Position numbers and translations under genes: made by a program
The notes under the pieces: generated by a model
Told to the model about the DNA's origin: nothing
The model's input: the letters and a program-made list of their open reading frames with translations, nothing else
Databases searched by the model: none
Assembly: GCA_903904685.1 (NCBI GenBank)
Contig: CAIVDS010000044.1
Location: 25,105-89,104, forward strand
Origin: an uncultured Verrucomicrobiota bacterium
GTDB lineage: Bacteria > Verrucomicrobiota > Verrucomicrobiia > Opitutales > Opitutaceae
DNA length: 64,000 bases
Reading direction: 5' to 3'
Shown: one piece after another, positions 1 to 64,000 of the stretch
Layout of the letters: every line of letters begins with the position of its first letter
Position numbering within the stretch: position 1 is the stretch's first letter

Positions 1-3000
1 GGCCGGCGTCGGGCGAGTAAAGCAGGCTGGAGAAATCCATGCCCTTGGCCTTCCAATGGGTGATGGCCTTGCGCGGTTCGAGACGGTCGGTGCGGCCGAT
101 CATCTCCTCGATGGTGCGGAAACCAAGCTGCGCCATGATCTCGCGGACCTCGGTGGCGACGAACGTCATGAAATTCACGACGTGCTCGGGCTTGCCGGTG
201 TATTTCTCGCGGAGGCGCGGATCCTGGGTGGCGACACCAGCGGGACAGGTATTCAGATGGCAGACGCGCATCATGATGCAGCCCGTGGCGACGAGCGGCG
301 CGGTGGCGAAGCCGAACTCCTCGGCGCCGAGCAGCGCGGCCATGATGACGTCGCGGCCGGTCTTGAGCTGGCCGTCGGTCTCGACGGCGATGCGCGAGCG
401 AAGGTTGTTCAAGACAAGCGTCTGGTGAGTCTCGGCGAGACCGAGTTCCCACGGCAGACCGGCGTGCCAGATGGAATTTTGCGGAGAAGCACCGGTACCG
501 CCGTCGTGACCGGAGATGAGCACGACATCGGCATGGGCCTTGGCGACGCCGGCGGCGATGGTGCCGACGCCGACCTCGGAGACGAGCTTCACGCTGATGC
601 GCGCGCGGCGGTTGGCGTTCTTCAGGTCATGGATGAGCTCCGCGAGATCCTCGATGGAGTAGATGTCGTGGTGCGGAGGCGGCGAGATGAGGCCGACGCC
701 GGCGGTGGTGTGGCGGGTCTTGGCGACCCACGGATAAACCTTGGTGCCGGGCAGCTGGCCGCCCTCGCCGGGCTTGGCGCCCTGCGCCATCTTGATCTGA
801 ATTTCGCGGGCGCTGACGAGATAATGGCTGGTGACGCCGAAGCGGCCGGAAGCGACCTGCTTGATCGCTGAGTTCTTCGAGTCGCCGTTGGCCATCGGCA
901 GGAAACGCGCGGGATCTTCGCCGCCCTCGCCGGTGTTGGACTTGCCGCCGATGCGGTTCATCGCGATGGCGAGCGTCTCGTGCGCCTCCTGCGAGATGGA
1001 GCCGTAGGACATGGCGCCCGTCTTGAAACGGCTGAGGATTTTTTCAACGGACTCGACTTCCTCGATCGGGATGGCATCGGAAGGCTTGAAGTCCAGCATG
1101 CCGCGCAACGTGCAGAGATTCTTCGAGGTGTCGTTGACCAGACCGGTGTAATTCTTGAATGTCTTGTAGTCGCCGGTGCGCACGGACTTTTGGAGCGCGT
1201 GGATCGACTCGGGATTGAACAGGTGGAATTCGCCGTCGCTGCGCCATTTCATCTGGCCGCCGGCGGGGAGCGCGTGGTCGTGGACGTTGCGATCTCCAAA
1301 GGCGTCGCGGTGGCGCATGAGAACTTCCTGCGCGATGACGTCGAGACCGATGCCGCCGACGCGGGAAGGCGTCCAGGTGAAGTAGTGGTCGATGACATCC
1401 TGACGGAGGCCGACGGCTTCGAAAACCTGCGCGCCGCGGTAGCTCTGGATCGCGGAAATGCCCATCTTGGACATGACCTTGACGACGCCCTTGGCGGTGG
1501 CCTTGACGAGGTTTTTGCAGGCGGTCTTGTGATCGACGCCGGGCAGAAGCCCCTCGTGGATCATCTCGTCGATGGTCTCGAACGCGAGATAGGGATTGAT
1601 GGCGCTGATGCCGTAGCCGATCAGAAGCGCGAAGTGGTGGACCTGACGGGCCTCACCGGTTTCAAGCACGAGACTGACCTGCGTGCGCAGACCTTCGCGA
1701 ATGAGATAATGATGCAGGCCAGCGACGGCGAGCAGCGCTGGGATGGGCGCGTAGTCCTTGGTGACGCCGCGATCGGAGAGAATGAGGACATTGACCTCGT
1801 TTTCCTCGATCTGACGACGGGCGAGAACGCACAGTTCCTCCATCGCCTTGGCGAGCCCCTCCCGGCCTCGGGAGACGCGGAAGAGAATAGGCAGCACATC
1901 GACCTTGAGGCCGGGGAGCTGCATGCGACGGATCTTGGCAAATTCCTCGTTGGTGAGAACAGGCCAGTCGAGTTCGACGCGGCGGCACGCGGAGGCGCCG
2001 GGCTGGAGGAGATTACCCTCGGAGCCGAGACGGGTCTCCGCCGAGGTGATGATCTCCTCGCGGATGCAGTCGATGGGCGGATTGGTGACCTGCGCGAAGA
2101 GCTGCTTGAAATAATCGTAGAGCAGGCGGGGCTTGTTGGAGAGGACGGCGAGAGGCGTGTCGTTGCCCATCGAGCCGATACCTTCGACGCCGTCGCGGGC
2201 CATGGGCGTGAGGATGGCGCGTTCGTCCTCGTGGGTGTAGCCGAAAGCGAGCTGACGCTGCTGGAGCGTGTCGCGATCGGGAGCGGGAAGACCGGGAGCG
2301 GCAGGCAAGTCGTCGAGATGGACGAGATGCTCGTTGAGCCAATCGCGATAAGGGAATTCGCTGGCAAGCTGGCGCTTGATCTCCTCGTCGGGAACGATGC
2401 GACCCTGCACGGTATCAACCAGAAACATGCGACCGGGCTGGAGACGCCCCTTCTCGACAACGTCGGCGGCGGGAATATCGAGCACACCGGCCTCGGAGGC
2501 GAGAATGACCAGACCGGCCTTGGTGACGTAGTAGCGGGCGGGACGGAGACCATTGCGGTCGAGAACGGCGCCGATGACGTGGCCGTCGGTAAACGTCATG
2601 GCGGCGGGCCCATCCCACGGCTCCATGAGACACGCGTGATATTGATAGAAGGCCTTGCGGGCGTCGTCCATGGTCTCGTGGTTGGACCACGGCTCGGGAA
2701 TCATCATCATCACCGCATGCGGCAAAGGCCGGCCGGCGAGGTGGAGGAGCTCAAGCGTGTTGTCGAACATCGCCGAGTCGCTGCCGTTGGGATTGATGAC
2801 AGGAAGAATCTTCGTGATGTCGTCACCGAAAGCGTCGGATACGAAGTGCGCCTGACGGGCATGCATCCAATTGATATTACCGCGCAAGGTGTTGATCTCA
2901 CCGTTGTGGGCGACGTAGCGATAAGGATGGGCGCGATCCCAACTCGGGAACGTATTGGTGCTGAAACGCGAATGAACCAGCGCGATGGCCGTGGCCATGA

Positions 3001-3706
3001 GCGGGTTTTGCAAATCCGGGAAATAGCCGGCGAGCTGAGTGGTGAGCAACATGCCCTTATAAACCAGCGTGCGGGACGAAAGACTCGGCAGATACCATGT
3101 CTCCGCACCGAGGAAGCCCTCGTCGCGCAGCTCGGTGGTGGCACGCTTGCGGATGACGTAGAGCTTGCGCTCGAAAGCGAGTTCGTCGGCAAGGTCGGGA
3201 CCGCGTCCGATGAAAATTTGCCTGATAAAGGGTTCGCTGGCCTTGGCCGTGTCGCCAAGGGTGGAGTTGTCGGTGGGGACGGTGCGCCAGCCGAGGAAAG
3301 TCTGCCCCTCGCTCTGGATGATCTGTGCGAACTTTTCCTCGATTTTGCGTCGATGGGTGGCGTTGCGCGGAAGGAAGGCGAGGCCGGTGCCGTAAGCGCC
3401 GGCGACAGGCAGGGAAATGCGGACCTTCTTGGCGGCCTCCGCAAGGAAGGCGTGCGGGATCTGCAAGAGAATGCCGGCGCCGTCACCGGTGTTGGGCTCA
3501 CTGCCGGCGGCACCGCGGTGGTCGAGATTTTCAAGCACTTGGATCGCCTGACGCAGGATCTGGTGGGTGGCGCGGCCCTTCATGTCGGCCACGAAACCGA
3601 CGCCGCAGGCATCGTGTTCAAACCAGGGATCGTAGAGCCCTTGCTTGGCAGGACGGGTGGCCTGAGGATTGCGGGAAGTGGAAACTGAGGAGCACGGATT
3701 ATTCAC
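1..3706 (-). CDS. gltB: glutamate synthase large subunit (N-terminal part; runs off left edge)
   Basis: Minus strand from a GTG at 3706-3704 reads [51 protein letters not shown], the GltB class II amidotransferase N-terminus. Frame open to window edge, so absent from the ORF track. Confidence 0.9.
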
Positions 3707-3803
3707 GACAAAAATTAATCAACTTGGGCAAAACTTAAGGAGTGGGTGAAAACGAACTGGGCTTAACAGAGGTTATGGGCTTCGCGTATGAACGGTGATC
3801 GCA

Positions 3804-3838
3804 GGCAAAAAAACGGCCTCGATGGACGAGGCCGCTTG
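3804..3838 (-). terminator. intrinsic terminator downstream of the glutaredoxin-like gene
   Basis: Reverse complement: CGGCCTCG-TCCAT-CGAGGCCG followed by TTTTTTT. Confidence 0.75.
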
Positions 3839-3868
3839 AGAGCGCGACAGAAAAGAACAGGAAGAAAT

Positions 3869-4204
3869 TCAGAAGAAACGAACAGTTTTGGCGGCCATTT
3901 TTGCATGCTCCGCATCAGAGCAACCAGCGTTGAGCGACGCATCAGCAGGCTGTTCGCTTGGCTTCACCAAGTTATTGGAAACAAGATAGTTCTCAACTTC
4001 TTCACCTGAAATATCGGCCAGCATCACGCCGTCGATCTCAACACACGGGGAAAGGGGTTGGCCGGACTTCTGAACCATTTCCACGTAGTTGGCGCGGTTG
4101 TTGATGATATCGATGTCCTCGAACGGCAGGGAGTATTTGCGCATGACCGTGCGAACTCCATTGGACCAGCCGCAAGACGGCTTTAGATAGGCTTTAATAT
4201 GCAT
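3869..4204 (-). CDS. glutaredoxin-like protein
   Basis: MHIKAYLKPSCGWSNGVRTVMRKYSLPFEDIDI...; CxxS-type CGWS motif, glutaredoxin-like cis-Pro context (SPCVEIDG). Confidence 0.75.
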   Translation of the reverse strand: MHIKAYLKPSCGWSNGVRTVMRKYSLPFEDIDIINNRANYVEMVQKSGQPLSPCVEIDGVMLADISGEEVENYLVSNNLVKPSEQPADASLNAGCSDAEHAKMAAKTVRFF

Positions 4205-4348
4205 GCGTTGAATAAACTTAAGATGTAGAACATGGCAACTTATAGAAATTGCTTTTCGGCGATCAAGCGAAAGGTTGAGATTTTAAAGCATTTTACAGGC
4301 CGAGTCGCCCGCCAATCCCCGCGCCAACCCGAATAAATCCACCACTTG

Positions 4349-4714
4349 ATGAAAACCATCCTGCTTCTTACCGCCTCGAATCTCTTTATGACCGTCGCTT
4401 GGTATGGGCACTTGAAATTCAAGTTTCTAGAGGGCAAGTCCCTGTTTTTTATCATCTTGGTCTCTTGGGGCATCGCCTTCTTCGAATATTGCCTAATGGT
4501 GCCCGCCAATCGCTTCGGCTACCTGAGTGGCGAATTCAGCGGCTATCAGCTCAAGATCGTCCAAGAGGCGATCACCTTGGGCATATTCATGGTCTTTGCC
4601 TGGTGGGTGCTCAAAGAAAAGCTCACATGGAACTACGCCGTGAGCTTCGCGCTCATCATGGCGGCCGTGTATTTCGCCACCGCCTTCAGGCCCGCCTCGC
4701 CCGGCGGACACTGA
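4349..4714 (+). CDS. DUF486 (DMT-type) small membrane protein
   Basis: MKTILLLTASNLFMTVAWYGHLKFKF...WGIAFFEYCLMVPANRFGY...; conserved WYGHLKFK and FFEYCLMVPANR motifs, hydrophobic helices. Confidence 0.8.
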   Translation: MKTILLLTASNLFMTVAWYGHLKFKFLEGKSLFFIILVSWGIAFFEYCLMVPANRFGYLSGEFSGYQLKIVQEAITLGIFMVFAWWVLKEKLTWNYAVSFALIMAAVYFATAFRPASPGGH

Positions 4715-4980
4715 GATCGGCACACCTCATTTTGATGTCATGCAAGACAAACCTTCGCCAGCGGGTCGAAAGTTGACACACCAGTGGCAAGCCCCACGCC
4801 ACGCAGCGCGGCAGAGCCTGCATCCAATAGCCACCTAAACCCAGCGTATAAAAGTTTCCCTTTTTCTCCACGCTTGGCTTGCCTCCTCTAACCACCGCGC
4901 TTCACGCTAGACTCTCATTGCAGCGAGGCGGTTGCCTCGCTTCCTAACCCATCAAAACCTTGTCTTCCCCTACTCGCATC

Positions 4981-6057
4981 ATGTCTAAAGCCGCACCCGC
5001 CAAAACCACCGCCGCCACTGTCGTCACCGCCGATCCCGCCGCCCGTAAAAACATCGAGCTCGCCGTCAGCGCCATCACAAAACAATTCGGCGAAGGCTCG
5101 ATCATGCGCCTCGGCGACAACCACAAGATGGCTGTCGAAACCGTCTCCACCGGTTCGCTCGCCATCGACCTCTGCCTCGGAGGCAAAGGACTCCCCCGTG
5201 GTCGCATCATCGAGATCTACGGACCTGAATCGTCCGGCAAAACCACCTTCTGTCTCAGTGTCATCGCCGAGGCCCAGAAACGCGGCGGTCTCGCCGCCTT
5301 CATCGACGTCGAACACGCCCTCGACCCGAAATACGCCCGCGTCGTCGGCGTAAAACTGGACGACCTCCTCGTCTCCCAGCCCGACTCCGGCGAAGACGCG
5401 CTCAACATCACCGAAACGCTCATCCGCTCCAACGCCATCGACGTCATCGTCATCGACTCAGTCGCCGCCCTCATCACCAAGGCGGAACTCGATGGACAAA
5501 TGGGCGACATGACGATGGGTAGCCAAGCCCGCCTCATGTCGCAGGCCATGCGCCGCCTCACCGCCGTCGTCAGCAAGACCAAGTGCATCTGCATTTTCAC
5601 GAATCAAATTCGCGAAAAGATCGGCGTCATGTTCGGCAGCCCCGAAACCACCTCCGGCGGCCGCGCCCTGAAGTTTTTTTCCTCCATCCGCATCGACATC
5701 CGTCGCAAGGACCAGATCAAGACGCCCGATGGCAAGATCATCGGCAACCGAACCAAGATAAAAGTCGTCAAAAACAAAGTCGCTCCGCCTTTCACCGAGT
5801 GCGAATTCGACATCATGTATGACGAAGGCATCTCGAAGACCGGCTCGATTATCGACCTCGGCATCGAACATAAAATCTTGGAAAAGAAAGGCGCATGGAT
5901 CTCCTTCGAGGGAGAACTCGTCGGCCAAGGTCGCGACGCCGCCAAGCAAGCTGTGAAGGATAATCCGGCCCTCGCCGAGAAACTCACGAAGGCGATCATG
6001 GACAAGGTCACCGTCACCGGTGGCACCGCCGTGACCGGCACCGAGCCCGCCGAATAA
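4981..6057 (+). CDS. recA: recombinase RecA
   Basis: [10 protein letters not shown]...[23 protein letters not shown]...[30 protein letters not shown]; classic RecA motifs. Track ORF begins 4960; ATG at 4981 more likely. Confidence 0.97.
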
Positions 6058-6087
6058 CGCGACTTCGCTTATATCCCCAAAAACAAT

Positions 6088-6117
6088 CCCCGAGTGCCTT
6101 CCACGCTCGGGGGTTTT
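6088..6117 (+). terminator. intrinsic terminator after recA
   Basis: CCCCGAG-TGCCTTCCACG-CTCGGGG followed by a short T run (GTTTT). Confidence 0.65.
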
Positions 6118-6143
6118 AGCATATACCACTGTTGTTAAATTCC

Positions 6144-7871
6144 ATGACTTCAACCCGTCGTTTCCTGTTGATTGGCTTAAGCGCCCTTGTGCTCACCGCC
6201 TCGTCATTTGTCGCAACTGGCTGCCATCGCAAGAGCCGCCCTGAACTGTTCACTACCCATCTCACGGAGATTGAAGGCGTCCAGGCGATTTATACGCTTC
6301 GCCATCCAAAATTGATCATCGCCGATCTCGACAAACTCATGACTGCGGTGCCGGAAACCGTGCTCCTGCGTATGGGCCTCGCACAGCTCACGCCCTACGG
6401 CTATCCGGAATTTTCCGAACTCGCCACTGGTTCAAATATCGGCGTCGCCATGCTTGAGCCAACCACCGAAGAACTAAAGACTGGCAAACTCACGGTTGTC
6501 GGTTTCGCCAAGCTCAAGGAAGGTGGCAAAATCTGGACCGCCCTCAAGCAAAGTGGTCTTGCTCTTCAAAAACACGATGAGTGGACTTGGATTGCAAAAG
6601 ACGCCGCCTCTTTTGAAAAAATAAAAGCCCCCGCCGCCATCACCGCCTTCATCGACCGGCCTCAAATAGAGGAACTGCGCGCTTGGGGTCGCGTCACGCC
6701 GGCCTTGTTGACGAGCGTCAAAGAACTGCTCTTGCCCAAGATTCAAGCCAAGCTGTCCACCCGTCCCGCCGCTGAACAAAAAGCCCTCCTCGCCTATATC
6801 GACGTGCTGTGGAGCTATCTCGCGCAACTCCACTCCATCGGTAGTGCCATCGCTTTCAACGATCAAGGTCTCACCCTCACCTACTCCGCCCAATTCTTGC
6901 CCGACAGCGCCACGGGCATCTGGCTGCGCTATGCTCCGGGTCCCGCCCCCAAGATCGCCCGATCAGTTCCTTCCGACGGCCTCATGAGCGTCGTTTTTCG
7001 CCAGAATATGGACGGCCAGATCGCGTTTGTCCGCACCCTGCTCGATGCGTTGATCGCCGTGGATTATCCGGCGGGAGCGGAGCTACTCAAAGCCGTAAAA
7101 TCAAGTTACCTCGCCTTCGCTGGGCAGAGCGATGGCAGCGGTGTTTTAACCATGAACATGACGCTGCCCACGTCAGGCCAGACACCCGAGATCGATATGC
7201 TCGGCGTGTATTCAGGTCGTTTCACGGAGGCGCAAGTCACGGCTTTTTATGAAAACATCATCACTCTCTCGCAAAAATGCACAAACGCGATATTCACCGC
7301 AATCTCGACAATGACACCGCACACACCTGTGCCCGCGATCCATCAGCAATTGACGGAAAATGCTCTCACTGTTGATGGCACCTCCTTCGGGTCGGTCATA
7401 ACCACCACAAAAACCACCATCGCAGGAAAGAAACAAACCGCAACAATGACCCAATACTACGGCGTCATCCGCGGGAATCTGGTGTACGCAACCAACGAGA
7501 CTGCGTTGCGCGAAAAAGTTCCCGCGCTCGCCGCCAAGAATCCTGTGCCAAATTCCGTTGAAAGCATGTTCAAAAATAATGAAATCGCCGTCATGGCGGT
7601 GCATGGCGAGAAGATCGTGGATATGGTCGCCAAATCTGCCCACATCGACCTCTCCGACGCCGACATCCAGGCTCAGATCAAAACCCTCAAACAGAGCTAT
7701 GCCGAAAGCGGCCCAATCACCGCAACCATAGTCATGAGTCAGGCGCAAGGAACCGCGACAATCTCGATCCCTTATAAATTCGTTGAACAAAGTATGCGCT
7801 TGGGACAATTCGCCAGCGCCAAAGCGAAGGCAACCAATACGCCGACCGCGCCAAAGCCGGTCACTCCATAA
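6144..7871 (+). CDS. hypothetical lipoprotein
   Basis: N-terminus MTSTRRFLLIGLSALVLTASSFVATGC has a signal peptide and lipobox-like VATGC; rest unassigned. Confidence 0.65.
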   Translation: MTSTRRFLLIGLSALVLTASSFVATGCHRKSRPELFTTHLTEIEGVQAIYTLRHPKLIIADLDKLMTAVPETVLLRMGLAQLTPYGYPEFSELATGSNIGVAMLEPTTEELKTGKLTVVGFAKLKEGGKIWTALKQSGLALQKHDEWTWIAKDAASFEKIKAPAAITAFIDRPQIEELRAWGRVTPALLTSVKELLLPKIQAKLSTRPAAEQKALLAYIDVLWSYLAQLHSIGSAIAFNDQGLTLTYSAQFLPDSATGIWLRYAPGPAPKIARSVPSDGLMSVVFRQNMDGQIAFVRTLLDALIAVDYPAGAELLKAVKSSYLAFAGQSDGSGVLTMNMTLPTSGQTPEIDMLGVYSGRFTEAQVTAFYENIITLSQKCTNAIFTAISTMTPHTPVPAIHQQLTENALTVDGTSFGSVITTTKTTIAGKKQTATMTQYYGVIRGNLVYATNETALREKVPALAAKNPVPNSVESMFKNNEIAVMAVHGEKIVDMVAKSAHIDLSDADIQAQIKTLKQSYAESGPITATIVMSQAQGTATISIPYKFVEQSMRLGQFASAKAKATNTPTAPKPVTP

Positions 7872-7952
7872 GCAGCATCGGCAGAGAGGCTCCGCGCCCA
7901 GACGGCGTGTTTATTTTTGCTCTTTGGCAAACCTCAGCTTTCCGTGAGCGGC

Positions 7953-9314
7953 ATGTTTCGCTCAACTGATACCATCGTTGCCCTCGCCACACCCATGGGT
8001 GCATCCGCCATCGCGGTCGTGCGCGCCAGCGGTCCGGATTGCACTGCTCTGGCAGCGGCAATTTTCGGTCCCACTCCCCTTCCCCCGCGTCTTGCCTGCC
8101 ATACCGATTATCGGGATCTAAAAGGTCTCATCTTAGACGACGTACTCGTTACTTTTTTTAAAGGGCCCCATTCTTATACTGGAGAAGACTTGTTAGAAAT
8201 TTCTTCTCACGGCAATCCATTTATATCGCAATTAATTCTTAACGATATACTTGCACGTGGTTTTCGTGCCGCAGAACCCGGGGAGTTCACCCGCCGCGCT
8301 TTTCTGAGCGGTCGCATGGATCTAAGCCAGGCCGAAGCTGTTATGGATCTGATCTATGCCCGCAGTGAACGCGCTCTCGCGGCAGCCAATCAGCAACTCC
8401 GCGGCAGCCTAGGACGACATCTCGGCAAACTCACCGAAAACCTCTTACGTGTGCTCGCCCACGTGGAAGCTTATATTGATTTCCCCGATGAAGATCTACC
8501 ACCCGAAGACCGGCACTTCGCACAAGAGGAGTTGGCAAGTGTTCTACGTGGAACCGAGCGCCTACTCGCCACGCATCACTATGGCGAATTGCTCCGTGAA
8601 GGGATTAAAACTGTCATCATCGGTGAGCCCAACGTCGGCAAAAGCAGTCTTCTCAACCGTCTCGTCGGCTATGATCGAGCATTGGTCAGCACCGAACCTG
8701 GAACCACCCGTGATTTCATCGAAGAACGCCTGATCTTGGGGCCACATTGTCTACGCCTAATTGACACCGCCGGCCTAAACTCATCACCTGCTGTAATCGA
8801 GAAACTCGGCATAGAAAAAACCGTGGAGCGTGCCGCGGAAGCCGACCTTATTCTTTGGGTGCTAGACGCCACCCTACCGTGCCCTACCCTGCCGACCTCA
8901 ATCATGCCTCGGCTGAATTCCGCCAACACCCTCGTGCTGCTCAATAAACATGATCTTCTTGCCGACCACCCACCCACAGCCAAGCCACCGGAAGGACTTC
9001 CTGCCCTACCCCTTTCGGCACTCACAGGAGAAGGTTTTGAGACCCTCGCAACCACCATTATCCAACACGCAGAGGCTTTTCGCCTTGATCGAGGCGAAGA
9101 TGTCATCGCCATCAACAGCCGTCATGCCGACGCCCTGCGCCGCGCCCGCGAAGGATTAATCACCGCGCAAACTAAACTCATCAACCAAGGTCCCGTCGAA
9201 CTGCTTTCCAGTGATCTGCGCAGTGCGCTCGATGCTTTTGGAGAGATCGCCGGCAAGATTGATAACGAGCGCATGCTTGACCATTTGTTCGCGGCTTTCT
9301 GTATAGGTAAATAA
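7953..9314 (+). CDS. mnmE: tRNA modification GTPase MnmE (TrmE)
   Basis: MFRSTDTIVALATPMGASAIAVVRASG...GEPNVGKSSLLNRLVG...DTAGL...C-terminal CIGK. Confidence 0.96.
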   Translation: MFRSTDTIVALATPMGASAIAVVRASGPDCTALAAAIFGPTPLPPRLACHTDYRDLKGLILDDVLVTFFKGPHSYTGEDLLEISSHGNPFISQLILNDILARGFRAAEPGEFTRRAFLSGRMDLSQAEAVMDLIYARSERALAAANQQLRGSLGRHLGKLTENLLRVLAHVEAYIDFPDEDLPPEDRHFAQEELASVLRGTERLLATHHYGELLREGIKTVIIGEPNVGKSSLLNRLVGYDRALVSTEPGTTRDFIEERLILGPHCLRLIDTAGLNSSPAVIEKLGIEKTVERAAEADLILWVLDATLPCPTLPTSIMPRLNSANTLVLLNKHDLLADHPPTAKPPEGLPALPLSALTGEGFETLATTIIQHAEAFRLDRGEDVIAINSRHADALRRAREGLITAQTKLINQGPVELLSSDLRSALDAFGEIAGKIDNERMLDHLFAAFCIGK

Positions 9315-9324
9315 TTTATATTTA

Positions 9325-11214
9325 ATGATTTATAATAAATCACCCTTTGATGTTATTGTTTGTGGAGCTGGTCATGCAGGCTGCGAAGCCGCATTGGCAG
9401 CTGCACGCATGGGCGCCTCCACCCTGCTCCTCACCGGCAACATCGATACCATCGCCCAGATGAGCTGCAACCCTGCTATCGGCGGTCAGGCCAAAGGGCA
9501 GATGGTCCGCGAAATCGATGCACTTGGCGGTGAGATGGGTATTAATACGGATCTGACTGGCATTCAATTTCGCCTCCTCAATGAATCCAAGGGACCAGCC
9601 GTCCAATCCCCGCGCGCTCAATGTGATAAGAAGGCTTATCAATTTCGCCTCAAACACACCCTAGAGTTACAATCCAATCTTCAGGTCTTCCAAGCCACAG
9701 TAACAGAACTTGTCTTCACGGGCCAGAAAGTCACAGGTGTTCGCACCAACCTCGACATCGAATTTAGCGGGGTAACTGTAGTTGTGACCACCGGCACTTT
9801 CCTCCGTGGGCTCATGCATATCGGCCAAAACAAAAACGAAGGCGGACGGCTAGGTGATTTTAGCTCTAAAACCCTCTCGGCCAGTTTGATTAAAGCTGGC
9901 GTCAAGCTCCACCGATTAAAAACCGGCACCCCTCCCCGACTCCTTGGCCGTAGTTTGAATTTCTCTAAGATGGAAGAGCAGCGCGGCGACGCCTCACCCA
10001 CACTCTTTGCCTTCCACGATACCCGTGATCCGGCAGGCTTGTTCCACGTGGAACAGAATGGCGAACAATACATCGGCTGGCAACCAGGATCCCATCAGGT
10101 TTCCTGTTGGATGACCCACACAACACCTGAGACCGCCCAACTCGTGCGGGACAACCTTCATAAATCTGCCATGTACTCCGGTGAAATTGAAGGTGTCGGA
10201 CCACGTTATTGTCCGAGTATCGAGGACAAGTTTGTCCGTTTTGCTGACAAGCCCCGGCATTTACTATTTCTAGAACCTGAGGGACGATCGACCAATGAAT
10301 ACTATGTCAACGGCCTATCCACATCACTACCGTTTGATATCCAACTCGAAATGGTTCATAGTATACCCGGTCTGGAAAACGCCCAACTGCTGCGTCCAGC
10401 CTATGCCGTTGAATACGATTTCGCGCCACCCACGCAGCTTTATCCATCACTTGAGTCCAGAAAAGTCGAAAATCTATTCTTTGCGGGTCAAATCAACGGA
10501 ACTTCAGGCTATGAAGAAGCCGCCTCACAAGGTCTCATTGCCGGCGTTAATGCAGTCCATAAGGTTCGGCGAGAAGAGCCACTCATCATCGGACGCCACG
10601 AAGCCTATATTGGAGTGCTCATTGATGACTTAGTGACAAAAGGCACCAATGAGCCTTATCGTATGTTTACCAGCCGAGCTGAATATCGGCTGCTCTTTAA
10701 TCACGGCAGCGCCGAACTACGACTGCTACATCATGCCAAAGCCCATAGCCTAGTTTCATCCACAAGGTTAGCCCGCATAGAAGAAAAAAAACGCCAGACT
10801 GACTACTGGATTACTTTTTTTGAAACACATAAAGCGCCAGCCGGGCAGGGAACCTTGGGTGATGTTATCCGCAGCAGCACGATGGGCGGAGGAGCGATGC
10901 CTGAATTTCCTGTTGAATTTTCCTCCCAAAGCGAAGCCTTGCGCCAAGAAGTCATGTATCGCGTCGGCTACCAAGGTTACCTCGCCCGTGAGCAGCGCCA
11001 AATCAAGAAGTTGAGTCAGATCGAGAAGATTAAAATCCCCCCCTCTATAGACTTCATGCAAGTACGCGGGCTACGGAAAGAATGCGCCATTAAACTTTCT
11101 GCGACAAAACCTTATACGCTTGGACAGGCCAGCCGTATCAGCGGCGTTAACCCGTCTGATATCAGCATTCTAATGGTCTTAATCGAAGCGAGCAGGGGAG
11201 GAGCCAAGCGGTAA
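9325..11214 (+). CDS. mnmG: tRNA uridine-5-carboxymethylaminomethyl modification enzyme MnmG (GidA)
   Basis: DVIVCGAGHAGCEAALAAARMG...MSCNPAIGG.AKGQ...KTGTPPRL...FTSRAEYRL; diagnostic MnmG motifs. Confidence 0.97.
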   Translation: MIYNKSPFDVIVCGAGHAGCEAALAAARMGASTLLLTGNIDTIAQMSCNPAIGGQAKGQMVREIDALGGEMGINTDLTGIQFRLLNESKGPAVQSPRAQCDKKAYQFRLKHTLELQSNLQVFQATVTELVFTGQKVTGVRTNLDIEFSGVTVVVTTGTFLRGLMHIGQNKNEGGRLGDFSSKTLSASLIKAGVKLHRLKTGTPPRLLGRSLNFSKMEEQRGDASPTLFAFHDTRDPAGLFHVEQNGEQYIGWQPGSHQVSCWMTHTTPETAQLVRDNLHKSAMYSGEIEGVGPRYCPSIEDKFVRFADKPRHLLFLEPEGRSTNEYYVNGLSTSLPFDIQLEMVHSIPGLENAQLLRPAYAVEYDFAPPTQLYPSLESRKVENLFFAGQINGTSGYEEAASQGLIAGVNAVHKVRREEPLIIGRHEAYIGVLIDDLVTKGTNEPYRMFTSRAEYRLLFNHGSAELRLLHHAKAHSLVSSTRLARIEEKKRQTDYWITFFETHKAPAGQGTLGDVIRSSTMGGGAMPEFPVEFSSQSEALRQEVMYRVGYQGYLAREQRQIKKLSQIEKIKIPPSIDFMQVRGLRKECAIKLSATKPYTLGQASRISGVNPSDISILMVLIEASRGGAKR

Positions 11215-11421
11215 ATTCCCTGGTGAAATCACCATGACTCAGGCTCAGTTTGATTGTGGCATCCATTTACCCAGCATCGGGATCTACCACCATCCGTAGT
11301 TCTAATATAATCATACTCTTGAGACAACCTAGTGTAGTTATAACATTTGTGAAACACACCTGAAGTTTACTAGATACTTCTCGTTCGTTGGGGTAAAATA
11401 CCATTGCGTGATCGAGCCTAA

Positions 11422-11572
11422 ACCAAAAGAATCCTCGTAGTTGACGATGAATCTGACGTCACCGAACTCGTAGCCTATCACCTCAAAGCCAAAGGATTTC
11501 AGGTCGAAGTAATCAACAATCCCAAAGCAGCATAGGCACAGCCCATTCATTGTTACCTGATTGTTCTGCAAT
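11422..11572 (+). pseudogene. remnant of a PhoB-type response regulator receiver domain
   Basis: In-frame translation from 11422: TKRILVVDDESDVTELVAYHLKAKGFQVEVINNPKAA*AQPIHCYLIVLQ*; bounded by TAA (11419-11421) and TAG (11533-11535). Confidence 0.75.
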
Positions 11573-11608
11573 AAAAATTATGGCGGATTATCTACTCAAA
11601 TTATTTTC

Positions 11609-12880
11609 ATGCCTATCTTCATCACATTATTTCTAGCTGCAGCTCTTGGCGTGACATTAATCAAACTGCATAATCACCAGCACGCGATTCGCAGGCTCCA
11701 CCAGTCGTTGCTTAAAAAACAACCCTTCCTGCGCGAAAACCGGCCTGGCCTGTCAGGCACAGTTTGGGACCAACTCTGCTCGCTCAGCAACGATCTCATC
11801 ACCGAAGTTGCTCATCTCCAGCAGCTCCGAAACGGCCAACTCGCGCAACTTGAAGCCACTTTAGGTAGTCTGCAGGAAGCGGTATTGATCGTCGATTCAA
11901 ACAACTATATCCTACTTGGGAACAAGGCATTGCAGGACATATTTCCACAGGCTGTAAACATACTTGGACAACGTTTGGAGCTTGTCCTTCACAGCGTCGC
12001 CTTTCTTAACTACGTCGAAGCTGTCCGGCGTAGCGCTGGACAACCCCAGCATGAAATCGAATTTATTAATGGAGTCATTTCTACTTGGGTCGAGGTGACT
12101 GGGGCGACAATCCAAACGATGAACGACCAAAAAGCACCATGGACACTTTTTGTTCTACACAACATCACCAAGCAGAAAAAACTCGCAGCTGTACGCAAAG
12201 AATTTGTCGCCAATGTTTCGCACGAATTACGTACCCCCCTCAGCGTGATTAAGGGATACGTTGAAACATTGGTCGATGGGGCTGAGGACATTCCCGCAGA
12301 AGACCGAGCACGATTTCTAAAAACCATCCAACGCCACACCGAACGGCTAAACTCACTTTTAGAAGATCTCTTGGCGCTTTCTCGCCTCGAGTCGATCAAC
12401 CCAGGCATTCGACGTGAGCCGGTTGATCTCAACACCCTATTTTCAAATATCATAGATGACTACCGGGCCCGACCCACGGGCAAGGCTCATGCACTAGATT
12501 TCATTGCTGACCACGCCATTACAACGGTGCCGATGGATCCCTTAAAAATAACACAAGCCGTTGAAAACTTGATTGATAACGCTCTTAAATATACCCCGAA
12601 AAACTCCAAGATACTTTTGACCGTGACATCGAAAGGCTCAAATGAAGTGATTGTCTGTCTGCAAGACAATGGTCCCGGGATACCCAAGGAAGATATTCCT
12701 CACATCTTTGAACGTTTTTACCGCGTTGATAAAGGCCGCTCCCGTGAAAAAGGCGGCACTGGACTCGGGCTGAGCATTGTGAAACATATCGTTCAGTTGC
12801 ATTCGGGGCGCGTTTGGGTGGAGAGCCAAGAAGGGCAGGGGGCTTCGTTCTTCTTTAGCCTCCCCCTCCATTCCATTTAA
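11609..12880 (+). CDS. PhoR-type sensor histidine kinase
   Basis: PAS-like region then EFVANVSHELRTPLSVIKGYVETL...NLIDNALKYTP...DNGPGIP...ERFYRVDKGRSREKGGTGLGLSIVKHIV; H, N, G1, G2 boxes. Confidence 0.9.
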   Translation: MPIFITLFLAAALGVTLIKLHNHQHAIRRLHQSLLKKQPFLRENRPGLSGTVWDQLCSLSNDLITEVAHLQQLRNGQLAQLEATLGSLQEAVLIVDSNNYILLGNKALQDIFPQAVNILGQRLELVLHSVAFLNYVEAVRRSAGQPQHEIEFINGVISTWVEVTGATIQTMNDQKAPWTLFVLHNITKQKKLAAVRKEFVANVSHELRTPLSVIKGYVETLVDGAEDIPAEDRARFLKTIQRHTERLNSLLEDLLALSRLESINPGIRREPVDLNTLFSNIIDDYRARPTGKAHALDFIADHAITTVPMDPLKITQAVENLIDNALKYTPKNSKILLTVTSKGSNEVIVCLQDNGPGIPKEDIPHIFERFYRVDKGRSREKGGTGLGLSIVKHIVQLHSGRVWVESQEGQGASFFFSLPLHSI

Positions 12881-12944
12881 ATCATTTTCATCGTCGTTAT
12901 ATTCGATTGAGCACGGGAGCGATATTCCTTTTTTTTAAAACTTC

Positions 12945-13526
12945 ATGCCGCTGGAACAAGCCCATGCCATCGCCGTTTCACGTCTAGCGGCCATCAGCGC
13001 TCAACTCGAACCCCTGCTGCAACCCACTCAGTCCCTTACGCTAGAGATCGGCAGTGGACATGGACACTTTCTCACGGCTTATGCTCAAGCTCACACGGAA
13101 CATTTCTGCATAGGCATCGACCTGCTATCAGACCGCTTAGCGCGCTCACTCCGTAAGTCCCAACGAGCCAAGCTCAATAATATCGCTTGGATTCATGCCG
13201 ATGCAGGACTGTTTCTGCAAGCGTTGCCCGACAAATCATTAGCTGAGATCTTTGTGCTCTTCTCCGACCCATGGCCCAAACGCCGCCATTGGAAAAATCG
13301 TGTGCTTCAACCAAAATTTCTCAGCCTATTGGCCACCAAAGCAGTGCAGGGGGCTCGGCTCTGTTTCCGAACGGACCATTCCCCTTATTTTGCGCAGGCA
13401 AGAGAGTTTGTCGACCAGCACCCCTTGTGGGTTCTGCCGGAAGGTGAAATATGGCCTTTTGAGTTGGCCACTGTTTTTCAGCAACGCGCTCCTGACTACC
13501 AATCGTTCGTGGCCCGCCGAGCGTAA
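12945..13526 (+). CDS. trmB: tRNA (guanine-N7-)-methyltransferase
   Basis: LTLEIGSGHGHFLTAYAQ...FVLFSDPWPKRRHWKNRVLQPKFL...; TrmB motifs. Confidence 0.92.
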   Translation: MPLEQAHAIAVSRLAAISAQLEPLLQPTQSLTLEIGSGHGHFLTAYAQAHTEHFCIGIDLLSDRLARSLRKSQRAKLNNIAWIHADAGLFLQALPDKSLAEIFVLFSDPWPKRRHWKNRVLQPKFLSLLATKAVQGARLCFRTDHSPYFAQAREFVDQHPLWVLPEGEIWPFELATVFQQRAPDYQSFVARRA

Positions 13527-13661
13527 GCTTGCGCTGAACAAATCACCACAGGCGATCGCACGGATCATTCTATTAATCCGTCTCATTTCAGGTATTGACG
13601 GTGTTTGTCCTGTTTGCCTAGCTGACCCTTTTCATCATCCACACAGCCTGTTTTAGAGCCA

Positions 13662-14525
13662 ATGTCTCGAGTCAAAATCATAGCCCTTTTACTCTCCTTG
13701 CCTATCACCGCATTGCCGGTATTTGCTGCGGGCGAACTTGGCGTGACCAAGTCGGCTGAGACGCTCTTTAAGGTTGGCCCGCTGGTGGTCACCAACAGCA
13801 TGGTGACGAGTTGGATCGTGGCATTCGCTTTGATCGTCATCGTCCGCCTTGTAGTTGGCCGTCCGCAACTAATCCCTTCACGTGGGCAAGCCGTCATAGA
13901 AAATCTCCTTGGTGGCATCCGCGATCTCACAACTCCTATCGTCGGCAAAAAGGTCGCCCTCTACTCTTTCCCGCTGCTCATCACGCTGTTCACCTACATT
14001 CTGATCCAGAACTGGAGCAGCCTCGTCCCGGGTGTCGGCACAATCCACGTGAAGGATAGAGCGGGGGAGTGGGTTCCTTTCATACGCCCGGCCAATGCCG
14101 ATCTCAACGGCACCATCGCCCTCGCGCTCGTCGCCATCACCTGCTGGTTTTACTTTATCATGCGCTTCGCGGGCCCTGCCGCGGTGCTGAAGGATATTTT
14201 CGGCAACAAAGCTAAGAAAAGCGAAATGCCCGCCATGGTCTATTATCCGCTCTTCGTGGTATTCTTCGTTATCGGCATCATCGAGCTCGTCTCGATCGCC
14301 TTCCGCCCGGTTTCGCTATCCTTCCGTCTTTTCGGTAACGTCTTCGGCGGTGAAAACCTGCTTCATGCGATGTCCGCAATATCGAAGTGGGGCCTGCCTA
14401 TTCCTTTCTACTTTCTCGAGTTTATCATCGGCTTCGTACAGGCTCTCGTCTTCACCCTCCTCGTGAGCGTTTACATCGGACTCATCTGCAACCACGGCGG
14501 CAGCGACCACAAGGACGCTCACTAA
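13662..14525 (+). CDS. atpB: F0F1 ATP synthase subunit a
   Basis: Multi-TM; SLSFRLFGNVFGGENLLHAM and operon position. Confidence 0.93.
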   Translation: MSRVKIIALLLSLPITALPVFAAGELGVTKSAETLFKVGPLVVTNSMVTSWIVAFALIVIVRLVVGRPQLIPSRGQAVIENLLGGIRDLTTPIVGKKVALYSFPLLITLFTYILIQNWSSLVPGVGTIHVKDRAGEWVPFIRPANADLNGTIALALVAITCWFYFIMRFAGPAAVLKDIFGNKAKKSEMPAMVYYPLFVVFFVIGIIELVSIAFRPVSLSFRLFGNVFGGENLLHAMSAISKWGLPIPFYFLEFIIGFVQALVFTLLVSVYIGLICNHGGSDHKDAH

Positions 14526-14590
14526 CCCTTTCCCGCCGGGAGCGTGGCCCACTGCGCACGGCGGCAACCCAACAAAACCAAAAAAACTAC

Positions 14591-14801
14591 CATGATCACC
14601 ACCATCGCAGAAATGTCCGGCAACATCCAAGGCGGCCTCGGCTGTCTCGGTGCCGCCATCGGCGTCGGCCTCGTCGGCGCAGCCGCCACCGAAGGCGTTG
14701 CCCGCAACCCCGGCGCTTCTGGCTCTATCATCGTTCAGGCTATTCTTGGCATGGCCCTCGCAGAAGCCGTCGCGTTTTACGCGCTCTTCCTCGGCAAGTA
14801 A
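14591..14801 (+). CDS. atpE: F0F1 ATP synthase subunit c
   Basis: MITTIAEMSGNIQGGLGCLGAAIGVGLVGAAATEGVARNPGASGSIIVQAILGMALAEAVAFYALFLGK; ARNP loop and ion-binding Glu. Confidence 0.95.
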
Positions 14802-14877
14802 TCGTTCCAACGTTTGCCGCACCGATATGCGCTCACGCGTCGGTGCGGCCCCTTTTCCGTCTCCGCACCGTCTTCCC

Positions 14878-15462
14878 ATGCTCTCCATGCTTGTTATCGC
14901 CGAAGTCACCGGCCATGTCGCTGAAACGGCCGCCGCCAACGCGGAAGCCGGCAATGCGTTCACCAAGATCACCGACAGCTTCGGGGTCAGCCTGCCCGAA
15001 ATCCTCGCGCAGATATTGAGCTTCGCCGTGCTGGCGTTTGTCCTCTGGAAATTTGCGTTCAAGCCTGTCCTCGCGACTCTCGATGAACGCCAGCGCAAGA
15101 TCGCCGACGGCCTCCGCTATTCCGAGGAGACCAAGGCGCGTCTCGACGCCGTCCAGCAGGAGAATGCGGACACCTTGAAGCGCGCCCAGATCGAAGCCGC
15201 CAGCATCATTGAACAATCGCGAAAAACTTCCAAGGAACTCGCCGAACGTGAAGCCGCCGCCGCCACTGAACGCGCCAACGCTCTCATCACCAAAGCGCAG
15301 CAGGCCATCGAACTCGAAAAGCAGAAAATGCTCGATGAAGCCCGCGTGGAAATCTCCCGCCTTGTCATCGCCACCACCCAGCGCGTCCTCGCCAAGGAAC
15401 TCAGCGACGCCGACCGCAGCCGTTACAACGACGCTGCCGCCCGCGAGCTTGCCTCCGTTTAA
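14878..15462 (+). CDS. atpF: F0F1 ATP synthase subunit b
   Basis: MLSMLVIAEVTGHVAET...ILAQILSFAVLAFVLWKFAFKPVLATLDERQRKIADGL; single TM plus coiled coil. Start inside longer track ORF 14650..15462. Confidence 0.9.
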   Translation: MLSMLVIAEVTGHVAETAAANAEAGNAFTKITDSFGVSLPEILAQILSFAVLAFVLWKFAFKPVLATLDERQRKIADGLRYSEETKARLDAVQQENADTLKRAQIEAASIIEQSRKTSKELAEREAAAATERANALITKAQQAIELEKQKMLDEARVEISRLVIATTQRVLAKELSDADRSRYNDAAARELASV

Positions 15463-15468
15463 CCCATC

Positions 15469-15864
15469 ATGGCGTCCGGCAAAAAACAGATTCACCAGCT
15501 CGCGCGTCAGCTCTTTAAGCTGAGCCTCATTGACGGCGTTCTCTCCGGCGAACGCGTGGCGGGCGTGCTCGCCTACATTGAAAAACATCCGCCTGCCAAG
15601 CCCGTCGCCGTGCTCGTCGCCTACCGCCGCCTTGTTGCCATCGAGGTCGCAAAAGGTCTGGCCGTCGTCGAACATTCCGGTCCCGTCAGTGAAGCCACTC
15701 TCCAGGCCATCGCTTCCTCGATGACCGTTCGCTACCGGCGCCCCGTCATCGCCCGCGCCAAGGCCAACTCATCCCTCCTCGCCGGACTCCTCATCCGCAT
15801 CGGTGACGATGTTTATGAAGCCTCGGTCGCCGGCCAGCTCGCCGCCCTGTCTGCTTCCGCCTGA
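15469..15864 (+). CDS. atpH: F0F1 ATP synthase subunit delta
   Basis: Position between atpF and atpA; delta-like C-terminus (RARIKANSSLLAGLLIRIGDDVYEASVAGQLAAL context). Confidence 0.85.
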   Translation: MASGKKQIHQLARQLFKLSLIDGVLSGERVAGVLAYIEKHPPAKPVAVLVAYRRLVAIEVAKGLAVVEHSGPVSEATLQAIASSMTVRYRRPVIARAKANSSLLAGLLIRIGDDVYEASVAGQLAALSASA

Positions 15865-15903
15865 TTTTCCCCGTACCTTTCAAAAACCAAACCCTCACGT
15901 CGC

Positions 15904-17430
15904 ATGTCCACGGTCATTGAACAAATCGAACAACAGATCGCGAAGCTTTCCAACAAAGCCATCCGCAAGAATACCGGAGTCATCCGAACAGTCGCCGATG
16001 GCGTCGCCAAAATCGACGGCCTTTCAGAGGTGATGTATAATGAGATGGTGCAGTTCCCCGGCGGTGTCATCGGCATCGCGCTGAACCTCGAAACCGACGA
16101 AGTCGGCTGCGTCGTCCTAGGCGATGTTTCCCAGCTCAAGGAAGGCGACGAAGTCCAAACCACCGGCAAGCTCCTCTCGATTCCCGTCGGCAAAGCCCTC
16201 CTCGGCCGCGTTGTGGACGCCCTTGGCAATCCCGTCGATGGCAAAGGCCCTATTGCCGCCACCGAAACTTATCCCGTGGAGCGCATCGCGCCTGGTATAA
16301 TCGTGCGCAAATCCGTTTCCCAGCCGCTCTTCACCGGCATCATGGCCATCGATTCCATGATTCCCATCGGCCGTGGCCAGCGCGAACTCATCATAGGGGA
16401 CCGCGGCACCGGCAAGACCACTATCGCGATCGACACGATCATCAACCAGGCGAAAATCAACAAGGTCGGCCTCGCTTCCGGCGACCCCAAGTTCCGTCCC
16501 GTTTATTCCATCTACGTCGCGGTCGGCCAGAAAAACTCCAATATCGTCCGCACGCTGGGCGCCCTTGAGGTCGCCGGCGCGCTGGAGTTTACCGTCATCG
16601 TCGGAGCGCCCGCCGCCGACAATGCCGCCAACCAATACATCGCGCCCTTCTCAGGCGCCGCCATCGGCGAATGGTTCATGGAAAACGGCATGGACGCCCT
16701 CATCGTGTATGATGATCTTTCCAAGCACGCAGTCGCCTATCGGCAGATCTCGCTCATCTTGAAACGTCCCTCCGGCCGCGAGGCTTATCCCGGCGACGTG
16801 TTCTACCTGCACTCCCGTCTGCTCGAACGCGCCGCTCGCCTTGACGGCAAAGGCTCGCTCACCGCGTTGCCCATCATCGAGACGCAGGCTGGCGACGTTT
16901 CCGCTTACATCCCGACCAACGTGATCTCGATCACCGACGGCCAGATCTTCCTCGAAACCGACCTTTTCAACCAAGGCATCCGGCCCGCCGTATCAGTCGG
17001 TCTCTCCGTTTCGCGCGTCGGTTCCGCCGCGCAAATCAAGGCCACCAAGCAAGTCGGCGGCAAACTCACGGGCGAGCTCGCCCAGTTCCGCGAACTCGCG
17101 GCCTTCGCCCAATTCGGCTCCGACCTCGACGCCAAGACCAAGGCCCAGCTCGACCGCGGCGGCCGCATCGTCGAACTCTTCAAGCAGCCCGCCTTCAACC
17201 CGCTCCCCATCGAGCAGCAGGTCGTCACCCTCTGGGCCATTCAGAAAGGCTACTACGACGGCCTCGACATCAAGAAGGTCAACGTCGCCGCCGTTTCCAT
17301 CCGCGAGTTTTTCGTCACCCGCAAGGATGCGCTCCTCACGGAAATCCGCACCAAGGCCGCCCTCGACAAAGATCTCGAAGCCAAGATTGAGGCCGCCATG
17401 AACGAGTGGAAACCTACCTTTGCCGCCTAA
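15904..17430 (+). CDS. atpA: F0F1 ATP synthase subunit alpha
   Basis: [18 protein letters not shown]...[19 protein letters not shown]...[18 protein letters not shown]. Confidence 0.97.
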
Positions 17431-17458
17431 TCGCCCCGCGTTCACTTTCTAAAACATC

Positions 17459-18340
17459 GTGGCCTCCACACGCGACATCCGCCGCCGCATCAAGTCGGTC
17501 AAGAACACCCGCCAGATCACCAAGGCGATGGAGCTGGTGGCTGCCTCGAAGATGAAGAAGGCGCAACAGGCAGCCCTCGCAAGCCGGCCTTACGCGCAGT
17601 TGCTCGCCAAGATCCTCGTGGCCTTGGCTCCCAACACGAGCGAACAGCTCCATCCGTTCCTAGTCCGCCGCACCGTAAAGACCCGCGGCATTCTCCTCAT
17701 CACGTCGGACAAGGGTCTCTGCGGTCCGCTCAACGCCAATCTTTTCAAGATTGTCGCCGAGATCAAGACACCCGCCAAGTTCTACTCGGTCGGACGCAAG
17801 GGCACGCAATTCCTCGCCCGTACTAAACGCGATCTCATCGCCGATTTCCCCGTGCAGGACCGAGCCCCGTTCAGTGAGGTCAAAGTCGCGATCGATTTCG
17901 TTGTGAAGCAGTATCTCGAAGGTGTCATCGACACCATCGAGATTGTCTATCCTCGCTTCAAAAACACCCTCGTGCAAGAGCCGGTCATTCGTCCCGTGCT
18001 ACCGCTCGACAACCTCCGTCAGTTCATCGAAAGCATCCAACGCCACGCCGGCGCGGTTGCAGAGGAGGAGATCAACAGCCAGCGCCTCTTCCATTTTGAA
18101 CCCAGCGCTGAATCCGTCCTCAATGCGCTACTCCCGTTTTACGTCCACCGCGAGATTTACCAGTTTGTGCTCTCGACCCGCGCCTCCGAGCACAGCGCTC
18201 GCATGGTGGCGATGAAGACAGCCAAGGATAACGCCACCAAGCTCGTCGGCGAACTCACCCTCGAATACAATAAGGCCCGTCAGGCCGCGATCACCCAAGA
18301 AATCCTTGAGATCGCCGCTTCATCGTTCTCGTCCGCGTGA
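17459..18340 (+). CDS. atpG: F0F1 ATP synthase subunit gamma
   Basis: ASTRDIRRRIKSVKNTRQITKAMELVAASKMKKAQ...TSDKGLCGPLNANL; non-ATG start (GTG). Confidence 0.95.
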   Translation: MASTRDIRRRIKSVKNTRQITKAMELVAASKMKKAQQAALASRPYAQLLAKILVALAPNTSEQLHPFLVRRTVKTRGILLITSDKGLCGPLNANLFKIVAEIKTPAKFYSVGRKGTQFLARTKRDLIADFPVQDRAPFSEVKVAIDFVVKQYLEGVIDTIEIVYPRFKNTLVQEPVIRPVLPLDNLRQFIESIQRHAGAVAEEEINSQRLFHFEPSAESVLNALLPFYVHREIYQFVLSTRASEHSARMVAMKTAKDNATKLVGELTLEYNKARQAAITQEILEIAASSFSSA

Positions 18341-18359
18341 TCGTCTCCAATTCCTTTAA

Positions 18360-19801
<1,442 letters not shown>

Positions 19802-19806
19802 CCGTC

Positions 19807-20214
19807 ATGGCTCTCACGCTCGAAATCGTTACGCCCGAAGCCCGGGTTTACTCCGGCCCCATCGATACGGTCGTCATCCCAACCGTCATGGGGGAGATCG
19901 GCATTCTGCCCGGACATATCCCGTTGATCACGCAGATGACCGAAGGGGAACTTCGCGTGACCAAAGACGGCAAAGTGCAGATTCTCGTGGTCGGTACTGG
20001 TTTCGCCCAAATCGACGGAGACAAAGTCTCGGTGCTCGCCGAGCCCGCCATCGCACTTGAAAAAATCGATGAACACGCCGTCGAAACCGCATTGCAACGC
20101 GCCCAAGACGCCCTGAAAGCTAAGGACGCCTTAGAGCCAGCCGAGATCGAACGCCTTGAAAGTGTCGTTCGCTTCTCTGTCGCCCAACTCACCGTAAAAC
20201 GTCGCGGGCGGTAA
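19807..20214 (+). CDS. atpC: F0F1 ATP synthase subunit epsilon
   Basis: LTLEIVTPEARVYSGPIDTVVIPTVMGEIGILPGHIPLIT; AtpC N-terminus, end of operon. Confidence 0.93.
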   Translation: MALTLEIVTPEARVYSGPIDTVVIPTVMGEIGILPGHIPLITQMTEGELRVTKDGKVQILVVGTGFAQIDGDKVSVLAEPAIALEKIDEHAVETALQRAQDALKAKDALEPAEIERLESVVRFSVAQLTVKRRGR

Positions 20215-20238
20215 TGTCTTTGCTGTCAGGTTGACGGC

Positions 20239-20270
20239 AAAAGCGCGTCCTTCACCAGACGCGCTTTTTT
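20239..20270 (+). terminator. intrinsic terminator of the atp operon
   Basis: AAAGCGCGTC-CTTCACCA-GACGCGCTTTTTT. Confidence 0.85.
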
Positions 20271-20308
20271 ACCGTACAAAATAGGCCTCACGCCGCTCCT
20301 CGGACAGC

Positions 20309-20761
20309 CTACTTGCCCTTCTGCTGGATAACCTTCTCCAATCCGGCGATCCAAGGCTTCGGACCTCCTTGCTCGTAACCTAATTCGCCGATCTGAATCT
20401 CATGCTCATCGAGAACTACAATTGTTGGATAGCCCTGTATTTTATATTTCTCCGCCAACTGGGCATTCTGCTTTTTCTCCGCCTCCGGCTGTTTTTTTTG
20501 CCGGGGAAAATCAACCTTCACCAAAATGAGGTTTTGGGCCGCATAAGCGGCGAACTCTGGCTGCGAAAAAACTTCTTTGTCTAATTTTATGCACCAACCA
20601 CACCAGTCGGAACCGGTGAAATCCAGCAACAGCGGCTTTTTTTCAACCGCCGCTTTTTTCAGGGCCGCTTCGTAATCAGTAAGCCAGACCGCTTCCGCGG
20701 CATGGATAGAGGATGTCGCGAAGAGCAGGACTATGGCAAGAAAAGCAAAGAAGGTTTTCAT
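20309..20761 (-). CDS. exported thioredoxin-fold protein
   Basis: Signal peptide then LLLDFTGSDWCGWCIKLDKEVF...YPTIVVLD; CGWC motif. Confidence 0.85.
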   Translation of the reverse strand: MKTFFAFLAIVLLFATSSIHAAEAVWLTDYEAALKKAAVEKKPLLLDFTGSDWCGWCIKLDKEVFSQPEFAAYAAQNLILVKVDFPRQKKQPEAEKKQNAQLAEKYKIQGYPTIVVLDEHEIQIGELGYEQGGPKPWIAGLEKVIQQKGK

Positions 20762-20856
20762 GAGAAACAGAATCGTTGAAAATATCCGATGGAGAATAAA
20801 CGCCCCCGGCCGCCTTCTGGCAAGATTCTACGTGTGTGCGTTCAACGACGAACGCC

Positions 20857-21732
20857 TCAATACCGCACACTACGCCCGAAGTAGCTCAGCAGCCAATATT
20901 CCTTCCAAACCCTATAACGGCCTTCGTGACTGATTTTACCGTGTTCTTCGCGCTCGGCGCGCGGAAAGAGAAATCCTAGCTCGGTGTTGATTCGCTCTAA
21001 TTCATGCTGCTGGCTATTGAGATCAGTCAACGGATCAGTCGTCCAAGGTATCACGATTTCTTTGGCTCGAATCAACCGCTCCTTGTGACTAGCGACCAAT
21101 TTAACAAGTGAACGCCGCCATGGACTGCGCCTAACCAGCCAGTTTTCCGGATAAAACCCTCCAAAGGGTAGATAAAGATTATCCGTAACGTAGCGATACC
21201 CCGTCGCGGTGTTGGATGAAAGACCGTAGCACACAGAAATCGCTCTGTTCGCCTGCGGAAGAAACGTGATCTGGATGCGAGTGCTGGCCTCGGTATCTTG
21301 GTAAATAGACACGCGCAGATAAATGCTCGGGGCAACTTCACTTTTGAGCGCTTGCACTTGCTTGAAGCTGTTTGCCCGTAACCAGTCGCGGATTTTTAGC
21401 AGTCGCGCATTCGTGGGCCATTCCTCTCCAGAGTTGTTAAGTGTAAACCGCGGGAAAAGTGGAAGCGGGCTTACGCTCAGCGCGTGAATGGCCAGCCAGT
21501 TGTAGAGTGTCTCCATCAAAAACCACAGGAGGAAGAATGCGACGACCAACACGCCATAGGGCCGGTCGGACCACTCAAAATCGAGCCATGCCTTGGCGCC
21601 GCCAAATGCAAAAATAAGCCAGCGCAACCAACGGTTGAATATCGCCGGCACAGGTGAACCGCTACGCTGGTTGATCTGCGTGAGCAGCAGCGACAACACG
21701 ATGGCTGCAAGAAGGGGATAGTCGGAATCCAT
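20857..21732 (-). CDS. hypothetical membrane protein
   Basis: Hydrophobic N-terminal segments; no family recognised. Confidence 0.55.
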   Translation of the reverse strand: MDSDYPLLAAIVLSLLLTQINQRSGSPVPAIFNRWLRWLIFAFGGAKAWLDFEWSDRPYGVLVVAFFLLWFLMETLYNWLAIHALSVSPLPLFPRFTLNNSGEEWPTNARLLKIRDWLRANSFKQVQALKSEVAPSIYLRVSIYQDTEASTRIQITFLPQANRAISVCYGLSSNTATGYRYVTDNLYLPFGGFYPENWLVRRSPWRRSLVKLVASHKERLIRAKEIVIPWTTDPLTDLNSQQHELERINTELGFLFPRAEREEHGKISHEGRYRVWKEYWLLSYFGRSVRY

Positions 21733-21734
21733 GG

Positions 21735-21768
21735 ATCAAAAAGGCCGGGGCGTTAATACCCCGGCCTG
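21735..21768 (-). terminator. intrinsic terminator after dnaN, abutting next start codon
   Basis: Reverse complement AGGCCGGGG-TATTAACG-CCCCGGCCTTTTT then GATCCATG. Confidence 0.8.
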
Positions 21769-21792
21769 AAACAGGGTAGCAGTGCGGATGAT

Positions 21793-22917
21793 TTAATTCA
21801 AGCGCACCGGCATGATTACGCAGATGAAGTTTTCCAATGTTTTGAAAACACCTGGGCTCACTTCGTCCTTCAGCTCAAAAAAAATCTCGTCTTTCGTCAA
21901 CGCCTTGAGCGGATCAATCACAAAAATAGGATTGAACGCGACCTGAAGATCGGAACCGCTGTAGGCGATGGCCATCGACTCGTGTGCTTCGCCGAAATCG
22001 GGACTTTGAGCAGTGATTTCAAGCAGGTTGCTGGTAAGTTTGATTTTGACCGAATTCGATTTCTCAGAGGTTACTAGGGCCGCGCGATGCACGCATTGAA
22101 GGAAAAGTTCACGTTCTAACTTAATGCGTTGATGCGTCTCCTTGGGGATTACTTGCTGATAGTTCGGGTAATTGCCTTCAACAACCTTCGAATAAAGGTA
22201 GATCGAGTCAATTAAGCCGCTGGTATCTTTATCTGTGCTGATCTGGAATGACGCACGCCGGTCATTAAAGGCGATTTTAAGCTTCTCTCCCTTATCCAGC
22301 ATACGAATGAGCTCGGAGACTGTTTTAGCCGGTAGAATGATGCTTCCTGCACTTTCGGCTGGAACTTCCAGTTCCTTTGAAATTAATGCCAGTCGTCGAC
22401 CATCTGTCGCTACTAGGGAAAGTTTTCCATCTCGAAAATTAAAATACACACCGTTAAGGATATATCGTGTCTCGTCAGATGATTGCGCATAGGATACGCT
22501 TCGAATCATCGAAGTGAGTTCAGCTTGTTCAAGGGTGAATGATTTTTCATCACCAAATTCTGGCAATGGTGGAAATTCTTCTTTCCCAATGCCCATGATA
22601 CGAAACGTTGATCCACCGGAAGTCAGTTTGACTTGATGATTCGGCGTAGCGTCAAAGGCGACATCGACATTGGGTAGTTCACGGATGATCGTGGCGAGTC
22701 GCTTAACTGGTAAGGTGACCGAACCAGTCTCTTTCACCTCAGCCTTGATTTTACAACGTATGCCAAGATCAAGATTGGTCGTCGTTAAGGAAATGTAGTC
22801 CTTTTCAGCTTCAATAAGAACATTACTCAAAATCGGCATGGTTATCTTAGAACCGACGACGTTGAGAACTTGGGCAAGACCGTTGCTGAAATGATCGCGG
22901 TTGATTTTGAATTTCAT
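21793..22917 (-). CDS. dnaN: DNA polymerase III subunit beta (sliding clamp)
   Basis: [38 protein letters not shown]...; C-terminus VIMPVRLN. Confidence 0.95.
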
Positions 22918-23155
22918 GAGTAGCAGGGACGATTAAAGAATAGAAATTAACAAAGGATAAAAAAAAACTAATTCAATAAGATATGTTATCAGTCTTATTA
23001 TAGGCTGTGAAGAACTGGCATAACCCAGTTATTTCCCCTCTTGAAATCGAAGTTATAAAATTGAGAAAAACTTCTATTGAGTGACGAATAAAACAAGGGT
23101 TGTTCACAAAAATTAAATTACTGGATGGTTATTGAATGATTAGGCACAGAAAAAC

Positions 23156-24046
23156 TCACATCAAAGGAGCTCGTTTGATTAGACCGTGTTTTCGCCAGTG
23201 CCGGATCAAGCCGACAAAAATGTAGGCAAGACAAGCGACAAACATTCCGTATTCTTTGAATGCGACGACAGCTGCCGACACCACACCGAAAATGACAAAA
23301 GTGGTGAGTTTTGTTTTCGTTTGGAGGTCAATTTGCTTGCCGCTAGGATATCGAACTGTGCTGACCATGAGCATCGCGATCAGCAACAACAACGGCGGCA
23401 AGGCGAGCGCCCAGTGTTGCAGCGAACGATCATGTGCTGCGAGATTCAAGAGAAATAACACAAGTGAGGCCACCGTGCCTGCGGCGGCCGGCACAGGCAG
23501 CCCAATAAACTCTTTGCTGCTAGGTTTTGTTTCTTGGTGTTTGTGCAGCAATGGATTAGTAATGACATTGAATCGAGCCAGCCTAATGGCTGCGCATAAG
23601 AGATAAACAAATCCCAATAGCCCGCCGATGTTACGAAAAACAGGATAACCTTGCGTAGGTGAAAGGATAAGAAAGAAAACCATCAAGGCTGGAGCAACCC
23701 CGAATGAGACTACGTCTGCCAAAGAATCAAATTCTGCCCCAAACAACGATTCACGTCCTCCCATGCGAGCGAGTCGTCCATCTAACATGTCGAACGCCAT
23801 AGCACCGAAAATGAACCAAACCGCCTGCGTGTAAAGTTCACTGGCAAATGGTGTGATGGTTCCAAAGGCTGGCTCGGCATTTTGCATGTCGTAGTGCGCT
23901 CGGATACACCAGATAATGGCCATGAAACCACAAAATAAATTTCCAGCCGTCATTAAGTTAGGCAAGAAATAGATCCGGCTTGCCTGGGTAACGTTATAGG
24001 GGTTTTCGTGGTCGTTATCCATCGGGAGTGAATCGTCGTCGATCAT
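23156..24046 (-). CDS. pssA: CDP-diacylglycerol--serine O-phosphatidyltransferase
   Basis: YFLPNLMTAGNLFCGFMAI...FDMLDGRLARMGGRESLFGAEFDSLADVVSFGVAPALM; CDP-alcohol phosphotransferase DGxxAR...GxxxDxxxD motif. Confidence 0.92.
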   Translation of the reverse strand: MIDDDSLPMDNDHENPYNVTQASRIYFLPNLMTAGNLFCGFMAIIWCIRAHYDMQNAEPAFGTITPFASELYTQAVWFIFGAMAFDMLDGRLARMGGRESLFGAEFDSLADVVSFGVAPALMVFFLILSPTQGYPVFRNIGGLLGFVYLLCAAIRLARFNVITNPLLHKHQETKPSSKEFIGLPVPAAAGTVASLVLFLLNLAAHDRSLQHWALALPPLLLLIAMLMVSTVRYPSGKQIDLQTKTKLTTFVIFGVVSAAVVAFKEYGMFVACLAYIFVGLIRHWRKHGLIKRAPLM

Positions 24047-24057
24047 GGTATGCAGAA

Positions 24058-24411
24058 TTATTTGGTGAGCGATTCGAGATATTTCCAAAACTTGGAATGT
24101 TGTTCCACTAGTTGGCTTTCAGAAATAGGTAATTTATTGCGCAACAAGAAATCTTCCAATGAGTTCTTATGCAGAATATAAAGGACGTGAAGAGCTTCGG
24201 GGCCGCGCGTTTCAAAGTAAAACCGGTGATCTCCACAGCGCAGCCGATAAAGAGACTGGCCGGCACGGTTGAAATGGCCAAGCGGTTCACGGGGATGTTC
24301 CAGATCAGCCGGTTTCAATGAACTGATCGGTTCAATCACCTCCATCTGCAAAAGCTTATCGAGCTTGTTGAGTTCGAGCATGCTTTGTTCGGAAAAAGTG
24401 ACCTGATACAT
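24058..24411 (-). CDS. RelE/ParE-like fold protein without a visible antitoxin
   Basis: MYQVTFSEQSMLELNKLDKLLQMEVIEPISSL...RAGQSLYRLRCGDHRFYFETRGPEALHVLYILHKNSLEDFLLR; RelE-like N-terminus and RLRCGDHRFYF strand pattern. Track ORF extends upstream unsupported. Confidence 0.6.
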   Translation of the reverse strand: MYQVTFSEQSMLELNKLDKLLQMEVIEPISSLKPADLEHPREPLGHFNRAGQSLYRLRCGDHRFYFETRGPEALHVLYILHKNSLEDFLLRNKLPISESQLVEQHSKFWKYLESLTK

Positions 24412-24644
24412 GAGTGGTGAAAGATGATCACGGAAGATCCACTCGATTGAGCCTGGTAATGCGGCCCTTGCTCTGGCGTTGTGCCAGAAACAAGGGGCGC
24501 GCCAACAAGCCCGCTGCGATCCCCATGAAGTATTCTTTTCTAGCTCCTGCTTGCCTTGCGGCAACGCTATTCGTTTTACATGAACTGGCCGTAGAAGAAA
24601 AGGAGTATGGTGCCGCTTTCGCCCATAAATGAAAAATAGATGGC

Positions 24645-27038
24645 GTGGACAGCTTTCGATGCGCACATCTTTTTGCGATGTGTTTGAGCCGGTTTATTCT
24701 CTCTGTTTCCGGATGGATGTTTTTTATGGCGGGAGGTTGTCTTCATGCCGCCGAACCTGCGCTGGTTACGCTCGACATTCCGGTGTTGGTGGCGGGCTAC
24801 GGAAGCGCATTTTTTGAGGAGACCGCGCGCGAGTTTGAGGTCCTGCGTCCAGGGGTGAAAGTCCGCATTCATGGCAATCCGCGCATCGACGACCAGGTGC
24901 GCATCCGCGTCATGGCTGGCGATGCGCCCGACGCGACTGACGCCGTCTTGCTTTATCCGAATCTTATTAAAGCCGGGCGCATCGTTGATCTCTCGCCCTA
25001 CCTAGATGGTCCCAATTGGGAAGGCGACGCCCGCTGGCGCGATACGTTCGCTCCTGGCGTGCTCGAGCGCTGGACTGCTGCGAATGCCGAGGCGAATGTC
25101 AGCGAGTCGCAAACTCCCGTTTACGGCCTGCCATTTGCTCATGCGGTTTGGACGATTTTTTACGATAAAAAACGGTTTCGCGAAAACGGCTGGACGGTAC
25201 CGCGAACATGGGATGAGTTTTTCTCGCTGTGCGAACGGATTAAGGCTCGTGGCATTGCCCCGCTTTCCCTCCCCGGAGTATTCATGCGTTATGGCGATGC
25301 CTTTTTGCGAGCCGCCCATTATAATTTGGTTGGGCCCGAGGGCTATCTCGCCTACAACCAACTCGCGCCCGGCACCCGCACCGATCCGCGTTTCATCCGT
25401 GCAGCCGGAGTGCTGCAACAGCTGAGTACCCGCCACTTAGTCAGGGGATGGGAGGGTATGAATCACACGGCGGCTCAACTGGCATTCATCGAAGGCCGGG
25501 CCGCCATGATCGTTTCGGCCTCTTGGTTTGTGAACGAGATGCGCGGGAAATTGCCCGTCGGGTTTGAATTGGGCGCGATGAATTTCCCGGTTTTCACGGA
25601 TGGGATCACCGATCCGGACACGCTTCAGACCCAGAGCGCCTATTATTTCCTTTTTGCCAAGGGTGATCCGGCGCGAGAACGGGCCACGGTGGATTTTTTC
25701 CGCTACCTCACCTCGCGCACCCGAGCCCGGCACTTTGTGCAAACAGTAGATTCGCCGGTGGCAATGCGCGTGGTGAAGCCCGAGGATTATTCACCAGCGA
25801 TGCGCGACACCGGGATGTTGATCGCGCGGAGTCCAGGGACTTTCGATGCGGCTCCGCCAGCCTCCGCTGCGCAGCTCGCATTCATCAACCAAGCGATGAC
25901 TGATGCGCGTTATCTGTTGATGACCGGACGAATCACGCCGCAGACATTCGGCGAACGGCTTGAAGCTGCAGCTGGTGCGGAACGAGCGCGTCGTACGGAG
26001 CCTGAGCGCGTGGAGGTTCGGCATGGTTTTGCCACCGTGATGCTACTACTTTCGCTCGCGTTTTTAGTGGCGTGGATCACTTGGACGAAGGCGAGAGCCT
26101 TATTATGGAAGCAGCAATCAGGCATGGGAGTGCAATCAGGTTTACAAGCATCTGAGCATCTTGGACGGCTGCGCGGACCCTTGGCGTTTAGCTTCGTCGG
26201 GCCAGCGATGCTGCTTTTTGGAGCGTTTGTGATTCTGCCGGGAATGATTTCGTTCGTGTGGGCGTTTACGCGGTGGGACGGGTTTGGCGAACGTGCCTAC
26301 GCGGGGCTGTTTAACTTTAAGTGGCTCCTTCTGGAGAGTGACGTCTTCTGGTTCGCGCTGAAAAACAATCTCTACCTCATGATCGTGCCTGCGCTGGTGG
26401 TGGTGCCGGCGGCGCTTTTTTTCGCGACGCTCATCCATCGTGGCGTCTGGGGCGCGGCTGTTTTTCGAGTGGTATTTCTTTTTCCCAATATGCTGGGTGG
26501 CATCGCGGCGACACTGTTGTGGATGAGCGCCTATGATCCGCACGGTGGTTTGGTGAACACTCTTCTGGTCAAGCTGGGCCTGACGGAGTTTCAGGGGTTC
26601 GCGTGGCTTTCTCAGGCGCATCTTTATGGCGCGCTCATCCCGATCTACCTATGGATGGCGTGTGGGTTCAACCTCGTGCTTTACCTGGCGGCGATGGAGG
26701 GGATTCCGGCCGATCTTTACGAGGCGGCGGAGATCGAAGGGGCGTCGAAAGCCCGGCAGTTTTTCACCATCACCATGCCGTTGATTCGCGAGATTTTGAT
26801 GATTTCGGCGGTGTTTCTTGTGATCGGCGGACTGAACGCCTTCGAGATGATCTGGCTGCTTACATCGCAAGACCCCGCGAGCGGTTCGCATACGCTGAGC
26901 ACGCTGATGGTTTCGACGCTGTTTCAGGAATTTCAGATCGGCCGTGCGACTGCAATTGCCGTGGTGATGTTCATGCTCGTTCTTATCGGCAGCGCTGCGG
27001 TGATGCGTGCGCTCAAGCGCGAAACCGTGGAGATGTGA
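24645..27038 (+). CDS. fused ABC sugar solute-binding protein / MalF-type permease
   Basis: Residues ~1-430 family-1 SBP (YGLPFAHAVWTIFYDKKRFRENGWTVPRTWDEFF); then linker TM and permease with EAAEIEGASKARQFFTITMPLI loop. Confidence 0.85.
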   Translation: MDSFRCAHLFAMCLSRFILSVSGWMFFMAGGCLHAAEPALVTLDIPVLVAGYGSAFFEETAREFEVLRPGVKVRIHGNPRIDDQVRIRVMAGDAPDATDAVLLYPNLIKAGRIVDLSPYLDGPNWEGDARWRDTFAPGVLERWTAANAEANVSESQTPVYGLPFAHAVWTIFYDKKRFRENGWTVPRTWDEFFSLCERIKARGIAPLSLPGVFMRYGDAFLRAAHYNLVGPEGYLAYNQLAPGTRTDPRFIRAAGVLQQLSTRHLVRGWEGMNHTAAQLAFIEGRAAMIVSASWFVNEMRGKLPVGFELGAMNFPVFTDGITDPDTLQTQSAYYFLFAKGDPARERATVDFFRYLTSRTRARHFVQTVDSPVAMRVVKPEDYSPAMRDTGMLIARSPGTFDAAPPASAAQLAFINQAMTDARYLLMTGRITPQTFGERLEAAAGAERARRTEPERVEVRHGFATVMLLLSLAFLVAWITWTKARALLWKQQSGMGVQSGLQASEHLGRLRGPLAFSFVGPAMLLFGAFVILPGMISFVWAFTRWDGFGERAYAGLFNFKWLLLESDVFWFALKNNLYLMIVPALVVVPAALFFATLIHRGVWGAAVFRVVFLFPNMLGGIAATLLWMSAYDPHGGLVNTLLVKLGLTEFQGFAWLSQAHLYGALIPIYLWMACGFNLVLYLAAMEGIPADLYEAAEIEGASKARQFFTITMPLIREILMISAVFLVIGGLNAFEMIWLLTSQDPASGSHTLSTLMVSTLFQEFQIGRATAIAVVMFMLVLIGSAAVMRALKRETVEM

Positions 27039-27051
27039 ACTGACCCAACCA

Positions 27052-27891
27052 ATGAAAATTTCCCGCGTCATTATTTCTACCGTGCTGGCCGGTTATTTAA
27101 TGTGGGTGGTGTTTCCGATGGCCTGAGTCGCGTATTCGTCGCTGAAGACGGACGAGGCGATTTTCCGCGATACGTTCGCCTTGCCGCCGTTGGATGATCT
27201 ACAGACCGATAACTATGCGCGGGCTTGGCGTGAGGCGAAGTTTGGAGATTATTGTCTCAACTCGGTCGTCGTGACGGTATCGTCGGTCGCGCTGATCGTG
27301 ATGCTCGGATCGATGGCGGCGTATGCGTTGGCGCGGTTTTATCATCCGCTCGGGCGCTGGGCGTTCTGGCTGTTTCTCGCGGGTCTTATGATTCCGGTTC
27401 AACTTTCTATCGTACCGTTGTTTTTTGAACTGCGCGCGATGGGGCTGCTCAATTCCAGGATTGGGCTCATCTTGGTTTACACGGCGAATGGATTACCCTT
27501 TTCGATTTTTATTCTCGCGGGTTTTTTCAAGGCGTTGCCGCGATCCCTCTACGAAGCGGCGGTGGTGGACGGTTGTTCGGAGGCGTCGGCGTTCTGGCGC
27601 GTGTTGCTACCGCTGGCGAAACCTGGATTGATGACGGTGGCGATTTTCCAGTTCATCGGCATCTGGAAGGAGTATTTTTTCGCCTTCATGTTCACGGGCG
27701 GTGACGCCGGAGCAGGAGCGAGGACGTTGCCGTTGGGGTTGGCCAACCTCTCCATCACATCGCAATACCGCAGTGACTACGGGATGTTGTTCGCCGGTCT
27801 GGTGGTCGTGACCGTGCCGATATTGATCGTCTTTATTGCGCTCCAAAAACACCTCGTAAAAGGCATCACGGCGGGGGCGATAAAGGGTTAG
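27052..27891 (+). pseudogene. MalG-type ABC sugar permease with in-frame TGA at codon 25
   Basis: MKISRVIISTVLAGYLMWVVFPMA*VAYSSLKTDEAIFRDTFALPPLDDLQTDNYARAW...EAAVVDGCSEASAFWRVLLPLAKPGLMTV; TGA at 27124-27126. Track ORF 27181..27891 is the downstream part. Confidence 0.8.
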
Positions 27892-27971
27892 CAAAACGCG
27901 GGTGATATGCGTGTTCGTGCTGGATTGCCTAGGCGGACGTGGTTACACACATACCTTTCTATTACTCCGCC

Positions 27972-30368
27972 ATGTCCACGCATGAAGTTTCCCCTGTTCC
28001 GTTTGATGCGGTTCCCTTGAGCGGGGATGGAGCCAAGTATTTGGAATGGCTGCGGCGTGGTATTAACGAGCATGCTATCGTAGCGGTGACCGACGCGCAG
28101 GGCGTGATTACTTATGCCAATGGCCGATTTTGCGAGACATCTGGTTATACTCGTCACGAATTGATGGGTCAAACCCATCGCCTGCTTAAATCAGGCATTC
28201 ATCCGGCGGAATTTTATGCGGATCTTTGGCGGAGCATTACGGGCGGGCGCGTCTGGCATGGGACGATTTGCAACCGCACCAAAGCCGGTGGTTTTTACTG
28301 GATGGAATGCACGATCATGCCGCTGCTCGGCTCCGACGGCAAACCACAGGGTTATCTTACCCTGTGCACGGACGTCACCGGTTTAAAGTCAGCCGAGGAA
28401 ACCGCCGCGCGTCTCGCGCATGACTACGCCGAGCAGGCATCCCTGTTGAACAACGCTCGCAGCCAGCTTCAGGTTTTCTTTGAACATGGCCCCGTTGGCC
28501 TGAGTTGGCGTGAGATGAGTGCCGACGGCCTGCCTGTGGGCAACTATGTCAATTCACGCTTTTGCGAGATCGTCGGGCTTTCCGCCGAGGAGGCGCGCGA
28601 CATGAAAAATATCCAGCAGAGCACGCATCCCGAGGATTGGGCCAAGCAGGAGGAGCTTGCGCACGCTCTCTATGCGGGCAACGGCGACCGATATAGTCTT
28701 GAGAAACGCTACATACACAAGGACGGCCGCGTAGTCTGGGCTAATCTTACCGTAGTGGTGCTGCGCAATGCAGTTGGTCGCGTCATACATCATTTTGGGA
28801 TGTTGGAGGACGTCACGGCCCGGCATGAGGCCGAGGTAGAATTGCGTCGAAGCGAAGCGCGCTGGCGTACCTACCTGCAGACTGCGAGCGAGATCCTTTA
28901 TGCGATCACGCCGGAAGGCTTGATCAAGTTTGCGACTCATGCATGGACCGCGAAACTTGGGCATAAAATTGACGAAGTCCTGGGGCATGCCTACACGGAT
29001 TTTGTCCATCCGGATGATCTTGCCTGCTTCACGGCCTTTGTAAGCGAGACGCTCGAAAAGGGCACCAACGCCGGCGGGATCGAATACCGTGTCCACCACA
29101 AAGATGGATACTGGATCTGGCATGCCTCGACCGGCTCCGCCTACACTGATCGTGATGGTCGCCGGGCGTTCTTTGGCGTGGGGCGCGATATCAGCATCCG
29201 CCGCAAGGCCCAAGATGAGCTTAAGGCCTCGCTGGCCAAGCGTGAAGAGTTGGAACAGATCATAAACCGCTCGCCCTCTGTCGTCGTGCTTTGGAAGGCG
29301 GAGAACAACTGGCCGGTGGAATATGTTTCACAGAGCATCCGGCAGTTCGGCTATCAGCCCGAGGAATTTACCAGCCGGAAGCTGAGCTTCCGCAGCATCA
29401 CCCATCCTGACGACCGAGAGAGGGTGGGCGTGGAGGTGGATGTCCATGCTGCTGCGGGTCATCGCGAATATAATCAAGAATACCGTGTTGTTTGCGCCGA
29501 CGGCTCGGTGCGCTGGGTGGACGACCATACGGTGGTCCGTTTTGATTCTGCCGGACAGGTGACCCATCACGAGGGCCTCATCACTGACATCACCGCCAGA
29601 AAGGATGCCGAGGATCGCGAACGTGACCTGCGTGAGCGCGACCTGCGGCTTGCCGGCGAGGTGCAACATCACCTGCGTCCGCATGTGTTTCCCGATATCG
29701 GCGAAGTCGAGATCGAAGCGCTGTCTCAGCCATCCACGCATCTGGGCGGTGATTATTACGACGTGCTCGCGGTGGATAAGCGCCGCTGGGGCTTTGTCAT
29801 CGCCGACGTGGCCGGCAAGGGGCCTGCGGCCGCCTTGATGATGGCGGCGTGCCGGGCGACCCTGCGTTTGTGCGCGGTGGGAGAGCCGAGCGCCGCCGTG
29901 GTCGCAAAACGCGTGAACCGTGCCCTTCATGGAGACATGCCGTTGGGCATGTTCATCTCGCTCTTTTACGGTATCCTCGATCTGGACACAAATCGCTTCA
30001 ATTATGTTCGGGCCGGTCATGAACCTGCGCTGCTTTTGCGGGCGGACGGTGGTGAACCCGAATTGTTGGCGGCCGGCGGGCTGGCCCTAGGGTTTGACGA
30101 CGGCCCGGTCTTTGACGCCACGCTTGAGGCGGGGGAGGTGGAGCTGAGGCCGGGAGATCTACTGGCGCTCTACACCGATGGCATCACCGAGGCGGCGAAT
30201 GCCGTCGGCGATGAGTTTGGCCGCGACCGTTTCGCCCAAGTGCTCGCCCGCCACGAACAGACGTCGCTCGCCAAGATGGTGGATAAACTTGATCGTTACC
30301 TCCGTCAGTTCTCCGCGCTCGCCCAGCGCAACGACGATCGCACCTTGCTACTCATTCGTCCACGATGA
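27972..30368 (+). CDS. multi-PAS protein with C-terminal SpoIIE/PP2C-type phosphatase domain
   Basis: Four PAS-like repeats, then LAGEVQHHLRPHVFPDI...GGDYYDVLAVDKRRWGFVIADVAGKGPAAALMMA...ALYTDGITEAAN. Confidence 0.9.
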   Translation: MSTHEVSPVPFDAVPLSGDGAKYLEWLRRGINEHAIVAVTDAQGVITYANGRFCETSGYTRHELMGQTHRLLKSGIHPAEFYADLWRSITGGRVWHGTICNRTKAGGFYWMECTIMPLLGSDGKPQGYLTLCTDVTGLKSAEETAARLAHDYAEQASLLNNARSQLQVFFEHGPVGLSWREMSADGLPVGNYVNSRFCEIVGLSAEEARDMKNIQQSTHPEDWAKQEELAHALYAGNGDRYSLEKRYIHKDGRVVWANLTVVVLRNAVGRVIHHFGMLEDVTARHEAEVELRRSEARWRTYLQTASEILYAITPEGLIKFATHAWTAKLGHKIDEVLGHAYTDFVHPDDLACFTAFVSETLEKGTNAGGIEYRVHHKDGYWIWHASTGSAYTDRDGRRAFFGVGRDISIRRKAQDELKASLAKREELEQIINRSPSVVVLWKAENNWPVEYVSQSIRQFGYQPEEFTSRKLSFRSITHPDDRERVGVEVDVHAAAGHREYNQEYRVVCADGSVRWVDDHTVVRFDSAGQVTHHEGLITDITARKDAEDRERDLRERDLRLAGEVQHHLRPHVFPDIGEVEIEALSQPSTHLGGDYYDVLAVDKRRWGFVIADVAGKGPAAALMMAACRATLRLCAVGEPSAAVVAKRVNRALHGDMPLGMFISLFYGILDLDTNRFNYVRAGHEPALLLRADGGEPELLAAGGLALGFDDGPVFDATLEAGEVELRPGDLLALYTDGITEAANAVGDEFGRDRFAQVLARHEQTSLAKMVDKLDRYLRQFSALAQRNDDRTLLLIRPR

Positions 30369-30630
30369 GATAATGTGCGGGTTTTCATGCCCTGTTTATG
30401 GTAGTGCCGCTGCATGGATTTTCGGCGGGGCTTTTGTTGGGATTGTTCGCGCGAAGATTGTCCATCTTATGGTTGGTTATATTTGCGTGCTGTTCTCTAA
30501 AAAACGAAGAGTATGTCTGCAAAAGTCCTGTTATGATCGGCACAATGAATTTGGTTATCCATTGCACTCAACGCATTGCTGCGGCGAAACCGTCAGCGAG
30601 GAATGAAGTGCGGGCAGGAAGGGTTTGCTC

Positions 30631-31437
30631 ATGAGCACGGGAAACGTGCCTTGGATCAAAGACGACCAGCGTGAGGTCACCCGTGTTTGTGCGCAAACCG
30701 GAGTCATGCTTCTTCAGCACAGCGCGGAGAGCGCCTTGGCGGAATCGATGGCGCGCAGGCTCGGGCTGGCGCTGGGCATGGACGCCGTTGAAATCGCGCT
30801 CATGGCCAACGGAATCACCGTCAGTACCATTCAGGCAGGCCGATGCCACACGACGGTGCGGCGCAATCTCGATCGCGGCATCAACATGCATGTCGTCACC
30901 GAGGTGCAGCGCACCATTTTGCAGGTAGAGGAAAACAAGCTGGACCTCGCGGGCGTGGCGCGCCGGCTCGATGCGATCAAGCCATCCCGTTATCCCCGTT
31001 GGCTGGTGTCGGTGATGGCGGGCCTTTCGTGCGCCGCTTTTGCGCGGCTGGGATCGCTGGCGGCGGGCTCCGAGGCCAACATTGGCACCTTTGTGCTCAC
31101 CTTTGTTGCGAGCGGCGTAGCCATGCAGGTGCGCCAGTGGCTGGCGCTTTTGCATTTCAATCCGTTGGTCAATTTTACCGCCGCCGCTTTTGTGGCCACC
31201 TCCATCGCCGCTCAAGGGGTGATCTGCCCCTGGGTGGACCGGCCCAAGGTCGCCATGTCGGCGTGCGTGCTTCTTTTCGTGCCAGGATTTCCGCTTATCA
31301 ACGCGGTTTCCGACATGGTGAAAGGTTATATAAACACGGGCATCTCGCGTGGCGTGATGGCTGTGCTGCTGCTGCTGGCGTGCTGCTGCGGCATCGTGCT
31401 CGCGATGACAGTTTGGAACGCTTGGACATGGTTATGA
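30631..31437 (+). CDS. threonine/serine exporter ThrE-type N-terminal half (DUF1212)
   Basis: TRVCAQTGVMLLQHSAESALAESMARRLGLALGMDAVEIALMANGI...; C-terminal TM helices. Confidence 0.8.
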   Translation: MSTGNVPWIKDDQREVTRVCAQTGVMLLQHSAESALAESMARRLGLALGMDAVEIALMANGITVSTIQAGRCHTTVRRNLDRGINMHVVTEVQRTILQVEENKLDLAGVARRLDAIKPSRYPRWLVSVMAGLSCAAFARLGSLAAGSEANIGTFVLTFVASGVAMQVRQWLALLHFNPLVNFTAAAFVATSIAAQGVICPWVDRPKVAMSACVLLFVPGFPLINAVSDMVKGYINTGISRGVMAVLLLLACCCGIVLAMTVWNAWTWL

Positions 31438-31901
31438 ATATTTTCTACACAGTTTTGCAGGATTTCGGACTCGCAGCCGTGCCGGCGGTGGGATTTGCCA
31501 TGATTTTCAATGTGCCCAAGGAGGCGCTCAAATATTGCGCGGTGGCGGGCGCCATCGGCCATGCGCTGCGTTTTAGTCTCTATCAAATCGGACCGCTGCC
31601 CATTGAATGGAGCACCTTGATCGCAGCCTGCGTGGTAAGTGTGATCGGCATCTATTGGGCGCAAAAATGGCGCGCCCACCCGAAGGTATTCACCGTGGCG
31701 GCGATCATCCCGATGATCCCGGGCGTCAATGCCTTTACCGCGCTTCTGGCGATGGTGGATCTTGAGCGCAAGGGGTTCTCCCAAGAGCTGCTCAAGACCG
31801 CGATCGACAACGGGCTGAGGGCTTTCTTCATCATTGCCGCATTGGCGGTCGGCTTGGCCATGCCGGGGCTGCTCTTCTATCGCCGCAAGCCGGTGGTGTG
31901 A
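31428..31901 (+). CDS. threonine/serine exporter second subunit (ThrE C-terminal/DUF3815-like)
   Basis: MVMNIFYTVLQDFGLAAVPAVGFAMIFNVPKEALKYCAVAGAIGHALR...VAAIIPMIPGVNAF; overlaps upstream stop. Confidence 0.8.
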   Translation: MVMNIFYTVLQDFGLAAVPAVGFAMIFNVPKEALKYCAVAGAIGHALRFSLYQIGPLPIEWSTLIAACVVSVIGIYWAQKWRAHPKVFTVAAIIPMIPGVNAFTALLAMVDLERKGFSQELLKTAIDNGLRAFFIIAALAVGLAMPGLLFYRRKPVV

Positions 31902-31973
31902 CATCCGCAAAACAACACGGTCTCTCCGTGGAAATCGGAGGACGTATCGTTTCTTTGAATCCTTAAAATCAAC

Positions 31974-32549
31974 TTACGGAAACAGCTCCTGCTCGGTCCA
32001 ATGGTTGCCGGTGCGCGTGTATTGGAGTCGTTCGTGCAGGCGGAAAGGGCGCTCCTTCCAGAGTTCGATCATCTGCGGTATCACGCGATAGCCGGTCCAG
32101 TTCTTGGGGCGCGGCACATGACCGCGCGGGTAGCGGAGCATTTCCGAGGCGACAGCGCGTTCGAGTTCGGCGTAACCGTCGAGTGGCTGCGACTGCCGGG
32201 ATGCGCGAGCGCCGATGCGACTCAGGTAGGGGCGGGAGTTGAAATAGGCGTCCGCTTCTTCGATCGATACGAGCTCGACGCGACCGTTGACCCGGACTTG
32301 GCGCCCCGGAGGATTCCAATAAAAGCAGAGGGAGGCGAAAGGGCAGTGGTCTAGATCCATAGCCTTCGGGCTCTCGGTGTTGGTATAGAAGACGAATCCT
32401 TGTTCATCGGCGTGTTTGAGCAGCACCATGCGCACCGATGGGTGGTTGTGTTCGTCAACCGTGCCGAGGGCCATAGCCGTTGGCTCATGCACGCCATGGC
32501 GTTTGGCGTCGTCGAGCCACGCTTGGAAGGTGTGCAGTGGGTTCGTCAT
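31974..32549 (-). CDS. pdxH: pyridoxamine 5'-phosphate oxidase
   Basis: MTNPLHTFQAWLDDAKR...PSVRMVLLKHADEQGFVFYTN...NWTGYRVIPQMIELWKERPFRLHERLQYTR. N-terminal 180 aa of track ORF rejected. Confidence 0.93.
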   Translation of the reverse strand: MTNPLHTFQAWLDDAKRHGVHEPTAMALGTVDEHNHPSVRMVLLKHADEQGFVFYTNTESPKAMDLDHCPFASLCFYWNPPGRQVRVNGRVELVSIEEADAYFNSRPYLSRIGARASRQSQPLDGYAELERAVASEMLRYPRGHVPRPKNWTGYRVIPQMIELWKERPFRLHERLQYTRTGNHWTEQELFP

Positions 32550-32647
32550 AAGCGCGGATTCTAGCAGATATTGCCTTCTCGCGCTGCGCATAGATTGACG
32601 GAAACTGCGCAAAACTAGCCGGAAGGAAGGCTTTCTAACAACGATCT

Positions 32648-33064
32648 TTGGCAGACGTGGTGAAGCTCGCTTTGTTACGTCGTATTGGCATGGTTCATCC
32701 GTGCCTGTTGCGCATGGAGCTGTGCAGGCGCGGCTTGAGCACACCGACCGACTGTCTTTGCTGCGGGGTTTGTTGTTTTTCCAATCTCGACACCTACGTG
32801 CGTGTAACCGGTCTTGACTGGGATCGGCTTGGTGTGGAGTCGGGACATATTGTGCATTTTGCGGGGAATCGTGCTTATATGAGGATGAAAAAAGGCCACT
32901 GTGCGGCGCTTGAGGTGAGGTGCACGGTGGACGGGGCGTCGGTGTTTTTTTGCACGGTTTATAAAAACCGCCCGCAGGTATGCCGCGATTTGGCGCGGGG
33001 TTCACCGGAATGTGAAGGCGAACGGGTGAAGAAGGCGGAGCGGGTAGGGCAGCGTGGAGCTTGA
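32648..33064 (+). CDS. YkgJ-type putative metal (Zn/Fe)-chelating cysteine cluster protein
   Basis: CLCCGVCCFSNLDTYVRVTGLDWDRLG...GHCAALEVRCTV...FCTVYKNRPQVCRDLARGSPEC. Confidence 0.75.
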   Translation: MADVVKLALLRRIGMVHPCLLRMELCRRGLSTPTDCLCCGVCCFSNLDTYVRVTGLDWDRLGVESGHIVHFAGNRAYMRMKKGHCAALEVRCTVDGASVFFCTVYKNRPQVCRDLARGSPECEGERVKKAERVGQRGA

Positions 33065-33082
33065 AATTTGCGAGGTTGACCG

Positions 33083-33910
33083 ATGGGATCACGATCCATG
33101 AGCGAGACGCCCCTTGCCGCTGACGAAGAACTGGTCCGGTTTTTATCGGCGTCTGCGCCGCGACCGGTGCCGCCGATGATCAGGCGGGCGGCTTTGCGGA
33201 ATGCGGCTCCGCTCGTGATGGCGATTTTAGGGGTGGTTTTCCTGACGATGGGATTGTTTTTCGCGAAGGTTTTTCTGCCTTGGAGGCAGGCGGATGAATG
33301 GCGGCTGGCGGCGAGTCATCCCTTGTCGGTGCAGGGACGGATCATCTCAGTCGAGAAAACAAACCTGTCCATCAACAAGGCGCAGGTGATGTGCTATGGC
33401 TTCGAGTTTACGACGGCCCAAGGAGGCGCATCAGTGCGCGGCGAGTGTTTCACCACGGGTCGGCGGTGGTCGACGGGGGCCACAGTAAATGTGCGTTATA
33501 GTCCAGCCGAGCCGGCGCTGGCTTGTCCCGAGGGAGCTCGACTGAGCGAAGGCAGTCTTGGCAGCGCATTCGTGCTGATTTTCCCATTGGTTGGCGGGGG
33601 CATTGTCCTCTGGGTTGTCCGTGCTCGGCGCCGGATGCTTTGGCTGCTGAAGAACGGCACGCTGGGGGATTTTCGAGTGACGGCCATCGAGCCGACATCG
33701 GTTACCATTAACAAGCAGCCACAGTTTAAAGTCACGTTGCAGCGGCTCGACCTGGCGGACGCGGAGCCGCATGAAGTGCGTTGGTATCAACCCGCACTGC
33801 TGGCTTTCGCGCGAGAGCGGCAAGAGAACGGACAGGCGGTTTTTGGGCTTTTCGACCCAGCCAAACCGAAACGCGTGATCTTGCCGGAAGCGCTGATGCA
33901 GGCCGGCTGA
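33083..33910 (+). CDS. DUF3592-like membrane protein
   Basis: TM helices flanking a domain with VQGRIISVEK...VNVRYSPAEPALACPEG. Confidence 0.6.
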   Translation: MGSRSMSETPLAADEELVRFLSASAPRPVPPMIRRAALRNAAPLVMAILGVVFLTMGLFFAKVFLPWRQADEWRLAASHPLSVQGRIISVEKTNLSINKAQVMCYGFEFTTAQGGASVRGECFTTGRRWSTGATVNVRYSPAEPALACPEGARLSEGSLGSAFVLIFPLVGGGIVLWVVRARRRMLWLLKNGTLGDFRVTAIEPTSVTINKQPQFKVTLQRLDLADAEPHEVRWYQPALLAFARERQENGQAVFGLFDPAKPKRVILPEALMQAG

Positions 33911-33922
33911 AAAGTTTCGCCG

Positions 33923-34504
33923 TTACGAACTCAGCGCTTCGCGCACGAGGTCGGCGATGGCGGGCGGGAGATCGAGGGCGAGAGCGGCTTGTTGCGCGGC
34001 GGGGCTGAGCTTGCGCCATGTCTTGCGGAGGATATCCACGAATTTTCCGCGCGGATATTCGGCGTGTTGCGCGGCGAAGGCGCCGATCTCATTTTCCAAG
34101 AAAACGAGCACGGCGGCGTCTTCGAGGGCTTGGGTGCCGGGATTGGTTTTGAGACCGGTCTTGGAAACCCACAGGGCGACTTCGTCGGCTTCGTTGGCAG
34201 GCACGCCGGCGGCAATGAGAAGTTCGCGGGCGCGGTTAGCCTGCTTGACGTAGAGTGAGCGGCGCCAGTTGAGGTAGGCGACTTTGCCTTCGGGGAAGGA
34301 GGCGCGGGGAGTGAGCCAGCGTTCAAGGTGCTGGCAGCGGGCGGCGAGGCGCAGAAGAGGCGAGGCGGCGGGGATAAGTTTGGCCACCCACGTTTCCACG
34401 CGGTCGGCATAGACGAGTTCGGCGGCCCGGCCGCCGGGCGTGCGGGCTGGATCGGCGGCGTGGGCGGAATCGATGAGCTCGCGGGCTCGGTCGTGGGCGG
34501 TCAT
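33923..34504 (-). CDS. DUF4202 family protein
   Basis: AELVYADRVETWVAKLIPAASPLLRLAARCQHLERWLTPRASFPEGKVAYLNWRRSLYVKQA...EDAAVLVFLENE. Confidence 0.75.
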   Translation of the reverse strand: MTAHDRARELIDSAHAADPARTPGGRAAELVYADRVETWVAKLIPAASPLLRLAARCQHLERWLTPRASFPEGKVAYLNWRRSLYVKQANRARELLIAAGVPANEADEVALWVSKTGLKTNPGTQALEDAAVLVFLENEIGAFAAQHAEYPRGKFVDILRKTWRKLSPAAQQAALALDLPPAIADLVREALSS

Positions 34505-34518
34505 GGCAGACGTTAAAC

Positions 34519-35010
34519 TCAATCCGAGAGATGGTTGTCGGCAAGGATGCGGTCGCGGATAGTCGCGGCCCAATCGGTAAGCAGCTTGCCTTGGGCATTG
34601 GTGAGCCGCGCATCAGCATGCCCGAGCTTGTAGGAGGCCAAAGGCATCTCGCGGTCGGTCACTTCGTCGATGATCTGATCGAGTTTTTTTGTGGCACGCT
34701 TGGGCGAGTAGGTGGCGAACTCGGAAAAATTGAGATGCTGCTTGCCGTCGTTGATATGTGAGGCGAGCCACCAGCCGACGGGCTGGATGTTGGCATACCA
34801 CGGGTAACGGGTGGTGTTGGAGTGGCAGTCGTAGCAGGCCACCGAGAGCATCTGCTTCACGACGGGAGGCGTGGCGTAATGATCCGTGATATCGTTTGCC
34901 GAGGGGTGTGCGGCGATGTTTTTGGCCGGCTGGGCAAATTGGATTGCGACAAAAATGATAGCCAGACTAAGCAGAATTTTTTTCCAGAACTTCACAGCCA
35001 CAAATGACAA
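34519..35010 (-). CDS. haem-binding domain protein (single CxxCH)
   Basis: N-terminal TM; VACYDCHSNTTRYPWYANIQPVGWWLASHINDGKQHLNFSEF. Confidence 0.85.
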   Translation of the reverse strand: MSFVAVKFWKKILLSLAIIFVAIQFAQPAKNIAAHPSANDITDHYATPPVVKQMLSVACYDCHSNTTRYPWYANIQPVGWWLASHINDGKQHLNFSEFATYSPKRATKKLDQIIDEVTDREMPLASYKLGHADARLTNAQGKLLTDWAATIRDRILADNHLSD

Positions 35011-35062
35011 ACCACGCCGCTCAAGGTGTCAAAACGGGAAACCAAGGCGGCGTGGAAGTGAC

Positions 35063-36283
35063 TTACAATGAGCGCAGGAAGGCGATCAACTGCTGTTGCT
35101 GGACCGGAGTGAGCTGCGTATAGGCGGACTGCGAGGCGGCGGCTTCACCGGCATGGGCAAGGATGGCGGCGGCGGGTGTCGCCGCACGACCGTCGTGCAG
35201 GTAGTTGTGTCGGGCGCTGAGACCCCAGAGAGGAGAGGTGCGCATTTCAGTGGTGCCGGCGGCGGCTTGGGCGATGCCGTCACCAAGAGCACCCATGTCG
35301 TGGAGCAGGAGGTCCGAGTAGAGTTGCACGTTCTTGTTGGCCAAGGCGGCGATCGCATTTTGGCCGGTGTTGAGGGACGGCGTGTGGCAGCTCGCGCAGC
35401 CGATGAACGCAAAGAGTTTCTGTCCGGCCAACGTGGCGGGGGTGATTGGTGCGCCGACAGGCGGCGGGGCGAGGAAGCGCATGTAGTTGGAGACCCGGTC
35501 TATTTCAGAAAGTCCGGACGCATCTGGCTGGTCTTCGATTGGTGCCGTCGGGCTGACGAAGCAGGCGAGTTTGACTTCGTTGCCGTTAGGAGCGGCAGCC
35601 TTTGGGAAGAGGCGGTTGGTGATGCCGATTTCGTTGTTTAACGCATCGCCGCTGAAGGAGAGGATAGTTGCGTGCTGGGCTTTCCAGCCGAAACGGCCGA
35701 CGCGGCTTTCACCGGTGGCGACATCAGTGACAAGGGCGACGTGGCCTTTGACCCCGACGGGCTTTGGTAGGTTGGCATTGGCGATGATGGTGGCGTCGGG
35801 GATGGCCTCGATCAGGCCTGCACCGTAGAGCGGCGTGGTGAGGCGTCTGGCAACGACATTGGCTTCTGAGGGAACGACCTCTTGGAGTGAAGGGTCGATC
35901 GCTCTGGCATGAAGCAGGCTGCCGTCGAGCGAGGTGAGCGGATCGAAAACTCCGTTGGCGCTGTGTCCGAAGCGGGTGACGGTTTTGCCGCTGCTGCCTC
36001 CAGCCGAGGGCGCACCGTGGCAGGCCAAGCAGGAGTCGTCATTGAAAATGGGGCCCAGGCCGGTCTGTCGGGTTTCGCGGATGTTAAAATCTTTGCTGCC
36101 CGCAGTGAAGGCGGCGAGTTGAGCGGTGGTTGCGCCGACAAGGGGCTTGCCGAAATTGCCGCTGGTTAGAGGAGGAGGAATGGCGGGAGCAGGCGGTGGA
36201 GCCGGTGGAGTTGGTTGGGCGAGGAGGGGGAGAGCCAAGCATACTAACAGCAGTGCACAGGTGGTGGGGATGCGGTGTTTCAT
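35063..36283 (-). CDS. di-haem oxidoreductase-like cytochrome (DUF1111 type)
   Basis: Signal peptide MKHRIPTTCALLLVCLALPLLAQ; CLACH and CASCH motifs; TSPLWGLSARHNYLHDGRA. Confidence 0.8.
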   Translation of the reverse strand: MKHRIPTTCALLLVCLALPLLAQPTPPAPPPAPAIPPPLTSGNFGKPLVGATTAQLAAFTAGSKDFNIRETRQTGLGPIFNDDSCLACHGAPSAGGSSGKTVTRFGHSANGVFDPLTSLDGSLLHARAIDPSLQEVVPSEANVVARRLTTPLYGAGLIEAIPDATIIANANLPKPVGVKGHVALVTDVATGESRVGRFGWKAQHATILSFSGDALNNEIGITNRLFPKAAAPNGNEVKLACFVSPTAPIEDQPDASGLSEIDRVSNYMRFLAPPPVGAPITPATLAGQKLFAFIGCASCHTPSLNTGQNAIAALANKNVQLYSDLLLHDMGALGDGIAQAAAGTTEMRTSPLWGLSARHNYLHDGRAATPAAAILAHAGEAAASQSAYTQLTPVQQQQLIAFLRSL

Positions 36284-36407
36284 GGGGCGGGAGTTTGCAG
36301 GCATTAGGGCGGGTTTGTTTGATGGAGTGCTTTCTGCGGTCATTAAACCACCCTTGTGTAAGGCTCCGATGAAGCTTCGCGGAAGAATTGTTAAGCCGGA
36401 GTAAAAG

Positions 36408-37850
36408 TCACTCTGTCTCAAGCAACCGTAGGGTGACACGGAAGCCGCTCGGGGTGCGGTTCTCGAAGCGTACGGTTCCTCCGCAGGCTTCGACGCAACT
36501 TTTCACGATGGCGAGGCCCAGACCAGCGCCACCGGTATCTCGATTGCGCGCGGCTTCCGGACGGAAAAGTGGTTCACCCAAGCGTACCAGCGCCTCGGAT
36601 GGCACGCCGGGGCCTTCGTCTTCGATGATGACGAGCACGGCGTCGGTATCTTTTTCTGCTCGCAATGTAATCGCAGAGGCGCGGCTCGCGTGGCGCAGGG
36701 CGTTGCGTATGAGATTGCCGAGAGCGCGGGCAAGCAGGTCGGCATCGGCCCGTGCGGCGAGCGTTTCGGGAATTATAATTTTAACCGCGTCGTCCGCCGC
36801 TTCGCGGGCCAGCACACGGGCCGCCAGTGGCGCTAGCAAGACTGTGGCAACGGCCGCGTCGCGAGGGCGCAGGCCGGCCTTGGTGAAGGCGAGCAATTCA
36901 CCAACGAGGGCGGACATCTGATCGATTTCCTCGCGCACATCGGTAATCGCATTTTGCAGCTCCGGGCCGGCACGTTGCTCAAGGATGCTTGCACTTACCT
37001 GCATGCGTCCGATCGGGGAACCGAGCTCATGGGCAATGTCGCCGAGAAAGCGTTTTTGGCCCGTGACGAGCCGGTCGAGCCGGCCGGCCATGCGGTTTAC
37101 AGATCCGCCAAGCGCGCCAAGTTCATCGCGGCGGTTTTCCGGCACACGTGTGTCAAAATTACCGTCGGCGATCGACTCGGTGGCTCGGTTGAGTCGCCCG
37201 AGATCGCGGGTCAGGCTGCGCACAAAAGGCAGCCAGAATAACAACGACACACCTATGGCGATGGCGCCTATCCAAAGCCAAGGGGCAAGATCCAGCAGTG
37301 TTAAAAGAACCCCGAAACTCGGAATTTTCATGACCAGAACGGCTGGCGGACGGTCCTGTCCGCCGACACGCACGGCCAGCCAAAAAACAGCAGGGTCTCC
37401 GTTTCTAATCAACAGACGCTGCGGGCCGGGCTCGCGTGGCGGCGGGGCAGCTTGTTCCGGTGGATCTTCACCAGGCGGGCCGTCTTGTTTTGGAGGGCGC
37501 TGAAGCCGCTGAGGTGAATTACGGGAATGAATCATTTCACTTAGCGCAGGCGGAATGTCGGGGAGAGAACCGTTTAGCATTTGACCACGGGCTCCTATCA
37601 GGGCGGCCGACACGCCGCAGCTGCTGGCAAAGCGAGCGAGGGCTTCGTCGCGTCTATTAGGCGGCAGGCCGCGCAAATCACCGACAGCGGCGTTAACCAA
37701 ATCTTGGATACGGCGTCCGGGCGGCCCTTCCACCAGCGCGTTCCAATTAAGACCTTTTTGCGATATAAGGAAACCGGCCCCGAGCGCGGCCAGCAACGCG
37801 AGGTTTAGCAGGAGCCATCCGGAGACTTTCAGCGCAAGAGGGAAACGCAT
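36408..37850 (-). CDS. HAMP-containing sensor histidine kinase
   Basis: Two TM, HAMP, FLGDIAHELGSPIGRMQVSASIL H-box, NLIRNALRHA, GGAGLGLAIVKSCV. Confidence 0.9.
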   Translation of the reverse strand: MRFPLALKVSGWLLLNLALLAALGAGFLISQKGLNWNALVEGPPGRRIQDLVNAAVGDLRGLPPNRRDEALARFASSCGVSAALIGARGQMLNGSLPDIPPALSEMIHSRNSPQRLQRPPKQDGPPGEDPPEQAAPPPREPGPQRLLIRNGDPAVFWLAVRVGGQDRPPAVLVMKIPSFGVLLTLLDLAPWLWIGAIAIGVSLLFWLPFVRSLTRDLGRLNRATESIADGNFDTRVPENRRDELGALGGSVNRMAGRLDRLVTGQKRFLGDIAHELGSPIGRMQVSASILEQRAGPELQNAITDVREEIDQMSALVGELLAFTKAGLRPRDAAVATVLLAPLAARVLAREAADDAVKIIIPETLAARADADLLARALGNLIRNALRHASRASAITLRAEKDTDAVLVIIEDEGPGVPSEALVRLGEPLFRPEAARNRDTGGAGLGLAIVKSCVEACGGTVRFENRTPSGFRVTLRLLETE

Positions 37851-37861
37851 GGGCGGAGGAG

Positions 37862-38596
37862 TCAGGACACGGCTGGATCGGTGAGCATGTAGCCCGCCGA
37901 GCGCAACGTGCGGATAAAGCGCGGATTCTTGGCGTCGTCGCCCAGTTTTTTGCGCAGAGCGGAGATGTGGACGTCGATAGAACGGTCAAACACCTCGTAG
38001 TTACGGTCGCGTATCTCGTCGAGAAGCGCCTCGCGGGTCCGCACCCGGCCTCGGGCGCGGGCGAGACTGGCCAGCAGATCGAACTCCACCGGCGTGAGTA
38101 TGAGCGGCTGGTCCGCCAGCAGGGCGAGCCGGGCTTCGGGTTGGACGCGTAGCGGTCCCACGACGATCTCGGCGGCAGGCGCGGCGTCCGCCGGGGCGCG
38201 GGAGGTGCGGCGCAAAACGGCGCGGAGGCGGGCAAGCAGCTCGCGGGTGGAAAATGTTTTCGGCAGGTAGTCGTCCGCGCCGACTTCAAGGCCGACGATG
38301 CGGTCGGTTTCATCGCCGCGTGCGGTGAGCATAAGCACCGGCACTTCGCTGGTGCGCCGTATCCGCCGGAGCACTTCGAACCCGTCGATTCCAGGCAGCA
38401 TCACATCAAGAATGATGGCCTGCCAGTGCGCGTCCGGGGCGGTCGCGCGTTCCGCGCCGACGGATCCGTCGTGCTCGGCGGTGACGTCGAAGCCGAGCGG
38501 GGTGAGGTAGTCGCCGACGAGCCGGCAAAGCTTCTTGTCATCGTCGATCATCAGCAGCCGGATACGGCCGAGGGGTGTTTCAGAGACGGCGTTCAT
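37862..38596 (-). CDS. OmpR/PhoB-type response regulator
   Basis: RLLMIDDDKKLCRLVGDYL...IILDVMLPGIDGFEVLRRIR...winged-helix C-terminus. Confidence 0.92.
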   Translation of the reverse strand: MNAVSETPLGRIRLLMIDDDKKLCRLVGDYLTPLGFDVTAEHDGSVGAERATAPDAHWQAIILDVMLPGIDGFEVLRRIRRTSEVPVLMLTARGDETDRIVGLEVGADDYLPKTFSTRELLARLRAVLRRTSRAPADAAPAAEIVVGPLRVQPEARLALLADQPLILTPVEFDLLASLARARGRVRTREALLDEIRDRNYEVFDRSIDVHISALRKKLGDDAKNPRFIRTLRSAGYMLTDPAVS

Positions 38597-38659
38597 GAAC
38601 GCAGACAAACGATTTTGGCGAAGAAAGCAGTCCACTTTACGTGGGCTTAACAATTTTCC

Positions 38660-39121
38660 ATGGCGACGATCGCACCAGTCTGGATGGTTGCAGGCGTATC
38701 CGGCATCTGTTGTTTTATGCAAATGACGCGACGAATCTGGCTTTTTAGCGGGATAATCGTGGTGGTTTTTCTACCGCTGGCGCTGGCTTTTGGAGTGGAA
38801 GGAAAACCTGTGCCGGATGCGGCGATCACGATCAGGCAGGCGCTCAAGGAAAGGCGAGTGGTGACGTTCACCTATCACGGTTATGCGAGAACGGTGGAGG
38901 CGCACGCGCTTGGCAAGAGTGCCGATGGCAAGGCAGCGCTGCTGGCGTGGCAGACCGGTGGCGGCAGTCAGACGGAACCCCTGCCAGGCTGGCGGACGTT
39001 TTTACTGGCGGATATCATGGGGCTGACGCTCGCCGAAACGACCTTCGCCAAACCCCGGCCAGATTACCACAAAGGCGGACGAGGGCTCAAAGCGGTGGAG
39101 GCCGAGGTAGCGGCCGACTGA
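38660..39121 (+). CDS. small protein with WYL-like segment
   Basis: IRQALKERRVVTFTYHGYARTVEAHALGKSADGKAALLAWQTGGGS...PGWRTFLLADI resembles WYL-domain core. Confidence 0.5.
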   Translation: MATIAPVWMVAGVSGICCFMQMTRRIWLFSGIIVVVFLPLALAFGVEGKPVPDAAITIRQALKERRVVTFTYHGYARTVEAHALGKSADGKAALLAWQTGGGSQTEPLPGWRTFLLADIMGLTLAETTFAKPRPDYHKGGRGLKAVEAEVAAD

Positions 39122-39158
39122 TTCACTGGCTGGTGGAGCACAGTGAACCCGACGATTC

Positions 39159-42100
39159 TTACGCCAGGATGCGGCGGAGGCTTTCCAGATCCATCACGGT
39201 CGCGAGGCTTTCTTCCTGCACGACGGCGGAAGCGAGGGCGGCTTTCTCGTGCTGCAGCAGGCGGATTTTCTCTTCGACGGTTCCTTCGGCGATCAGGCGA
39301 TATGCGATGACCGGCTTCGTCTGGCCGATGCGATGAATGCGGTCGATCGCCTGTGCTTCCACCGCCGGGTTCCACCATGGGTCGTAGAGAATCGCGTAGC
39401 TTGCCGCCGTGAGATTCAGGCCGAAGCCGGCCGCTTTCAAGGAGAGTAGAAAAACCGTCTTGGTCGGGTCGGTCTGGAACGTGTTGACCAACTCGGCGCG
39501 GTTCTCGGTCGCGCCGGTGAGCATCAGGTGGCCGATGCCGCCCGCGACGAGCCGGCCGCGGATGATTTCCAACATCTGCACGAACTGGCTGAAGACGAGG
39601 ACCTGGTGGCCTTCCTCGGCGAGTTCCTCCACGCGTTCGAGCAACGCTTCCAGTTTCGCGCTCGGCAGCGTGGCGTGCGCGGGATCGACCAGCGCGGGAT
39701 GACAACAAATCTGGCGCAGGCGCAGCAAGCTCGCGAGCACATGGAAGCGCACCGCGTCGAGGGCTTTGGTGGTTTCGACGCCGAGAAGCTGGGCGCGGGC
39801 GCGCTTGAGCTCGGCGTCGTAGAGCCGGCGCTGGCCGCCTTCGAGCTCGACGATGATCTCGTCCTCGGTGCGCGGCGGCAGGTCGGGCGCGGCCTGGGCC
39901 TTGGTGCGGCGCAGGAGAAAATGCCGCACGCGGCGGTGCAGGCGGGCGAGCGCTGCCGGATCGGCTTCGTTATACTGGCGGCGAAAACCGGCTTGGTCGC
40001 CGAGCAGGCCGGGTTGCGCGAAGGCGAACAAACTCCACAGGTCGGCGAGCCGGTTTTCGATGGGCGTGCCGGTGAGCACCACGCGGTGTTTCGCGCGGAG
40101 CGAACGCGCGGTCACGGCGACCTGGCTGCCGGGGTTTTTGATAAACTGGCCTTCATCGAGAATCACGACATCCCACGCCACGGTGCGAAACGCCGCGGCG
40201 TTCAGCCGGAGCTGCGTGTAGTTGGCGACAAGGAGTTGGGGGCCGTTGGCGATTGTGGTCGTTGCGGAAACGGAGTCGGTCGAGAACGCGGCGATGGCGA
40301 GATCGGGCGTGAAGCGCGCGGTTTCGGCGAGCCATCCGTGGGTCACGCTTTTCGGGCAGACGACCAGCACGCGAAACGGCGGGGCGCCGGCCGTGCGCTT
40401 CACTGTGGCGAGGTGCAGCAACCATGCGAGGGCCTGCACGGTTTTTCCGAGGCCCATGTCGTCGGCGAGCACTCCGCCGAAACCTTGGGCAGAGAGGTGG
40501 CAAAGAAACTGAAAGCCTTCGAGTTGATACGGGCGCAGTGTGGCGCGCAGTCCGGCGGGGAGAGTCGCCGGAGGCAGCGCGGCGATGCGCGCGGCGCGGT
40601 CTTTCAAAACATGGACGAGCATGGCGTCGCGTTCGGCGAGGGCCTCCGCCTCAAGCGCGAGCTGCAGCACATGCAACCGGTGGCGCGCGGGACGTCCGCC
40701 GGCGAGGACGTCGTCCATGCCGAGACCGAGGCGATCAAGCGCGGCGGCGGTCGCGGTATCGAGATGCGCGGCGGTTTCGACGCGGCGCCAGCCGTGGCGG
40801 GGAAGGTTAACCCATTTGCCGCGCGCCTTAAGGAGCAGGGCTATTTCATCGGCGCTGAGCGAGGTGTCGGCGACGCGCAGGCCGACGGTGAGGTCGAACC
40901 AGTCTTGCTCATAGCCGGGGGCGGCGGCGACAGCTAAGTCAACGTAAGCGCGCAGCGGAGCGCCGAGCAGGCAGGCGAGTTCGGGCGAGAGATCGACGTC
41001 GAGGTCGGGTGGGAGCGTGCCATGCCAGGCGAGAAAATCGTCGGGGAAAGTGTTGGCTACGGTGCGCGTCCAAGAATCGGCCCAGCCATCCCAAGTGAGA
41101 CGGAAACCGCTGAAGCTCGCGCTGGCGGAGCGGGCGGCGGAGAGGTCGAATTCGATGACGGGTTCGCCGACGATGCGTGGCGGCGGAGTGGCGTTTTTGG
41201 CCCAGTGCCAAGAGACGGGAGCGCCGGCCCAGTATTGTTCACACGGCGGGTTTTCGGCTTGGGCGATGAGTTGTGCGTGGAAGTCGCGTTCGGCGCCGTC
41301 GAAAGCGAGCGAAAGCCAGCATTTGAGGCGCGGTCGCAGCGTGACGACGCGCACCTCGGCGGCGAGTCCGGCAGGGAGGCGCAGGCCGGCGGCGCGAAGG
41401 CGCGGCAGCAGGCGTGAGTCGGAGAGCGCGGCGACAGGTAAGCGGGCCGAAGGGCCGGGCGGCGGGCCACGCCAGAGGCGGTTGTCGAAAAGGTAGAGGG
41501 GCTCTGGGCGTAGCGCGATGAGCTTGGCGGAATCGGCGATGCAGCCATCCGGAGCGATCAGGCGCACATCGAGTTGGTCGGGTTTGGTTGTGGATGCGAC
41601 AGCTTCGGGCACGAGCGGCTCGGGCTCGATGACGAGTGAAGTGCCGTCGGGCATCACGAGCGCGGGGCGTGCGGCGAGGGCGCGCAGGAGACCGGTGACG
41701 GCGGCGGGAGGCAGCGCTTGTTTGACGGTCAGTCCGTGTGGCGCAAGGCGACACTCGGCGGCAAGAGCGGCGGCGAGCGCGGCCTCGGCGGGCGGGAGGG
41801 TTTCGAAATCAATGGGCCGCAACCTGGTGAGATCGGTGAGCCATTTTTGCGACGGGACTTTCCAGCGTTTGTCCGTGGTGTTGCGCGTTTCGATGTGCCA
41901 GGTGCCGAGGATCGAGAGGCGCACGCGGATGCCGGAGAGGCCGGCGAAATAAGAGGCGGCTTCGGCGGAAGCTTTGTCGTCGGAGGGAGAGAGGGCGTGG
42001 AGCCAGCCGACGAGTTCGGTTTCGAGGGCGGTGGCGTTGAGCGCGGCGGCGGTGGGGGTGGCGACGACGGGGACGGCATCGCTGGGATCGCGTCCGTCGC

Positions 42101-42425
42101 GCGCGCCGGATTCGACGGCGGCGATCCAGGCCAGGCCGGCGGCGTGGGTGTGTTTGCAGCGAGCAGTGGTTGAGCAGGAGCAGCGCGAGGACCATTCGCC
42201 GCGGGTGAGAAAGAAGGTGAGCGTGTAGCGGTAGTCGTCGGTGAGCTCGGCTTTGACGAGGTGGTCGGCTTCGGACCAGACGGACGTGACGGCGCCTTTT
42301 TTCAACAGGTCGCGTCCGCGCTGGCGTGTGGCGGCGTCGAAGGACCCCAGCCACACGGCCATCGCGGCGAGCGCCTCGGGCGTGCGGACGCTGCGCACGT
42401 TGGGCTGGCGGTTGCGTGGCTTCAT
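39159..42425 (-). CDS. SNF2-family DEAD/H helicase with N-terminal SWIM zinc finger
   Basis: [23 protein letters not shown]...[14 protein letters not shown]...[32 protein letters not shown]...CKHTHA SWIM motif. Confidence 0.93.
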
Positions 42426-42486
42426 CGCAGGCGAAAGCTAATCAAGGAAAGCGCGGGCACGGGCGCCCGCGCTTGCTTCGAAGGGC

Positions 42487-44013
42487 TCAATAAACCTGCT
42501 CTTCCAGTAGAGCGAAGAGCTCGGCTTCGGTGATGCGGCGCTGCTGCATCGAGTCGCGTTCGCGAAGGGTGAAGGTGTCGCCTTCCTTTTCGATCGTGTC
42601 GAAGTCGATGGTTACGCACCAGGGCGTGCCGATCTCGTCCTGACGGCGGTAGCGGCGGCCGACGGCGCCGGCTTCGTCGTAGAAGCAGGCATACTTGCGC
42701 TTGAGTTTCTTGTAGAGCGCCTGGGCGCGGGCGACGAGTTGTTCCTTGTTTTTGAGGAGCGGAAGCACGGCGACTTTCACCGGCGCGATGCGCGGGCTGA
42801 GGCGGAGGACGGTGCGCGTCTCGGTGTTGCCCTTGTCGTCGGTGACCTGCTCCTCGGCGTAGCACGAGGCGAGGACGGCGAGGAAGATGCGGTCGAGGCC
42901 GACGGCGGGCTCGATGACGTGCGGGACGAATTTTTTCTTGGTGGCCTCGTCGAAGATTTCCTGCGGTTTGCCGGAGGCGTTGGCGTGCTGCGTGAGGTCG
43001 TAGTTGCCGCGCGCGGCGATGCCCCAGAGCTCCTGCACGCCGAAGGGGAACTTGAACATGATGTCCGTCGTGCCCTTCGAGTAGAACGCGAGCTTCTCCT
43101 TGAGGTGGTCGTATTCGGAGAGGTGCGAGGCGGGCAGGCCGATGGAGAGGAGCCAGTCCTTGCACCAGTTGATCCAGTAGCGGTGCCACTTGGCCCAGTC
43201 GTCGTCCTCGTGGATGAAGAATTCCATCTCCATCTGCTCGAACTCGCGGGAACGGAAGATGAAGTTGCGCGGGGTGATCTCGTTGCGGAACGACTTGCCG
43301 GTTTGGGCGATTCCGAAAGGGAGCTTCACACGGCCGGTGTCCACGACGTTCTTGAAATCGACGAACATGCCTTGGGCGGTCTCGGGGCGGAGGTAGGCGA
43401 CGGACGAGGCGTCGGTCATGGCGCCGACATTCGTCTGGAACATCATGTTGAAGGCGCGGGGAGGGGTGAGGTCGCCGGCGTTGCCCGTGGCGGGTGAGGG
43501 GATGAGCGGGATCTCGGCCTCGGTGGCCTCGGTGAAATCTTTGGCGACGACTGGGGCGAGCGTGCCCTGGATGGACTTCTTGCGCTTAAAAAGTTCGGCG
43601 GCGGCCTGGAGTTCTTCGGTGGTCTTGTCGCTTTCGAGCGAGGAGACGTAGCCGTGCACGGTACCGTCGATCACGACGGGAGCAAAGAAGAGCTGGTCGG
43701 CGCGGTAGCGGTTTTTGGAGACCTTGCAGTCCACGAGCGGGTCGCTGAAGCCGGCGACGTGGCCGGAGGCTTCCCAGACTTTTGGGTGCATGATGATGGA
43801 GGTCTCGATGCCGACGATGTCGTCGCGGCGGCGGACCATGTCGTTCCACCAGCAGTCGCGGATGTTTTTCTTGAGCTCCACGCCGAGGGGGCCGTAGTCG
43901 AAAAAGCCGTTGAGGCCGCCGTAGATTTCCGACGATTGGAAGACGAAGCCACGGCGTTTCGCGAGAGAAACGATGGCTTCCATGAGGTTCGAGGACTCGG
44001 GCTGCGTGGACAT
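42487..44013 (-). CDS. glyQS: glycyl-tRNA synthetase (class II, single-chain)
   Basis: [33 protein letters not shown]...[15 protein letters not shown]...[25 protein letters not shown]. Confidence 0.96.
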
Positions 44014-44132
44014 AAGGGCGACGGATTAGCCTAGCGTATCCCCGGGGTCAACGCCGCGGTTGGGCGCACGTGCAGATGCGATGGAACCTGCGCCGATAGA
44101 AAAAGTCCCATTCGGAGAACCCTCCCATTGTC

Positions 44133-45626
44133 ATGCTAACCCGCATCGTTTCATCCAAAGTCATCGTTTCCGCGTTTCTCGTTCTGCTCGGCCTTGGCGG
44201 TCTGCCGGTTTACGCCGACAACCAGCGCCCGGCCAAGGCTCCCATGGCGCTCCAACTCGACGCCAAGCCCATCGACCGCGACACGGCTAACCGCGTGAGC
44301 TTTTCGCCCATCGTCAAGAAAACAGCCCCAAGCGTGGTCTACGTTTTTTCGAGCAAAAAGGTGAAGAACTCCATCGCGCAGAACCCTTTTTTCAACGACC
44401 CGATGTTCCGCCGGTTTTTTGGCGTGCCCGACGATCCCGATGGGACTCGCGGACCGCGGATGCCGCGCGAATCGGTGCAACAAAGCCTGGGCTCGGGGGT
44501 CATCATCACGGCCGACGGCTATATCTTGACCAACAACCATGTCGTTGACGGTGCCGACGAGGTGAAGATCGCCTTTGGCGAGCCGCGCAAGGAGTTCAAG
44601 GCCGAGATCGTGGGCCGTGATCCCAAGGTCGACATCGCCGTGCTCAAGATCGACGCCAAAGATCTGCCCGCCGTGAAAATCGGCGACAGCGACCAACTGG
44701 AGGTCGGCGACGTCGTGCTGGCTATCGGCAATCCCTTCGGTATCGGATTGACGGTTACGCACGGCATCGTCAGCGCGGTCGGCCGCGGTGGACTGGGCAT
44801 CGAGGCTTACGAGGACTTTATTCAGACCGATGCGCCCATCAACCCGGGCAATTCCGGCGGCGCGCTCCTCGATACGCAGGGCCGCGTGGTCGGTATCAAT
44901 ACCGCGATCCTCAGCCACAGCGGCGGCTTCAACGGCGTGGGCTTCGCCATTCCCATCAACCTCGCGCGTTCCATCGCCGAGCAACTTGTGAAAACCGGCC
45001 ATGTTGAGCGAGGCTTTATGGGCGTGAACACCCAGCCTGTTTCCGCTGATCTCGCCTCTGAATTTGGCGTGAACCACGGCGCGCTCGTCACCGATGTGAC
45101 GCCCGACAGCCCAGCTGAAAAGGCCGGGTTCAAGAGCGGCGACGTGATCGTGAAGGTCAATGGCGCCGAGATCGACGACCCGCGCCACCTCGCTCTCGCG
45201 ATCAGCCGCCTCGCGCCCGACACCGAGGTCAAGATCGAGTATGTGCGCAACGGCAAGACCGAGACGGTTCCCGTCAAACTGGGCACGCTGCCCTCTCAGC
45301 AGCTTGCCGGCGGGGATAACTCTGCGACCAAGGATGATGGCGTGCTCAACGGCGTAACGGTGGAAGATCTCAATTACCAGGCGCGCCAGCAATTCCACGT
45401 GCCTGATGAAATCAAGGGCGCACTTGTGACCGATGTTAACGCCGACAGCGCCTCGGCGCGGGCTGGCTTACAGACGGGTGACGTGATTCTTAGTCTCGAC
45501 CGCAAGCCCGTGAAGAATGCCGATGAGGCCGTGAAGCTCAGCGAGAAAATCAAAGGTCCGAAAGTCACTGTGCGCGTCTGGCGTGACGGTAGCAGTCGCT
45601 ATCTCGTGGTGGATGAGACGCACTAA
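44133..45626 (+). CDS. DegP/HtrA-type periplasmic serine protease with two PDZ domains
   Basis: SLGSGVIITADGYILTNNHVVDGADEVK...PGNSGGALLDTQGRVVGINTAIL; two PDZ modules. Confidence 0.93.
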   Translation: MLTRIVSSKVIVSAFLVLLGLGGLPVYADNQRPAKAPMALQLDAKPIDRDTANRVSFSPIVKKTAPSVVYVFSSKKVKNSIAQNPFFNDPMFRRFFGVPDDPDGTRGPRMPRESVQQSLGSGVIITADGYILTNNHVVDGADEVKIAFGEPRKEFKAEIVGRDPKVDIAVLKIDAKDLPAVKIGDSDQLEVGDVVLAIGNPFGIGLTVTHGIVSAVGRGGLGIEAYEDFIQTDAPINPGNSGGALLDTQGRVVGINTAILSHSGGFNGVGFAIPINLARSIAEQLVKTGHVERGFMGVNTQPVSADLASEFGVNHGALVTDVTPDSPAEKAGFKSGDVIVKVNGAEIDDPRHLALAISRLAPDTEVKIEYVRNGKTETVPVKLGTLPSQQLAGGDNSATKDDGVLNGVTVEDLNYQARQQFHVPDEIKGALVTDVNADSASARAGLQTGDVILSLDRKPVKNADEAVKLSEKIKGPKVTVRVWRDGSSRYLVVDETH

Positions 45627-45659
45627 GTCTGAGCTGCGCGGCATACAGGCTTTCGAAAA

Positions 45660-45698
45660 TAAAAAGCTGCCGGTGATTCAAGTCGCCGGCAGCTTTTC
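45660..45698 (+). terminator. intrinsic terminator after the protease gene
   Basis: AAAAGCTGCCGG ... CCGGCAGCTTTT. Confidence 0.8.
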
Positions 45699-45817
45699 TG
45701 TCAGAGGACAACGCGATTGCTTCGCATCATCCCAGGGAGATGGAGGTGTTGGCTATCTCGGTGGTGTCGATGAGTCTCGCCTTGCGCGCCGGCGGCGGGT
45801 GGATGCATTGAAGAGCC

Positions 45818-46279
45818 ATGAAGGTCATGTTTACACCCAAGGAATACGCCCGCCTCCTCGAACTCGCGCATCTCGGCCTGCAGGTGATCACCGGCCACCA
45901 GGGACGGGAAACGCCGGCTGCGCAGCGTTACGCCGAGATCGAGCAGAGGCTTTTCGAGCTGGCCACGCCGCTGGGCTGCGCGGACCTCGTCGACGTAGGT
46001 GGTGACGGCCGCCTCGTGCCATCGGAGAAGATTTTTGATGATGAGCGGCTTGGCAAAATCGTGGGCGACCACAACAACGACGTCTTCTGGCACGAGCTGG
46101 TGGCGCTGCTGTCCGACCGCGATCTGGCAACTGAGCAGGCAAGGCAGTCGCTTTCTGGCAAAGGCGGTCCCCCGATCGACGCCGATACGCGCCTGCGCGA
46201 GTTGGAGGACGACTACTGGGGCGAGTTTGAGAAAAACGACCTCGCCAACGTCATCCTCCTGCGCGGTGGCCGGGGATAG
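45818..46279 (+). CDS. hypothetical protein
   Basis: Complete ORF MKVMFTPKEYARLLELAHLGLQVITGH..., bounded by terminators; no family recognised. Confidence 0.6.
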   Translation: MKVMFTPKEYARLLELAHLGLQVITGHQGRETPAAQRYAEIEQRLFELATPLGCADLVDVGGDGRLVPSEKIFDDERLGKIVGDHNNDVFWHELVALLSDRDLATEQARQSLSGKGGPPIDADTRLRELEDDYWGEFEKNDLANVILLRGGRG

Positions 46280-46356
46280 GCCGCGGTCCGGCCAAGATGG
46301 GGAATTTTCAGCCGACGGGTTGCGTGATCGGATGTTTTTGCTACGGTTTGCCTCAC

Positions 46357-46749
46357 ATGAAAAAAATCCTCCTTACCCTTGCCGCCTCCTGTCTGGTATT
46401 CGCTTCCGCCGCGTTTGCGGCTTCCGGCAGCTACGCCGATATTTCACAGGCCGACCTCAAGGCCGCCATCGCCGCCGGCAAAGTCGCCCTTATCGACGTC
46501 AACGGTACCGACTCCTACAAGAGCGGCCACATTCCGGGAGCGATCGATTTCGAGACCAACTCCGCCAAGCTCGCCTCGCTGCTTCCCGCCGACAAGTCCG
46601 CGTTGGTCGTCGCCTACTGTGGCGGTCCGCAATGCCACGCCTACAAGGCGGGCGCCGCCGCCGCCGAAAAACTCGGCTACACGAATGTGAAACACTTCAC
46701 GCAGGGCATCCAAGGCTGGAAAAAATCCGGCGAGGCCATGGAGAAGTAA
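46357..46749 (+). CDS. exported rhodanese-like protein
   Basis: Signal peptide; ALIDVNGTDSYKSGHIPGAIDF...VVAYCGGPQCHAYKAGAAAAEKLGYTNVKHFTQGIQGWKKSG. Confidence 0.88.
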   Translation: MKKILLTLAASCLVFASAAFAASGSYADISQADLKAAIAAGKVALIDVNGTDSYKSGHIPGAIDFETNSAKLASLLPADKSALVVAYCGGPQCHAYKAGAAAAEKLGYTNVKHFTQGIQGWKKSGEAMEK

Positions 46750-46776
46750 GCGAAGCCCAAGCCAAGTTTTGAACCG

Positions 46777-46810
46777 AAGACCCGGTCATGCCGCCCGGGT
46801 CTTTTTATTT
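46777..46810 (+). terminator. intrinsic terminator after the rhodanese gene
   Basis: AAGACCCGG-TCATGCCG-CCCGGGTCTTTTT. Confidence 0.8.
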
Positions 46811-47025
46811 TAATCGCCTGTCTGATCGTCACGTGTGGCGGGTAAGCCGAGAGGAGGGTAAGTATTGGTGACATTCGGCCTTTTTGCGGAAGAAGATTGT
46901 CGATGATTTGACCTGATTGATAAAACCAGCTCCAACCCTTTTTCGTTGCTGGCTCCCGGCGCAGCATCCCATCCGCTCAGAAGCACGCACCGAGGAGCGA
47001 GAGCCGATTTTCATCCAATACCCCC

Positions 47026-50000
47026 ATGATTCCTGATTCCCGTTTTGGGTTAACCGTCTGCACGCCATTTCTGCCAAGGGAGTTTCCCCGTCGCATGGTG
47101 TCGATTTTCGCGCTTGGGTTGGCCATGTCGGGCTTGGCTGCTGCGGCCCAAGGTCAGGATGTCCGTTCCGGCGATCAACCCGCAAGAATCACCGCAGTTT
47201 CCCAAGCTTTCAAAATGGATGGCGATGCCGCGGCATGGTCGGCGTTGCCATCGGTACCGATCATGGGAACAGCGGACGAAGTCGGCCGCCTCAAGCTGGC
47301 CTATGATGCCGACGCCTTTTACGCCTTGTTTACGGTTCCGGATACCAGCCCGCTGAGAAACGCCACAAGCGCCAACGACCCCGCGATGATGTTGAAAGGA
47401 GGCGATGCCGTCGGTTTCACCTTCGGCCCTGTCGGCGGCCAGGGAACGCCCCAGCGCATCATGTTCAGCCTCTTGGACGGGCAGCCCGTGGCCGTGGTTT
47501 ATCGGCCCGTGTCCACGGAAAAGAAGCCCTACACGTTTGAATCCCCCGTTGGCAAAGTCGCTTTCGATTATGTCGCCAAATTGCCGGAGGCGCAGGTCGT
47601 CTTTAAAATCTTCCCCGGCGGCTATAATGCGGAGATACGCATTCCCTGGGGCGTCATGGGCCTCGCGCCGCGGGACGGCCTCGTGTTTCCTTTTGACGCG
47701 CAGATCATCCTTTCGGACGGAGCCGGCCAAAAAAACAGCGCCACGGGCTGGTGGCACAGCGTCGGGGCGGGCCCTTTTACGTTCATCGATCTTCCGACTG
47801 AAGCCCAACTTTACCCCGACGCCTGGGGAAAGGCGCGGCTCTCCGCCACGGGGGTGCCACTGTCCGGCGCCGTTTCTGCCGCCGCGGCATTGCCGGCAAG
47901 CGGCGGGATACCGATCCACTTCAAGCTGCCGCGTGACGCCAAGGTGAGTTTTAACATCACCGACCAGCAGGGCTGGATTTTACGCGAGGTCTGCGTCGCG
48001 ACCCCGTTTCCCGCCGGCGACAATACGGTGATATGGAATGGGCGGGATGAATATGGCGACCCTCTGCCGGAAGGGAATTATCGCTGGAAACTCGCCTTCT
48101 TTGACGGAGTGGGCAGCAAGCGCATTGGCGGCGCGGGCAATTCGGCGCGGCCGCCGTTTCGCACCAAGGATGGCAAAGGCGACCTCGGCGCCATCCACGG
48201 CATTCCCGCCGCGCTCGCCTCCGATGCGGAAGGTGTTTATCATCTGGGCTGCACGGAAGAGGGGAATCCCGGTCTGACCAAGCTCAGTCCCGACGGTTTC
48301 GCCCTTTGGAAACGATCGCTCGGGGGCGGTTGGGGCGCCGGCCTCGCCATGGCTGCGACGGATCGTCTGGCTGCGATGATCGTTCACACCAAGGGCAAAT
48401 CCCTCCTGACCACGATGAATCCAAAAACAGGGAAAGATGCGTCGGCCGGCGCCGCCGGATCGCGTTTTGATTTGGGCGACGTCAATGTCACCGGGCTGGC
48501 CATTTGCGGCAATAAAGCCTGCTTCGGCGTTTCCGGCAAAAACCAGATTGGCGTTCTCGATCTCGCCACAGGGCAGAGAGCGCCTGAAATCACCGTTCCC
48601 GCTCCCCGCGATGTTCGCGCTTTCGATGACACGCATCTTCTCGTGACCACCGGCGATCAAGTGCTCAAACTGGATCTCAGCACGGGGCGCTCCAGTGTTT
48701 TGATTCCGAATTTAAGGGAGCCGAATGCCGTCGCCCGCGATGCCGCCGGCAATATTTACGTCGGCGAATGGGGCGATCGTCAGCAAATTTCAAAATTCTC
48801 CTCCGCCGGCAAAGAGATCGGCCGGTTTGGCTTGGCCAGGGGACGTCCCGCAAACTGCACCCCTTACAATCCGCAGATGCTGCACAACGTCAAAAGCCTC
48901 TGCGTCGGCCCCGACGGGAACGTGTGGTTCATGGAAGACAGCTCCCTGCGCCGCGTCGGCGTCATGACCACCGGCGGCCAATGGCAAAAGGACATCTTTC
49001 AAACGCTGCCAAGCCAGGGTGGAGCAGGTGTGGATATGGACGATCCCTCGCGGGTCTTTTTTCACATGGGCTACGATTCCATGGTGGAAGAGGCGCGGAT
49101 TGATTTTGCGGCCAACGCGCGGGATCCGGCGAATCCCGCTGCTTATTGGAAAATCGAGAATATCTACATGCTGACTCTCACGGGTGATTATGCCTCGCCC
49201 GCCCCGGACGATGTCGCGGCGCTTTCCACCAAAAGCTGCATCCTGTGTCCCATCGCTTTCACCGGTACCAACGGCAAGCGCTATCTGTGGCAGGAAGGGC
49301 CTCTCGGCTCGTTGTGGATGGAATCAGGCGGGCGCATGAAGCCAGTGCTGGTCATCGGCGGAAAAGGCGTGGATGCCTCCACCCTCTTTCCCAAGGATAA
49401 GAGCTTGAATTGGTCGGATGCCAACGGCGACGGACTGCCGCAGGCCGCCGAAATCGAACTTGCGGAGGCGAGCACAAAGGAAAATTGGCGTTGGATCGAC
49501 CGCGACCTGACGCTTTACGGCTACGGCGGAAAACTCAAACCCTACAAAGTGGACGCCCGGGGCGTTCCCTATTACCACCGCGGCGATTGGATCCCCGACA
49601 TCACTGCGGGCAAACCGCCTGAATTCTATTATCGCGACCGCAGCTACAGCATATTCCCTTCACCACCCGCCCCCGATGGGGCGCGTTACGACGTCTTCAA
49701 CACGGGTGCCGGACAACAGCGCTCCTTCTGGGATCGCTCCACCTATTCCCGCATCGCGCGAGTCAAGGATGGCCGCATCCAATGGATCGCCGGCCAGCAC
49801 GACGGCACCAAGAAAACTCCCGGCGGCGCGACTTATCTCTGGCGTCCGTTGGGCGAAGTCGATGGCACCGTCATCGTCGGCGATGTCGATTTTCAGTTGA
49901 TGGCCTATACCAGCGATGGTTTCGGTTTGGGAGGCGTGACCCCGGGCCACAATGAGCAAATGCGTGACCAGCCTCCTGAAGCCATCGTGCAGGAAAATGT

Positions 50001-50934
50001 GCAATCGGGCCACTTCATCAAAGATCCAAAAACCGGCAAGCCGCTGGTTATTATCGGCAGCGGCACAGAGGCGTTTGTCCTCGAAGTCACCGGCATCGAT
50101 CCGCAAGGCATTCATCGACTCGAAGGGACTGTACAACTCGGGAGTATGGCGTCACTCACGCCGGAAACGCCGGGTCGATACTCCATTCTTTACCGCACTT
50201 GGCCGAAGCTCTTCAGCGGGCGCTTCTTTGGGGTCACCGGCGACGGCTGGGGCTGGCGACCGGAAATTCCGTGGCTCACGATCAACGATGGCCCCAAGCA
50301 TGTGGCTGAGGTTCGCCTGCGGCGCGATGCAGGCGCGCTCCATATCTACGCCAATGTTTTTGATCCTGCTCCATTTTCCGGCGAATCCGCGGCGGTTACC
50401 TCCGTCGATTTTGGCAAGCTCCAAGGCCTTGAAGTGCTGATCGGCCCCACATTGCCGGAAAGGCGCACCGCACCGGTGGTCGGGGACACCCGCTTTTTTC
50501 TCACCGCCCAGCGCAATGGAGATACGCTGAAAGGGGTCTTGCTGGCATCGCGTCCGGCGAACGGCGGCCCCGATGCCCAGACGATGATTCCTATTCCGGG
50601 AGCCAAGGTGGCCGCCCGCGAGAATTGCAACGGATACGGCTATCATCTCGAAGCCGAAATCCCGCTGACGTTTTTACCGGAGCTAAGCGGTGCGCGGGAA
50701 GTTACCTACATCCGCAACTATCAGCCTGGCGCCAAGCTGAAGGGCGATTTCAACGAAACCTACACGCAGAGCAAACCCGACCTGACGAGCTCTGTCCGGC
50801 TGAATGCGGCCCTCTGGCAAAGCGCCACCCGCGGTGTGCGCCGGATTCCTTGGGTGCAGGACCGACAAAATGAGGCCGTGCCCCAGGCGATGAACCCCTC
50901 TCTTTGGGGCGTTGCCACCAGCCCCGATCCCTGA
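47026..50934 (+). CDS. large secreted multidomain protein (CBM9/DOMON-like N and C regions, FlgD-like Ig domain, beta-propeller-like middle)
   Basis: Signal peptide; FKMDGDAAAWSALPSV...LKLAYDADAFYALFTV; KVSFNITDQQGWILREV...PLPEGNYRWKL; NHL-like repeats (ARDAAGNIYVGEWGDRQQISKFSSAGKEIGRFG). Confidence 0.7.
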   Translation: MIPDSRFGLTVCTPFLPREFPRRMVSIFALGLAMSGLAAAAQGQDVRSGDQPARITAVSQAFKMDGDAAAWSALPSVPIMGTADEVGRLKLAYDADAFYALFTVPDTSPLRNATSANDPAMMLKGGDAVGFTFGPVGGQGTPQRIMFSLLDGQPVAVVYRPVSTEKKPYTFESPVGKVAFDYVAKLPEAQVVFKIFPGGYNAEIRIPWGVMGLAPRDGLVFPFDAQIILSDGAGQKNSATGWWHSVGAGPFTFIDLPTEAQLYPDAWGKARLSATGVPLSGAVSAAAALPASGGIPIHFKLPRDAKVSFNITDQQGWILREVCVATPFPAGDNTVIWNGRDEYGDPLPEGNYRWKLAFFDGVGSKRIGGAGNSARPPFRTKDGKGDLGAIHGIPAALASDAEGVYHLGCTEEGNPGLTKLSPDGFALWKRSLGGGWGAGLAMAATDRLAAMIVHTKGKSLLTTMNPKTGKDASAGAAGSRFDLGDVNVTGLAICGNKACFGVSGKNQIGVLDLATGQRAPEITVPAPRDVRAFDDTHLLVTTGDQVLKLDLSTGRSSVLIPNLREPNAVARDAAGNIYVGEWGDRQQISKFSSAGKEIGRFGLARGRPANCTPYNPQMLHNVKSLCVGPDGNVWFMEDSSLRRVGVMTTGGQWQKDIFQTLPSQGGAGVDMDDPSRVFFHMGYDSMVEEARIDFAANARDPANPAAYWKIENIYMLTLTGDYASPAPDDVAALSTKSCILCPIAFTGTNGKRYLWQEGPLGSLWMESGGRMKPVLVIGGKGVDASTLFPKDKSLNWSDANGDGLPQAAEIELAEASTKENWRWIDRDLTLYGYGGKLKPYKVDARGVPYYHRGDWIPDITAGKPPEFYYRDRSYSIFPSPPAPDGARYDVFNTGAGQQRSFWDRSTYSRIARVKDGRIQWIAGQHDGTKKTPGGATYLWRPLGEVDGTVIVGDVDFQLMAYTSDGFGLGGVTPGHNEQMRDQPPEAIVQENVQSGHFIKDPKTGKPLVIIGSGTEAFVLEVTGIDPQGIHRLEGTVQLGSMASLTPETPGRYSILYRTWPKLFSGRFFGVTGDGWGWRPEIPWLTINDGPKHVAEVRLRRDAGALHIYANVFDPAPFSGESAAVTSVDFGKLQGLEVLIGPTLPERRTAPVVGDTRFFLTAQRNGDTLKGVLLASRPANGGPDAQTMIPIPGAKVAARENCNGYGYHLEAEIPLTFLPELSGAREVTYIRNYQPGAKLKGDFNETYTQSKPDLTSSVRLNAALWQSATRGVRRIPWVQDRQNEAVPQAMNPSLWGVATSPDP

Positions 50935-50941
50935 ACTGATC
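50899..50941 (+). repeat. 43-bp imperfect direct repeat, copy 1
   Basis: TCTCTTTGGGGCGTTGCCACCAGCCCCGATCCCTGAACTGATC; matches copy 2 at 37/43 positions by eye. Confidence 0.85.
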
Positions 50942-50986
50942 AGAGATATAATCTGTTTATTTATAATATTACGAGGAGCCCATTAA

Positions 50987-53125
50987 ATGTTTAAAAAAAC
51001 TGTGTTTGCGGTGATCATGCTCACATCCGGATTGTTGGGACTGGTTGCGTCTGCGGCCGACTCGGCAACCCAGCCTGTTTACGCTGTGCCACGACTGGAA
51101 GGCATCGTGGTAGATGGCCGTGCGGACGATTGGGGCACACGCGGTTTCCGCGTCGATGCCATGGTGGATGCGGGCACCGGGCGCGTGCGCCTGGCGGCGG
51201 ACTTTGATCCCCGTTTCCGTCTCGGTTGGAACACGCAAGGACTGCTGGTGCTGGTGGAAGTCGATGACGATGTCGCCGATGAATCAGTCGATGAGAACGC
51301 CCTGTACCTACGGGACTCGGTGGAGCTTTTTGTGGCCACCCCCGACGGAGGGACGAGGTTGGTGCAAGTCTTGGCGTCGCCGGGGATTGATCCGCGACAT
51401 GGTGAGCTGCGATGCAAGGTTCTTGACCATCGGGCCAAGGAAGTCGTCAACAAGGTCCAGGAGTTGCCCAAGACGGCGATACAACTGGCGCGGACCGCCA
51501 CCAAGCATGGCTATATCATGGAGGCACTGCTGCCGTGGGCGAACCTGGGTTTGACGCCCAAGATGGGTGACGAAGTGGCCTTCCAGATTTTTCTGAATGA
51601 TTCCGACGGCGGTCCCAGGACCAAGGTGATGTGGTATCCGGTCGATGGTGCGCCTTCCAACGCCTCGTGCATGTATCGGCTTCGCTTGGCGAAGGAGGAG
51701 GACACTGCCGTCCGCGTCGCCTGCACGGCGGCGTATGAGCGTTTCCGCCGCACGCGCATCGGCGTGGTTGCCACGGGCGACCTTGCCGGGCACACCGTGG
51801 AGGTCTTCGATGGTAAGCGGAAACTGAGCAGCGGCGTGCTGGTGGCCGACGGACGTCGGGCGAGCGTTGAAATGACCTGCCCCATGCCGGACATCGGAAA
51901 GACCTATGGCCCGCTGACGGTGCGGGTGGATGGGACGGCGATGGCGTCGGTGGAACTGCCCGATGCCAGACAGGTGCGCCGCGATGCCTTTGACACCGCA
52001 CGATTGCATTTTGCGCGCAGCATTTTCAGCGGCACGATTTTTCCCGCCTGCGACTTCGAACAGCCAGTCTTGGTCGAGGATCTCATCGGGCCCTATGGCC
52101 TGCACACCGACTTCTACGCGGCCGATTTCACGCCGGTCAAGAGCGCCGAGAAACCGGGCCGCTATGGCGCGGTGGTCACCATCACCACGGACGGCGGCGC
52201 CGTGGGCAAACGGTTCCTCACGCTGTTCCGCCAGGCGCAAGCCGTGACGGGAGAAGACAGAATGCGGGGCGAGGTGACGTTTCCCAAGGGACTGGGGATC
52301 GATCCGCAGGTGGTGCGAAAGCAGTCGGATGCGGTGGTCGCGCGCATGGATTACTCGTTTATGCAGATGAGCAGGCATGGATCCGAATCGGCGATCTTTC
52401 TGGCCGGCCTCTTCGAGACCAAGCCGGACAGCCCTCCGCAGAGCGATGGGGGCACGGTCAATGATCAGCACTGGTGGTTTGAGTTGAAGCATCACACCGG
52501 CGACTTCGTGCTCTACGAGCACCATGTGCGGCTGCCGAAGAACTACGACGCCGATCCCAATGCCCGGCATCCCCTCATCCTCTTTCTGCACGGGTCCGAT
52601 GGTTCTCGCCCCGACGTCGCCAAGCAGGCCAAGAACGATATCGCGGCCTTCGCCGACGCGCACCCGGATTTCCCCTTCATCCTCGTCACGCCGGCGTGCC
52701 GGTGGAAAGAATGGTGGTCGACAGACGATCTGGGGGAACTGCTGGATGACGTCGCCAAGCGCTATCGCGTCGATCCGGACCGGGTTTATCTCACCGGACT
52801 GAGCATGGGTGGCTTCGGTACCTGGAGCATGGCCGCAGCCCAAGGCGAACGCTTTGCCGCCATCGTCCCCATCTGTGGCGGCGGCGATCCGGCGGACGCG
52901 GAGCGTCTCAAGACCCTGCCGACCTGGATATTCCATGGTGATGCGGATACCAATGTGCCGGTGGCGCGCAGCCTGGAGATGGAGGCCGCGCTGACCAAGG
53001 CGGGCGGAAAGCCCAAGATGACCATCTACCCCGGAGTCAAACACAACTCGTGGACTCAGACCTACTCCAACCCCGACCTGTACGCATGGCTGCTTGAACA
53101 GCGCCGCAGTCAAATAACCAAATAA
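50987..53125 (+). CDS. secreted CBM9-like domain protein with C-terminal alpha/beta-hydrolase (esterase) domain
   Basis: Signal peptide; VVDGRADDWGTRGFRVDAM...; LILFLHGSDGSRPD...DPDRVYLTGLSMGGFGTWSMAA...WIFHGDADTNVPV. Confidence 0.8.
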   Translation: MFKKTVFAVIMLTSGLLGLVASAADSATQPVYAVPRLEGIVVDGRADDWGTRGFRVDAMVDAGTGRVRLAADFDPRFRLGWNTQGLLVLVEVDDDVADESVDENALYLRDSVELFVATPDGGTRLVQVLASPGIDPRHGELRCKVLDHRAKEVVNKVQELPKTAIQLARTATKHGYIMEALLPWANLGLTPKMGDEVAFQIFLNDSDGGPRTKVMWYPVDGAPSNASCMYRLRLAKEEDTAVRVACTAAYERFRRTRIGVVATGDLAGHTVEVFDGKRKLSSGVLVADGRRASVEMTCPMPDIGKTYGPLTVRVDGTAMASVELPDARQVRRDAFDTARLHFARSIFSGTIFPACDFEQPVLVEDLIGPYGLHTDFYAADFTPVKSAEKPGRYGAVVTITTDGGAVGKRFLTLFRQAQAVTGEDRMRGEVTFPKGLGIDPQVVRKQSDAVVARMDYSFMQMSRHGSESAIFLAGLFETKPDSPPQSDGGTVNDQHWWFELKHHTGDFVLYEHHVRLPKNYDADPNARHPLILFLHGSDGSRPDVAKQAKNDIAAFADAHPDFPFILVTPACRWKEWWSTDDLGELLDDVAKRYRVDPDRVYLTGLSMGGFGTWSMAAAQGERFAAIVPICGGGDPADAERLKTLPTWIFHGDADTNVPVARSLEMEAALTKAGGKPKMTIYPGVKHNSWTQTYSNPDLYAWLLEQRRSQITK

Positions 53126-53176
53126 CCGAAGCCAAGAAATCTGGACGGATGATAGAAACTGACAAAACATGGCTGT

Positions 53177-53219
53177 TCCCTTTGGGGCGCAGCCACCAGC
53201 CCAGATCCCTGAACCAATC
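53177..53219 (+). repeat. 43-bp imperfect direct repeat, copy 2
   Basis: TCCCTTTGGGGCGCAGCCACCAGCCCAGATCCCTGAACCAATC; in frame of copy 1 reads SLWGAATSPDP* versus SLWGVATSPDP*. Confidence 0.85.
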
Positions 53220-53223
53220 CTTT

Positions 53224-54903
53224 ATGTCGTCCATTGTTTTTTCGCCCCGTGCGGCTCTCGCGTCGGCGCTGTTCATTCTCCTTTGCGGACATGCCGGAGC
53301 GGATATCAGGATGTCCTCCATTTTCGGCGACCACATGGTCCTTCAACAGGACGCGAAATTGCCGGTTTGGGGTTGGGCCGATCCAGGGGAGAAAGTAACG
53401 GTGACGGTGGGCGGCAATACTGCCGTCGCCACGGCGGGCGCGGATGGGAAATGGCGCGTGACCTTGGCCCCGCTGGCCGAAACGTCCAAGCCGGTGACGG
53501 TAACCGTGGCAGGCAAAAATACGGTTACCTTCGGCGACGTGCTCATCGGCGATGTCTGGATTTGTTCCGGTCAATCGAACATGGAGTATGGCGGTGGCAA
53601 GACGGCAGACGATGTCGACAACCCCAATATCCGGATTTTTTGGGTGATTAAAAACGCAACGCTCACGCCGCAGGAAAATTTCGGCGAGTCGGCGCCGGAA
53701 CGCCCGTTGTACGGGAAATGGCAGGTCTGCACCCGGCAAAGTCTCGCGCAGGATGGAAGCTGGAACGGATTTTCCGCCGTCGGCTACTTCTTCGCCCGCG
53801 ATGTCTATCAGGCGACCAAGCGTCCGATTGGCATGATCGGAGCCTACTGGGGCGGGACGCCGGCCCAGGCGTGGACGAGTCTTCCAGCCCTGGAGCAAAA
53901 TCCGGCGCTTTCCCATTATGCCGACATCGTCAAGAATCTGACGCCGGCGCAACAGAGTCTGTTTCCCGCCAATTGGGTCACCTACGACGTGGCCGGACGA
54001 AAATGGGATGCGTCTATCGGGGACACTTACCGGAAAACCGTGCTGAAACCGTGGCAGGACGAGACGAAAAAAGCCAAAGAGGCCGGACAGCCTCCGCCTC
54101 CGCCCCCCGCCCCGCCATCGTCCCCTCAACCGCGCAACCCGGGGAATATCGCCACGCCCGCCGCGCTTTTCAACGGCATGATCAACCCGCTGATTCCCTA
54201 CGCCATCAAGGGGGCCATCTGGTATCAGGGCGAATCGAACGAGGGCACCTGCGTCGAATATGCGACTCTTTTCCCCGCGATGATTGGCGACTGGCGCAAG
54301 CGGTGGGAGCAGGGGGATTTCCCGTTTCTCTTCGTGCAGTTGCCAAACTTTCAGGCGTATCGGGCGCCCGGCGACTCGACGCATGACCGCTGGGCCGTCC
54401 TGCGCGAGAGTCAGGCCAAGGCGCTCGCGCTGCCCAACACCGGCATGGCCGTCACTATCGACATCGGCGACCCCGATAATATTCATCCCCGCGACAAAAT
54501 CGACGTCGGTGCGCGGCTGGCCCTCGTCGCCCGGCATGTCGTTTACGGGGAAAACATCGTCTATACCGGTCCGACGTTCGATTCCCTCAAAGTGGAAGGC
54601 CGCAAAATCCGCCTCGCATTCAAGAATGTCGGCGGCGGCCTCGTCATGGGCGTGCCTCCCTGGACTCCCGATGGCAAACCGGTCCCGCCGCCCGCGGCCT
54701 TGACCGGTTTTGAAATCGCCGGCCAGGACAGGAAATGGATTTCCGCCGAGGCGGTCATCGACGGGGCCTCGGTTGTGGTTTCCGGCCCGCAGGTCGCCTC
54801 TCCCGTCGCGGTCCGCTACGGCTGGGCCAACAATCCTTCCTGCAATCTCTACAACAAAGAGGGTCTGCCCGCCTCCCCCTTCCGTACCGACGACCGGAAT
54901 TAA
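53224..54903 (+). CDS. secreted sialate O-acetylesterase-like SGNH hydrolase
   Basis: SSIFGDHMVLQQDAKLPVWGWADPGEKVTV...WICSGQSNMEYGGG...GAIWYQGESNEG. Internal ATG at 53224 gives a signal peptide. Confidence 0.9.
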   Translation: MSSIVFSPRAALASALFILLCGHAGADIRMSSIFGDHMVLQQDAKLPVWGWADPGEKVTVTVGGNTAVATAGADGKWRVTLAPLAETSKPVTVTVAGKNTVTFGDVLIGDVWICSGQSNMEYGGGKTADDVDNPNIRIFWVIKNATLTPQENFGESAPERPLYGKWQVCTRQSLAQDGSWNGFSAVGYFFARDVYQATKRPIGMIGAYWGGTPAQAWTSLPALEQNPALSHYADIVKNLTPAQQSLFPANWVTYDVAGRKWDASIGDTYRKTVLKPWQDETKKAKEAGQPPPPPPAPPSSPQPRNPGNIATPAALFNGMINPLIPYAIKGAIWYQGESNEGTCVEYATLFPAMIGDWRKRWEQGDFPFLFVQLPNFQAYRAPGDSTHDRWAVLRESQAKALALPNTGMAVTIDIGDPDNIHPRDKIDVGARLALVARHVVYGENIVYTGPTFDSLKVEGRKIRLAFKNVGGGLVMGVPPWTPDGKPVPPPAALTGFEIAGQDRKWISAEAVIDGASVVVSGPQVASPVAVRYGWANNPSCNLYNKEGLPASPFRTDDRN

Positions 54904-55070
54904 GGTAACCGGGGGCGGGTGGCATGAGCGGCGTCATGCGCCTGCCCCGGCTTTTGTCCGCTCATGTTACCCGACCCCCTTGGCTCGGTGGCGTGCACTC
55001 TGCCGAGGGTCTGGAAACTCCACCCATTTGGCATAACCGGCCTCCACGGACTCCCTAACGGGCTTCGAAG

Positions 55071-55238
55071 GCCGGCTATCCGACCCTGAAGCGACGCTAT
55101 CTCACTCTAAAGTCGGACTAGCAGACAATAAATAAGTATCAGAGCACTCTAAATAAAGACTGATGAACTACCAATTAGGATTACCGGAGTCTTAAATTGG
55201 ACTAAAAAACCATGAAGTCGGGCTATCGGACCGTGAAA
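55071..55238. repeat. degenerate ~21-bp tandem repeat (about 8 units)
   Basis: Units: GCCGGCTATCCGACCCTGAAG / CGACGCTATCTCACTCTAAAG / TCGGACTAGCAGACAATAAAT / AAGTATCAGAGCACTCTAAAT / AAAGACTGATGAACTACCAAT / TAGGATTACCGGAGTCTTAAAT / TGGACTAAAAAACCATGAAG / TCGGGCTATCGGACCGTGAAA. Confidence 0.65.
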
Positions 55239-55542
55239 ACCGCTCATTTTGATTGAATTTGCCTCATCTTGCCCTGTTTTCGGCCAAAAATGTCAAAAAG
55301 CGGTGCCAACCGGTCAAAAACCAACGAAAGCCACCCCAAGCGCAATCGCCCAAAATGAAGCCCGAGGGTAAAACCGATCAAACCAGTTCTCTTACCTTTG
55401 GCTTGGCCACCGCACAGGCCAAGCCGCTCAGAGCTCAAGTGCAGTGGCCTATCACCTTGTCATGGAAATCAAAAATCAACACAACTCGCCGCAGCCCATT
55501 GGCTCGCTCGGCCCAGCGTCACCAGTATTGGAAAAAGGGCGT

Positions 55543-56985
55543 TTAGTGGCTGTTATCGCCTGACACCAGCGGCAGCGTAAGCAACGCCGAACCCGCCTCG
55601 GTGCCCTCCACGTTCTTCGTGCGGGCGAAGACGTGCAGGGCCTGCGTCTGTGCACGCACTTCGGCGGACAGTGAAAGCGTGGTCGCATACGTCTGCGCGT
55701 CTGGTTCCGGCGCGGTGGCGGCAAGCTTTTCCCACTTCCACTTTGACGGATCGCTGCGTCGATCCGCGCGCAGCGTCATGTCGTGCAGCGGTTCCAGTGC
55801 ATAGAAAAACTCCACCGGCGCGGTGTCGGACTTCACGGAGAATTTCCATCCATCCTTCTCTTGCTCCAAAAGCACCGGTCCGATTTTCGGCTGCGTGCCC
55901 TTATGCTGAAGCTCACGGTCAAAGAAACGGATTGTCTGCGCAAAATTCCAGAACCCGTGGCCTTGATTCGGCGCGATCAGAATCTGCTTCGGCTCCGGCA
56001 AAGCCTGATAATGCCGCGCCGTCTTCGTGATCGTGAAAGCCGAGTCGTTGCTTCCCACCAGATAAAGGATCGGCAGCGGCACGGAACGCCGGTTCAGCAG
56101 CACCTCGGAATCAAAACGGGCCCGCCAGTCCTGCACCTGCTCCGGCGTGAATTGTTTCGGCGAGAGACTGTTGTAGCTCGGCTCGCCAATGCCGAAGCCC
56201 GCCGAGTAAACCGTCGGTGCCACCGCCTTGATGCGCAGATCAATCGCCGCCAACAGCGACGAAAAAATCCCTCCATACGACGCCCCCGTCGCGCCGATGC
56301 GCGTGGCATCGACTTCGGGCCGCGCCGCCACCCAGGTGATCGCACGCCTACCCGCCATCATCGCCTGATAAAAAAGACCGTCCCTCCAATCATTGCCCGA
56401 CTGCATCCAGTCCTTGGAAAAATCCAGCGTGCCGAACGTCGAATAAGACGGCTCCGGTACATCGGCTGCCAGTGGTCCGGCTTTGATCGCCGGATCGGGG
56501 TTCCACTCGAAATACATCACCGCATACCCCGCGGCTACCAAATCCCTCACCGCGTCCAAATAACGCGGATCGATGCGGCGCGGCGGACCAAAGCCACCCC
56601 CGCTGAATCCCGGGATCGCGGTGGGGTTGACCGGCTTGCCCGGTTCGCTCCTCATCAGAAAACGACCATCGATCTTCGTGATCTCCCCAAACTTACCATG
56701 CGTCATTACGATCACCGGCACCTTGTTCTTCGCGCTCGCCGAATAGGGAACCGCATACACGGCGTGAATGCGCATCGGCTGCCCCCCGTAGATGATGCTG
56801 GTGTAACGGAACTCTGTCCACTTCCAGCCCGTCTCTTTTTTCTCCTGCTGGATCGTCTCGGCGAACGGCAGACTTTCTGGTTCAGCAAAATAATTCGCAG
56901 GCATCGGCGGAGGAACCGGTAGCGGCTCCGCACGCGCCAATGCGACCAGACCGACTAACAACCCAACAAGAGATCGTCGTTTCAT
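55543..56985 (-). CDS. secreted alpha/beta-hydrolase (acetyl-esterase/S9-like)
   Basis: Signal peptide MKRRSLVGLLVGLVALARA; VIVMTHGKFG...RIGATGASYGGIFSSLLAAIDLRIKAVAPTV...ILIAPNQGHGFW. Confidence 0.8.
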   Translation of the reverse strand: MKRRSLVGLLVGLVALARAEPLPVPPPMPANYFAEPESLPFAETIQQEKKETGWKWTEFRYTSIIYGGQPMRIHAVYAVPYSASAKNKVPVIVMTHGKFGEITKIDGRFLMRSEPGKPVNPTAIPGFSGGGFGPPRRIDPRYLDAVRDLVAAGYAVMYFEWNPDPAIKAGPLAADVPEPSYSTFGTLDFSKDWMQSGNDWRDGLFYQAMMAGRRAITWVAARPEVDATRIGATGASYGGIFSSLLAAIDLRIKAVAPTVYSAGFGIGEPSYNSLSPKQFTPEQVQDWRARFDSEVLLNRRSVPLPILYLVGSNDSAFTITKTARHYQALPEPKQILIAPNQGHGFWNFAQTIRFFDRELQHKGTQPKIGPVLLEQEKDGWKFSVKSDTAPVEFFYALEPLHDMTLRADRRSDPSKWKWEKLAATAPEPDAQTYATTLSLSAEVRAQTQALHVFARTKNVEGTEAGSALLTLPLVSGDNSH

Positions 56986-57171
56986 TTGGATATATAAGAA
57001 TTGAGAGTAAGGCGGAAGGGAATCGCTCTTTGCCGGTTTCCTTTTTTGGGCGTGGGACCGTTATGAGAGCATAAGAAACAAGGGAGCAGCCCAGAGATGT
57101 CGGGGAGGGGCGCTGATTGTTGATTTCAAGGGCTTGAAATAAGAGGACCGAAAGGAAGTCCCGTAAGAGGG

Positions 57172-57606
57172 TTAAGATGGGTGCTCGCCGCGCGTGGCGC
57201 AGTTGACCCACTCGGTCGAGCCGTCGGCGTAGCGTTCTTTTTTCCAGACGGGCACGCGGACTTTCACCTCGTCGATGAGATAGCGGCAGGCGTCGAAGGC
57301 CGCGCCGCGATGCGCGGCGGCCACGCCAATCCACACAGCGAGGTCGCCGATTTTAAGGGCGCCCGTGCGGTGGACGCAGACGACGCGGGTCACAGAGAAT
57401 TTCTCCAATGCTTCGGCGATAATGCGGGCGCCTTCCTTCTCGGCCAACGCGCCGTAGGCCTCGTAGTCGAGGGCGAGCACCGGGCGGCCATCGTTGTGGT
57501 TGCGCACCCAGCCTTCAAAGGTGACGCAGGCTCCGGCATGGGCGTCGGCAAGGGATGCCTTGAGCGCGGCAGGATCGAGTGGTTGGGCGGAGAGACGGAA
57601 GCTCAT
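57172..57606 (-). CDS. moaE: molybdopterin synthase catalytic subunit
   Basis: AGACVTFEGWVRNHNDGRPVLALDYEAYGALAEKEGARI...VVCVHRTGALKIGDLAVWIGVAAAHRGAAFDACRYLIDEVKVRVPVWKKE. Confidence 0.93.
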   Translation of the reverse strand: MSFRLSAQPLDPAALKASLADAHAGACVTFEGWVRNHNDGRPVLALDYEAYGALAEKEGARIIAEALEKFSVTRVVCVHRTGALKIGDLAVWIGVAAAHRGAAFDACRYLIDEVKVRVPVWKKERYADGSTEWVNCATRGEHPS

Positions 57607-57613
57607 GGCATGA

Positions 57614-57856
57614 TCAACCGCCGGCGACGGGAGGAATGAAGACGATCTCGTCGCCATCCTTGAGCGGCGCGGGCCAGGCGGCGAACTCGCCGTTCACGGC
57701 GGCGCGGAGACGTTCGGGCGGGAGCGTGAAACCGTGGCGGGCGCGCAGTTCGGCATAGAGCGCGGCGGCGTCGGGCGCGGCGGTCGAGAGGGTTTCCTGC
57801 GACAGGCCGCGTTGTTCGCGCAGGAGCGCGAAATACTGGACGCGGACGGTCTTCAC
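57614..57856 (-). CDS. moaD: molybdopterin synthase sulfur carrier subunit
   Basis: VKTVRVQYFALLREQRGLSQETL...AAVNGEFAAWPAPLKDGDEIVFIPPVAGG with terminal GG; GTG start at 57856, overlapping moaC stop. Confidence 0.9.
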   Translation of the reverse strand: MKTVRVQYFALLREQRGLSQETLSTAAPDAAALYAELRARHGFTLPPERLRAAVNGEFAAWPAPLKDGDEIVFIPPVAGG

Positions 57857-58341
57857 GCGCCGGCCTTGAAGTCTTTTTTGCCGCCGGTTTTTTCGATGAG
57901 GCGGATGTCTTTGATGACGATGTTGGGCGAGATGGCCTTGCCCATGTCGTAGAGGGTGAGCGCGGCGACGGTCGCGCCGGTGAGCGCCTCCATCTCGACG
58001 CCGGTCTTGGCCTCGGTGGAAACGCGGCAGTGGATGGCGACCTCGATCGCGCCGGAGGCGTCGGCGAGGCCGGGCTTGATCTCGATCTGGCAGTCTTCGA
58101 GCGCGAGCGGATGGCACAGCGGGATCAGGTCGCCGGTGCGTTTCGCGCCCATCACGCCGGCGAGGCTGGCGGTCTGGAAGACGGGGCCTTTTTTGCCGGC
58201 GATCTCGCGGTTGGTGATGAGCGCGGCGAGGGCGCGCGGGAGCACGACGGTGGCCACGGCATGCGCGGTGCGGCGGGTGGCGGTCTTGGGGCCGATATTG
58301 ACCATCGCGGGTTGGTTCTTCGCGTCGATGTGGGTGAGCAT
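57853..58341 (-). CDS. moaC: cyclic pyranopterin monophosphate synthase
   Basis: MVNIGPKTATRRTAHA...GAKRTGDLIPLCHPLALEDCQIEI...VEMEALTGATVAALTLYDMGKAI. Confidence 0.94.
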   Translation of the reverse strand: MLTHIDAKNQPAMVNIGPKTATRRTAHAVATVVLPRALAALITNREIAGKKGPVFQTASLAGVMGAKRTGDLIPLCHPLALEDCQIEIKPGLADASGAIEVAIHCRVSTEAKTGVEMEALTGATVAALTLYDMGKAISPNIVIKDIRLIEKTGGKKDFKAGA

Positions 58342-58362
58342 GGCAAAGAAACTAGCGCGGAT

Positions 58363-59610
58363 TCAGCTCCAATGCCAGAACTTCGCGGCGGTGCCGGCGG
58401 GAAACGTGGCGGGGCCGGGCTGGAGTTCCACGAAGCCGTCGGTGCCGACGAGGCCGCCGAAATCGCCGGAGGTGTTGGAAGGCGAGGGCGCGGCGGTGCG
58501 ACGTCCGTCGGGAGACGTCGCGAGCACGACGGGCAGCAGCCAGGCGAGCGGGGAGGAAAATTTAACCGCGGTGGCGAGGGCGACGTAATCGGGCGAGGCC
58601 GGCGTGGCGCCGGCCATGTGCGCAAGCGCCGGGAAGACGTAGCGATGCAGGCAGGTGTAGGCGGACACGGGATTGCCCGGCAGCGCGAAGACAGGCGTGT
58701 GCCGCGGGGTGACGCCGAACCAGAACGGCTTGCCGGGGCGCTGGGCGACGCCGTGGATTTTTTTGACGACGCCGAGCTTGGCGAGGGCGGCGGGGATGTG
58801 GTCGAACTTTCCCTTGGAGACGCCGCCGGTGAGGATCACGATGTCGAAACCGGCGATGACGCGGTGCAGGGTATTTTCGATTTCGTGAGGGAGGTCGCGC
58901 GAGTGGAAGCGTTCCGCGCGCGAAACGAGTCCGCTGGAGAGAAGCGCGGCGCGGAGGGCGTAGTCGTTGGACTTGCGGATCTGGTGCGGGGCGAGCAACG
59001 CGTAATCGACTTCGACGAGTTCGTCGCCGGTCGCGAGCACGGCCACGCTCGGGCGCATGGCGACGCTGACGACGGCCGTACCCACCGACGCGGCCACGGC
59101 GATTTCGCGGCCGGTGAGACGCGTGCCGGCGGGCACGAGAATGGTGCCGGCGGCGGCATCGGAGCCGTGGTGATGGAGGTTGGCGCCAGGCGCGAGACGG
59201 GCGGTGGCGGCGAGGGTGATGATGGCGTCCTCGCGGGAAACATCCTCGCAGGGCACGACGCAGTCGGCGCCGGCGGGCAGGGAGGCGCCGGTCATGATTT
59301 CGATGCACGCGCCGGCGTCCTTGAGCGTGTGCGGCACCATGCCTGCGGCTTGCAGGCCGGTGACGCGAAAAGTGCGCCGGCCATCGGCGAGGTCGGCGGT
59401 GCGCAGCGCGTAGCCATCCATGGTGACGCGATCAAAGGGTGGCAGGTCGCGGTCGGCCTTGAGCGGGGCGCAGAGCACGCGGCCGTGGGCCTGGGCGAGC
59501 GGACAATCCTCGGCGGGAAGTGGGGCGAGGGAGGCGAGTACGATCCGTTCGGCTTCGACGGGGGTGCAATGGTTGTTCATGAGCTGGCGGACGTTGTTTT
59601 TTCGATTCAT
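58363..59610 (-). CDS. moeA: molybdopterin molybdotransferase
   Basis: ADRDLPPFDRVTMDGYALR...IMTGASLPAGADCVVPCEDV...VAVLATGDELVEV...VILTGGVSKGKFDHIPAAL. Confidence 0.93.
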   Translation of the reverse strand: MNRKNNVRQLMNNHCTPVEAERIVLASLAPLPAEDCPLAQAHGRVLCAPLKADRDLPPFDRVTMDGYALRTADLADGRRTFRVTGLQAAGMVPHTLKDAGACIEIMTGASLPAGADCVVPCEDVSREDAIITLAATARLAPGANLHHHGSDAAAGTILVPAGTRLTGREIAVAASVGTAVVSVAMRPSVAVLATGDELVEVDYALLAPHQIRKSNDYALRAALLSSGLVSRAERFHSRDLPHEIENTLHRVIAGFDIVILTGGVSKGKFDHIPAALAKLGVVKKIHGVAQRPGKPFWFGVTPRHTPVFALPGNPVSAYTCLHRYVFPALAHMAGATPASPDYVALATAVKFSSPLAWLLPVVLATSPDGRRTAAPSPSNTSGDFGGLVGTDGFVELQPGPATFPAGTAAKFWHWS

Positions 59611-59698
59611 CGCGTCGTTACCTCACTTTCAAACATCGGGTACAGATAGCTTGAGTTGTTGCCATGGAATGTGAAATTTCTACGCTTAATCTAAGCTA

Positions 59699-60784
59699 AT
59701 GAGTATTAATTTTACTCCGGAACGCTGGTTGAAAATCAAGGAAGATGCCCGGCTCTGGTGGGCTGGCAAACTCAAGCGGCCTTTAATCCAGATGAATATC
59801 ACGGGGGGCGACCCGTGCAGACATGCACCGCGTCTTACACAAGTCTCCAAAGACGTGACGTCATATGATCAGACGGTCTCGGCGGAGGATATGGTGGATT
59901 TTTGGGATTACAAATTGTCAGAGACTACTTTTCTTGGCGATGCTTTCCCAAATGTTTGGATAGACTTTGGTCCCGGGGTGCTGGCGGCATTCTTGGGAGC
60001 GCGCGTGGAGACGGGTGCCGGCACGGTTTGGTTTTACCCGGAGAAAGAATCGGAGATTGCCGATATCCGGTTTCAATACGACCCCGACAATGTGTGGCTG
60101 AGGAGGATTGAGGATATCTGCCGGGCATCGATCGAGCGTTGGCAGGGCTTGGTGCAGGTCGGAATGACAGATCTCGGCGGCAGTTTGGATGTGCTCTCGA
60201 CGTTCCGCCCCAGTGAAAAGCTTCTCATGGATTTATATGACTTTCCCGATGAGGTGAAGCGGTTGAATTGGGAAGCCCATGAGTTGTGGTCCCGTTATTT
60301 CAAGAGGATCGCCGCAATCCTCCAGCCGACGAACCCCGGCTACACTGCTTGGACCCCGATCTTTTCAGAAGTCCCCTATTACATTTTGCAGTGCGACTTT
60401 TCTTACATGATCAGTCCCGCAATGTTCGATGAATTTGTGAAACCCGAGCTGGCGGCTTCCTGCAAACGGCTCGCCAACCCATTTTATCATCTTGATGGAC
60501 CAGGGCAACTGCCTCATCTCGATTCTCTGCTGAAGATCAAGGAACTTAAAGGTGTCCAATGGATTCCGGGTGCGGGAAAACCGGACTGGGGTTGTTGGCC
60601 GGAGGTTTATCGTAAAATTCGGGACGCAGGGAAACTTATACAGCTTTGGGGCGATGCATCCATTCTGGCCAAGTTGGTGGACCAGTTGGGTAGCGCTGAA
60701 GGAATCGTCCTGATTACCTCTGCCGATATTTCTCAACAATCGGAAGCCGAAGAGTTCCTAAAAAAATACGGAGCTTTGGGGTAA
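59699..60784 (+). CDS. uroporphyrinogen decarboxylase (URO-D) superfamily protein
   Basis: MSINFTPERWLKIKEDARLWWAGKLKRPLIQM...; YHLDGPGQLPHLDSLLKIKELKGVQWIPGAG resembles URO-D-like methyltransferases. Confidence 0.7.
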   Translation: MSINFTPERWLKIKEDARLWWAGKLKRPLIQMNITGGDPCRHAPRLTQVSKDVTSYDQTVSAEDMVDFWDYKLSETTFLGDAFPNVWIDFGPGVLAAFLGARVETGAGTVWFYPEKESEIADIRFQYDPDNVWLRRIEDICRASIERWQGLVQVGMTDLGGSLDVLSTFRPSEKLLMDLYDFPDEVKRLNWEAHELWSRYFKRIAAILQPTNPGYTAWTPIFSEVPYYILQCDFSYMISPAMFDEFVKPELAASCKRLANPFYHLDGPGQLPHLDSLLKIKELKGVQWIPGAGKPDWGCWPEVYRKIRDAGKLIQLWGDASILAKLVDQLGSAEGIVLITSADISQQSEAEEFLKKYGALG

Positions 60785-60855
60785 TTTTCATGAAATCTTG
60801 AGAGTTTCAAGGGCGCGGACTGTTTGCCTGCGGACACAACGTGTGTCTGCTTTTA

Positions 60856-61863
60856 TTATAGAGGAAGCACAGCGGCGGCCCGTGTGAGCCGGTCGTTAAC
60901 CGCCAAAGCAAGAGAGGCGTTTCCAGTGATAAGTTCGGCGTGAATCTTGCCCCAATGACCATCATCCAGTTGGCGGAGCATTTTGAACAACCGATGAGCC
61001 GCCTGCTCCAGGCGGCCGTCCTCGGTGAGCCAGAAAATATTTTTACCAGATAGGCCCTCTGGTTTTTTTAGAAACAGCAGGGCTTCGTCCGTGGATATGC
61101 GGCCCATGCTCTGTCGGGTGAGTTTTTTGACCAAGATAAGCGGGGTGCGTGGACTGTAGTGGTGCTCGAGCATGCCCGGAGCGATGGCAGCATGCCGCGG
61201 CCTGACCTTGCGCCGATAAGCGATGACACCCTGACCGAGCACGGCGCCGATAGCTTTGATTGAGATAAAACCAGGGCGCAGCAGCGCCGGCCGACATGGA
61301 TCACGCAGGTCAAGAATGGTCGACTCCACACCGATTTTCGCCGGGCCGCCGTCGAGGATATATTCGATGCGGGTGCCGAGTCCCGTCAGCACGTGCTCGG
61401 CGGTGGTCGGGCTTACATAACCAAAGGGATTGGCGCTGGGGGCCGCGAGCGGGCAACCGCTGCGTCGGATGAGATCTCGGAACAGCTGATGGGCCGGCAT
61501 TCGCACGGCCACGCTTGGCAGTCCTGAGGTCACGATTGACGGCACTCTGCTTTTTTTTGGAAGAACCAGCGTGAGCGGCCCTGGCCAGAAAGTCTTTGCA
61601 ACCTCGCGTGCGCACTCGCTGAATTCGGCGATCGTTTCCGCCTGTGCGAGGCTGCCGACATGAACGATCAGCGGATCACTGGCAGGACGGCCTTTGGCGC
61701 GAAAGATCGCCCGGCAGGCCTTGGCGTTCAACGCATCGGCGGCGAGGCCGTAAACCGTTTCGGTCGGAGCCGCCACCAGGCCGCCTTGCGCAAGCACTTT
61801 TGCCAACCGGGCCATATTGGCCGAGGTGGGACGATAAACGCGGGCGGTGCGCTTTGCGGGCAT
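60856..61863 (-). CDS. tsaC: L-threonylcarbamoyladenylate synthase (Sua5/YrdC type)
   Basis: GGLVAAPTETVYGLAADALNAKACRAIFRAKGRPASDPLIVHV...PLAAPSANPFGYVSPTTAEHV; C-terminal Sua5 region. Confidence 0.9.
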   Translation of the reverse strand: MPAKRTARVYRPTSANMARLAKVLAQGGLVAAPTETVYGLAADALNAKACRAIFRAKGRPASDPLIVHVGSLAQAETIAEFSECAREVAKTFWPGPLTLVLPKKSRVPSIVTSGLPSVAVRMPAHQLFRDLIRRSGCPLAAPSANPFGYVSPTTAEHVLTGLGTRIEYILDGGPAKIGVESTILDLRDPCRPALLRPGFISIKAIGAVLGQGVIAYRRKVRPRHAAIAPGMLEHHYSPRTPLILVKKLTRQSMGRISTDEALLFLKKPEGLSGKNIFWLTEDGRLEQAAHRLFKMLRQLDDGHWGKIHAELITGNASLALAVNDRLTRAAAVLPL

Positions 61864-61867
61864 GGCA

Positions 61868-61901
61868 CAAAAAAGGCCGGAGGGATTAGCTCCGGCCTTT
61901 G
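61868..61901 (-). terminator. intrinsic terminator after rpsR, abutting the tsaC start
   Basis: Reverse complement AAAGGCCGGAG-CTAATCC-CTCCGGCCTTTTTT then GTGCCATG. Confidence 0.8.
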
Positions 61902-61921
61902 CGATCAAGTAAATCTTCCGA

Positions 61922-62116
61922 TCAAAGGGCCAGCAGGTTGTTGCGAGACTGTTTGATGGTCTTGGTAACCGCGCGCTGCTGCTTGGCCGACAGGTGGGTG
62001 TATTTACGCGGCAAAATCTTGCCGGTGTCGGTCACGTAGCTGCGCATTGCCTGCGGGTTCGTGAATGGAATTTCCTCAGGAGTGAGGCTGCGCTGGGTTG
62101 TTTCGGTCGTGCTCAT
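61922..62116 (-). CDS. rpsR: 30S ribosomal protein S18
   Basis: LTPEEIPFTNPQAMRSYVTDTGKILPRKYTHLSAKQQRAVTKTIKQSRNNLLAL. Confidence 0.93.
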   Translation of the reverse strand: MSTTETTQRSLTPEEIPFTNPQAMRSYVTDTGKILPRKYTHLSAKQQRAVTKTIKQSRNNLLAL

Positions 62117-62207
62117 GTGAAAAAGGCCCGAATGAAAAGCTTCTCAGCCTAGTATTGTCAACCTGCAATCCTCGGCTCAACTTGCTCGGGATTCAGGTTG
62201 GATCAAC

Positions 62208-62244
62208 GTCCCCGTAGCTCAAGTGGATAGAGCGATCGTTTCTA
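62208..62244 (+). pseudogene. 5' half of a tRNA gene (Arg-like), truncated near the anticodon
   Basis: GTCCCCG-TA-GCTC-AAGTGGATA-GAGC-G-ATCGT...: acceptor 5' strand, complete D-arm; no matching anticodon 3' stem, T-arm or acceptor 3' strand follows. Confidence 0.75.
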
Positions 62245-62288
62245 TCCACCTTGTTTTTCTAGGTTTTTCTAAGTCTTCTTCAGAGGTA

Positions 62289-62348
62289 ATGGACTTTTAT
62301 GGACTTGTAAAAATATTTTGTTCTGGTAGAACTTTTGGTAGAACTTTT
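62289..62348. repeat. short direct repeats between the tRNA fragment and integrase (possible arm-type sites)
   Basis: ATGGACTT at 62289 and 62299; GGTAGAACTTTT in exact tandem at 62325 and 62337. Confidence 0.6.
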
Positions 62349-62355
62349 TTTGACT

Positions 62356-63525
62356 ATGTGTGCCAGTTTAAATCGTCAGCCAAGGAGCCCATTTTGGATG
62401 GTAAAATTTCGTGCCGAGGATGGTCGGGTTGTCATGCGATCAACCAAGAAAAAGGACCGTCGGGAGGCGCTAAAAATAGCCATAGCCTGGGAGGATGCGG
62501 CGACCAAGGCTCGGGCAGGGGAGCTTACACAAGCAGCTTCGGTTAAAATTCTGAATGGTCTCATGGAAGCCACCATAGGGGAATCGTTGCAGGTCCCGAG
62601 TAACGAGGAGATTTTCAAAGGTTATCTGCAATCAAGGACAACCATGGGGCGTTCCAGCAGCACGGCAGCGAGGTATAAGCCGATCATTGACGGGTTTCTG
62701 GAGAAGCTGGGGGGCACGAGGGCGAAAGCATCCGTCAGCAGTTTGACGGCTGGGGAAATAGAGCGCTGGCGGGATGCGGAGTTGGCCAAGGGGAAAGCAG
62801 CCAAGACGGTCAACATGGGAGTCGGAGTCATTCGTGCCGCCCTGGAAGGATGCAAGCGAAAGGGCCAGATATTGAGCAACCCCGCCGATGCGTTGGAGGC
62901 GGTGGCGGGGCGTTCGGAGGAGCGCGAGCCATTTACGCAAAAGGACATCGCCGATCTGCTAAAGGTGTGCGTCAACGAAGACGCTGACTGGAAGACCGCG
63001 ATCTTGGTGGGTGCTTTGTCGGGATTGCGGCTTGGTGATGTCGCATCACTGACATGGGGGCAGGTAAATCTTGCCGAGGGGTATCTGACGGCATCACCCG
63101 ATAAAACAGACAAGGCCGTCTCCATAGCCCTCGCTCCTCAACTCAAGGCGCATTTGAACGAACTCGATGAGGGCAAGAAAAAGGACCCCGTGATGCCCAC
63201 ATTATCCGGCCGTAAAACCGGTAGCAATGGAGCCAACGCAGGTCTCTCCAACGAATTTAAGCGACTCATGAAAGACGCAGAGGTGGTGGTGCGGGACGGA
63301 CGTGCGAAAACCGGGGAGGGCAGACAGATGAAATCCAAGAGCTTCCACTCACTGCGGCACACCTTCACGACGATGGTGGCAACCTCTGGGGCGGGAGATG
63401 CGGTTACGAAATCGATGACTGGGCACTCATCCGATGACGTGTTCCGCCGTTACATCCACCTTGGGACTGCGACCCAGCTCAAGGCGCTGGAGGGGTTGGC
63501 GTGGTTGGGTGATAAAAAAGCTTAG
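62356..63525 (+). CDS. tyrosine recombinase / phage-type integrase
   Basis: SPFWMVKFRAEDGRVVMRSTKKKDRREALKIA...; LVGALSGLRLGDVASLTWGQV...SFHSLRHTFTTMVATSGAGDAVTKSMTGHSSDDVFRRYIH: R, HxxR, H, Y residues. Confidence 0.93.
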   Translation: MCASLNRQPRSPFWMVKFRAEDGRVVMRSTKKKDRREALKIAIAWEDAATKARAGELTQAASVKILNGLMEATIGESLQVPSNEEIFKGYLQSRTTMGRSSSTAARYKPIIDGFLEKLGGTRAKASVSSLTAGEIERWRDAELAKGKAAKTVNMGVGVIRAALEGCKRKGQILSNPADALEAVAGRSEEREPFTQKDIADLLKVCVNEDADWKTAILVGALSGLRLGDVASLTWGQVNLAEGYLTASPDKTDKAVSIALAPQLKAHLNELDEGKKKDPVMPTLSGRKTGSNGANAGLSNEFKRLMKDAEVVVRDGRAKTGEGRQMKSKSFHSLRHTFTTMVATSGAGDAVTKSMTGHSSDDVFRRYIHLGTATQLKALEGLAWLGDKKA

Positions 63526-63649
63526 CCGATGGCGTGTCGCTGAGATCGTGACGTTGTGGATTTGATGACGACAAACTACCTGAAATGTGGTCGGGGACAC
63601 GGACTGAAGTTTTCTTCCAACCGCCGACGTAGGTGATAAGCATCGGGAC

Positions 63650-64000
63650 ATGCCCAGCGCAGCCGTCCTCGCCAAAAGAGCATTGGTAGATTACCTTGAT
63701 CAACTCACGCGGAGGTTGGACGGAGGTGGACCGGACATCCTGTTGAATCTTCCGAGCAGAGAAGAATGGAACGAGATCACTCGGCTGGCACACGCAGCTC
63801 TAAATGAAAAAGGGCACGAACCAGAGTCATCAGGTTTTCTTCGATGGAAAGATTTGGCCAAGCTTGAGAAGGCCTATCGCAGTTCTTCGCTCAAGTTCGA
63901 GAAGTGGTATAGTCTGATCCTCGATGTGTTGGATGGGGAGGAGGAACCCTTCGCGCAGCTACAGAAAACGTATTGGGACGAATTGAAGCGCAACGAGTCA
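63650..64000 (+). CDS. hypothetical element-cargo protein (partial, runs off right edge)
   Basis: Open from ATG 63650 to window end: MPSAAVLAKRALVDYLDQLTRRLDGGGPDILLNLPSREEWNEITRLAHAALNEKGHEPESSGFLRWKDLAKLEKAYRSSSLKFEKWYSLILDVLDGEEEPFAQLQKTYWDELKRNES... Confidence 0.6.
   Translation, partial: MPSAAVLAKRALVDYLDQLTRRLDGGGPDILLNLPSREEWNEITRLAHAALNEKGHEPESSGFLRWKDLAKLEKAYRSSSLKFEKWYSLILDVLDGEEEPFAQLQKTYWDELKRNES

Follow-up and report, generated by a model that had tools for sequence, protein, structure and literature searches.

Near the right end of the window (the whole 64-kb stretch of DNA that was analysed), the region 62208–62355 is, almost certainly, the attL of an integrative and probably mobilizable element that has been put into the gene for tRNA-Arg(CCT) by its own tyrosine integrase. 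In related elements the intact tRNA at the far end has upstream DNA derived from the element, and the native upstream region has been left with the discarded half of the gene; because of this, it is probable that the element supplies the 5' half of the tRNA and, together with it, probably also the promoter.

The junction and its chromosomal setting

The left end of the element is a truncated 5' half of tRNA-Arg(CCT) (nt 1–35) located on the forward strand at 62208–62242, with the sequence GTCCCCGTAGCTCAAGTGGATAGAGCGATCGTTTC, that has been displaced by the integration. These 35 nt are 100% identical (35/35, E 1e-10 to 1e-11 in a search of the one genome) to the intact tRNA-Arg(CCT) found on contig C52 of the same genome (G000:C52:14865–14940, minus strand), and the match breaks off after nt 35, within the anticodon loop (TTCCTAA). 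The sequence-only reading of this DNA had described an Arg-like tRNA 5' half ending near the anticodon, and both the identity of the tRNA and the position of the break held in the comparison with the intact copy. A whole-tRNA search of the genome retrieved the copy on C52 as the single intact tRNA-Arg(CCT); the only other matches were the truncated half and a short stretch of another tRNA. ARAGORN found no complete tRNA in the 64-kb window, and at the junction Rfam called no tRNA and gave chance matches only (frnS, E 0.15). The right end of the window is the end of its contig (C44), with 1.76 kb of the element visible, and therefore the far end of the element cannot be in the window. This piece is too short to weigh the suggestion that the boundary is where a novel system should be sought.

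To the left of the truncated half are its native chromosomal neighbors. The gene rpsR, coding for ribosomal protein S18 (61922–62116, minus strand; Pfam PF01084, 9e-16), is the conserved left flank and adjoins tRNA-Arg(CCT) in element-free relatives of the genus. Between both lies the native upstream region of the tRNA gene (62117–62207, forward strand), as judged by comparison with ten relatives, which presumably holds the native promoter. It contains the motif TTGTCAACCTGCAAT (62155–62169), conserved across the genus in the side-by-side comparison with the ten relatives, and no match to the sigma-70 consensus was found along 62117–62207. The element-free genus relatives have the order rpsR, intact tRNA-Arg(CCT), gspG, i.e., the tRNA is uninterrupted between both genes. 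In the genome of the window, rpsR and the conserved TTGTCAACCTGCAAT are found to the left of the truncated half and gspG to the right of the intact copy on C52, so that the two flanks of the locus are on separate contigs (C44 and C52), each with its own part of the tRNA. With rpsR before the truncated part of the tRNA and gspG after the intact one, the element is located inside the tRNA gene. The comparison with element-free relatives, which had been proposed as a check of the idea that an integrative element splits a tRNA here, has thus come out in its favor.

The overlap of 35 nt might have been an assembler k-mer. We compared the ends of 20 contigs and found no common overlaps, except for four contigs that were equal throughout, apparently masked. 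The identical junction was found beside homologous integrases in many independent genomes, and because of this recurrence it is more than a chance arrangement.

On the side of the element, the junction is followed by an AT-rich P' arm (62243–62355, forward strand) with tandem direct repeats that are predicted to be arm-type integrase sites. The direct repeats noticed earlier beside the junction were found again as GGTAGAAC-type copies at 62253–62272, 62289–62308 and 62321–62344, and related elements have the GGTAGAACTTTTGGTAGAACTT motif of this arm at either end. The right edge of the tRNA half is covered by a perfect 9-nt inverted repeat, GTGGATAGA-N9-TCTATCCAC (62223–62249, forward strand), whose left arm (62223–62231) is tRNA and whose right arm (62241–62249) is element DNA, and that we predict to be the core-binding sites of the integrase. 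This dyad and the CTTGTTTTTC that follows (62223–62258) resemble an intrinsic terminator that would separate int from the native tRNA upstream region. By count such hairpins are not significant against shuffles (one found, at 62223–62249, versus 0.5 expected); the z of −2.9 in the window, weak in relatives, is a lead only.

The integrase gene (62356–63525, forward strand) has an ATG start, with an alternative in-frame TTG upstream at 62335, and was identified as a tyrosine recombinase by PF00589 (5.6e-15), by the PHROG integrase models (1.3e-42) and by alignment. It reads away from the tRNA and into the element, i.e., it points inward as had been said before. The frame is open, and R232, K257, H338, R341, H364 and Y373, which we take to be the catalytic residues of a tyrosine recombinase, are invariant among the homologues in the alignment. 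NCBIfam gave this group of integrases no assignment beyond generic recombinase models. The gene is followed by ORF2 (63650–64000, forward strand), an element gene open at the contig end that has no convincing family match and no homologue in the 252 genomes of the family search.

Such a junction could also be the scar of an old insertion that is no longer mobile, a dead remnant in which the integrase has been left behind. The body of the element is unassembled and its mobility is a prediction, which would suit a remnant, but an open integrase frame with conserved catalytic residues, two identical copies of the 35 nt, and arm repeats and a dyad that are both intact speak against it. We consider this explanation unlikely.

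Related elements and the far end

Integrases 51–65% identical to that of the window were found in genomes G152, G163, G156, G134 and G185, together with a partial one in G183, and all of them come after a tRNA-Arg 5' half. The same location was found for more distant integrases in G348, in G312 and in a MAG titled Prosthecobacter debontii (L227). The order at the junction is shared, with the 5' half followed by TATCC in most of them, then by GGTAGAACTTTT repeats and the integrase; in place of TATCC, G156 has CATCC and G183 has GGTCG. A scan of named genomes with the integrase alignment found seven, and a phylum-wide sample of 388 genomes (E ≤ 1e-75) gave no further member of the group. The search of IMG/VR with the integrase alignment found no relative, and among the matches listed in the plasmid search there were only weak ones (22–30% identity over part of the protein).

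Two of the related elements are complete. The one in G185 (record JANYDW010000040.1, titled Oleiharenicola sp.) is 14,294 bp long, with the truncated half at one end and an intact tRNA-Arg(CCT) at the other, and the one in G348 has 37.7 kb, with the intact tRNA-Arg(CCT) at its far end. The GTAGAACTTTTGGTAGAACTT repeats found before int also precede the intact tRNA in G185, G152, G134 and G156. In three element-free genomes from the genus of G185 (G189, G186 and G180), rpsR and the native upstream region are directly before the intact tRNA; in G185 itself this native upstream region precedes the truncated half, and element DNA takes its place before the intact tRNA. The prediction that an intact tRNA sits at the far end is thus borne out by these two elements and by the C52 copy next to gspG.

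In the genome of the window, C52 starts exactly at nt 1 of the tRNA, so that the DNA just upstream of this intact copy is unassembled, and the far-end repeat motif, searched across the assembly, gave the int-side copy only. A mixed population or an assembly effect would be in keeping with an upstream region that is unseen and a far end that was not found in the assembly: the intact tRNA of C52 would come from element-free cells and the window's element would not restore the tRNA itself. However, the complete related elements do restore the tRNA at their far end, and no second intact tRNA-Arg(CCT) was found by the whole-tRNA search, which makes this reading improbable. We infer that the element of the window, like its relatives, ends at the intact tRNA-Arg(CCT). 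The other end of C52 (L034:1–1223) carries reading frames that, judged by sequence only, are those of an IS3-type transposase.

Some additional observations were made at related sites. In G348, the DNA before the truncated half (L193, G348:C4:63012) shares 76% identity over 108 bp with the element DNA before the intact tRNA (L190, G348:C4:100750); this similarity would fit with an earlier insertion at the same site. A search of the 60 kb that precede the truncated half found no second integrase of this type. Genome G355 has a fragment of a tRNA-Arg 5' half (nt 1–38) with a different junction, CCTAA|CACGAATTGG (L191, G355:C813:2114–2151), on a 5.5-kb contig where no integrase of the present family was found. 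On another contig of this genome (L156, G355:C546) there is an integrase similar to that of G312. It lacks a clean tRNA half, and only a remnant resembling GGATGGAACCGGCATTTCTGTC precedes it; the site may be secondary or decayed.

Position of the crossover and fit to the host

The attP would consist of the P arm, a tRNA upstream region borne by the element, a copy of tRNA nt 1–35, the P' arm and int, and would recombine with the chromosomal gene at the dyad, around nt 25–35. The product beside int would carry the native upstream region and the native 5' half, and the product at the far end would carry the upstream region and the 5' half of the element joined to the native 3' half, giving an intact tRNA. 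As the fragment beside the integrase is a 5' half, it is this half that the element would restore, and the DNA upstream of it that would be replaced.

Every crossover within the 35-nt identity block yields an identical product, and therefore the sequence alone cannot place the crossover within the identical pair. If it took place near nt 1, the 35 nt beside int would be mostly element DNA and the restored tRNA nearly all native, with the element giving the upstream DNA only. We find this very improbable. The dyad lies across the right-hand end of the block, and one part of it, GGATAG/CTATCC, is conserved, as GGATAG-N11-CTATCC is also found in G152, G163, G185 and G134, which suggests that these are the core-binding sites and that strand exchange would take place around nt 25–35. 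The decayed-looking site beside int in G355 (L156) resembles the GGAT...TTTCTGTC part only, and a full 5' half retained in attP would be hard to explain if it were unused.

The two 35-nt copies within one genome had 0, 0, 0, 0, 1 and 0 mismatches in the six genomes; the sole mismatch, at nt 25 in G156, is compatible with either placement of the crossover. Between five genomes the 5' halves differ at 2–6 positions. Within each genome, the strands of the acceptor and anticodon stems supplied by the element and by the host have 12/12 positions paired, versus 8–12 of 12 when the halves are swapped between genomes. The pattern in these sequences is consistent with, although no proof of, selection for a carried half that fits the 3' half of the host.

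That we have misread the orientation of an ordinary 3'-fragment tRNA island can be dismissed: 3' fragments are left by most tRNA islands (PMC4383910) and by the sister integrases described below, and in such islands the tRNA retains its own upstream DNA, but here the displaced fragment is nt 1–35 in sense orientation, with the native rpsR upstream DNA beside it on its outer side, as the native upstream position in relatives confirms.

Integrase family, comparable systems and cargo

Sister integrases (ca. 29–38% identical) are mostly located ca. 70–125 bp after a displaced tRNA 3' end, antisense to it, and the tRNAs involved are Cys, Leu, His, Ser, Val, Gln, Pro, Arg and others, some of these assignments being weak. 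We built a tree rooted with the Xer-type recombinases of the same genome as full-length outgroup rows, which has long outgroup branches and for which the sister integrases were picked by similarity to the window's integrase. A single clade of 3'-end users was rejected (p-AU 6e-12), so the 5'-half users nest inside the 3'-end family. One clade of 5'-half users was not rejected (p-AU 0.41), yet it is without strong support. The nesting is evidence for a switch of the target position within the tRNA gene. The genome of the window has a second integrase of the wider family (L182, G000:C34:1717–2868), beside a short antisense match to the 3' part of tRNA-His.

A tentative extension, which we consider less likely than not by a clear margin, is that the family, having used many tRNAs at their 3' ends, moved to the 5' half of a single one and thereby seized the expression of tRNA-Arg(CCT). 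If so, in the circle a tRNA-type promoter of the element would read via the 5' half into int; once inserted, the host promoter would read into int and that of the element would drive the tRNA. The supply of the AGG-reading tRNA would then be under the control of the element, and the host range would include only those hosts with a 3' half able to pair with the 5' half that is carried.

The element belongs to a minority class of tDNA islands, with a 5' fragment, that is itself known: in Islander, 159 of the 3919 islands have a fragment of the 5' type, and 2083 islands are anticodon-centred (PMC4383910). As in those islands, the site is anticodon-centred, and the interval between an intact tDNA on one side and a displaced 5' fragment on the other holds a tyrosine integrase gene. 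The fragment lies upstream of the intact tDNA and in the same orientation in G185 and G348, and across two contigs in the genome of the window, and the tDNA is uninterrupted at the same locus in relatives (those of the genus and, for G185, the three mentioned above). The difference is that here a single integrase group, all on tRNA-Arg(CCT), is found in Verrucomicrobiota. This group, with its fixed 5'-half target and its nesting in a 3'-end family, appears to be new within what was searched.

The pTN3-like integrases of Thermococcales have as attB a tRNA 5' half that extends through the anticodon (in pTN3, 41 bp are shared), and the tRNA is rebuilt but parted from its original promoter (PMC5495485, PMC8371274). 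In bacteria this separation is seldom encountered, at least as worded in PMC8371274 (citing Williams 2002). Here, too, a tRNA 5' half serves as attB and the rebuilt tRNA has new upstream DNA. However, pTN3 has an archaeal enzyme and its att site inside int, so that the gene is split, whereas the int found here is complete and ca. 92–113 bp outside the 35-nt identity block; because it is not split, the element works like pTN3 at the site but is no member of that family. In ICEKp1 a host tRNA promoter and a promoter at the element end drive int in different states (PMC13023037). By analogy, the layout found here, which also has a stem-loop before int, would allow the host tRNA promoter to drive int when integrated and the element-end promoter when circular; the tRNA of ICEKp1 stays on its own promoter, whereas here it would change promoter. 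Like the phages with tRNA-dependent lysogeny, the incoming element must supply a tRNA function that integration would destroy, but those phages bring a whole separate tRNA gene, with a core of ca. 10 bp, and here half a gene is spliced on (PMC10865867).

Islands that replace the front of a tRNA alter its upstream DNA and hence probably its promoter. The present group is recurrent and traceable: there are empty sites, two of its elements are complete, and sister integrases use tRNA 3' ends. With it one can test how integrases come to use another part of a tRNA gene, and whether a host tRNA can be controlled by an element.

The element of G185 carries a TrwC relaxase (6.6e-81) and a gene pair matching the Septu PtuA/PtuB models (7.5e-67 and 2.3e-56). 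The int-side contig of G163 (the far end of this element was not found) has RepA_C, Mob_Pre, type III restriction and modification proteins and HEC-01A/B-like proteins, and it is likely that all these named genes belong to the element. Since related elements carry Septu-like, type III restriction-modification and HEC-01-like genes, defence genes may enter Verrucomicrobiota by way of the tRNA-Arg(CCT) site. A small conserved protein without family match (FRLP.PG.R.P..GLSR), encoded in several of the elements (L116:15191–15595 and L117:7475–7795, both on the minus strand, and also the far-end contigs of G134 and G156), is a candidate excision factor.
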